Below are positions 1 through 33,956 of a stretch of 33,956 nt of DNA, piece after piece. Each line of letters begins with the position of its first letter. The first letter of the stretch is position 1. The position numbers were made by a program, and so were the translations under genes. The notes under the pieces are model-generated. The model saw only the letters and a program-made list of their open reading frames with translations. It searched no databases and was not told the DNA's origin. Source of the stretch: an uncultured Lactobacillus sp. (GTDB taxonomy: Bacteria; Bacillota; Bacilli; Lactobacillales; Lactobacillaceae); assembly GCA_947641735.1 (NCBI GenBank), contig CANRQR010000014.1, forward strand, positions 1 to 33,956, in the 5' to 3' direction.

Positions 1-476
1 AACAAGAAGAAATAACTAAAAAAATTGAAGAACAAGATTATCTTCAAGATCTTGAGACAATTAAATATAGCGAAATAACCAAGACAAAATTAAAAAATAT
101 TGCAACTAAAATGATTAATGAAGCTGTGCAGGCTTTTAAACATGACTCCCTCATTCAAACGCAGCTGGCCATTAGTGGAAGAAGACCAATGACTTTTGCC
201 CTTGAAAGTAATATCATTAATCTTCCATTTGCTAACTACAAAAAAATTAGTAATTTTTGTAATAATGAAGATGAGTATGAAGTAAACATCTATTTTGAAA
301 CTATTTCAGAATATGTAAATGTTTCTCACTTCCGAATCGATATTCTGGGGTCAAGTGATGAAATTGTAGCTGATCCAGAAAAGTATAGTGCATTACTAGT
401 AAAAGCAATTGAAGAAAAAATTGAAGTAATTCGCAACTATCAAAAACCCGAAACAAAAACTAAGAAAACAAAATAA
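1..476 (+). CDS. C-terminal part of an unrecognised protein (partial)
   Basis: The reading frame is open from the window edge (first full codon at base 3) to the TAA at 474-476, so the ATG at 111 is internal and the true start lies outside. The visible part, about 157 residues, is charged and Lys/Glu rich. It has a predicted helical start, a mixed alpha/beta middle and a lysine-rich tail (KPETKTKKTK). There is no signal peptide or membrane segment in the visible part. I do not recognise a family and assign no function. Its stop codon sits inside the bidirectional terminator shared with the convergent nrdF-like gene. Confidence is for a real coding frame, not for identity. Confidence 0.75.
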   Translation, partial: QEEITKKIEEQDYLQDLETIKYSEITKTKLKNIATKMINEAVQAFKHDSLIQTQLAISGRRPMTFALESNIINLPFANYKKISNFCNNEDEYEVNIYFETISEYVNVSHFRIDILGSSDEIVADPEKYSALLVKAIEEKIEVIRNYQKPETKTKKTK

Positions 477-510
477 GGAGCTAGCCTTTATGCTAACTCC
501 TTATTTTGTT
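467..510. terminator. Bidirectional intrinsic terminator
   Basis: A 19-bp stem (AACAAAATAAGGAGCTAGC against its complement, one mismatch) with a short loop lies between two convergent genes and contains both stop codons. It is flanked by T-rich sequence on each strand. Confidence 0.8.
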
Positions 511-1442
511 ATTTCACGCATTTTTAGGATGGGATGGGCATTAGTGTAAAAGAAGAAATCCTCAATCATTGCACTTTCCATCAGACCAGTGGTCAAAATT
601 GGATCTAAAGTCTCAACATTTTCTGGATATTTTGGCTCTTGTCCTAAATTCATAAGAGCTTTATTTAATGTGTAATGAATGTAATGCTCGACCTTATCTT
701 CAAGATCAGTATTCTGATACAAGAGTTTAATATGGCTAAGCTCATTGTCATATAAATTATCACATAGATCATATACCCAATCATGCACTTTTTTCTGTTC
801 TTTCTTAGAAAGTTTGAAAAAATCTCGCCGAAACTTAATTCCGGTATAAATGCCATTTAAAGTTGTAATTCTAAGGGCATATTTAATCAATTCTGCCGTT
901 CTTGGTAATTTATGTTGTCCGAATAAATATAACGGGCCAAAAAATGATGAATGATAAAGGCCAGTTGATAGAAAAACGTGAGCAGCTTTTTTCTGAATAG
1001 TATTTCCTGATTGATATACTGTATTTAGAAGTTTCATCTTTTTTTGTAGATAAGGATTTTGGTTTGCCCATTCATAGGCATCTTCTTGTTTTTTAGAATC
1101 AGAAAATTCAGCTAATACATAGCTATAGGCCTTATTATTAATGGATTCTAGATATTGAAGTGCATTATATACAGCAACTTCTTCAGAATTTTCAGCATCC
1201 TTTTTTATTTCGGATAGAGCTACTTTCATTTGGAGAGTAGAAGAGAGCGTTAAAGAGCCAAAACTGTGCAAAATCACAGTTTGTTCGTTTTTAGGGAGAT
1301 GAAGAAACTCTTTCTGATCTTTATAAATTGGAACACGACGAGGTTCGTAAACAATATCATTTAATCTCGCCCAAGCAGAACGATCTACTTGCTCTTCTAC
1401 AGTGTTCCAGTTGTTTGCTTTATAATAAGGTTTTTTATTCAT
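501..1442 (-). CDS. nrdF: NrdF-like ribonucleotide reductase beta subunit lacking metal ligands
   Basis: A homologue of class Ib ribonucleotide reductase beta (R2), which normally holds a dimetal-tyrosyl radical that starts ribonucleotide reduction in NrdE. Against E. coli NrdF as I recall it, the proteins align without gaps over about 190 residues with a constant offset. Counting from an upstream GTG at 1460, the ligand positions read D67 to Ser74, E98 to Glu105 (kept), H101 to Asn108, E158 to Ser165, E192 to Thr199 and H195 to Asn202. The radical tyrosine (Y105) is kept as Tyr112. The usual acidic, aromatic C-terminal tail that docks on NrdE is absent; the protein ends ILKMREITK. The ATG at 1442 is preferred: it fits the family N terminus and overlaps the end of nrdI, suggesting translational coupling. 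The GTG at 1460 would add six residues. The open, full-length frame argues against a decayed pseudogene. Catalysis, if any, cannot be by the standard dimetal route. Confidence 0.85.
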   Translation of the reverse strand: MNKKPYYKANNWNTVEEQVDRSAWARLNDIVYEPRRVPIYKDQKEFLHLPKNEQTVILHSFGSLTLSSTLQMKVALSEIKKDAENSEEVAVYNALQYLESINNKAYSYVLAEFSDSKKQEDAYEWANQNPYLQKKMKLLNTVYQSGNTIQKKAAHVFLSTGLYHSSFFGPLYLFGQHKLPRTAELIKYALRITTLNGIYTGIKFRRDFFKLSKKEQKKVHDWVYDLCDNLYDNELSHIKLLYQNTDLEDKVEHYIHYTLNKALMNLGQEPKYPENVETLDPILTTGLMESAMIEDFFFYTNAHPILKMREITK

Positions 1443-1896
1443 TTTTCTGCCTGAAGTCACTTAAGAAACTAATATTGCTAAGAGCTGGATTTTGAATTGG
1501 TAAATCTTTTTGTGCACCTTTTTCTTTTTTTCGAGCTTCCATAACAATTTGACGAACATTTTTGACGTCAGTCGAATTGCCACTAAGTTCTAGTAAGTAA
1601 AGAATAGGAACATGTAATGTAACCGAGATCTTTTTTGCTGTTTGGCCAAAAAGATCGTTAAAGTTACGATTACCACATCCAATTAATCCTAAAAGATTTT
1701 TTTTATTATCTTTATATGTTAAAAAATCAACAACGGAATCCATCATAAAATCTTGATACGAAGGTAAAATCAAAATGTATTTATCATTCATTTGATATTG
1801 AGGATGAGCATCTTCAATTCGATGTGCATCAAGACCCGTTTTATTTATGAATCGTTGCGTTTGTCCTGTAATTGTATAAAAAGCTATTTTTACCAT
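1435..1896 (-). CDS. nrdI: NrdI flavodoxin-like protein
   Basis: NrdI is a small FMN protein that supplies oxidant to activate the NrdF cofactor in class Ib ribonucleotide reductases. Visible signatures are the N-terminal phosphate loop (YTITGQTQRF, residues 7-16), the GCGNRNF loop around residue 74, and LLELSGNSTDVKNV, matching the family FEL-G-T-x-DVENV region. The loop after PSY is short, as in Bacillus-type NrdI. A Lys-rich C-terminal extension of roughly 30 residues goes beyond the usual NrdI length. The stop overlaps the start of the nrdF-like gene. No nrdE or nrdH is visible here, so the partner alpha subunit must be elsewhere or absent. The start is ATG at 1896, with a weak AGG ribosome site. 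Confidence 0.85.
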   Translation of the reverse strand: MVKIAFYTITGQTQRFINKTGLDAHRIEDAHPQYQMNDKYILILPSYQDFMMDSVVDFLTYKDNKKNLLGLIGCGNRNFNDLFGQTAKKISVTLHVPILYLLELSGNSTDVKNVRQIVMEARKKEKGAQKDLPIQNPALSNISFLSDFRQKNE

Positions 1897-2038
1897 AGTT
1901 TTGCCTATCGTTATATACCAAAACTACCTTCTACATATTCAATTGTCGCGATTTTTAAAGTTAAAGTCAAATCAAAAAAAGTTTTAAAAACGCCACTAAG
2001 TACCGTATACTTAACTTAAAGAAAATGGAGGGTCCCTT

Positions 2039-2665
2039 ATGACACTTGGATGGAATATTTTAGGTATTTTGGCCTGGTTAATTCTGGTTTTATATTTAAT
2101 TTTTATTGTACAAAATATTCGAAAACGTCACTTAATAATGATTGTAAAAGATCGCAAACGCTTTGAGTGGAAAACTACCTTGTTAGATATTTTAGAAGTT
2201 TTACTTCTTTTATGCGGTGCGATCTATATGTTTAGCATCACTTTATTTTACAATCCTGATTTAGAAAATAGACAGGTTTTATCTAGTAAAATTGAATATC
2301 AACCATTAATTTTAACAGCGGGCAATAAACGCTCATACTATATCACCGCTAAATCTGACAATAAAAAGACTCCAATTCAGACATATACTTTTTATAGTAA
2401 CGGAAACAGAGTAACTGTTACGAGTAATTATGCTACAATTTCTGACGGAAAAAATCCAATGTCTGTTCAAGCGGGAGCTATTCCTTATTCATCTAAGCAA
2501 TTAGTTCAAGCAGATGCACGCTATCAAAATGCATATGTGGCTACTTATACAGCTACATATAAGAAAAACTGGCAGAATGGTTTAAGAATGCATGCCGGTA
2601 AGACAGCAGCTAGGTACTACTTAATTAGAGTACCTGACCGTACTTTTGTAAGAGAATTAAAATAA
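2039..2665 (+). CDS. Lactobacillar membrane protein (LVIS_2131-like)
   Basis: A 208-residue protein with two N-terminal membrane helices (about 7-25 and 48-68) separated by a basic cytoplasmic loop (KRHLIMIVKDRKRFEWK). It then has an extracytoplasmic domain of about 135 residues rich in Tyr, Thr and Ser. The layout and the N-terminal pattern GWNILGILAWLILVLYLIF resemble the LVIS_2131 family of uncharacterised lactobacillar proteins; this is recalled and not searched. The start is well supported by an AATGGAGG ribosome site seven bases upstream. The gene stands alone between divergent nrdI and the convergent O-antigen-ligase-like gene. Function unknown; topology suggests a role at the cell surface. 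Confidence 0.8.
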   Translation: MTLGWNILGILAWLILVLYLIFIVQNIRKRHLIMIVKDRKRFEWKTTLLDILEVLLLLCGAIYMFSITLFYNPDLENRQVLSSKIEYQPLILTAGNKRSYYITAKSDNKKTPIQTYTFYSNGNRVTVTSNYATISDGKNPMSVQAGAIPYSSKQLVQADARYQNAYVATYTATYKKNWQNGLRMHAGKTAARYYLIRVPDRTFVRELK

Positions 2666-2684
2666 TAAAGATAATTTAGCAATA

Positions 2685-2728
2685 AAAAGGCCTTATTTCG
2701 ATGAGTATAATTCGAAATAAGGTCTTTT
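2685..2728. terminator. Bidirectional intrinsic terminator
   Basis: A 17-bp stem (AAAAGGCCTTATTTCGA with one mismatch) and a 10-base loop, ending in TCTTTT on the plus strand and CCTTTT on the minus strand, between convergent genes. Confidence 0.85.
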
Positions 2729-2734
2729 GTTTAG

Positions 2735-4264
2735 TTATTTGGAAGATATTTCTGCATAACGACTATAGCGAATATTTTGTAATAAAAATCCTAATATAAA
2801 TGCCATTACTAAAGTTGCTGATAAGTATTCAAGTACATTACCTGCATAAAAAGCAGCAAACAAGATAAATCCACCTGATAGTAATAGCGAAGAGTTTAAA
2901 AAGGATCTTACTTTTTTATTGAACAACCAATAAAAGATGCTATAGCCGAGAACAAATAGGTAAATAACATCTAAGAGGATAACTCCTAATATTCCCATTG
3001 AATAATACTGTGCTAAAAAGTCGCGCTCTAGTGGGGCAATATTATTTTCACGGCTAAAGGAAATACCAAACAATTTATTTAACTTATTTTTATCATTTTT
3101 CATGACGCGACTTAAGATATCTTTTTCTAGATGTCGGTAATTTAGGCGTTCATTTGCTGGTCTTTTCATAACTTCAAGCCAGTAGTAAGGATCATTTTGA
3201 TAAGTGTAATGCTCCAATACTAGATCATGTTTTAAAGAATATACCCAGTAATTTTTCTTGATAAATTCTTTAAGATAGTCTTCTTGTTTTTTGCCCTTGT
3301 ATCTTTTCAGACCGGCATTAAGTTCTTGATCAAGCTTTTTCTTGTCACCAAGATTACTTCTCTTTTGAGCTACACCACTTTCAAGTGAAGATCTTCTGAG
3401 AGTTGGGCTATAAGGAAAAATAGTAGCCGAGGCAGTTAGTATACAAATTAATGTAATTAAAAATTTGGCTGAAAACTTAGTATTCTTCAAAATTAAACTG
3501 TGAATTAAGAAGACAAATAAAAAGACCACTAGGCTAATAATCAGTCCGAAATTTCCAACTTTTGTTCCAAGCATTAACATTGCTAATGCTTGCGCACTCA
3601 CTAGAACTATATTTAAAAGATTAAACTCTTTATAAAGAATATAGAGCATAATAGGCATGATCATAAACAAAATAGCTGATAAAGTGTTAGCTTGAAAGAA
3701 AACTCCTTTAGAAGCTAAGGCATTAAAAGGATAATTTGTTTGAGTAAACCAAGAAAAAATATTAGCACTAATTCTTTTAGCTTCAGTAGTATGGTATGAA
3801 GTTAATGAGAAAAGAAATAGATTTGAGATAACGATTGTTAAAGAATATAAGCCTGAGATACCTTGAATTACGCGGAAAAAGTATTTCTCCTTAAAACCGC
3901 TGTATGAGGTAATATAGATAACAATTAGTGGCAGACAAGCTCTTACTAGATAAAAAATTTCAACTTTAGGTGAGTAATGGAAACCTGTTGCGTCCACACC
4001 AGTAAAATTTCTTACCGAAATTAGGTGAAAAATTGAGTATAAGATTAAAACTCCAATATAAGCAATAATCCACCATTGTTTTCTGAATCTTTGCCAATTA
4101 TTTTTAATACTAAAGAATAAAATAAAGGCAATAAAAACTCCTAAAACTCTCAAAATAGTGGGGATTGAAAATTTTAGAAGTGGTGGCCTAGATAACCAAT
4201 AAATATCTAAAAATGGCTGAATTAAAATAAACCAAAATAAGAATGTTTGAAGCCGTTTTTTCAT
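2735..4264 (-). CDS. O-antigen ligase-like polytopic membrane protein
   Basis: A 509-residue protein with about ten hydrophobic helices. A long hydrophilic extracytoplasmic loop of about 120 residues (roughly 290-415) lies before the last helices. This topology, with the large loop late in the protein, is typical of the Wzy_C/WaaL O-antigen ligase and polymerase superfamily. Its Gram-positive members polymerise or transfer surface polysaccharide repeat units at the outer face of the membrane. No glycosyltransferase or flippase gene lies beside it, so the substrate cannot be inferred. The DUF2187-like gene lies 49 bases upstream on the same strand with no terminator between, so the two may be co-transcribed. 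Sequence conservation in this family is low; the call rests mainly on topology and general resemblance. Confidence 0.7.
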   Translation of the reverse strand: MKKRLQTFLFWFILIQPFLDIYWLSRPPLLKFSIPTILRVLGVFIAFILFFSIKNNWQRFRKQWWIIAYIGVLILYSIFHLISVRNFTGVDATGFHYSPKVEIFYLVRACLPLIVIYITSYSGFKEKYFFRVIQGISGLYSLTIVISNLFLFSLTSYHTTEAKRISANIFSWFTQTNYPFNALASKGVFFQANTLSAILFMIMPIMLYILYKEFNLLNIVLVSAQALAMLMLGTKVGNFGLIISLVVFLFVFLIHSLILKNTKFSAKFLITLICILTASATIFPYSPTLRRSSLESGVAQKRSNLGDKKKLDQELNAGLKRYKGKKQEDYLKEFIKKNYWVYSLKHDLVLEHYTYQNDPYYWLEVMKRPANERLNYRHLEKDILSRVMKNDKNKLNKLFGISFSRENNIAPLERDFLAQYYSMGILGVILLDVIYLFVLGYSIFYWLFNKKVRSFLNSSLLLSGGFILFAAFYAGNVLEYLSATLVMAFILGFLLQNIRYSRYAEISSK

Positions 4265-4313
4265 GTGATTTTAGGTTCCTTTGATAAAACAAAAAAATAT
4301 TTAGGCTTAATTT

Positions 4314-4607
4314 TTATTTTGATTCTTTATCCTTTTTGTCAGGTTCAACTTTAGAAATCTTTACATCGTTTGTTGCGGCAGTCTTTCCACGTGCAGGTGA
4401 TTTTACCTTCTTTAAGCTCTTGAAGTTAATGACCATTTTATTGTTTAATTCATTAACTGAAGATTCATCTTCTGGGTCATATGAAGTGATAGCTAGCAAA
4501 GCAGAATTTTCATAAATTTTTTCTACTTTTCCTTGAAAAGGATGCTTAAGTTCTTCCTCAGAAGTAGCGGCTAAAATTTGACCAATTTTTACATCAGCTT
4601 TTTTCAT
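4314..4607 (-). CDS. Small DUF2187-like cytoplasmic protein
   Basis: A 97-residue soluble protein. The segment KIGQILAAT...FQGKVEKIYENSALLAI resembles the short beta-barrel DUF2187 pattern (a KxGD-like start followed by G-x-VEKIxENSVxV). The last 30 residues are charged and probably disordered (SPARGKTAATND...KKDKESK). Its start is supported by a GGGAG ribosome site. It is divergent from the guanylate-kinase-like gene and may lead a two-gene unit with the downstream ligase-like gene. Function unknown. Confidence 0.7.
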   Translation of the reverse strand: MKKADVKIGQILAATSEEELKHPFQGKVEKIYENSALLAITSYDPEDESSVNELNNKMVINFKSLKKVKSPARGKTAATNDVKISKVEPDKKDKESK

Positions 4608-4638
4608 TTAAAAAACTCCCTTTTCTGTATAGAAATGT

Positions 4639-4672
4639 TTTACAATAGTGAAATACTATTATATATAATAGT
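4639..4672 (+). promoter_or_regulatory. Promoter region with 18-bp palindrome before the guanylate-kinase-like gene
   Basis: A TTTACA at 4639-4644 is followed by TATAAT at 4664-4669 (19-base spacing). The -10 lies inside a perfect 18-bp palindrome, ACTATTATATATAATAGT, at 4655-4672. It could be a repressor operator, but it is almost pure A/T, so chance is a real alternative. Confidence 0.4.
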
Positions 4673-4697
4673 CGATTTCAAGCGGGAGAGTAATATT

Positions 4698-5252
4698 TTG
4701 CAAAGAATTATCATAATTGCTGGTCCAAGTGGAGTAGGAAAGACCACAGTCTCAAAGTACTTAACAGAAAAATATAACATTCCTCGTGTAGTAACTCATA
4801 CTACTAGACCAATGAGAGAGGGCGAAGTTCCCGGAAAATCATATTATTTTGAAACTGATGAAAGTTTTAAAAAGCTCCATTTTTTCGAGCATGTAAAATA
4901 TGGAGAATATCAATATGGGTCGAGTAAAGAAGCCTTAGATAAAGCCTGGACAAAGAACGATCTAGTTTCTCTAATTATAGAGACAGATGGTGTTAAGTCT
5001 TATTTGGAAAAGCTAGGACAACAAGTATATTTTATATATTTGACTGTGTCTGACTTTTCAGTTTTGAAAAAAAGATTATTAGGACGCGGAGATAAGGTGA
5101 GTGAAATTGATAAGCGATTAAACAGTTACGAATTTAAGCGTGATTTGCATCTATCCGATGAATTAGCTAAAAAGGCTCATGTATTAAATAATGACAACTG
5201 GGAAGAAGTAGCCAAAGAGCTTGATACAATTGTAAAAGAGCTAGAAGATTAA
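4698..5252 (+). CDS. Guanylate kinase-like P-loop protein
   Basis: A 184-residue protein of the guanylate kinase family, which phosphorylates GMP (dGMP) to the diphosphate using ATP. The P-loop GPSGVGKTT is at residues 9-17. A GMP-binding TTRPMREGEVPGKSYYF segment matches the family TTR-P-R-x-GE-x-G-x-x-Y-x-F pattern. The lid arginine region RLLGRGDKVSEIDKRL follows. I chose the TTG at 4698, nine bases after a GGGAG ribosome site; an ATG further upstream in frame (4578) would add an unrelated leader overlapping the divergent gene. It looks like a paralogue of housekeeping Gmk rather than Gmk itself: the IETDGVKSYL segment departs from the usual D-I-D-x-Q-G. Substrate is therefore uncertain. 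Confidence 0.75.
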   Translation: MQRIIIIAGPSGVGKTTVSKYLTEKYNIPRVVTHTTRPMREGEVPGKSYYFETDESFKKLHFFEHVKYGEYQYGSSKEALDKAWTKNDLVSLIIETDGVKSYLEKLGQQVYFIYLTVSDFSVLKKRLLGRGDKVSEIDKRLNSYEFKRDLHLSDELAKKAHVLNNDNWEEVAKELDTIVKELED

Positions 5253-5313
5253 TAGGTTTTGAATATTGAAAAAGGTTGATAACAAGCTAAATGTAATGAC
5301 AATGATTTAGCTT

Positions 5314-5330
5314 TGTAACAGGTCTGTAAT
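5314..5330 (+). promoter_or_regulatory. WalR (YycF) box upstream of the NlpC/P60 gene
   Basis: TGTAAC-AGGTC-TGTAAT matches the WalR consensus TGTWAH-N5-TGTWAH exactly. It lies 21 bases upstream of a plausible -35, a position suited to activation. WalRK is known to control cell-wall hydrolases in Firmicutes. Confidence 0.7.
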
Positions 5331-5351
5331 ATTGATCTCCTACAATAACCA

Positions 5352-5381
5352 TTGTCAATTAAAAAAAGAGACACATAGCAT
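5352..5381 (+). promoter_or_regulatory. Promoter of the NlpC/P60 gene
   Basis: TTGTCA (5352-5357), 18 bases, then TAGCAT (5376-5381), followed by a leader of about 60 bases to the TTG start at 5450. Confidence 0.5.
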
Positions 5382-5449
5382 AACTTTTTAGTTAATTAAT
5401 GACGGCTATGTTGATAATTAAGAAAATGAATTTTATGGAGGAATAACCC

Positions 5450-6715
5450 TTGACTATCAAATCTAAAGTAATCAAATTTACAACTGCTGCTTCATTCGCT
5501 GTTGCAGGTATCGCAACTTTAAGTGCAGCTAAATTAAACTCATTATCTTTTAACGGTACTGCTCAAGCTTCTACTCTTCAAGCACCTGCAAAAGAAATTG
5601 GTGTCGTAAAGGTAAACTCTAAGACTGGTGAAAGTATTGCTGTTTGGAACAGCTACGAAGATGGTAAGCAACAAACTGGTAAGTACTTACCATACCAATC
5701 AAGCTGGAAGACATACAAGAAAGTTAAGACTGTTAAGGGTGAAACTTGGTACAACTTAGGTGGAAACCAATGGATTTCATCTGACAATGTTGAAGAAGAA
5801 GCTCCAATCGCAGTTACTGCTGATTTATCTGCAGTTGCTACTGCTGTAAGTCAAGTTCCAGCAGCAAACGTTAACAACGCACAACAAGCAACTGCTCCAG
5901 TAGCACAACCTGCACAACAAGCAGCTACTACTACTGCTAACACTGTATCTGTTGCAACTACCGCACCTGTACAAACTAATACTGCAGCAAACGTACAACA
6001 AGCAGCTACTACTACTGCTAACACTGCATCTGTTGCAACTACTGCACCTGTACAAACTAATACTGCAGCAAACGTACAACAAGCAACTGCTTCAGTAGCA
6101 CAACCTGCACAACAAACTGCAACTACTACTGCTTCAGCTAACACTCAAGCTGCTCCAGCACAAACTAACTACGTACAAACTAATACTGCAGCAACTACTA
6201 AGCAAGCATCTACTGCTCCAACTCAATCAAACACTACTTACACTGCACCTGCACAAAATAACACTGCTGCTAAGCCTGCACAACAACAAGCTCAACCAAC
6301 TCAACAAGCTTCAAGTCAAGCAGCAACTACTCAAACTGCTAAGCCACAAGCTTCAACTCAATCAAACAGCAGCACTGCACAAACTGTAGTTAGCGCAGCA
6401 CAATCACAAATTGGTAAGCCTTACGTATGGGGTGCAACTGGTCCTAACGCATACGACTGCTCTGGTTTAGTTCAATACGCATACAGCCAAGCTGGTAAGA
6501 ACGTTGGACGTACTACTTACCAACAAGCTGGTGCAGGTCAACACATTTCTGTTAGCCAAGCACAAGCTGGTGATATCTTAATGTGGGGTGACTACCACGA
6601 TGCTATTTACGTAGGTAACAACCAATACGTACACGCACCACAACCAGGTCAAAACGTAACTCAAGCTTCTATCTCAAGTTACTTCATGCCAGATTACGCA
6701 ATCCGTGTAAACTAA
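5450..6715 (+). CDS. Secreted NlpC/P60 peptidoglycan endopeptidase
   Basis: Cleaves the stem peptides of peptidoglycan outside the cell. A signal peptide covers about residues 1-41 (basic start, hydrophobic core, A-Q-A-S cleavage region). An SH3b-like or SLAP-like wall-binding module (about 45-115, ending WYNLGGNQWISSDNVE) follows. Next comes an Ala/Thr/Gln/Pro linker of about 190 residues containing a duplicated 27-residue unit. The C-terminal NlpC/P60 domain (about 310-421) has a catalytic triad in Cys337 (YDCSGLVQ), His383 and His395 (QYVHAP). The start is TTG at 5450, eight bases after TATGGAGGA. A WalR box and promoter precede it. Codons are the biased, abundant-protein type, suggesting high expression. 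It is followed by its own terminator. Confidence 0.93.
   Translation: MTIKSKVIKFTTAASFAVAGIATLSAAKLNSLSFNGTAQASTLQAPAKEIGVVKVNSKTGESIAVWNSYEDGKQQTGKYLPYQSSWKTYKKVKTVKGETWYNLGGNQWISSDNVEEEAPIAVTADLSAVATAVSQVPAANVNNAQQATAPVAQPAQQAATTTANTVSVATTAPVQTNTAANVQQAATTTANTASVATTAPVQTNTAANVQQATASVAQPAQQTATTTASANTQAAPAQTNYVQTNTAATTKQASTAPTQSNTTYTAPAQNNTAAKPAQQQAQPTQQASSQAATTQTAKPQASTQSNSSTAQTVVSAAQSQIGKPYVWGATGPNAYDCSGLVQYAYSQAGKNVGRTTYQQAGAGQHISVSQAQAGDILMWGDYHDAIYVGNNQYVHAPQPGQNVTQASISSYFMPDYAIRVN
5921..6082 (+). repeat. Two tandem 81-bp units inside the NlpC/P60 linker
   Basis: Two near-identical 81-bp units (5921-6001 and 6002-6082), each encoding 27 residues of the AATTTANT...NVQQ type. They are flanked by two copies of a 33-bp block (5888-5920 and 6083-6115). 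This looks like a recent in-frame duplication and a likely site of length variation between strains. Confidence 0.9.
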
Positions 6716-6741
6716 TTAATTGAAATAAAGATAGTTATTTT

Positions 6742-6775
6742 AGAAGGTTAATCAGAAGATTAACCTTCTTTTTTA
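6742..6775 (+). terminator. Intrinsic terminator after the NlpC/P60 gene
   Basis: A perfect 12-bp stem (AGAAGGTTAATC), a 4-base loop and a run of seven or more T. Confidence 0.9.
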
Positions 6776-6818
6776 TGATATAATTAAAAGAACTTTTTTA
6801 AGGAAATAGGTATTTTTA

Positions 6819-8027
6819 ATGAATAATAAAAACGAAGAAAAAAATACCCATCCCACAAATAACTATCGTAAGTGGCTAATAGGTATTTTAATTGGCTTAA
6901 TAATAATTTTAATAGGTTGGTTAATTTTTGGTCATATTCAGTCTAAAAGAAATGCTGAAGCAGAAAAATTTAATTCTACCCACTTTAATTCGAATGTTGT
7001 AATTTATGATATTCCTGTCGGAAAGCTAACGGTCAAAAAGGCTACTGCAAAAATAAATGAAAAAGCAAAAAATAATGCGATTTTAGAGGGAGATAAAGTC
7101 GTATTAAAGAAGACCGGTAATAAAGTAATTACGAGTAAAGAAGTTCAATCATATTTTGAAACTCAACATACTCGCTACCCTAGCCGAAAGAAATGGAATT
7201 TTCAAAATGATGCCTTATTAAAGGCAAAGGATAAATTAAATCAGATTAAAGATCGTCAAGTAAAATATACTGTAAATGGCAAATCTTTCGTATTTAAAAG
7301 AGCAGAAGTATTTCCAAATGTATCATATAGAAATAATAAGTATGTATTTTTAGATACAAAAATTCTAGAAGATAAAATTAACAGCATTAACAAAGAAGTA
7401 TCTACTCTTCACAAATCTTATGACTTCAAACTTCCAAATGGTCAAGTTACGAAGGTTAAGAATGAAAGCTATGGCTGGGCTATTAATGAAAAGAAATTAT
7501 TAGCTGGTGTTGAGAATGCATTAGCTAATGATGTTCAAACACTTAATGGAAAGAATTATATCTATGGGGAAGGTTTTAGTACCTATGGAACTGGCTATGG
7601 GTTAAGCAATAATGGAATTGGTAATAATTATGTTGTTGTTTCTTTAACTGATCAAAAGATGTGGGTCTATAAGAATGGCAAATGTGTATTAACATTAGAT
7701 ACAATTGTTACTGGTACAGTGGAGACTAAGCTTGCTCATAAGAACCTAGAAACACCTACTGGAGTTTGGTATATTCACTATAAAGAATCTCCAAGTGTTT
7801 TAAAGGGAACAAATGATGATGGTTCGAAATACTCGGTTGATGTTAAATACTGGATGCCATTTACCTTAACAGGTTGCGGCTTCCATGATAATAGCTGGCG
7901 AAAGAATTGGTCAAAAGCAGCTTACCTAAATGATGGTTCTTATGGATGTGTTAACTTAAGACCAAGTGATGCTCCCAAAGTTTGGGATAATGTAGAGAAA
8001 AACGAAGCTGTAATTATTTATAAATAA
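6819..8027 (+). CDS. Membrane-anchored L,D-transpeptidase (YkuD domain)
   Basis: Forms 3-3 type cross-links in peptidoglycan or attaches groups to it, outside the membrane. A single N-terminal membrane helix (about 20-43) acts as anchor. The middle (about 60-255) resembles the PG_binding_4 module found before YkuD domains, as in Enterococcus Ldtfm. The YkuD domain (about 270-402) begins VVVSLTDQKMWVYKNG. The catalytic pair is His356 (GFHDNSW) and Cys377 in SYGCVNLRPSD; Tyr375 replaces the commoner His before Gly-Cys. Bacillus YkuD has Lys there, so activity is not excluded. It follows another wall enzyme, the NlpC/P60 protein, but a strong terminator separates them. Ribosome site AAGGAAATAGG. 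Confidence 0.92.
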   Translation: MNNKNEEKNTHPTNNYRKWLIGILIGLIIILIGWLIFGHIQSKRNAEAEKFNSTHFNSNVVIYDIPVGKLTVKKATAKINEKAKNNAILEGDKVVLKKTGNKVITSKEVQSYFETQHTRYPSRKKWNFQNDALLKAKDKLNQIKDRQVKYTVNGKSFVFKRAEVFPNVSYRNNKYVFLDTKILEDKINSINKEVSTLHKSYDFKLPNGQVTKVKNESYGWAINEKKLLAGVENALANDVQTLNGKNYIYGEGFSTYGTGYGLSNNGIGNNYVVVSLTDQKMWVYKNGKCVLTLDTIVTGTVETKLAHKNLETPTGVWYIHYKESPSVLKGTNDDGSKYSVDVKYWMPFTLTGCGFHDNSWRKNWSKAAYLNDGSYGCVNLRPSDAPKVWDNVEKNEAVIIYK

Positions 8028-8032
8028 TATGA

Positions 8033-8065
8033 AAAAAGGCGTAGATTTTAAAATCTACGTCTTTT
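8033..8065. terminator. Bidirectional terminator between the transpeptidase and hflX
   Basis: A stem of 17 bp with one mismatch (AAAAAGGCGTAGATTTT against AAAATCTACGTCTTTTT), poly-A on one side and poly-T on the other. Confidence 0.9.
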
Positions 8066-8071
8066 TGTTTG

Positions 8072-9361
8072 CTAAACAGTTTTAGTTTTAAATTTTTCTA
8101 GATCTTTTGGTGATAATCTTACTGTAACATGAACGCCGTCATCTTTGAAATCTTCATTTAAAATTTGACCATATTCATGAAGATAAGCTAAATTTTTACC
8201 ATCTGATAAAGGTAAGACCAAGTTTACCTTTTCGTAATTATCAAAAACTTTCTTAACAATTAAATCAGCTAGTTGCTTAATTGACTCGGGATCTTTCGCC
8301 GAATATAAAATATCATTTCCCTCAATTTGTGGATAATTGCGATCTGTCAAGTCGGCTTTATTATAAGCAGTAATCATTGGTACATTGGTAATTTTCAACT
8401 CATCTAAAACTTTTTGGGTCGTTTTAATCATTTGAACCATATTATGATCGGAAGCATCTACGACATTGATTATCAAGTCAGCATCTTTAGCTTCTTGCAA
8501 AGTAGCTTTAAATGATTCAATTAAGTTATGAGGTAACTTGGAGATAAAACCAACGGTATCTGAAAGAATAAAACTTAAGTCATCTTTTAAGTCAATTCTT
8601 CTAACACTAGTATCTAAAGTCGCAAATAGCATATTTTTTTCAAATACTTGCTTTTTAGAAGCTTCATCACTAAAGACATTTAACAACTCATTCATCGTTG
8701 TTGATTTTCCAGCATTAGTATAGCCAACGAGGGCGACTTGTGGTAGACGAGAATTGTTTCGTCTAGCAGATTTTATTTCTTCTTGTTTGCTAATGTCTTT
8801 TAGTTCCTTTTTAATTGCACTAATTTGTTTACCAATGGTTCGTCTATTTAATTCAAGCTTAGTTTCACCCGAACCACGGTTAGCAAAACCACCGCTTGCA
8901 CCACCAGAACCACGCTGTTGGTCTAGATTGTTTTCTGATGGATGAAGCCGAGGTAGTTCATATTGTAATCGAGCAAGTTGAACTTGTAGTTTAGCTTGTC
9001 TACTACGTGCTCGATTAGAGAAAATTTCTAAAATTAATTCAGTTCGATCAAGCACTTTAAGTTTTGTCATGCTCTCAATGTTTCTAATTTGAGTTGGCGA
9101 AAGTTCATCATTAATGACTAAAGTTTTAGCATGTAATTCTCGAGCCATATTTTTAATTTGATTAAGTTTACCAACACCAAAATATGTTCCCGCAACGATA
9201 TTTTCAGCCTTTTGGCTTGCTTGACCAACAACATCTAGGTTGTTGGCAAGTGTTAATTCTCTTAGTTCAGTCATATAATAGTCAAAATTAGGATCATTTA
9301 AATTTACGCCCGCAATAAATGCTTTAGTTTTTTTTGGTTGATTGTCGATCAAATAATTCAC
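8072..9361 (-). CDS. hflX: Ribosome-associated GTPase HflX
   Basis: HflX splits stalled or hibernating 70S ribosomes in a GTP-dependent way and contributes to stress and, for some homologues, antibiotic tolerance. The 429-residue protein has the N-terminal nucleotide-binding-like domain (1-110), a coiled-coil linker (about 115-200), the glycine-rich RGSGGASGGFANRGSGE loop, and the G domain: GYTNAGKST (213-221), DTVGF (268-272) and NKAD (334-337). The annotated start is GTG at 9361. An in-frame TTG three codons later is also plausible and better spaced from the AGGTGA in the leader. The leader is unusually long and contains a same-strand terminator and pairing elements (see 9486-9572). Confidence 0.96.
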   Translation of the reverse strand: MNYLIDNQPKKTKAFIAGVNLNDPNFDYYMTELRELTLANNLDVVGQASQKAENIVAGTYFGVGKLNQIKNMARELHAKTLVINDELSPTQIRNIESMTKLKVLDRTELILEIFSNRARSRQAKLQVQLARLQYELPRLHPSENNLDQQRGSGGASGGFANRGSGETKLELNRRTIGKQISAIKKELKDISKQEEIKSARRNNSRLPQVALVGYTNAGKSTTMNELLNVFSDEASKKQVFEKNMLFATLDTSVRRIDLKDDLSFILSDTVGFISKLPHNLIESFKATLQEAKDADLIINVVDASDHNMVQMIKTTQKVLDELKITNVPMITAYNKADLTDRNYPQIEGNDILYSAKDPESIKQLADLIVKKVFDNYEKVNLVLPLSDGKNLAYLHEYGQILNEDFKDDGVHVTVRLSPKDLEKFKTKTV

Positions 9362-9485
9362 CTGCTTTCAAAAAATAGTATTTCTACGTAGAGTTAATAA
9401 CTTAAAAAATCATCATAACCATTCCTTTATTTGATAGTATGAAAATTATAATTTCTTTTTAAATAAAAATCAATTTTGACACAAA

Positions 9486-9516
9486 AAAGGCCACTCCGAA
9501 AAACGAAGTGACCTTT
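9486..9516 (-). terminator. Terminator on the hflX strand, upstream of hflX (possible attenuator)
   Basis: Read on the minus strand: a 13-bp stem with two wobble pairs (AAAGGTCACTTCG with CGGAGTGGCCTTT), a 5-base loop, then a run of T. On the plus strand the T tail is only three bases, so it is oriented for minus-strand transcripts. It lies about 125 bases before the hflX start, and no gene lies upstream that would need it; the permease has its own terminator. Confidence 0.7.
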
Positions 9517-9517
9517 A

Positions 9518-9572
9518 GGATATTTGAACACGGTAATATCCGAATAGAGATAATTACTTTAATTAACCGTGC
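9518..9572 (-). ncRNA. Candidate structured RNA just before the hflX leader terminator
   Basis: On the minus strand GGATATT pairs with AATATCC (9541-9535 with 9524-9518; 10-base loop). Its loop carries ACCGTG, complementary to an upstream CACGGT at 9571-9566. The two pairings can form a pseudoknot or compete. Together with the adjacent terminator this looks like a regulatory leader. The class is not one I recognise. Confidence 0.35.
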
Positions 9573-10098
9573 ACATAAATATGAGTGGAGTATATAGTTG
9601 TTATCCTGAAATCATAATAAATTTTATACTTGTAAATGAAATTAAACTGACTGTATCAAAGGTAGTTAATTAAGAAAATCACTTAAGCCATACAATTATG
9701 GGGGAATAGGAAAGCTCACGACTTAAGGGTATATAGGGTGACAAATTTATTATCTTTGTAATACATAGTTTAAACTGAAGCTATACATTAAAATATATTT
9801 CAGCTTCCTGAAGAATTTAGTTAAACTGTATTTTTACTAACAATAACTTTCACTATTTTTAATTTTATTGAACTATAGATGGGAAAAAGTAGTGAAAATA
9901 GTGAATGATTATTATGATTCAGAATATCAAAAACTTCTTCTTGATATAATTACTAAATATTTATATAAAGTAACAGTAATAGATATATGTTATTTATTAC
10001 TTCTCTATGAAGACTGCCTTCATTTATAAATATAAGACCTTAATACAAGAATAGCAAATAAAAGGCTTTCATACATTGTTATGTTATTAAACTATAAT

Positions 10099-10129
10099 AA
10101 AAGCCAAATCTACTAAGGATTTGGCTTTT
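10099..10129. terminator. Terminator of the APC permease gene
   Basis: A perfect 12-bp stem (AAAAGCCAAATC), a 7-base loop, then T-rich sequence on both strands. Confidence 0.85.
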
Positions 10130-10132
10130 GTT

Positions 10133-11581
10133 TTAATTTTGTTTTTCTCTTTTTCTTTGCCACTTAGCAATTAATGGTAAGAGCACACCTAAACCGATCA
10201 TCAAAAGCGGTTCAACAATATTTAAGATTAACATATGCCACCAAGTAGATGAGCCTGCTTTAGCATCGATTGGCACGATCCCAAAGGTTGCTCCGGTAAC
10301 AGTAATGATTAAACACCACCAGCCGACAATAACAGCAAATGTTTTATTCTTAATGAAAACATATTGAGATGGGAATTTTTCTGGGTGAAGTCTAATTTTA
10401 ATAAATGCCCAGAAGAGTAATCCAGTAACGTACGGAGAAACAATTCCGTTTAAGTTTAATAACTGATTAAAAATATCATTCACTGAAGGAAGAGTAGCAC
10501 TCAAAAATAGAAGTACAGAACAAATTCCCGTTGTTAACCAATATCCGTTGATTGGTAAGCCATTCTTATCAGTTTTAGTTAATTGTTTTGGTAAGTATTT
10601 TTTGGCAGTATCTGATAAGAAAATTCTAGCACCACCATCAACTAAAACAGCTAGTTGGGCTAGCATATAAAGAGCTTGGGTAATGATGAAAGTGTATAAG
10701 AAAAATTTCCCCATACCGAATTTTTCACCCATAGCTTGGAAGGCATAATAAGAACCATTCATCTTTAAGTCGTCAGGTAAGTGATGTGCATTAAAGAAGA
10801 CGCCTAGTGCAAATGAACCAAAGATGGTTAGAAAACCTGTCATGATTGCTAGCATGTACATTGCTTTAGGAAAGTTTCTAGGTCCATCTTTCATCTCAGT
10901 AACATAAGGAGCAACAAATTCAGCCCCGTTCATGGCAAAAATTAATAATCCTAGTGACATTAGGAATTTCATATCAAAAGTTGGTAAGAAATTCTTGAAG
11001 TGGAAGGGTTGAGTAGCAATTCTGCGGCCTTCACCCAAATATACGATAGTCATAATTACAAAAAGAATGGTCATGATAAACATGGCACCACCACCGATGA
11101 TAGATAACCATTGTAGCGAGTTAGCAAATCGGTGTTGGAAAAAGATAAAGATGACAAAAATAATTGCCGTAAATAAAGCAAAAGCCCAATTACTCATTTC
11201 TTTGTCACTTAATGCATGTCCTTTAAAAAGCCATGCAAAAGAAACAACTGTTGAATTAGCTACATCAACTAAATATGGTAGTGAAACTACCCAGTAGCAC
11301 CAAGCAGTAATATATCCCATTCGATCGCCAGAGGTGTGTCTTAACCAAGAAGATAAGCCTCCGCCATCATCTGAAAAAGTAGCTCCTAGTTGTCCGACGA
11401 TTAATTCGTATGGAACTACAAATAGAATTAACAGTAATATCCAGTCACTAACTACAGCTAATCCTTGATTTTGAAAGTTATAGATAATGTCATCAAAACC
11501 AATAACTGTAACAAAGTCCATTAAGGCAATCACGGGCCAAGTTAGTTTTTTACGTTTTTGTGCCTCATCAAAAGTATCCAA
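10133..11581 (-). CDS. APC-family amino acid permease
   Basis: A 482-residue polytopic protein with about 12 membrane helices, of the amino acid-polyamine-organocation superfamily, importing or exchanging amino acids across the membrane. Family features include a first helix with a broken GF-D segment (VIGFDDIIYNF), the conserved helix-6-like NGAEFVAPYVTEMKDGPRNFPKA segment (about 220-240), and a basic cytoplasmic tail (KWQRKREKQN). The substrate cannot be named. The start is TTG at 11581, nine bases after a strong AGGAGG. That ribosome site is perfectly complementary to a stretch of an upstream 14-codon frame (see 11619-11663), which suggests translational control. It is divergent from the bceAB-like operon and single-gene in layout. 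Confidence 0.88.
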   Translation of the reverse strand: MDTFDEAQKRKKLTWPVIALMDFVTVIGFDDIIYNFQNQGLAVVSDWILLLILFVVPYELIVGQLGATFSDDGGGLSSWLRHTSGDRMGYITAWCYWVVSLPYLVDVANSTVVSFAWLFKGHALSDKEMSNWAFALFTAIIFVIFIFFQHRFANSLQWLSIIGGGAMFIMTILFVIMTIVYLGEGRRIATQPFHFKNFLPTFDMKFLMSLGLLIFAMNGAEFVAPYVTEMKDGPRNFPKAMYMLAIMTGFLTIFGSFALGVFFNAHHLPDDLKMNGSYYAFQAMGEKFGMGKFFLYTFIITQALYMLAQLAVLVDGGARIFLSDTAKKYLPKQLTKTDKNGLPINGYWLTTGICSVLLFLSATLPSVNDIFNQLLNLNGIVSPYVTGLLFWAFIKIRLHPEKFPSQYVFIKNKTFAVIVGWWCLIITVTGATFGIVPIDAKAGSSTWWHMLILNIVEPLLMIGLGVLLPLIAKWQRKREKQN

Positions 11582-11590
11582 AAATATTTT

Positions 11591-11636
11591 CCTCCTAAAA
11601 ATCCTATACTATTATCATTTATCTAAATTTAGGAGG
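11591..11636 (-). promoter_or_regulatory. Shine-Dalgarno-sequestering inverted repeat before the permease
   Basis: On the minus-strand RNA, CCUCCUAAA (11636-11628) is a perfect 9-base complement of UUUAGGAGG (11599-11591), which is the permease ribosome site; the loop is 28 bases. The 5' arm lies within the upstream frame, so a ribosome there would free the site. Confidence 0.6.
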
Positions 11637-11663
11637 TGGGTTGAAGAAGTAGCTTCCCTGCAT
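11619..11663 (-). CDS. Candidate 14-codon leader peptide (MQGSYFFNPPPKFR)
   Basis: ATG at 11663 has a GAGG ribosome site six to seven bases upstream and ends in TAA at 11621-11619. The peptide carries Phe-Phe and three consecutive prolines, a motif that slows ribosomes unless EF-P acts. Codons 10-12 (CCT CCT AAA) form the arm that masks the permease ribosome site. The arrangement resembles translation attenuation by a leader peptide, as for erm and cat genes. The peptide is too short for homology, so it is a structural inference only. Confidence 0.45.
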   Translation of the reverse strand: MQGSYFFNPPPKFR

Positions 11664-11704
11664 TCTGTACCTCATTTCATATTTTATTTATAATCACGAT
11701 TTCT

Positions 11705-11710
11705 ATTATA
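11705..11710 (-). promoter_or_regulatory. Probable -10 element of the permease
   Basis: A TATAAT on the minus strand places a start of transcription near 11698, about 35 bases before the leader-peptide ATG. The -35 region is poor (ATTTTT). Confidence 0.4.
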
Positions 11711-11744
11711 CAAGAAGAAAAGATAAAAAAATTGAAAAACAAGC

Positions 11745-11773
11745 TTTACTTTTTTACACGGTGTCTGTATTAT
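11745..11773 (+). promoter_or_regulatory. Promoter of the bceAB-like operon
   Basis: TTTACT (11745-11750), 17 bases, TATTAT (11768-11773). It is followed at once by an inverted repeat that would cover the start of transcription. Confidence 0.55.
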
Positions 11774-11802
11774 ATAGTGTAACAGGTAAGTAATACACTA
11801 TA
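11773..11802 (+). promoter_or_regulatory. Operator-like inverted repeat (TATAGTGTA-N12-TACACTATA)
   Basis: A perfect 9-bp inverted repeat overlaps the -10 and the start of transcription. The half-sites AGTGTA and TACACT resemble those reported for YtrA-type GntR repressors, which as I recall have 13 bases between half-sites; here there are 12. The position suits a repressor. No regulator gene is adjacent. Confidence 0.6.
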
Positions 11803-11820
11803 ACGAAAAGAGGAGCCAAA

Positions 11821-12567
11821 ATGAGTGAAGTAGTTCAAGTTCAAAATATTACTAAGACTTATGGTAAAAAAGGTGAAAAACAATACCAAGCTTTAAAGGG
11901 CGTTAGCTTTGATGTGGAACGTGGTGAATTTGTTGGAATCATGGGTGCATCTGGTTCTGGTAAAACCACTTTGTTAAATATTTTATCTACATTAGATCAA
12001 CCTACAACTGGAAATGTATACATTAATGGTCGCGATATTACTGGCTTAAATAAAAATCAAATGGCAGACTTCCGCGGTCAAGAAATTGGGTTTATTTTTC
12101 AAGATTTTAACCTATTAGAAAATCTAACAAATCGTGAAAATATTGCTCTTCCTCTTTCACTTCAAAATGTGAAGAGCAGTCAGATTAATCCTAAAGTGGA
12201 TAAAATTGTTAAGCGACTAGGAATTGATCATATTTTAAATAAATATCCAGCAGAAATCTCTGGTGGACAAAAACAACGTGTTGCAGCAGCGCGTGCATTA
12301 GTTCATGAACCAGCTATTCTTTATGGAGATGAACCAACTGGGGCACTTGATTCAAAGAGTGCTACTGAATTACTTGAAACAATGAAAGGTCTAAATGAAA
12401 ATGATAGAGTTTCTATTTTAATGGTTACTCACGATCCATATTCCGCTTCATATGCTAGTCGAATTCTTTTCATTAAAGATGGTAAGATCGGAAAAGAAAT
12501 TAAAAAAGATGGTAAAAGTAGAGAAGAATTTTATCAAGAAATTATTGCAGAATTAGGTAGACGTTAA
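11821..12567 (+). CDS. BceA-like ABC transporter ATP-binding protein
   Basis: A 248-residue ATPase subunit of the MacB/BceA group, pairing with the FtsX-like permease encoded 19 bases downstream. Walker A GASGSGKTT is at 42-50, the Q-loop at FQDFNLL, the signature ISGGQKQR at 146-153, Walker B ILYGDEPTGALD near 166-177, and the switch histidine at 204 (VTHD). In Firmicutes such pairs remove peptide antibiotics such as bacitracin from their lipid targets, or sense them for a partner two-component system. No histidine kinase or response regulator is beside it. The operator-like repeat in front points instead to control by a DNA-binding repressor. Ribosome site AGAGGAG. Confidence 0.95.
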   Translation: MSEVVQVQNITKTYGKKGEKQYQALKGVSFDVERGEFVGIMGASGSGKTTLLNILSTLDQPTTGNVYINGRDITGLNKNQMADFRGQEIGFIFQDFNLLENLTNRENIALPLSLQNVKSSQINPKVDKIVKRLGIDHILNKYPAEISGGQKQRVAAARALVHEPAILYGDEPTGALDSKSATELLETMKGLNENDRVSILMVTHDPYSASYASRILFIKDGKIGKEIKKDGKSREEFYQEIIAELGRR

Positions 12568-12586
12568 GAATAGAAAGGAAATAATT

Positions 12587-14449
12587 ATGCTTTGGAAATT
12601 ATCATTAACCGGGATTAAAAGCCGGTTCAAAGACTATTTAGTCCTTTTTTCAGGCTTAACTTTTGCTAGTGCCATTTTTTATATGTTCATGACTCTAGCT
12701 ACAAACCCAGCTTTCTTAAAGGGTTCACTAAGCATTGCTTTTAAAATTACCCAAATTGTTTTTGGTTTTGGAATTGCATTACTTTCTATTATCACTTTTG
12801 TCTATATTGTATATGCCAATAGTTTTTTGCTTAGTATGAGACAAAAAGACTATGGGATGTATATGATGCTAGGAGCTAGAACAAGTAAAATTGGAAGATT
12901 AATCTTTACCGAAACTCTTGTTGTTGGCTTATTAGCTACCTTATTGGGTACAGTCTTAGGGGTTGGATTAACACAGGGAGTTTCTAGTGTGTTAATTTCC
13001 CAGCTAGGATTGCAAATTCATAAATTTGTTGGTTTTTACTTACCAGCCTTACTTTGGACAATAGCTTTCTTTGCGATTCTGTTCTTCCTAGTAGCTTTTT
13101 GGAATCGTCATAAATTAGTTAAGTCAAACGTGATTAACTTACTTCATGAAGATCAAAAACCGGTTAAATTACATAGAAATAAATTATGGAAATTTATTGA
13201 AGCAATTTTAGGAATTGCGTTACTTGCTGTTGGTTACTGGGCAATGATGCATGCAGCAAAATTAGGAAAAAAAACTATTCCAATAGCCTTCTTTACAATC
13301 GTTTTTGGTTCTTACTTTACTTTTGATTCCTTCTTTACAGCAATTATTGATTTACTTCGTAAGAACTTAGCTTACAAATATAAAAAATTACATTCCTTCA
13401 CTTTAGGACAACTTAAGTTTAGATTAAGTGATTATACTCGAATTTTATCTACTGTCTCTTTATTATTTGCTCTTGCTTTAGGAGCAATTACTGTTGGATT
13501 GAACTTTAATAATATGACTGAACAGGCAATGCAAAGCACATATTATGATGTTGTTTTGTATGGTCATAATAAAAAAGTAGATAATCAATTAAAGAAAGTT
13601 TCTGTGAAATCTACTACAACGTTTGACTATAAGATGGTAGTAGAAGGTAAAGGAAAAGAAAAATCGAGAGTACTTTACATTCCAGAAAATCAAATCAAGA
13701 ATAATCAGATCATGTATCAACATTATTCAAGAAAAAACGATATGAATCATTATGATACTAGATGTATTAAGGTAAGTGATTTTAAGAATAAGACTGATTT
13801 TAATGAAGCGCAGTATCAGTTAGTATCTTTAACTCCATATATTGATGCTCAAGCTAAAGTTGTGCCAGAAACTCAATATAATCAAGTTAAGGCTAAAGTA
13901 AATAAAATTGAGCTTTTAAGAGTTAACGATTTTAGAAGTAACTTTAATAATATTGAGAAACTCCAAAACTTATCCGCAACTCAAATGATGAGTTCACCAG
14001 AAGTTGATAAAGACGCAGTTAATGTAAATCTCTCCAATTCTAAATCAGCACAATATCGCTTAGTTTCAAGTATGACCTCTGGTTTTGAATTTATGGGCTT
14101 CTTCTTAGGGTTAGCATTTTTAGCAATGCTTGCTTCAACATTAATGTTCAAAGTTTTATCTGGAGCAAACAGTGATAAACCAAGATACCAAATGCTTTGG
14201 AAGGTTGGAACAAGAAAGAGTCTCTTAAAAGCATCTATTGCAAAAGAAATTGGAATTTTATTTGCTTTACCAGCTGCCTTAGGAGTAGTTGACGTTTTAT
14301 TTGGACTTCAATTATTCAAGTCTATTTTAGGGATGAACACTTACGACAAACTTTGGATTCCATTTACTATTTTCGGAGTTCTTTACGTACTTTATTACTT
14401 ATTAACGGTAGTTTTATATCAACATATTGTTTTACAAAAAGAAGATTAA
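12587..14449 (+). CDS. BceB-like ABC transporter permease (FtsX domain)
   Basis: A 620-residue permease with an FtsX domain near the N terminus (helices around 18, 60, 110, 150), further paired helices (about 205, 235, 285), one large extracellular domain (about 310-490), then three C-terminal helices. This is the plan of the BceB/Pep7E family, whose large extracellular domain contacts peptide antibiotics or their lipid complexes. It forms an operon with the ATPase; the ribosome site is AGAAAGGAAA. The ligand cannot be predicted from sequence. A strong terminator follows immediately and is shared with the convergent phosphatase gene. Confidence 0.93.
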   Translation: MLWKLSLTGIKSRFKDYLVLFSGLTFASAIFYMFMTLATNPAFLKGSLSIAFKITQIVFGFGIALLSIITFVYIVYANSFLLSMRQKDYGMYMMLGARTSKIGRLIFTETLVVGLLATLLGTVLGVGLTQGVSSVLISQLGLQIHKFVGFYLPALLWTIAFFAILFFLVAFWNRHKLVKSNVINLLHEDQKPVKLHRNKLWKFIEAILGIALLAVGYWAMMHAAKLGKKTIPIAFFTIVFGSYFTFDSFFTAIIDLLRKNLAYKYKKLHSFTLGQLKFRLSDYTRILSTVSLLFALALGAITVGLNFNNMTEQAMQSTYYDVVLYGHNKKVDNQLKKVSVKSTTTFDYKMVVEGKGKEKSRVLYIPENQIKNNQIMYQHYSRKNDMNHYDTRCIKVSDFKNKTDFNEAQYQLVSLTPYIDAQAKVVPETQYNQVKAKVNKIELLRVNDFRSNFNNIEKLQNLSATQMMSSPEVDKDAVNVNLSNSKSAQYRLVSSMTSGFEFMGFFLGLAFLAMLASTLMFKVLSGANSDKPRYQMLWKVGTRKSLLKASIAKEIGILFALPAALGVVDVLFGLQLFKSILGMNTYDKLWIPFTIFGVLYVLYYLLTVVLYQHIVLQKED

Positions 14450-14450
14450 G

Positions 14451-14483
14451 AAAAAAGGCTTATCAAAATGATAAGCCTTTTTT
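14451..14483. terminator. Bidirectional terminator after the bceAB-like operon
   Basis: A perfect 15-bp stem (AAAAAAGGCTTATCA) with a 3-base loop and T runs on both strands. Confidence 0.93.
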
Positions 14484-15134
14484 CTATACTGACATTTTAT
14501 TATAGGAAGTAATCTTCATATCCTTGTCAGTCATATTCATAATTGTAATTGACGCATTTCTTGGACCATGGGCTAAATTATATTCTCCAGGAGCGAAACG
14601 AGAAACAATACTTCTGATTGTAAAGCCATGGGTAACAAGAAGAATATTTTCAGCACCATCTAATTGACTAATTAAGTCAAAACCTTTATCGACGCGATTC
14701 CAATATTCTTCTGCATTTTCAGCTTCATGATATGGATCTGCTTCTTTCATGTAGTCCTTAATCGTATTGATATCCACTTCTTTAAATAGTTCATCTCGTC
14801 TTGGATAACCGTGAGGTCCACCGATCATACGCCATGCTTCGTCTGAATTCATCCCTTCAAAGAAGCCATAGAATTGTTCTCTAAAAAATGGTGTTGCAAT
14901 GTGTTGCAACTCATCTCGGTTACAATTTTCATTAATAATATAATCGCAAGTATCACTAGCTCTTTTTAAGTCACTTGAGATAGCAATATCAAAAGGAACT
15001 TCACTCAACGCTTTACCTGCATCTTTTGCACCTTGGATTCCTTCATCGGTTAGGGGTGTGTCACACCAACCCTGCATTTTATCGTAGCGGTTAATATAAG
15101 TTTGACCATGACGAACAATATAAATTCTCTTCAT
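14484..15134 (-). CDS. Histidine phosphatase family protein (phosphoglycerate mutase-like)
   Basis: A 216-residue cytoplasmic protein. The RHG motif with the phospho-accepting His9 lies in YIVRHGQTYIN, followed by the MQGWCDTPLTDEG region common to cofactor-dependent phosphoglycerate mutase relatives. The acid near REQFYGFFEG and the second histidine in LLVTHGF complete the active site. Such small family members are mostly phosphatases acting on sugar phosphates or nucleotides; true glycolytic mutase is less likely given the motif spacing. Single gene with its own short promoter region. Substrate unknown. Confidence 0.88.
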   Translation of the reverse strand: MKRIYIVRHGQTYINRYDKMQGWCDTPLTDEGIQGAKDAGKALSEVPFDIAISSDLKRASDTCDYIINENCNRDELQHIATPFFREQFYGFFEGMNSDEAWRMIGGPHGYPRRDELFKEVDINTIKDYMKEADPYHEAENAEEYWNRVDKGFDLISQLDGAENILLVTHGFTIRSIVSRFAPGEYNLAHGPRNASITIMNMTDKDMKITSYNKMSV

Positions 15135-15176
15135 TTGTAAACTCCTTGAATAACACTAATTTACATTATAACAAAT

Positions 15177-15392
15177 CTAAAAAATCAAAATTTTAAACGG
15201 GGTATATAAAAATAAAATCAGTAGAATACCTACTATAACTAATAAAATTGTGTTTCTTTTAGTTAATTTCTGATGTGTTTCTTCATCAATTTTATTATTT
15301 CTAAAATTACGACTTACATTAACTTGACGAACTATTAAAATGATAATTAATACTAAATAAATACTTAATCCAATAAACTCAAATATTTTCAT
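15177..15392 (-). CDS. Small two-helix membrane protein
   Basis: A 71-residue protein with helices at about 5-22 and 48-68, joined by a basic/acidic loop (SRNFRNNKIDEETHQKLTKRN). No recognised family. It lies 42 bases upstream of the phosphatase gene on the same strand and could share its transcript. Function unknown. Confidence 0.6.
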   Translation of the reverse strand: MKIFEFIGLSIYLVLIIILIVRQVNVSRNFRNNKIDEETHQKLTKRNTILLVIVGILLILFLYTPFKILIF

Positions 15393-15495
15393 TATGTTTT
15401 GTGTCTTTCATTTATAGCATAGAAGTATTGTATCAAAAATTTTGAATATTCGGTCTAAGTATATTAACTTAATAGGTGAAAGAAGAGGGGTTTTT

Positions 15496-15840
15496 ATGAG
15501 AGTTACAAAATTAGTAATTGGAATTTTAATGATTGTCTATTCAGTTTGGCTATTTATTCAGGGACTACTAGGTGGATTCTTGGGGATAATTGCTGAGAAA
15601 AACATGGTAGCAGGAATTATTGGAGTTCTCCTTTGCGGTCTGTTTATGGCTAGCGGCATTGTTTATGTTTCAACTGAAAATAGTGATGGGCTAGGCGGTG
15701 ATATTGCCGGCTTAGCGATGATGATTGTTGCTGGAATTCTAGGAATTATTGGCGGCTTTTATGCTGGTTTAATTTGGACCGGAATTTTAGCATTAGTAAT
15801 TGGAATTGGATTCTTTGTTTGGCATTTAAAGACAAGATAA
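15496..15840 (+). CDS. Small four-helix membrane protein
   Basis: A 114-residue, glycine-rich hydrophobic protein with about four membrane helices and a short basic C terminus (WHLKTR). I place the start at the ATG at 15496 because AGAAGAGGGG lies five bases upstream. An in-frame TTG at 15442 has no ribosome site. It is probably an uncharacterised lactobacillar membrane protein family; no function is assigned. A terminator follows directly. Confidence 0.7.
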   Translation: MRVTKLVIGILMIVYSVWLFIQGLLGGFLGIIAEKNMVAGIIGVLLCGLFMASGIVYVSTENSDGLGGDIAGLAMMIVAGILGIIGGFYAGLIWTGILALVIGIGFFVWHLKTR

Positions 15841-15846
15841 GAAAAG

Positions 15847-15880
15847 ATCGGATTAGCTTAAATAGTTAATCCGATTTTTT
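15847..15880 (+). terminator. Intrinsic terminator
   Basis: A perfect 9-bp stem (ATCGGATTA), an 11-base loop and six T. Confidence 0.8.
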
Positions 15881-15966
15881 AGGTCGAAATATTTCATCTA
15901 TGGGGATTAAGTTTGTACAATTGAGTTGATAAGACCTATTATTTTGTGATGGAAAGAAGAATTATT

Positions 15967-16731
15967 ATGAAATTTATGTCTTGGAATGTAAATGGTTTAC
16001 GGGCTGCTTTACGTCATGGCTTTGTTAACACGTTTACTGATTTAGATGCAGATATTTTTGGAATACAAGATACTCGTGTTGAGCCAAATGAAGTAAAAAT
16101 TGATTTACCAGGATATTATCAATATTGGAATTATGCTGAAAGAAAGGGCTATGCCGGCACTGCAGTATTTACAAAAGAAAAACCAATTACTGTGGCTAAT
16201 GGCTTCGGTGTTCCAGAAGTTGATGGTGAAGGAAGAAGCATTACTTTAGAGTTTTCAAACTTTTACTTTATTAATGTTCAAGTACCATTTTCTGGAGAAA
16301 AGCTTCAAAGATTAGACTTCAGAGAATTATGGGCACAAACTTTTAGAAATTACGTTACTAAATTAATGCAATACAAGCCAGTAATTATTGGCGGAGATAT
16401 GAGTGTTGCTCATGAGAGAATCGATTTAGCTGAACCAGATGATAACCACCACCGTCCAGGATTTACTGGTATTGAAAGAAAAGAATTTTCTGAATTGTTA
16501 AATGCTGGTTTTATTGATACTTTCCGTTACTTCCACCCAGATGAAGCTAAGTATACTTATTGGAGCTATCGTGATAAGGAAGCTCGGGCAGAAAATCTTG
16601 GCTGGAGACTCGATTACTTCCTAGTATCGAATAATTTGGAAGATAGATTAACTAATGCTAAGATTTTAAGTAACATTATGGGATCAGATCACTGTCCAAT
16701 TGAATTGGATGTAGACATTACTACTAGATAA
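15967..16731 (+). CDS. Divergent exonuclease III / AP endonuclease paralogue
   Basis: A 254-residue member of the exodeoxyribonuclease III (ExoA/APE1) family, which cuts DNA at abasic sites during base excision repair. The fold is intact from MKFMSWNVNGLRAAL to GSDHCPIELD. Several active-site positions differ from Bacillus ExoA and APE1 as I recall them: the metal-binding Glu of LQETK is Asp35 (IQDTR); the Tyr and Asn of VYTPNS are Gln105 and Phe108 (VQVPFS); and the Asn of GDLNVAH is Ser146 (GDMSVAH). Asn7, Asp144, Asp216 and His242 are kept. The start is ATG at 15967 after GGAAAGAAG; the GTG at 15946 has no site. A standard ExoA is presumably elsewhere. Activity may be altered or lost; the open frame suggests the protein is maintained. 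Confidence 0.88.
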   Translation: MKFMSWNVNGLRAALRHGFVNTFTDLDADIFGIQDTRVEPNEVKIDLPGYYQYWNYAERKGYAGTAVFTKEKPITVANGFGVPEVDGEGRSITLEFSNFYFINVQVPFSGEKLQRLDFRELWAQTFRNYVTKLMQYKPVIIGGDMSVAHERIDLAEPDDNHHRPGFTGIERKEFSELLNAGFIDTFRYFHPDEAKYTYWSYRDKEARAENLGWRLDYFLVSNNLEDRLTNAKILSNIMGSDHCPIELDVDITTR

Positions 16732-16744
16732 AATAAAAGAACAT

Positions 16745-16786
16745 AAAAAATGTACTCAAGAAAATGGAAACTTGAGTACATTTTTT
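16745..16786. terminator. Bidirectional terminator
   Basis: A perfect 16-bp stem (AAAAAATGTACTCAAG) with a 10-base loop, between the ExoIII-like gene and the convergent PTS gene. Confidence 0.92.
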
Positions 16787-16805
16787 GTTTATAGAGGGAT
16801 TAAAG

Positions 16806-17729
16806 TTATTTAGTAGTTACGGAGTAGACCTCATTATGTGCCTCGACTAATTGTCCACTTGTAACGATATCTTCGACTTGTTCAACTCTATCACTACTAT
16901 TAGTAATAAGAGTCATAACTGTTGGATCTTTTTTAGCGGTTTCAATTTGTTTTAGATCCATTTCAATTAACTGTGTCTCTGGAGTTACTTGATCGCCTTC
17001 GTTTACCTTTAAGGTAAATGGCTTACCTTCTAGTTCAACAGTATCTATTCCAAGATGAAGCATAACTTCTAAACCAGATTCGGTTTTAAGGCCTACAGCA
17101 TGTTTTGTTTTAAAGATTGATATGACTGTAGCGTTAACCGGACTATAAATTTTTCCATTTTCTGGTTTAACTGCGAATCCTTCACCCATCATCTTTTGTG
17201 AAAATACTTCATCATTAACTTGAGATATATCTTCAAAAGTTCCCTTGACAGGTGCCTTGAAAATAATCTTTTCTGACTTATGCACAGAATTTGATTGAGG
17301 ATTAGAAACTTTATCCACTTGTGGACTATTTACGGGCTGCATATCTGGATGGGCGATAATGTCATTAATTTCTTGACTATATAGATCGGCTTTTCCACCA
17401 AAAATAGCTTGAACACCACCGGCAACTTTTAATACCCCAGGAGCACCCAACATTTTAAATACATCATCATTAACTAAACTATTATTCTTTAAAGAAACTC
17501 TCAATCTGGTTGCACAAGCTGAAACAGTTTCAATGTTTTCTAAACCGCCAAGAGCAGTGATAATCTCACAAGATTCATTGTATAGTTTGTCGTCAGTCTT
17601 GGGGCTGTTTGACATAATTTTTTCAGCATCTTGATTTTCTTCTACAACCATTCCTGGAATACCAACATGGAATTTTTTAATACAAAAAGTAAAAATAAAG
17701 AAGTAAAGGAAGAACCAGATAACTCCCAT
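16806..17729 (-). CDS. 3' fragment of the PTS gene: end of EIIC, EIIB and EIIA
   Basis: The longest ATG-initiated frame after the TGA (307 codons). It begins inside the last EIIC helix (MGVIWFFLYFFIF), then EIIB with phospho-acceptor Cys72, a Pro/Ser linker (about 128-152), and EIIA with His210 and His225. There is no ribosome site before the ATG, so independent translation is doubtful. If made, the B-A part could still cross-phosphorylate another EIIC. Confidence 0.6.
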   Translation of the reverse strand: MGVIWFFLYFFIFTFCIKKFHVGIPGMVVEENQDAEKIMSNSPKTDDKLYNESCEIITALGGLENIETVSACATRLRVSLKNNSLVNDDVFKMLGAPGVLKVAGGVQAIFGGKADLYSQEINDIIAHPDMQPVNSPQVDKVSNPQSNSVHKSEKIIFKAPVKGTFEDISQVNDEVFSQKMMGEGFAVKPENGKIYSPVNATVISIFKTKHAVGLKTESGLEVMLHLGIDTVELEGKPFTLKVNEGDQVTPETQLIEMDLKQIETAKKDPTVMTLITNSSDRVEQVEDIVTSGQLVEAHNEVYSVTTK

Positions 17730-17762
17730 AATTAAGACATTCGGCCAATTAGTTTTATCTTT

Positions 17763-18872
17763 TCATTGTAAGACACCAAAGAGAAGATAGTCAATTAAAC
17801 CACCAGAGAATGAATTTCCGATTCTAATATTCATGATATCAGCAACGTAAAATGAACATCCATCGAGAAAAGCATGGATAACATATAACCAAGGTGCTAC
17901 GAATAAGAAAGTATATTCAATTGGTTCAGTAATACCAGTTAAAAATGAGGTTAAACCACCTGAAAGATATAGACCACCGTTAGTCTTCCGGTTTCTCTTA
18001 GGCAAGCAAAGGTACATTGCTAACGCGGCCCCTGGAAGACCAAACATCATAGTTGCAAAACGACCAGCAAAAAATCTAGTACCGTAAGTAAACAAACCAT
18101 GGTGATTAGGATCAGCTAATTGAGCAAAGAAAATATTTTGAGCACCAACAACAGTTTTACCAGCTACATCTGCAGTGCCACCTAGGGCTGTGTACCAAAA
18201 CATTGGATAAATTGTGTGATGTAGACCAACTGCTCCAGTTAAGCGAAGCAAGAAGCCATATAGAAAACTTCCCAAACTTCCCATTTTAGCTATTGCATAA
18301 CCTGCACTGGTTAAACCGCTTTGAATTGGTGGCCAAATAATGAAGAAGATAGCACCAATAACAATCGCAGCTAAAGATGAAATAATAGGAATAAATCTTG
18401 AACCACCAAAAAAGCCTAAAAATTGTGGTAATTCTACCTTGCGATAATGATTATGTAGGTAGGCAACAACTGATCCAATAACAATTGCCCCTAATACTCC
18501 TGTATCAATAGTGTTTTTAGGTGAAAATAGTTGGAGTAGTCCTGAGATTGTGGCTGTATATACTAGATAGGCAACGCCACCTGCTAAGCCAGCTGTTCCT
18601 TTATCTCCTTTTGCTAAGCCAACTGCTAAACCAATTGAGAAAATAAGAGCTAAGTTATTAAAAACAGCACTTCCTGCAAAATTCATTATCTTTAGAATTG
18701 TTTGAAGCCATTCTTGATTAAGCCAAGGATAAGAGGTAACGGCAGCTTTATTGGTTAAGGCTCCGCCTAGTCCTAGGAGTAAGCCGGCTACAGGTAAAAT
18801 AGCTATTGGAAGCATAAAGGCTTGCCCCAGTTGTGAGAAGGCTTGGCCAATATGAGAAAATTTCTTAGACAT
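17763..18872 (-). CDS. 5' fragment of the PTS gene: EIIC domain
   Basis: A 369-codon EIIC domain with about nine to ten membrane helices, ending at the TGA after GVLQ. The ribosome site is GAGG before ATG 18872, and the gene starts 27 bases after the nanE stop in the same operon. Without EIIB it could not phosphorylate its substrate. Confidence 0.7.
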   Translation of the reverse strand: MSKKFSHIGQAFSQLGQAFMLPIAILPVAGLLLGLGGALTNKAAVTSYPWLNQEWLQTILKIMNFAGSAVFNNLALIFSIGLAVGLAKGDKGTAGLAGGVAYLVYTATISGLLQLFSPKNTIDTGVLGAIVIGSVVAYLHNHYRKVELPQFLGFFGGSRFIPIISSLAAIVIGAIFFIIWPPIQSGLTSAGYAIAKMGSLGSFLYGFLLRLTGAVGLHHTIYPMFWYTALGGTADVAGKTVVGAQNIFFAQLADPNHHGLFTYGTRFFAGRFATMMFGLPGAALAMYLCLPKRNRKTNGGLYLSGGLTSFLTGITEPIEYTFLFVAPWLYVIHAFLDGCSFYVADIMNIRIGNSFSGGLIDYLLFGVLQ

Positions 18873-18899
18873 GATTACGCCTCGTTTCGTTACGCTCGG

Positions 18900-19592
18900 T
18901 TAATTTTCGAAAACTGAAGTAAAAGTTTTAGCAATTTGTAATGGGCGAGTGATTGCTCCTCCGACTACAATTCCTGCTGGGTTGATGTCAATAACTTGCT
19001 TTAATTGTTCTGGAGTATGGATTTTCCCTTCAGCAATTACTGGAAGACCTGCATCAACTAGAGCTTTAATTAAATCAAAGTCTGGGTGATCAGTTTTAGG
19101 ACTTTCTTCAGTGTAGCCAGAAAGCGTAGTACCAACAAAATCAACGCCTGCCTCATAAGCATTTTTTGCTTCCTCAAAATTTGAAGTGTCAGCCATTAAA
19201 AGTTGATTTGGATACTTAGTTTTTATTTCTTTAATGAATTCATTTACTGTCTTACCATCATGTCTTGGACGCAAAGTTGCATCAATTGCAATTACTTCTA
19301 CGCCAGTTTCAACTAATTCATCTACTTCTTTCATAGTTGGAGTAATATAGGGCTTTTCTGGTGGATAGTCCCGTTTGATAATTCCAATCATTAGAAGATC
19401 AACAATTTTTTTAATTTGTTTAATGTCTCTAACGGAATTTGCTCTTAAGCCTGTTGCGCCTGCTTCTTGAGCCGCTTTAGCCATTAGGGGCATAATTCCG
19501 CCTTCTTCTGTATAGAGTGGTTCGCCTGGCAAAGCTTGACATGAAATAATTAAGCCACCATGGATTTTGTTAATAAATTCTTCTTTATTCAT
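18900..19592 (-). CDS. nanE: N-acetylmannosamine-6-phosphate 2-epimerase
   Basis: Converts N-acetylmannosamine 6-phosphate to N-acetylglucosamine 6-phosphate, the step linking sialic acid or ManNAc use to amino-sugar metabolism. The 230-residue TIM barrel starts with [16 protein letters not shown], has GIIKRDYP near residue 71, [17 protein letters not shown] and [10 protein letters not shown] with the catalytic Lys/Glu region, then [11 protein letters not shown] at the phosphate site. First gene of an operon with the PTS. No NanA lyase or NanK kinase is present here, so the route may be direct import of ManNAc by the PTS. Its promoter overlaps a cre site, and its ribosome site lies in an inverted repeat. 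Confidence 0.95.
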
Positions 19593-19602
19593 TTGTAAAT
19601 AT

Positions 19603-19628
19603 ACTCCAAATAAATATTATTTTGGAGT
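19603..19628 (-). promoter_or_regulatory. Inverted repeat over the nanE ribosome site
   Basis: ACTCCAAA-N10-TTTGGAGT lies between the predicted start of transcription and nanE. As DNA it could be the RpiR operator; as RNA it would form a hairpin that hides the GGAG ribosome site. Confidence 0.55.
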
Positions 19629-19643
19629 TTTCCTCCCAAAGAA

Positions 19644-19672
19644 ATAATATAATGAATTTTATTTTTGTGCAA
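19644..19672 (-). promoter_or_regulatory. nanE-PTS promoter
   Basis: On the minus strand TTGCAC (19672-19667), exactly 17 bases, then TATTAT (19649-19644). Confidence 0.65.
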
Positions 19673-19681
19673 GCGTTTTCT
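19668..19681. promoter_or_regulatory. cre site (CcpA) in the nanE/rpiR intergenic region
   Basis: TGCAAGCGTTTTCT differs from the consensus TGWAARCGYTWNCW only at the third base. It covers the -35 of nanE and lies near the -35 of the divergent regulator, a position suited to glucose repression of the cluster. Confidence 0.7.
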
Positions 19682-19720
19682 TATAAAAGCATGATATAGT
19701 TATAATCAGGATGTGAGACA

Positions 19721-20539
19721 ATGGAATTTATACAGCGATACAATCAAAATAAAGACAAGCTAACTAAGTCAGAAAATAAATTGGCTAACTATATTGCGAG
19801 TCATACTGAACATGTAATTTATGACACAATTAAGTCGCTCGGAACTGCAACTAACACTGGAGATGCCACAATTGTTAGGCTTTGTAAGAAATTAGGCTAT
19901 TCCGGTTTCTCGGATCTAAAAATAGCTTTGGCACAAGATTCAATGATGACTACCTCAAAAGGTCATGACGAAGCTCAAACATCTTCAGAGTTAAGTAGTA
20001 AAGTTTTAATTTCTTCAATTGAAAAAACAGAAGAATTGATTAATCCTGCTGTTTTAAAACAAGCAGTTAGTTTATTAGCTAAAGCACGCCGAATCCATAT
20101 TTTTGGTTTGGGTCACTCAGGCGAATCAGCTAGAGACTATGAAAGAACCTGGCTTAGAATTGGTTTGATTGCCAATGCGGAGTCTGATCCGCATATTCAA
20201 GTTCAAGTTGCGACCTTATTAAGTAAAGATGACCTAGTAGTTGGCTTATCACTCTCTGGTCATACTAAAGACACTTATGATTCACTCAAAGTTGCTAAAG
20301 AATATGGAGCTAAAATTATTGCTATTACTAACGATCTTACGTCACCGATTGCTCAATTAGGGGATGTAAGCTTGCAGACGTCCGTTAGTGAATTTATGAA
20401 TATTGGTACCGTAGCTGGTCAGGTATCACAATTATATTTATGCGATGTTTTAGCGCGAGAATATGAAAAGCTTAATAAAGTTGATGTAGATAAAATTAAG
20501 GAGCAGGCACTTGCAGCAGTTATGAAAAAATCTATTTAG
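19721..20539 (+). CDS. RpiR/MurR family transcriptional regulator
   Basis: A 272-residue regulator: N-terminal helix-turn-helix of the RpiR type (about 1-80, with TNTGDATIVRLCKKLGYSGF) and C-terminal SIS sugar-phosphate-binding domain (about 125-260, with IFGLGHSGESARDYE and GLSLSGHTKDTYDS). It is divergent from nanE-PTS and very probably senses an amino-sugar phosphate, such as ManNAc-6-P or GlcNAc-6-P, to control that operon. The repeat at 19603-19628 is a candidate binding site. A TATAAT at 19701-19706 gives a very short leader. Terminator follows. Confidence 0.92.
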   Translation: MEFIQRYNQNKDKLTKSENKLANYIASHTEHVIYDTIKSLGTATNTGDATIVRLCKKLGYSGFSDLKIALAQDSMMTTSKGHDEAQTSSELSSKVLISSIEKTEELINPAVLKQAVSLLAKARRIHIFGLGHSGESARDYERTWLRIGLIANAESDPHIQVQVATLLSKDDLVVGLSLSGHTKDTYDSLKVAKEYGAKIIAITNDLTSPIAQLGDVSLQTSVSEFMNIGTVAGQVSQLYLCDVLAREYEKLNKVDVDKIKEQALAAVMKKSI

Positions 20540-20553
20540 CATAATCTGACAAT

Positions 20554-20597
20554 AAAAACAGCCAAACTACTCAAGACAGAGTAATTTGGCTGTTTTT
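20554..20597 (+). terminator. Intrinsic terminator after the RpiR gene
   Basis: A 19-bp stem with one mismatch (AAAAACAGCCAAACTACTC), a 6-base loop and five T. Confidence 0.9.
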
Positions 20598-20713
20598 ATA
20601 TTTAGAATGTGTTAGTTATTTGATTACAGAAAAGTAGAAAGCATAAAGTTAGTTATGCCTTTATGCTTATGTAAGTGTTAAATTTATATTTTCATTGTAC
20701 AAGGTATTTGCTA

Positions 20714-20733
20714 TTAAGTCTAAAAATATGCTT
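20714..20733 (+). repeat. 20-bp direct repeat, copy 1
   Basis: TTAAGTCTAAAAATATGCTT, identical to the sequence at 23568-23587. The two copies flank the P-type ATPase gene. Confidence 0.85.
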
Positions 20734-20758
20734 GCTAAAGTTCTATTAATATAATGTG

Positions 20759-23443
20759 CTAATCTGTGACTGATTCTAATGCTCGGCTTTGTTGACGAGC
20801 TTTAACAGATCGCTTGATTAGCTTCATTAATTCAACTTGTAAGATTGAGAATAGAGAAAGAATGATGACTACTAGCCATTGTCTTGATGTCAGGTTAGTC
20901 AAATGAAAGAGAGATTGTAAGTTAGGAGTAAAGAGAATAACTCCCATTAAAACTGCTGAAACGATAAAGGATACAATTAACCAAATATTAATTTTGTTTC
21001 CTCTAATCCAAATCGGATCAGTATTAGAATGTTGATTAAATGCGCGGAACATTTGAGATAAAGCTAGAACACAGAAGGCCATTGTTTGACCAGCAATCGG
21101 ATTATCAAAAGTGTCTCCAATCCAGTAAGCTAATAGTGTCATTAAGGCAACAAAGATTCCTTGGCTGATAACACGCCAGACTAGATCTCTTTCAAATAAG
21201 GTTCCAGTCTTCACTGGTTTATGTTTCATAATATTTTTACTTGCAGGATCTACTCCTAAAGCTAGAGCCGGTAAGCTGGCGGTAGCTAAATTGACCCAAA
21301 GAATATGAACAGCAAGTAGTGGTGCATCCCAATTAAAGAGGGTAGCAATAAATAAAGTAGTAATTTCTGCAATATTACCGACTAGTAAAAATTGAATTAC
21401 TTTCTGAATATTGCGGTAAACCTTTCGTCCCTCTTTAATGGCGGCAGTAATAGTTGTAAAACTATCGTTAAGTAAAATCATGTCTGAGACATCTTTAGCA
21501 ACGTCAGTACCACTAATTCCCATCGCGACTCCGATATCAGCTGCTTTTAAAGCGGGAGAATCATTAACTCCGTCACCTGTCATAGCTACTACTTCTTCAT
21601 TTCGCTTTAGGCTTTGAATAATTCTTAACTTATCATTAGGTGAAACACGAGCAAAAACTGTGGTTGACTTAACTGCTTGATCTAATTCGCTATCTGCCAT
21701 CTCGTTTAGTTCAGTACCAGAAATAACAGTATTTCCATTAGCATAAATGCCTAAGTTTTTAGCAATAGCAACCGCAGTATTTTTATGGTCACCAGTAATC
21801 ATAATAGTTTTAATGCCTGCTTCGCGAGCCATTTTGATTGATGCTTTAACTTCATCTCTAGCTGGGTCAATCATCCCAACAGCTCCTAAGAAAACTAAAT
21901 GTTGTTCAATATTTTCATTTTCTTGCGGTAAATTCAAAATGGTTCTGCTGGCAAATCCTAAAACTCGCAATGCCTTGTCAGACATCTTATGTGATAAGGC
22001 TAAAATATTTTCTTTATCAGTCTTAGTTAATTTCTGCATTCCATTGCTTGTGGCAATGTAGTCACAGAGTGGCAATAATTCGTCCAGTGCTCCTTTAGTG
22101 TAGGCAACATATTCATTGTTTATTTCATGAATTGTAGACATACGTTTTCTAATTGAATCAAAAGGATATTCGCCAAGTCTTGGATATTCTTTTCTTAAGC
22201 TGGAAACAGAATATCCAAAATCTTGTGCTAGTGGAATTAAGGCCCCTTCTGTAGGGTCACCAATAATTTCTTCTGGACTAGCAGGACTAAGAGAAGCATC
22301 ATTACAAAGACTAGCAGCATACATTAAGTCTTTATAAGCATTATTGTTTTTAACTGCTTTTTGAGCCTTTAAGATCTTTTTGTTAAGGAAATTATCTCCA
22401 TTAGCTAAATGGGTTACTGTCATTTTGTTTAACGTTAGAGTTCCTGTTTTGTCAGAACAAATAACTGTTGCGTTTCCAAGTGTTTCAACTGCTGGTAGAT
22501 TTTTGATTAAGGCATGTTCCTTAGCCATTCGCTGTACTCCAAGTGCCATAATGATGGTTGCAGTTGCTGGAAGTCCTTCTGGAATAATTGAAATAGCTAA
22601 AGAAATTGCTACTAAAAATTGTGGTAGAAGAGGACGTCCATAAAAAGCGCCGATGGCAAAAATTAAAACACAAATGATTAAACCAATAATTGTTAGAATT
22701 TTACCCACAGCGTTAAGTTTCCGCTTCAGTGGAGTATCACTAGTATCATCGTCTTCTAGCATTCCAGCAATTTGACCAATTTCTGTATTCATCCCAGTTT
22801 TAGTTACAATTCCACTTCCTCGACCATAAGTAACAATTGAAGAAGTGTAGGCCATATTTTTTCTATCGCCTAAGGGACAATCAGGAGAAAGAACAGCAGC
22901 TGCATTCTTTTCACTGGCAATTGACTCTCCGGTTAAAGAAGCTTCAGCAATTTTCAAGTTATTGGATTGAGTTAGGCGTAAATCCGCAGGCACCATATCA
23001 CCGTTGGTTAAGATAACTAGGTCGCCGACTACTAATTCACTAGCTGAAACAATTTTTTCAGATCCATTTCTAATTACTGTTGCAGTTGGAGCACTCATTG
23101 TCTTTAGAGCGGCAAGAGAAGCTTGGGCTTTCTTTTCTTGGATAATACCAATAATAGAGTTGATTATCACAATGAAGAAAATTACACCAGCTTCTACCCA
23201 TTCATTTAAGAGGGCTGAAAAACTGGCTGCTCCTAATAAAATTAAAATCATTGGATCAAAGATTTGCTCTTTGAGCATGTTTAAAATTGACTTAGGGGGC
23301 TTTTCATTTAAAACATTATGTCCATATTTTTTTAACCGTCTGTCAACTTCTGGCTCGCTTAAACCAGCTGAGCTTGTTTCTAGATTTGAAAATAACTCGT
23401 CTTTTGTTTGAGAATACGCGGGAGGTTGTTTCTGACTATCCAT
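20759..23443 (-). CDS. P-type Ca2+-ATPase-like cation pump
   Basis: An 894-residue P2-type ATPase, most like bacterial SERCA/PMR1-type calcium pumps. N-terminal cation ATPase domain (about 5-60), actuator motif TGES (171-174), helix-4 motif PEGLP (288-292), phosphorylated Asp331 in DKTGTLT, KGALDELL nucleotide region near 450, and hinge TGDGVND (622-628). Of the SERCA calcium ligands, Glu309, Asn768, Glu771 and Asn796 have counterparts (Glu289, Asn690, Glu693, Asn718). The helix-6 Asp800 position, normally TDG or TDS, is Ala722 in NLATASLP. This may change the number or type of ions carried. The C-terminal tail is basic. Single gene, flanked by 20-bp direct repeats. Confidence 0.93.
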   Translation of the reverse strand: MDSQKQPPAYSQTKDELFSNLETSSAGLSEPEVDRRLKKYGHNVLNEKPPKSILNMLKEQIFDPMILILLGAASFSALLNEWVEAGVIFFIVIINSIIGIIQEKKAQASLAALKTMSAPTATVIRNGSEKIVSASELVVGDLVILTNGDMVPADLRLTQSNNLKIAEASLTGESIASEKNAAAVLSPDCPLGDRKNMAYTSSIVTYGRGSGIVTKTGMNTEIGQIAGMLEDDDTSDTPLKRKLNAVGKILTIIGLIICVLIFAIGAFYGRPLLPQFLVAISLAISIIPEGLPATATIIMALGVQRMAKEHALIKNLPAVETLGNATVICSDKTGTLTLNKMTVTHLANGDNFLNKKILKAQKAVKNNNAYKDLMYAASLCNDASLSPASPEEIIGDPTEGALIPLAQDFGYSVSSLRKEYPRLGEYPFDSIRKRMSTIHEINNEYVAYTKGALDELLPLCDYIATSNGMQKLTKTDKENILALSHKMSDKALRVLGFASRTILNLPQENENIEQHLVFLGAVGMIDPARDEVKASIKMAREAGIKTIMITGDHKNTAVAIAKNLGIYANGNTVISGTELNEMADSELDQAVKSTTVFARVSPNDKLRIIQSLKRNEEVVAMTGDGVNDSPALKAADIGVAMGISGTDVAKDVSDMILLNDSFTTITAAIKEGRKVYRNIQKVIQFLLVGNIAEITTLFIATLFNWDAPLLAVHILWVNLATASLPALALGVDPASKNIMKHKPVKTGTLFERDLVWRVISQGIFVALMTLLAYWIGDTFDNPIAGQTMAFCVLALSQMFRAFNQHSNTDPIWIRGNKINIWLIVSFIVSAVLMGVILFTPNLQSLFHLTNLTSRQWLVVIILSLFSILQVELMKLIKRSVKARQQSRALESVTD

Positions 23444-23567
23444 AAAGGATATACCATTCCTTTCTTAATATTAAAAAATAATGATTTGTATAGCTTTGAT
23501 AAATATTGTTGCTTATGAACTCAAAGCTAATTATATTTATGCAATATAGTGTAAAATAACTAGTGAT

Positions 23568-23587
23568 TTAAGTCTAAAAATATGCTT
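23568..23587 (+). repeat. 20-bp direct repeat, copy 2
   Basis: Identical to 20714-20733; lies in the divergent region between the ATPase gene and the small membrane protein gene. Confidence 0.85.
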
Positions 23588-23635
23588 ATAATAATATACC
23601 TTTGCTATAGTTAAGAGAGAAATAAGGGAAGGAAC

Positions 23636-23818
23636 ATGAAGCAACTTGATCAATCATTTATTATTGGAATTTTTGGCTTAATTGGTCTGTTTATTGGCTT
23701 ATTTGTCAAAAATATTATGGTTTGGACTTTTGTTGGAATTGCAGTTGGCTATGTGATAACCTTTTGGATTCCATATTTTAAAAAGCAAAGTCAATTAAAA
23801 AAGAAAAACATGAAATAA
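23636..23818 (+). CDS. Small two-helix membrane protein
   Basis: A 60-residue protein with two membrane helices (about 8-25 and 27-47) and a very basic C terminus (KKQSQLKKKNMK) that should lie in the cytoplasm. Ribosome site GGGAAGGA before ATG. It is divergent from the cation pump; a functional link is possible but not shown. Its stop is inside the shared terminator. Confidence 0.65.
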   Translation: MKQLDQSFIIGIFGLIGLFIGLFVKNIMVWTFVGIAVGYVITFWIPYFKKQSQLKKKNMK

Positions 23819-23849
23819 GAGCGACTCTGTGTTGAGAGTCGCTCTTATT
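23814..23849. terminator. Bidirectional terminator overlapping two stop codons
   Basis: A perfect 15-bp stem (AATAAGAGCGACTCT) with a 6-base loop, containing the ends of both convergent genes. Confidence 0.85.
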
Positions 23850-24489
23850 GCTCTTGGTATAATTTTTTAACATCTTGGACGTCACTTGGTTGAATTGTAT
23901 AAAAAGATCCTTGGGGATACATAACTGAAATACTATCTTTATGACCTAATCCTATTGCATGACCTAATTCATGTTCAACTGTATTCACAATCCGTCCGTT
24001 ATTGTAGCCGTAGCTTGGGTTTAAAAGATAATATGAATTTAAGCGAACTGTTGCCTTAAGTAAATGTCCAGTTAAAGAGTTGTATTGAGTATCCGTTAGC
24101 CCAGCCGCATTTGTTTCACCATCATTCATTGACTTAATAATGATTTTGGCATTATTTCTATCATTTGTGATTTTAAAATTAAAGGCACCTGTGTTATTCC
24201 AAACGTTAATTCCATCAAGCGCAGCTTGTTTTAGCGTTGGATCAGAAAGATCGATGTAGACAGTGGCTGTATTAGAGTCAAAAGTATGTCCTTTAGAATT
24301 ATCTCCATCCTTATCATCATTTTGGATTTTTTCAGGTGAAATAAATTGTTGTACTTTTGCTGTTAGATAGGGGAGGGGGTTTCTAGTTCCAAATGTTTTT
24401 TCAATTTCTGGGGCCGCTTTTTGATAGGCAAACTCAAAGCCCACAAATAGAAGTGCTAGAACTAGAATTGTTTTAAAAAATCGTTTCAC
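23845..24489 (-). CDS. Matrixin-like secreted zinc metalloprotease
   Basis: A 214-residue protein with an N-terminal signal or anchor helix (about 5-20). A catalytic domain contains HELGHAIGLGH (His173, Glu174, His177, His183) and the Met-turn methionine in SVMYP (Met190), the metzincin signature of family M10A. The preceding VYIDLSDPTLKQAALDGINVWNNTG matches the start of matrixin domains. It probably works at the cell surface; the target is unknown. The start codon is GTG with a weak ribosome site. Convergent with the small membrane protein gene. Confidence 0.9.
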   Translation of the reverse strand: MKRFFKTILVLALLFVGFEFAYQKAAPEIEKTFGTRNPLPYLTAKVQQFISPEKIQNDDKDGDNSKGHTFDSNTATVYIDLSDPTLKQAALDGINVWNNTGAFNFKITNDRNNAKIIIKSMNDGETNAAGLTDTQYNSLTGHLLKATVRLNSYYLLNPSYGYNNGRIVNTVEHELGHAIGLGHKDSISVMYPQGSFYTIQPSDVQDVKKLYQEQ

Positions 24490-24657
24490 TTTCTCATCTC
24501 ACAATGTAATTTTATTTAATTATAAAACTAATTATTTAAGAAAAGACTAAATAACGGTTGAGACTTTCTGAAAATTATAAATTCTTTTAGAAAGCGTATA
24601 CATATGATAAAATAATATGCAACGTTTTTACTAATGCTAGAAATAGGTGACGTAATT

Positions 24658-26952
24658 TTGGTAAAAGAAACTGAACAACAAAAAGAACAAAAGCATTTAG
24701 ATGATGTTCTTGGCTTAATTAAGAAGAAAGAAAAAGAGCTTGATCATTCAATCGAACATGCACAAAATGAAGCTCAAAATATCAACTCACATTTTTTTGA
24801 TGATGTGAAATTAGATTATGATGGCTACTCCACTTCAATGGATACTGCACTGTCTATTCACCAGCAACAACAAATGTTAGCGGAACGACAAAATGCCTGG
24901 CAACATTCAGCTAAGCAATTATCGACCTTGCAGCGTTTAGAAAAGAAGCCATATTTTGCAAGAGTTGATTTTCAAGAACCTAATGAAGAACCAGAAACTA
25001 TTTATATTGGATTAGGTTCTTTTGCAGATAAAGAAGATCATTTTTTAATCTATGATTGGCGTGCCCCAATATCATCTATTTACTATGATGGAAAATTAGG
25101 AAAAGTATCATATAATGCACCAGATGGTGTGCAAACTGTTGATATGACTAAGAAGCGTCAATTTTTAATTAAAGATGGCAAGATTACTAATATGTTTGAT
25201 ACCAATGAATCCATTGGGGATCAAATGCTCTTAAATGTCTTGAATGAAAAATCATCTACACAGATGAAGTCAATTGTGACTACCATTCAACGTGAGCAAA
25301 ATAAAATTATTAGAAATACTAGTGCTGATCTTTTATTTGTTCAAGGAGCTGCTGGTTCGGGTAAGACTTCTGCCATTATGCAGCGTGTGGCCTACTTACT
25401 ATATCGCTACCGTGGTAATTTGACTTCTAGCGATGTTATTATGTTCAGCCCAAATCAATTATTTAATGATTATGTTAAAAATGTTCTTCCGGAAATGGGA
25501 GAACAGAATATGGTTCAAATGACTTACTGGCAGTTTGTTTCTCGCCGTGTTCCCGGAATGAACGTTGAAAACTTATTTGAACAATTCGAAGATAATGAGC
25601 AAAACGATAAGATTGTTAACTTGAAGAATTCATTGCAATTCTTTAATGCAGTAACTCGCTATGCTAAACATCTTGAAAAGAATGGTTTGATTTTTAAGAA
25701 CATTTACTTTAAGAGTAAGGAAAAGCCATTTTTTGATAAGGAAAAGATCAAGGAAATCTACTATGGCTTTAATGAAAACTACCATCTGAGAAATAGAATT
25801 GAAGCTACAAAAGAAGCTTTGATTAATAGCTTGAACCGCAGAATTGAACCAGAAACTAAGAAGGCATGGGTTGATAAAACTATTGAATCTTTGGATCAAG
25901 AACAATTAAATAAGCTGTATGATCGTCCAGATCAAGAATTTGAATCTAGTGCAAAAGAAGAACACTTTTTAGCTCGTAAGATTGTAATTAATCAATTAAA
26001 GCAAGTTAGTCGCAAGATTCGCCAGAATCGCTTTTTAAATATTCGTGCACAATACTTACGTTTTTTGCGTGCCGTTCCTAAGATAATTGACTTAAGTAAA
26101 TGGGATATTACCCAAGAGGAATGGGATGCTCATATTGAAAATGTTAAAGAGCGATTTAAAGCTGGAAAAATCAAGATGGCTGATATTTCTCCATACCTTT
26201 ACCTATATGATCTAGTAACCGGACGTAGAACAGATTATGAAATGCGCTATGCCTTTATTGATGAAATTCAGGATTACACTCCATTCCAATTAGCGTACCT
26301 TAAGTACAATTTCCCTAGAGCTAAGTTCACAATGTTAGGTGACTTGAATCAAGCTATTTTTACTAAAGATGAAAGTAAAACACTTTTGAGTCAAATCTCT
26401 AAATTATTTGATCCCGAGAAGACCGATGTTGTTCAATTAACGAAGTCGTACCGTTCAACGAAGGAAATAACTAACTTTACTAAGCAAATCTTGCGTCAAG
26501 GTGAAAAGATTGAAGCTTTTGATAGACGTGGTCCAAAGCCAGCCTTTTACAAGCGCGATAGCATTGAAAAAGAATACAATGCCTTGCAAGATATATTGGT
26601 AGAAAACGATGAACAAAAGCTAACAACAGCAATTATTACTAAGACATTGGCTGAAGCTCAAGAAGTTGCTAAAGTATTAAAAGAAAGAAATATTAAGGCA
26701 ACTTTGATTGGGTCGGCAAACCAGCGTTTAGTGCCTGGTACTTTAGTAATGCCATCCTATCTTGCTAAAGGACTAGAATTTGATGCAGTAGTTGCTTGGG
26801 GCGTTTCAAAAGAAAACTATCATCAATTAGATGAAACTCAATTGCTTTACACCATTGCCTCGCGGGCAATGTATAAATTAGACTTAATTTATACAGGTGA
26901 GAAGAGTCCTTCGTTTGATAATTTAGATGAAAAAACTTACGTAAATAAGTAA
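24658..26952 (+). CDS. helD: HelD-like RNA polymerase-recycling helicase
   Basis: A superfamily 1 (UvrD-like) ATPase of about 764 residues that in Firmicutes binds RNA polymerase and frees stalled complexes. An N-terminal coiled-coil arm (about 1-75) would reach into polymerase; then a DWRAPISS-IYYDG region; Walker A GAAGSGKTS near residue 230; Walker B DEIQDYTP near 535; and TKSYRST further on. A late KGLEFDAVVAWG motif and a SRAMYKL end complete the helicase fold. I prefer TTG at 24658, because AGGTGA lies eight bases before it, over ATG at 24634, which has no ribosome site. A terminator follows. Confidence 0.9.
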   Translation: MVKETEQQKEQKHLDDVLGLIKKKEKELDHSIEHAQNEAQNINSHFFDDVKLDYDGYSTSMDTALSIHQQQQMLAERQNAWQHSAKQLSTLQRLEKKPYFARVDFQEPNEEPETIYIGLGSFADKEDHFLIYDWRAPISSIYYDGKLGKVSYNAPDGVQTVDMTKKRQFLIKDGKITNMFDTNESIGDQMLLNVLNEKSSTQMKSIVTTIQREQNKIIRNTSADLLFVQGAAGSGKTSAIMQRVAYLLYRYRGNLTSSDVIMFSPNQLFNDYVKNVLPEMGEQNMVQMTYWQFVSRRVPGMNVENLFEQFEDNEQNDKIVNLKNSLQFFNAVTRYAKHLEKNGLIFKNIYFKSKEKPFFDKEKIKEIYYGFNENYHLRNRIEATKEALINSLNRRIEPETKKAWVDKTIESLDQEQLNKLYDRPDQEFESSAKEEHFLARKIVINQLKQVSRKIRQNRFLNIRAQYLRFLRAVPKIIDLSKWDITQEEWDAHIENVKERFKAGKIKMADISPYLYLYDLVTGRRTDYEMRYAFIDEIQDYTPFQLAYLKYNFPRAKFTMLGDLNQAIFTKDESKTLLSQISKLFDPEKTDVVQLTKSYRSTKEITNFTKQILRQGEKIEAFDRRGPKPAFYKRDSIEKEYNALQDILVENDEQKLTTAIITKTLAEAQEVAKVLKERNIKATLIGSANQRLVPGTLVMPSYLAKGLEFDAVVAWGVSKENYHQLDETQLLYTIASRAMYKLDLIYTGEKSPSFDNLDEKTYVNK

Positions 26953-26956
26953 AAAT

Positions 26957-27010
26957 AAAATCCCTCTTGGATCTTGGTATCATTAAAACCTTGATTTAGA
27001 GGGATTTTTT
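26957..27010 (+). terminator. Intrinsic terminator after helD
   Basis: Outer stem AAAATCCCTCT / AGAGGGATTTT (11 bp), a 30-base partly paired loop and six T. Confidence 0.75.
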
Positions 27011-27067
27011 ATTATTAAGGTAAGCAGATAAGGATTTAAAGTTAATTCTATTTAATTCTTATGCATT

Positions 27068-27097
27068 TTGACAGACTTAATACATAATAGTTAAAAT
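27068..27097 (+). promoter_or_regulatory. Promoter with perfect -35, very close to the start codon
   Basis: TTGACA (27068-27073), 18 bases, TAAAAT (27092-27097). The ATG at 27105 is only seven bases after the -10 and there is no ribosome site, so the transcript may be leaderless. Confidence 0.6.
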
Positions 27098-27104
27098 ACT
27101 TAGC

Positions 27105-27827
27105 ATGAAAAGATTAAATAGAGCTAGAAAATATCGGCGTAGAAGAAGAATTCTGTATACAGTTATATTGTTAATTACTGCTGGAGTAATCGCCTTAGGA
27201 TTTAATTTTAAAAGATTTCAAAATGAATATGATTGGCTTACTTTAAAACCAGAACAGAAGTTAAATGTTCCCTTAGTAAACCAATTACCAGACTTACCAA
27301 ATGGTTGTGAGGTTACCTCACTTGCGATGTTGTTGAAATACTATGATATTAATGTAAGTAAATTAGAGTTGTCATCGAATATCAAGCATGTATCGTCTTT
27401 TGTTGACAATAATTATCGAGGAAATCCACACGTTGGATTTGTTGGTTACATGAGTATCAAGAATGCAGGCTGGTGTGTGTATAATGAACCCCTATATAAT
27501 GTGGCTAGAAAATACACAAAGCGAATCCGCAATTATACAGGTAATGATTTTGTTCAGGTATTGAAATTAGTTTCTAAGAGACATCCTGTAGTAATCATTA
27601 CAACTTTGAAGTTTGATCGGGTAAATGATATGCAGACCTGGTCTACTAAGCAAGGAAAAGTTCACGTAACGCCGTCATCTCATGCTTGTGTGATTACAGG
27701 TTACAACAAGAAAAAGGGGATTGTGTATGTAAATGATCCTTATGGCGTTAAAAATAAAAAGGTAGGCTTAAAGAAGATAGAGGCAAGCTATAACCAGCAA
27801 GGTAAACAAGCACTTTATATTGAATAG
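27105..27827 (+). CDS. Membrane-anchored C39-like cysteine peptidase
   Basis: A 240-residue protein with a strongly basic N terminus (RKYRRRRR), one membrane helix (about 17-34) and an extracytoplasmic papain-like domain of the Peptidase_C39_2 group. The probable active site is Cys68 (LPNGCEVTSLAMLL), His193 (SSHACVITGY) and Asp211 (VNDPYG). Stand-alone members are common in lactobacilli and their substrates are mostly unknown; this one has no ABC exporter domain or adjacent bacteriocin gene. The start is judged by the membrane helix; no Shine-Dalgarno is visible. Confidence 0.88.
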   Translation: MKRLNRARKYRRRRRILYTVILLITAGVIALGFNFKRFQNEYDWLTLKPEQKLNVPLVNQLPDLPNGCEVTSLAMLLKYYDINVSKLELSSNIKHVSSFVDNNYRGNPHVGFVGYMSIKNAGWCVYNEPLYNVARKYTKRIRNYTGNDFVQVLKLVSKRHPVVIITTLKFDRVNDMQTWSTKQGKVHVTPSSHACVITGYNKKKGIVYVNDPYGVKNKKVGLKKIEASYNQQGKQALYIE

Positions 27828-27834
27828 AGCAGTA

Positions 27835-27864
27835 AAAAAGCATCCCGTTATTGGGATGCTTTTT
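27835..27864. terminator. Bidirectional terminator
   Basis: A perfect 12-bp stem (AAAAAGCATCCC) with a 6-base loop between convergent genes. Confidence 0.88.
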
Positions 27865-28435
27865 ATGATATAGCAGCTGTTTCTTTCTCTTTGACTAATT
27901 CAGCAAGCTTTTCAATTAGTAATTTATTACCTTCTTGATTTAAATGGATGCCATCCTTCTGAAGTAAATTATTCGGATGACCTGTCTTACACATTACTTT
28001 TGCAAAGTTTAAGAATGGAATATTGTTTTCGATATGACATTCCTCAACTACTAACTCAAATTGCAAAGTTTTAGGCCATGCTTGATCTGGAACAATTTTC
28101 CAATTAGTATAGGAAGGTCCCATTAATAATGTTTTATCAGCCCCAATTAAGTCAACTAATACTTGTAAGTTATGCGCATATCGTCCAGCGCTTAAGCCAA
28201 AGTGTATATTAGCATCATTAGTACCTAAAGAAAGAATAACTAGGTCATAATCAAAAGGCTTGACTCTTAGCTCGTAAAAATCAATTGCTTCTTCAGTAGT
28301 TGTGCCAGGTACAGAATTATTAATAATTGTAAAATTAGGTAATTTTTCTTGCAGTCCTTGAGTTACAATATTAGTTGCGTGTCCATCAATATAACCTGCA
28401 AGTAGGGAATCACCAAAAAGAATTAATTTTTTCAT
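27863..28435 (-). CDS. SGNH/GDSL-type esterase
   Basis: A 190-residue cytoplasmic hydrolase (no signal peptide). Block I FGDSLLAGY carries the nucleophile Ser10; the oxyanion residues include Gly44 and Asn73 (GTNDAN); block V KDGIHLN gives Asp161 and His164. The family removes acyl groups from small esters, including acetylated sugars; substrate not predictable. Divergent from coaA, with which it shares a 90-base promoter region. Confidence 0.9.
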   Translation of the reverse strand: MKKLILFGDSLLAGYIDGHATNIVTQGLQEKLPNFTIINNSVPGTTTEEAIDFYELRVKPFDYDLVILSLGTNDANIHFGLSAGRYAHNLQVLVDLIGADKTLLMGPSYTNWKIVPDQAWPKTLQFELVVEECHIENNIPFLNFAKVMCKTGHPNNLLQKDGIHLNQEGNKLLIEKLAELVKEKETAAIS

Positions 28436-28524
28436 AGATATCTTCTTTTCTTTCTCTCAATATATATGATAGGCTGAACAATGTAAAAATACTAGGAACA
28501 AGGCAGAAGGAAGGCGGGCTTTTT

Positions 28525-29376
28525 ATGCAAGAGCAATTTTTACACTTGACACCTGATAAGTGGCAGGCACTAATTCCTCCAAGTGATGAATTTAGTGCAG
28601 AAATTTTCATGATGAAGAATCTTCAATATATCATGAGTCAAAAAAATGCAATTTATCACACTCAACAAAGCTTCTACAATGAAAAATGGCCAAAAGTACC
28701 ATTTATTATTGGAGTAACTGGATCTGTTGCTGTAGGAAAGTCTACTTTTGCAAAAAAAATAACCCGCTTGTTCGAACGTCTTGAACCAGAGAAAACAATT
28801 GATCAGGTTTCTGCTGATGGCTTTTTAATGTCGAATGCAGAACTTAAAGCTAAAAACTTAATGGATCAAAAGGGCTTCCCATCGTCATTTAACTGGGATG
28901 CCTTTTATACTTTTTTAGCAAGCGTTAAAGCTGGTAAAGAAAGGGTACCATACAGACTATACTCTCAGGAAATTTCTGATCTGGTGCCCAATGAATTAGG
29001 ATATGTTAATGTTCCGGATATATTAGTAGTAGAAGGAATTAACTTGCTGGAGGTCCCTCCAGATGGCCAAGCTCCACCTAGTGATTTCTTTGACTATGTA
29101 ATTTATTTGGATGCAAGCGAAGAAGATTTAGAGAAATGGTATCTTGATCGTTATCATCTAATGTTAGAGATTAATCGAAATAATCCAGATAATTTCTTTT
29201 ATAAATGGGCTAATGTTCCAAAAGAACAAGCAGATAAATTTGCTAGAAGAGTCTGGCGAGATGTTAACTTGAAGAATTTACATCAATATATTGAACCAAC
29301 TAAGAATAGAGCTGACATGATTATTAAAAAGCACGGTAATCATGAAATAAGTGATATGTATATTAGGAAATTTTAG
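28525..29376 (+). CDS. coaA: Type I pantothenate kinase
   Basis: Phosphorylates pantothenate with ATP, the first committed step of coenzyme A synthesis. The P-loop GVTGSVAVGKST is at 63-74, followed by SADGFLMSNAEL, QKGFPSSFNWDAF and VPYRLYSQEISDL, then VVEGINLL and RYHLMLEINR, all typical of bacterial type I enzymes. At 283 residues it is slightly shorter at the N terminus than the E. coli enzyme. The ribosome site is GAAGGCGGG. efp follows after nine bases, so the two probably share a transcript. Confidence 0.96.
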   Translation: MQEQFLHLTPDKWQALIPPSDEFSAEIFMMKNLQYIMSQKNAIYHTQQSFYNEKWPKVPFIIGVTGSVAVGKSTFAKKITRLFERLEPEKTIDQVSADGFLMSNAELKAKNLMDQKGFPSSFNWDAFYTFLASVKAGKERVPYRLYSQEISDLVPNELGYVNVPDILVVEGINLLEVPPDGQAPPSDFFDYVIYLDASEEDLEKWYLDRYHLMLEINRNNPDNFFYKWANVPKEQADKFARRVWRDVNLKNLHQYIEPTKNRADMIIKKHGNHEISDMYIRKF

Positions 29377-29385
29377 GGAGAGAAA

Positions 29386-29958
29386 ATGCAAGCAATTGAA
29401 TTAAAAAAAGGTATGATTTTTAGTCAAGATGGTAAACTAATCGAAGTATTAAAGAGCAATCACCATAAACCAGGAAAAGGTAATACGGTAATGCAAATGG
29501 ATCTTCGTGATGTTATGAGCGGTGCCGTAGTACATAAAACTATGCGTCCAAGTGAAAAGGTTGATTTAGTTAATGTTGCTTTAAAGAAGGCACAGTATCT
29601 TTATGACGATGATACTAATTACATTTTTATGGACACTGATACTTATGAACAATATTTAATTCCTAAGGAACACCTTGAATCGGAATCTAAATTCTTGCTT
29701 CCAAATATTGATGTTGATCTTAAGTTTACAGATGAAGGTAAACTAATTGGGATTAACTTACCATCTACAGTGAAGATGACTGTTAAAGAAACACAGCCTG
29801 AAATTAAAGGTGCAACTGCTGCTGGTGGTGGTAAGCCAGCAACAATGAATACTGGATTAGTTGTAACTGTTCCTGATTTTATTAAAGAAGGAGAAGAACT
29901 AATCATCGGGACTGAAAACGGAGATTATAAAGGTCGAGCAGATAGTATTGCGAGATAA
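29386..29958 (+). CDS. efp: Translation elongation factor P
   Basis: Rescues ribosomes stalled on consecutive prolines. The 190-residue protein has the KOW-like domain I with the tip loop HHKPGKGN (Lys31 is the usual modification site), domain II (YLYDDDTNYIFMD) and the C-terminal OB domain with TATAAGGGKPATMNTGLVV-type signature near 145-160. The Lys-type loop fits Firmicute EF-P, modified differently from the E. coli beta-lysyl form. Lactobacilli often have two EF-P genes; I cannot tell whether this is the main one. It is probably co-transcribed with coaA and followed by a terminator. Confidence 0.95.
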   Translation: MQAIELKKGMIFSQDGKLIEVLKSNHHKPGKGNTVMQMDLRDVMSGAVVHKTMRPSEKVDLVNVALKKAQYLYDDDTNYIFMDTDTYEQYLIPKEHLESESKFLLPNIDVDLKFTDEGKLIGINLPSTVKMTVKETQPEIKGATAAGGGKPATMNTGLVVTVPDFIKEGEELIIGTENGDYKGRADSIAR

Positions 29959-30004
29959 TATTACTAGATAAGTAGAAAGATAATAAGATAATAAGAATTA
30001 CTGG

Positions 30005-30040
30005 TAGGAAAATTGACATAAGTTAATTTTCCTATTTTTT
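30005..30040 (+). terminator. Intrinsic terminator after efp
   Basis: Stem TAGGAAAATT / AATTTTCCTA (10 bp), a 10-base loop, six T. Confidence 0.85.
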
Positions 30041-30239
30041 ATATTTAAAATATGTTTTTTTGGAACAAGGCAACAATAATTAATTATATTTTTGCTATTG
30101 ATTAAAAACAATATAGATATTTCTTGTTTAATTTTAGTTTTTTATAGAAGTGATTAAATAACACTTTTAAAAAGTAAATAATCAATATAAGTATAGACAA
30201 ATAATAGTCTTAATTATGACTTAAACAAAGTCACTTTAC

Positions 30240-30267
30240 TTGACATGCTAGCGCTTAGAATTACAAT
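30240..30267 (+). promoter_or_regulatory. Promoter of the adhesin gene
   Basis: TTGACA (30240-30245), 16 bases, TACAAT (30262-30267), followed by AGGAGG and the ATG at 30303. The 260 bases before the adhesin are otherwise A/T-rich with no gene. Confidence 0.7.
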
Positions 30268-30302
30268 GAAAGGCGGAATTGAGCAAAAATAGGAGGATTA
30301 AA

Positions 30303-30635
30303 ATGTTATCTAAAAATAATTATAAAGAGAAGCTCCGTAAAATGGAGCCTAGAAAAGAAAGATTCTCTATTCGTAAGTTTTCAATTGGAGCTGCTTCAGT
30401 TTTAATTGGATTTTTCTTTATGGGGATAAAAAGCCAAAATGTTCATGCTGACACTTTAGCTCCTAGCCAAAATAAAGAAGTTAATAAAGTAAAAACTCCT
30501 ACTGTACAAAATGAAAAGATAAATTTAGGTAAAAATACAGAAGTTACCTTAAATAATGAAAAAACGTCTGATATAACAAGTAAAAAAATATTACATCAAA
30601 CGATACAAACGTTCAAAATAATAGAGAAAGAGTAG
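30303..30635 (+). CDS. 5' fragment of the adhesin: YSIRK signal peptide and start of the stalk
   Basis: A 110-codon frame ending at TAG 30633-30635. It encodes the export signal and about 65 residues of the mature N terminus. On its own it would be a short secreted peptide. The last 15 or so residues are read in the wrong frame. Confidence 0.6.
   Translation: MLSKNNYKEKLRKMEPRKERFSIRKFSIGAASVLIGFFFMGIKSQNVHADTLAPSQNKEVNKVKTPTVQNEKINLGKNTEVTLNNEKTSDITSKKILHQTIQTFKIIEKE
30582..30588 (+). other. A7 homopolymer at the adhesin frameshift
   Basis: Comparison with the similar downstream stretch (30662 onward, ASDVTTGKNVTSNASN) shows the original frame should continue as S-K-(K)-N-I-T-S-N. An A8 run would keep the frame; A7 breaks it. 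The run is also a possible -1 slippage site (A AAA AAA). Confidence 0.7.
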
Positions 30636-30943
30636 CTGACAAGAACACAGTTTCTCTTCAAAAAGAAAAAGCATCTGATGTAACAACCGGAAAAAATGTA
30701 ACATCAAATGCTTCAAACGCTCAAAGTAGTACTGATAAAACTACTAATAATCAAATAGCTTTAAAACAAAAGCAAGTAACTCCTAGCGTTGCTCCTTCTG
30801 TAAATACTACTAGTAACAAGTCTAACGTATTATCAAATAAAAATACACCTCAAATTAACAATCAGGTAGCTACAAATAATAAACAAGTTTTAGCTACCAG
30901 CAATGTTGCCCAGGTAAGTAATTTTGCTGATTTTACTAGTGCT

Positions 30944-32737
30944 TTGATAAATAAGGATATAAATGAGATTGATTTTACTAATGATATAAGTTCATCGACT
31001 GGTCAAAGTGCATTAAATACGTCACTTCTATCGGGTGAACTTTCAGCTAATTCATCCAATCCATTTAATAGCACCTATAAGGATATTGCACGTACACTAA
31101 CTATAAATGGTCAAAATCATACATTAGATCTAGGAAATAATTACATTGCATTTTATAATCAAAATGTAAATAGTAACTTCTGGAATCTAACTTTAAAGAA
31201 TATGACTCTTAAGGCTAATGATAATGCAGGTTACTCACCATTTTATTTCCAAAACATGGGAACTAATCAACAAAAGAATTCAAGTATTACGTTTGATAAT
31301 GTAAATGCTAATTTGTCGAAGACGCAACTATTTTATGGTGAAGATACACCGGTTATATTAGCAGGAAATACTATTATTAAAGATGATCTTGGAAAAACTG
31401 GATTAGGAAGTCTAGGTGCTGGTTACTACAATGGTATTGTTTGTCGTAGCTTAACTGTAACTCCTGATGCTAATGTGACTATGACAGTAAATACTCCTGA
31501 TTATGCAATGAACTTGTGGAAACCAACTCCTGGAGCCTATGTAGAAGAAAATAATAATGCCGTATGGCTAAATAGTGATGATGGAAATATTACTATTGGT
31601 AAAAACGCTAAATTTACTATTAATTCTACTACACAGGATATGCGTGGATTAGCATCAAGAGCTGCTGGATCTACAATGAAAGTAGAAGATGGAGCCCAAG
31701 TTGTAATGAATTTAGCTAATGGTCACTCAACAGCTATTTTTGCCGGTAATTTAGACGTTGGTAAGAATGCTTCAATTGACATTACTACTATGCAAGATAA
31801 TAACTCTGAAGCAGCTAGTTTGCCAATAGCTGGTGCGACAGTTGTTAATAGTCCTCTAAACTGGACTAATGGAGTTTTAAATGCTAATGGTTATCACTAC
31901 GCTCCAATTTCCATTGGGAGTTTTACGTTCTTACAACCTTTAACACATGAGACTCATGCTATTAATATGGAACAAGGGTCTACAATTAGAATCCACAGAG
32001 GTAAGGCTAATACTATTACTCCTTTAATTTCTTTTGGTTCGGGTTCTTCTAACAATAATAAGACCTATACGATGACTGTAGGTAAAGGGGCAACTTTAGA
32101 TTTGCAAGATGGAGCATATGGTACTGTTAGAGCATATACTTCTTATACTATGGGTCTTGCTAATAGTTTTCCACATGCTGTAGAAGGACCATTAAACAGT
32201 CAACCTACAAGTTTTTATCCTTGTGGATTAATAACTATGTTTGGTGTAAATGGTGTTAATTCACTGACATTTAATTCACCTAAATACGTAAACTTGCAAA
32301 GGACTGATACCACTAAAACAGGTAGTTTAATTAGGCTTGAAGGTGGGACAAACGAAGTAAATGTAAATGGTTCAAGCATTAACAGTATCCCAACTTCAGC
32401 ATATGATGTTAAGCAAACCATGTTAGGTAAAGATTCACAAAATTGGCAAATATCTCAATTAACTACCTATAATGGAATTGGAAATACTGGTTTAGCATTT
32501 ATGCCAGCTGGTAAGAAGCAGAATAGCGTTCTTTCAACTAATGCTGAAACTTATACCATGGGCATGTCAAATGGTAAAGTTTTGATGAGTCCAACGCAAA
32601 GTGGTTTAAATACTTACCAGTACAATAATGGTGTAATTGCTCAAGGAGCTCCAACTCAAACTGGTGGTAACTATGTACAATCGAAAGATAATTTAAAGTC
32701 ATTTTTGGATAACTTCAATTGGTGGACTCCTGCTTAA
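30944..32737 (+). CDS. Middle fragment of the adhesin: pectate-lyase-like adhesive domain
   Basis: The frame is open from about 30560 to TAA 32735-32737; the TTG at 30944 is only a nominal start with no ribosome site. Repeating N/G/T-rich strands such as LTLKNMTLKAND, ITIGKNAKFTINS and MTVGKGATLDL are typical of a right-handed beta-helix adhesive domain found in lactobacillar surface proteins. It ends NWWTPA before the TAA. It would not be exported without the upstream signal. Confidence 0.6.
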   Translation: MINKDINEIDFTNDISSSTGQSALNTSLLSGELSANSSNPFNSTYKDIARTLTINGQNHTLDLGNNYIAFYNQNVNSNFWNLTLKNMTLKANDNAGYSPFYFQNMGTNQQKNSSITFDNVNANLSKTQLFYGEDTPVILAGNTIIKDDLGKTGLGSLGAGYYNGIVCRSLTVTPDANVTMTVNTPDYAMNLWKPTPGAYVEENNNAVWLNSDDGNITIGKNAKFTINSTTQDMRGLASRAAGSTMKVEDGAQVVMNLANGHSTAIFAGNLDVGKNASIDITTMQDNNSEAASLPIAGATVVNSPLNWTNGVLNANGYHYAPISIGSFTFLQPLTHETHAINMEQGSTIRIHRGKANTITPLISFGSGSSNNNKTYTMTVGKGATLDLQDGAYGTVRAYTSYTMGLANSFPHAVEGPLNSQPTSFYPCGLITMFGVNGVNSLTFNSPKYVNLQRTDTTKTGSLIRLEGGTNEVNVNGSSINSIPTSAYDVKQTMLGKDSQNWQISQLTTYNGIGNTGLAFMPAGKKQNSVLSTNAETYTMGMSNGKVLMSPTQSGLNTYQYNNGVIAQGAPTQTGGNYVQSKDNLKSFLDNFNWWTPA

Positions 32738-33956
32738 ATTTCATTTACTTCTTTTGATTTAGATAATAGTAAATATATTCCTCAGACTGAAGGAATTGAG
32801 GTTACTTATTATTCTACTAAACCTAATGTGGTTAGAAGTACTAAACCAATTACATTTTTAAATGCAGAAGGTCAAGAAGTTACGAATGTTCCATTATTAG
32901 CTAATGGTCAGGCATTTACGCTTCAGCCATCAAGTTCATCATCTATTGCGACATATGCTTTAGATACACAGACAAATGATGAGATCCCAGAAGGAACTAC
33001 GATTAATCCGCAAACTGGTGCAATCTCATTTATTCCAACAGCTGATGAGGTTGGTAAAACTTACAATGTTCCAGTATTAGTACGTTATGCCGACTTTTCA
33101 CAGATGTCGGTAACTATTCCTGTAAAAGTTGTAGCTGCTACTGATGCTCAACAATATCCAGCAGTAGGACAGGACATTACTACTCCAGCTGGAATTGTAC
33201 CACCAGCTGAAAAAGGAATTAAAAATACTGCAGAACTGCCAGAGGGTACTAAGTATAGCTGGGAAAATAAGCCGATTATTCCAAATGAATCAGGTAAAAC
33301 TATTAACAGCACAGTTGTGGTAACTTATCCAGATGGATCACAAGATAAAGTAGATGTTCCAATTACTACAACTGAAAATGAGGCAGAAAAATTTGATAAT
33401 AATAACAAGGATAATGCATTAATTTCGGGATTAACAGTCACTCAAGGAGAAAAAGTTGCTCCAAGTGATGCATTAAAGGCAATTAAAGATCCAGATGCCA
33501 ATAATGTAAAGAGCGCAACATTTAATGAAAATGTGAACACTAATAATATAGGAAGACAGTTTTACCCAGCAACAGTAACTTTCAATGATGGTTCAACGAC
33601 AACAGTAAATATTCCTGTTACAGTTCAGGCACCAATAACCGACGCCGATAAGTACAAGCCAGAGACTCAACCAATTGATGTGCCAGCAGGTGGACAATTA
33701 CCAGATGCATCAACAGGCATCAAGAATAAGGATGACTTACCATCAGGTACTACTATTGATTGGGACAAGAAGCCAGCAGTACCAACCAAGCCAGGCGAAA
33801 AGACCGAAGGTACAGTTAAGGTAACTTATCCAGATGGTTCAAGCACCACAGTACCAGTAGAAGTTAACGGTACTGAGCCAAGCGGCAAAGAAACCGACGC
33901 AGATAAGTACAAGCCAGAGACTCAACCAATTGATGTGCCAGCAGGTGGACAATTAC
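32738..33956 (+). CDS. 3' fragment of the adhesin: Ig-like and Rib repeats (partial)
   Basis: Same frame as the middle fragment and open to the window edge. It has an Ig-like segment (TINPQTGAISFIPTADEVGKT), then three Rib/alpha-like units ending in TYPDGS-type strands (about 33150-33370, 33400-33630, 33637-33891) and the start of a fourth. No start codon with a ribosome site follows the TAA. Confidence 0.6.
   Translation, partial: MSFTSFDLDNSKYIPQTEGIEVTYYSTKPNVVRSTKPITFLNAEGQEVTNVPLLANGQAFTLQPSSSSSIATYALDTQTNDEIPEGTTINPQTGAISFIPTADEVGKTYNVPVLVRYADFSQMSVTIPVKVVAATDAQQYPAVGQDITTPAGIVPPAEKGIKNTAELPEGTKYSWENKPIIPNESGKTINSTVVVTYPDGSQDKVDVPITTTENEAEKFDNNNKDNALISGLTVTQGEKVAPSDALKAIKDPDANNVKSATFNENVNTNNIGRQFYPATVTFNDGSTTTVNIPVTVQAPITDADKYKPETQPIDVPAGGQLPDASTGIKNKDDLPSGTTIDWDKKPAVPTKPGEKTEGTVKVTYPDGSSTTVPVEVNGTEPSGKETDADKYKPETQPIDVPAGGQL
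33637..33956 (+). repeat. 255-bp Rib-type tandem repeat (one full unit and the start of the next)
   Basis: The unit starting ACCGACGCCGATAAG at 33637 recurs at 33892 with one base change in the 65 bases visible. It is 85 codons long. Its codon use is more GC-rich than the rest of the gene. Confidence 0.9.

Follow-up and report, generated by a model that had tools for sequence, protein, structure and literature searches.

A Lactobacillus NrdF homologue without its dimetal site is kept beside NrdI and is very probably not a reductase subunit

What defines an R2 protein is its metal site (DOPA in class Ie) together with its service to NrdE. The question raised by the locus described here is what an NrdF homologue is kept for when its metal site has been lost and its gene still adjoins nrdI. 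The locus lies in a stretch of 33,956 nucleotides (the window) from a Lactobacillus genome near L. johnsonii, the assembly of which (G000) is 72% complete. The NrdF-like protein is 98% identical to its counterpart in ATCC 33200 and identical to that of another genome of the genus (G089, 99% complete, one contig). The elements of the locus are the following, with positions given in the window.

501..1442, minus strand: nrdF-like gene, 313 aa, from the ATG at 1442, stop included (504-1442 coding without the stop), encoding an R2 homologue without dimetal site.
1435..1896, minus strand: nrdI, 153 aa, PF07972 match with E 2.6e-32, GQT and GNRNF flavodoxin motifs kept, extra C-terminal tail NPALSNISFLSDFRQKNE.
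467..510, minus strand: terminator-like hairpin of 19 pairs with a T-rich tail, where the nrdF-like gene ends.
3..476, plus strand: flanking gene F3, conserved and convergent, adjoining the gene at 2039 in most species without the pair.
2039..2665, plus strand: flanking gene F4 (LVIS_2131 family), conserved and divergent from nrdI.

The nrdF-like reading frame is genuine (501-1442 on the minus strand, stop present, 313 aa). Its product matches the Pfam family PF00268 with an E-value of 6.7e-50, and its best solved relative is 4n83, titled S. sanguinis NrdF (E 1.1e-71). nrdI is located directly upstream, head to tail and with an 8-base overlap, and the hairpin closes this two-gene unit, both neighbours of which are on the plus strand. 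In the whole stretch, three terminator-like sites were found vs 0.8 expected; the promoter scan returned 8 sites vs 7.2 expected and carries no information. Elsewhere in the window, an 81-base tandem repeat (5914-6085, 2.1 copies, 97% matches) is present inside ORF 5450-6715, relatives of which occupy the same place across the genus.

A PF00268 search of 75 Lactobacillus genomes, one per species, gave matches in 29 of them. The 31 matching proteins comprise 29 members of the NrdF-like family, one per carrier, and two class Ie proteins of the VPK type. In a MAFFT alignment with E. coli NrdF from MG1655 and with class Ib NrdFs taken from further families of the order, the window protein carries S68, E99, N102, (Y106), S159, T193 and N196 at the positions of E. 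coli D67, E98, H101, (Y105), E158, E192 and H195. The first-pass annotation, which had read Ser, Glu, Asn, Ser, Thr and Asn at the ligand positions beside a kept tyrosine, is thereby borne out. The codons concerned, and four further positions that are invariant in the family, are listed here.

1239..1241, minus strand: Ser68 codon, at E. coli NrdF ligand Asp67.
1146..1148, minus strand: Glu99 codon, at ligand Glu98; kept in 29/29.
1134..1139, minus strand: Asn102 and Asn103 codons, at ligand His101; Asn103 is family-invariant (Ala102 in class Ib).
1125..1127, minus strand: Tyr106 codon, at radical Tyr105; kept in 29/29.
966..968, minus strand: Ser159 codon, at ligand Glu158; E in 15, S in 12 and N in 2 family rows.
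951..956, minus strand: Tyr163-His164, family-invariant; Phe162-Tyr163 in E. coli NrdF, Phe208-Tyr209 in NrdB.
876..878, minus strand: Ala189 codon, family-invariant; Ile188 in NrdF, Ile234 in NrdB.
855..866, minus strand: Thr193 to Asn196, at ligands Glu192 and His195.

The window protein thus retains one of the six dimetal ligands (D, E, H, E, E, H), and each of the 29 family rows, one per carrier genome, retains one or two. D67, H101, E192 and H195 are each found in none of these rows, E158 in 15, and E98 and Y105 in all 29. Written as seven-position strings, the rows read SENYSTN (11), SEAYETN (7), SEAYETS (6), SENYNTS (2), SEAYETG (1), SEAYESN (1) and SENYSTS (1). All seven positions are intact in 21 of 21 rows of the class Ib comparison (20 plus E. 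coli). The tally leaves aside L022-L024, class I proteins from other families of the order that read DEHYEEH, and the R2 of G049 (L025). When E. coli NrdB was added to the alignment, it gave the same ligand columns under its usual numbering. Misalignment was rejected as an explanation, as E. coli NrdF and NrdB, the Lactobacillales class Ib rows and the VPK rows all point to the same columns. None of the alignments made restored a ligand, and the orthologues of related species show the same four losses in 29 of 29 rows.

The family is monophyletic with a support of 100/100, its sister group being the 20 class Ib rows from Lactobacillales. The stem of the clade is long (2.54 changes per column), and the program warned that long branches come together where the VPK rows and the NrdF-like family are joined. 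Identity to class Ib proteins of the Lactobacillales type is 36-37%. With profile A1 at an E-value of 1e-96, run against overlapping samples of 395 genomes of the order, 397 of the taxonomic family and 398 of the phylum, the NrdF-like family appeared only in Lactobacillus among the matches listed. Three other matches, from two genera of the taxonomic family and scoring 324-328 bits, were set aside as ordinary class Ib proteins by their translations. The short patterns of the tool used for viral contigs brought up no relative of the window protein or of family alignment A1. Among 479 plasmid and 419 phage records, only relatives below 60% identity were seen (best 8 matches of each). A mobile or phage origin was rejected on these grounds, and because the locus is syntenic across the genus.

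This synteny is extensive. F3 and F4 stand beside the pair in all 18 regions compared, some of which are near-copies, and F5 and F6 in 17 of the 18, the other region ending at a contig edge. In the 28 carrier regions in which all four genes were found, the orientations agree throughout. Regions were read in 39 of the 46 non-carriers, 38 of which showed both flanks. The flanks adjoin (within 80 bases or overlapping) in 31 of the 38, and both genes of the pair are absent there; in the remaining seven, the flanking frames are 320-1961 bases apart. A search for remnants in eight regions (these seven and that of G084, which is without F3) found one in G062 only, a remnant of nrdI. On a tree of the four flanking genes, covering 68 of the 75 genomes, the pair changes state 5 times. 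Given the synteny of the flanks, their adjoining in non-carriers and the scarcity of remnants, the pair sits at one site and is lost mostly as a unit. One gain followed by several losses is the simple, though not proven, reading. The trait is widespread in the genus and old, and the pair is dispensable for the genus as a whole, since it was lost in several lineages.

Repeated loss could also mean that the gene is decaying, as the relic of a class Ib operon that was lost. The broken nrdI of three of the 29 carriers, the frame break near the end of one nrdF-like gene (G030), and three distant pairs with a dN/dS of 0.25-0.40, at near-saturated dS, can be read in the same way. Selection argues strongly in the other direction. 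By the method of Nei and Gojobori, on pairs with a dS of 0.1-1.5, the median dN/dS of the nrdF-like gene is 0.069 (37 pairs), which resembles the medians of three flanking genes (0.050 in 23 pairs, 0.069 in 13 and 0.059 in 25). nrdI, with a median of 0.106 (47 pairs), is slightly less constrained. In a separate set (28 rows, 41 pairs, dS below 1.5), dN/dS ranges from 0 to 0.155 in 13 pairs with a dS of up to 1.10; the other 28 pairs, among which the three distant ones, are near saturation. The gene is therefore neither decaying nor a recent arrival, and recent decay was rejected on the basis of dN/dS and of the new invariant residues. Since these residues and a new conserved ending have been acquired as well, the relic explanation can be given almost no credence. 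The argument made at first reading, that an intact frame and a coupled nrdI speak for a protein that is kept, withstands this analysis: the frame is open, nrdI adjoins it, and dN/dS is far from 1. The sequences show that purifying selection has kept the ferritin-like NrdF body, Tyr106, Glu99 and, at the mouth of the channel described below, the Lys/Asn pair.

What has been lost besides the ligands is the end of the protein that serves NrdE.

504..560, minus strand: family-specific C-terminal ending DFFFYTNAHPILKMREITK, replacing the NrdE-engaging tail.

The tyrosine motif of GNGYL type that follows DFF is present in 23 of 23 class Ib, VPK and E. coli rows and in none of the 29 family rows. Its place is taken by DFF(F/Y)YxNx(H/N) plus a few residues in 28 of 29 family rows vs 0 of 23 comparison rows; the sole exception in the family, G030, has its frame break just before. 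According to a passage of PMC8463856, the conserved tail tyrosine is essential for ribonucleotide reductase activity in class I. NrdE itself was found in two of the 29 carriers (G020 and G072, full match, E around 1e-158). It was not found in the other 27, among which G000 (72% complete) and G006 (79%), nor in G089, the 99% complete genome with the protein identical to that of the window. Weaker PF02867 matches fall on frames of about 750 aa that coincide in place with the NrdJ model. Besides the pair without metal site, both NrdE genomes have a separate set in which nrdI and nrdE adjoin a class Ie nrdF of the VPK type (G020, L021; G072, L079).

Over the 29 carriers, the reductase classes number two for NrdE, 13 for NrdJ and 25 for NrdD. 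The protein might accordingly be conceived as a subunit that regulates another reductase, NrdD or NrdJ, or donates a radical to it, and NrdD is indeed present in 25 of 29 carriers vs 15 of 46 non-carriers (Fisher p 5e-6, without correction for kinship). On the species tree, however, this link is not seen: starred branches yield 4 independent pairs (all branches, 5), with a median p of 1, the pairs being too few for significance either way. Moreover, G002 is without NrdD, the searches of G005 and G009 (both 99% complete) and of G000 (72%) detected no NrdE, NrdD or NrdJ, and in carriers assembled as a single contig the nrdD and nrdJ places listed are far from the pair. Service to NrdD or NrdJ is thus quite improbable. 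Since two 99% complete carriers are without any detected reductase class, a regulatory pseudo-subunit, which was one of the two roles proposed at the outset, is disfavoured. The initial interpretation holds only in part: the extreme loss of the dinuclear site, the selected intact frame and the coupled nrdI stand, and the reductase pseudo-subunit is improbable. NrdE, NrdD and NrdJ were likewise not detected in 15 non-carrier genomes, some of them incomplete. These, as well as G005 and G009, may live on salvaged deoxynucleosides.

The same elements determine where the family can be classified. With class Ib it shares the radical tyrosine (29/29) and the adjacent NrdI (29/29); it is without the dimetal ligands, the Tyr tail (0/29) and, apart from two of 29 carriers that both have a separate class Ie NrdF, a cognate NrdE. 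A passage of PMC11846895 names two versions of R2e, QSK and VPK. Class Ie has VPK or QSK at the three glutamates and keeps the Asp and both His, whereas the 29 rows read S, E, (N/A), Y, (E/S/N), (T/S), (N/S/G). The two VPK rows of the genus read DVHYPKH. The loss had been described as more extreme than that of class Ie, and rightly so, as the Asp and both His, which the VPK rows keep, are gone too. Because the tested defining features of both classes fail, the family is filed in neither Ib nor Ie. A metal-free radical subunit like that of class Ie, serving ribonucleotide reduction, would account for the lost ligands, the NrdI partner and the kept tyrosine, and class Ie entries stand among the NrdF matches of the fold search reported below. 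It is nevertheless very improbable: the rows are neither VPK nor QSK and have lost the Asp and both His, 27 of 29 genomes yielded no NrdE, the Tyr tail is missing, and where NrdE does occur, in two genomes, it stands next to an NrdF of the VPK type. Altogether, the NrdF-like protein is very probably kept beside NrdI in a function other than that of a reductase subunit.

Which function this could be depends on what has become of the core. Asn103, Tyr163, His164 and Ala189 are invariant in all 29 rows, at positions that are Ala102, Phe162, Tyr163 and Ile188 in E. coli NrdF, and core residue Asp191 (Asp237 of NrdB) is missing from the family. Twelve core positions together hold about 280 cubic angstrom less side chain vs class Ib; random sets of 12 columns average -13 (sd 82), and 3 of 1000 are as low. 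The core is remodelled, with small residues at the former ligand positions. In the F208Y mutant of E. coli R2, the new tyrosine, at the position matching family Tyr163, is reportedly hydroxylated to DOPA. The invariance of Tyr106 makes a new type of metal-free radical protein possible. One metal is conceivable in the NrdF-like protein because His164 is new and invariant, so that it might be an enzyme with a single metal or another small cofactor; the ligands would be His164, Glu99 and, in half of the family, Glu159. His164 is next to the old site, and Glu99 (29/29) and Glu159 (15/29) could complete such a set. However, 14 of 29 rows have Ser or Asn at position 159, which leaves His164 and Glu99 as the obvious ligands and makes this explanation improbable.

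The other constant element is NrdI, the gene of which adjoins the nrdF-like gene in 29 of 29 carriers, with an open frame in 26. It is broken in G012, G031 and G064, in which the nrdF-like frame is open. NrdI may be dispensable in some carriers, or the breaks may be sequencing errors; unless they are, a strict dependence on NrdI is weakened. In an alignment of 26 family NrdIs, the three broken ones being left out, GQT, DFMMDS and GNRNF are each kept in at least 25 rows. The loop near the flavin differs from that of E. coli, and a short loop is also found in one other Lactobacillales NrdI (G040). A C-terminal extension of the type PKELxGNISFLSDY(R) (window 1435-1500) is present in most family rows, some of which are incomplete as extracted, and absent from four comparison NrdIs. 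Through it, NrdI may touch its NrdF-like partner at a new place. Most genomes of the genus also encode a second, weak NrdI-like flavodoxin of about 150 aa (e.g., G000:C1:58422-58727), often below the Pfam cut-off.

In one species, L. taiwanensis DSM 21401 (L032:4548-5942, G095), nrdI and the nrdF-like gene lie in one frame of 465 codons. The metagenome-assembled genome G006, with an NrdF-like protein identical to that of L. taiwanensis, has two genes, and the A-run at the junction differs in length. The single frame may thus be a natural fusion or a sequencing slip in the A-run. An AlphaFold2 model of the fused frame, built from nine sequences, has a mean pLDDT of 62.5; means of ten-residue blocks are 55-92 over most of the NrdF half, below 40 at its end and around 35-63 in NrdI. 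These values are too low for usable geometry of an NrdI/NrdF-like complex. In Foldseek, the best matches of the model are NrdFs, the first being 4n83 (E 1.4e-14, TM by target 0.85). The Pfam match of the window protein (6.7e-50) and the Foldseek result for the L. taiwanensis model agree in predicting an R2 ferritin-like fold for the NrdF-like protein.

On the NrdF side, the way by which NrdI would reach the core is partly preserved.

648..662, minus strand: Lys261 to Asn265, the kept mouth of the channel from NrdI to the metal site (Lys260/Asn264 in E. coli).

In B. cereus R2b-NrdI, as a passage of PMC9462851 describes, Lys263 and Asn267 line the channel from FMN to the metals. The equivalents at the channel mouth are kept in 28 (Lys261) and 27 (Asn265) of the 29 family rows. 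Channel residue Tyr166 of B. cereus R2b corresponds to His164 in the family, and several flavin-covering positions differ from class Ib. Several of the nine R2b positions named as facing NrdI or the channel are changed: position 23 has Ala for Thr, 164 has His for Tyr, 195 has Phe or Leu for Val, and 198 has Ile or Met for Thr. Because several NrdI-facing positions changed with the family, docking of NrdI is an assumption. If it does dock, the protein could be a scaffold without chemistry of its own that binds NrdI and strains its flavin, making the pair an oxygen reductase, a source of superoxide or peroxide, or a dedicated electron shuttle. Binding of R2b strains the FMN of NrdI and favours oxygen reduction, as stated in a passage of PMC9462851, and the NrdI-facing residues A23 (29/29), R26 (29/29) and K261 (28/29) are kept in the family. 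A scaffold would not need Glu99, Asn103, Tyr106, Tyr163 and His164, which by homology are in the core, in all 29 rows, and nrdI is broken in three of 29 carriers with an open nrdF-like gene. The scaffold is for these reasons unlikely, while still deserving more weight than a subunit or a mononuclear enzyme.

The reading that we favour gives the core a function. An R2 (NrdF) subunit would have left ribonucleotide reduction and become the lasting partner of the flavoprotein NrdI. NrdI would still dock, and its FMN would send electrons, superoxide or peroxide through the old channel, so that body and helper would act as R2-NrdI of class Ib/Ie does up to the delivery of an oxidant into the core. 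The destination would be a hollowed pocket at the former metal site, lined by Ser68, Glu99, Asn103, Tyr106, Tyr163, His164 and Ala189, all of them invariant in the family. A bound small molecule could be oxidized there, or Tyr106 and Tyr163 themselves, perhaps by hydroxylation. The proposal thus amounts to a two-component NrdI/NrdF-like flavin redox system independent of ribonucleotide reductase. Taken as a full mechanism, an NrdI-fed, NrdE-independent redox protein with a hollowed pocket has a chance that we place a little below even. The more specific version, a flavin-fed, dimetal-free and reductase-free R2/NrdI descendant in which superoxide or peroxide from NrdI enters a core with two tyrosines and a histidine, is more tentative still.

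Retention of an R2 body and NrdI through much of the history of the genus, without dimetal site and mostly without NrdE, suggests another use for the couple. The family is a natural system for asking what the superoxide chemistry of NrdI does without metals. Furthermore, annotation and models of dNTP metabolism of L. johnsonii and its relatives may count an aerobic reductase that does not exist. If the flavin-fed reading is true, a new kind of enzyme has been made from parts of ribonucleotide reductase, in 29 of 75 sampled Lactobacillus species. In the open-licence PMC literature, screened by title and start of abstract, no description of a metal-site-less NrdF family was found, subscription papers being largely outside this scope.

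Among known systems, class Ib NrdF with NrdI (S. sanguinis 4n83, E. coli 3n39) has in common with the family the fold, the radical tyrosine, Glu98, the nrdI gene and the Lys260/Asn264 channel mouth. The family differs by being without the dinuclear ligand set, the Tyr tail and usually NrdE, and by its remodelled core. Class Ie R2 (VPK in S. pyogenes, A. urinae and M. florum; QSK in Gardnerella/Bifidobacterium vaginale) is likewise an R2 with NrdI and without the full ligand set, as a passage of PMC11846895 indicates. It substitutes the three Glu, keeps the Asp and both His and uses NrdE and DOPA, whereas the family loses other positions and is mostly without NrdE. In NCBIfam, the window protein exceeds the cut-off of NF007183 (PRK09614.1-2), 'ribonucleotide-diphosphate reductase subunit beta' (389 vs 320 bits), so that databases already group it under this name. 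The name implies a reductase activity for which the family does not have the parts. R2-like ligand-binding oxidase (R2lox) is an R2 relative that works without a reductase; it keeps its dinuclear metal site and is not known to have an NrdI. The family resembles R2lox in its probable independence of the reductase, and is set apart from it by the loss of the dinuclear site and by the NrdI at its side.
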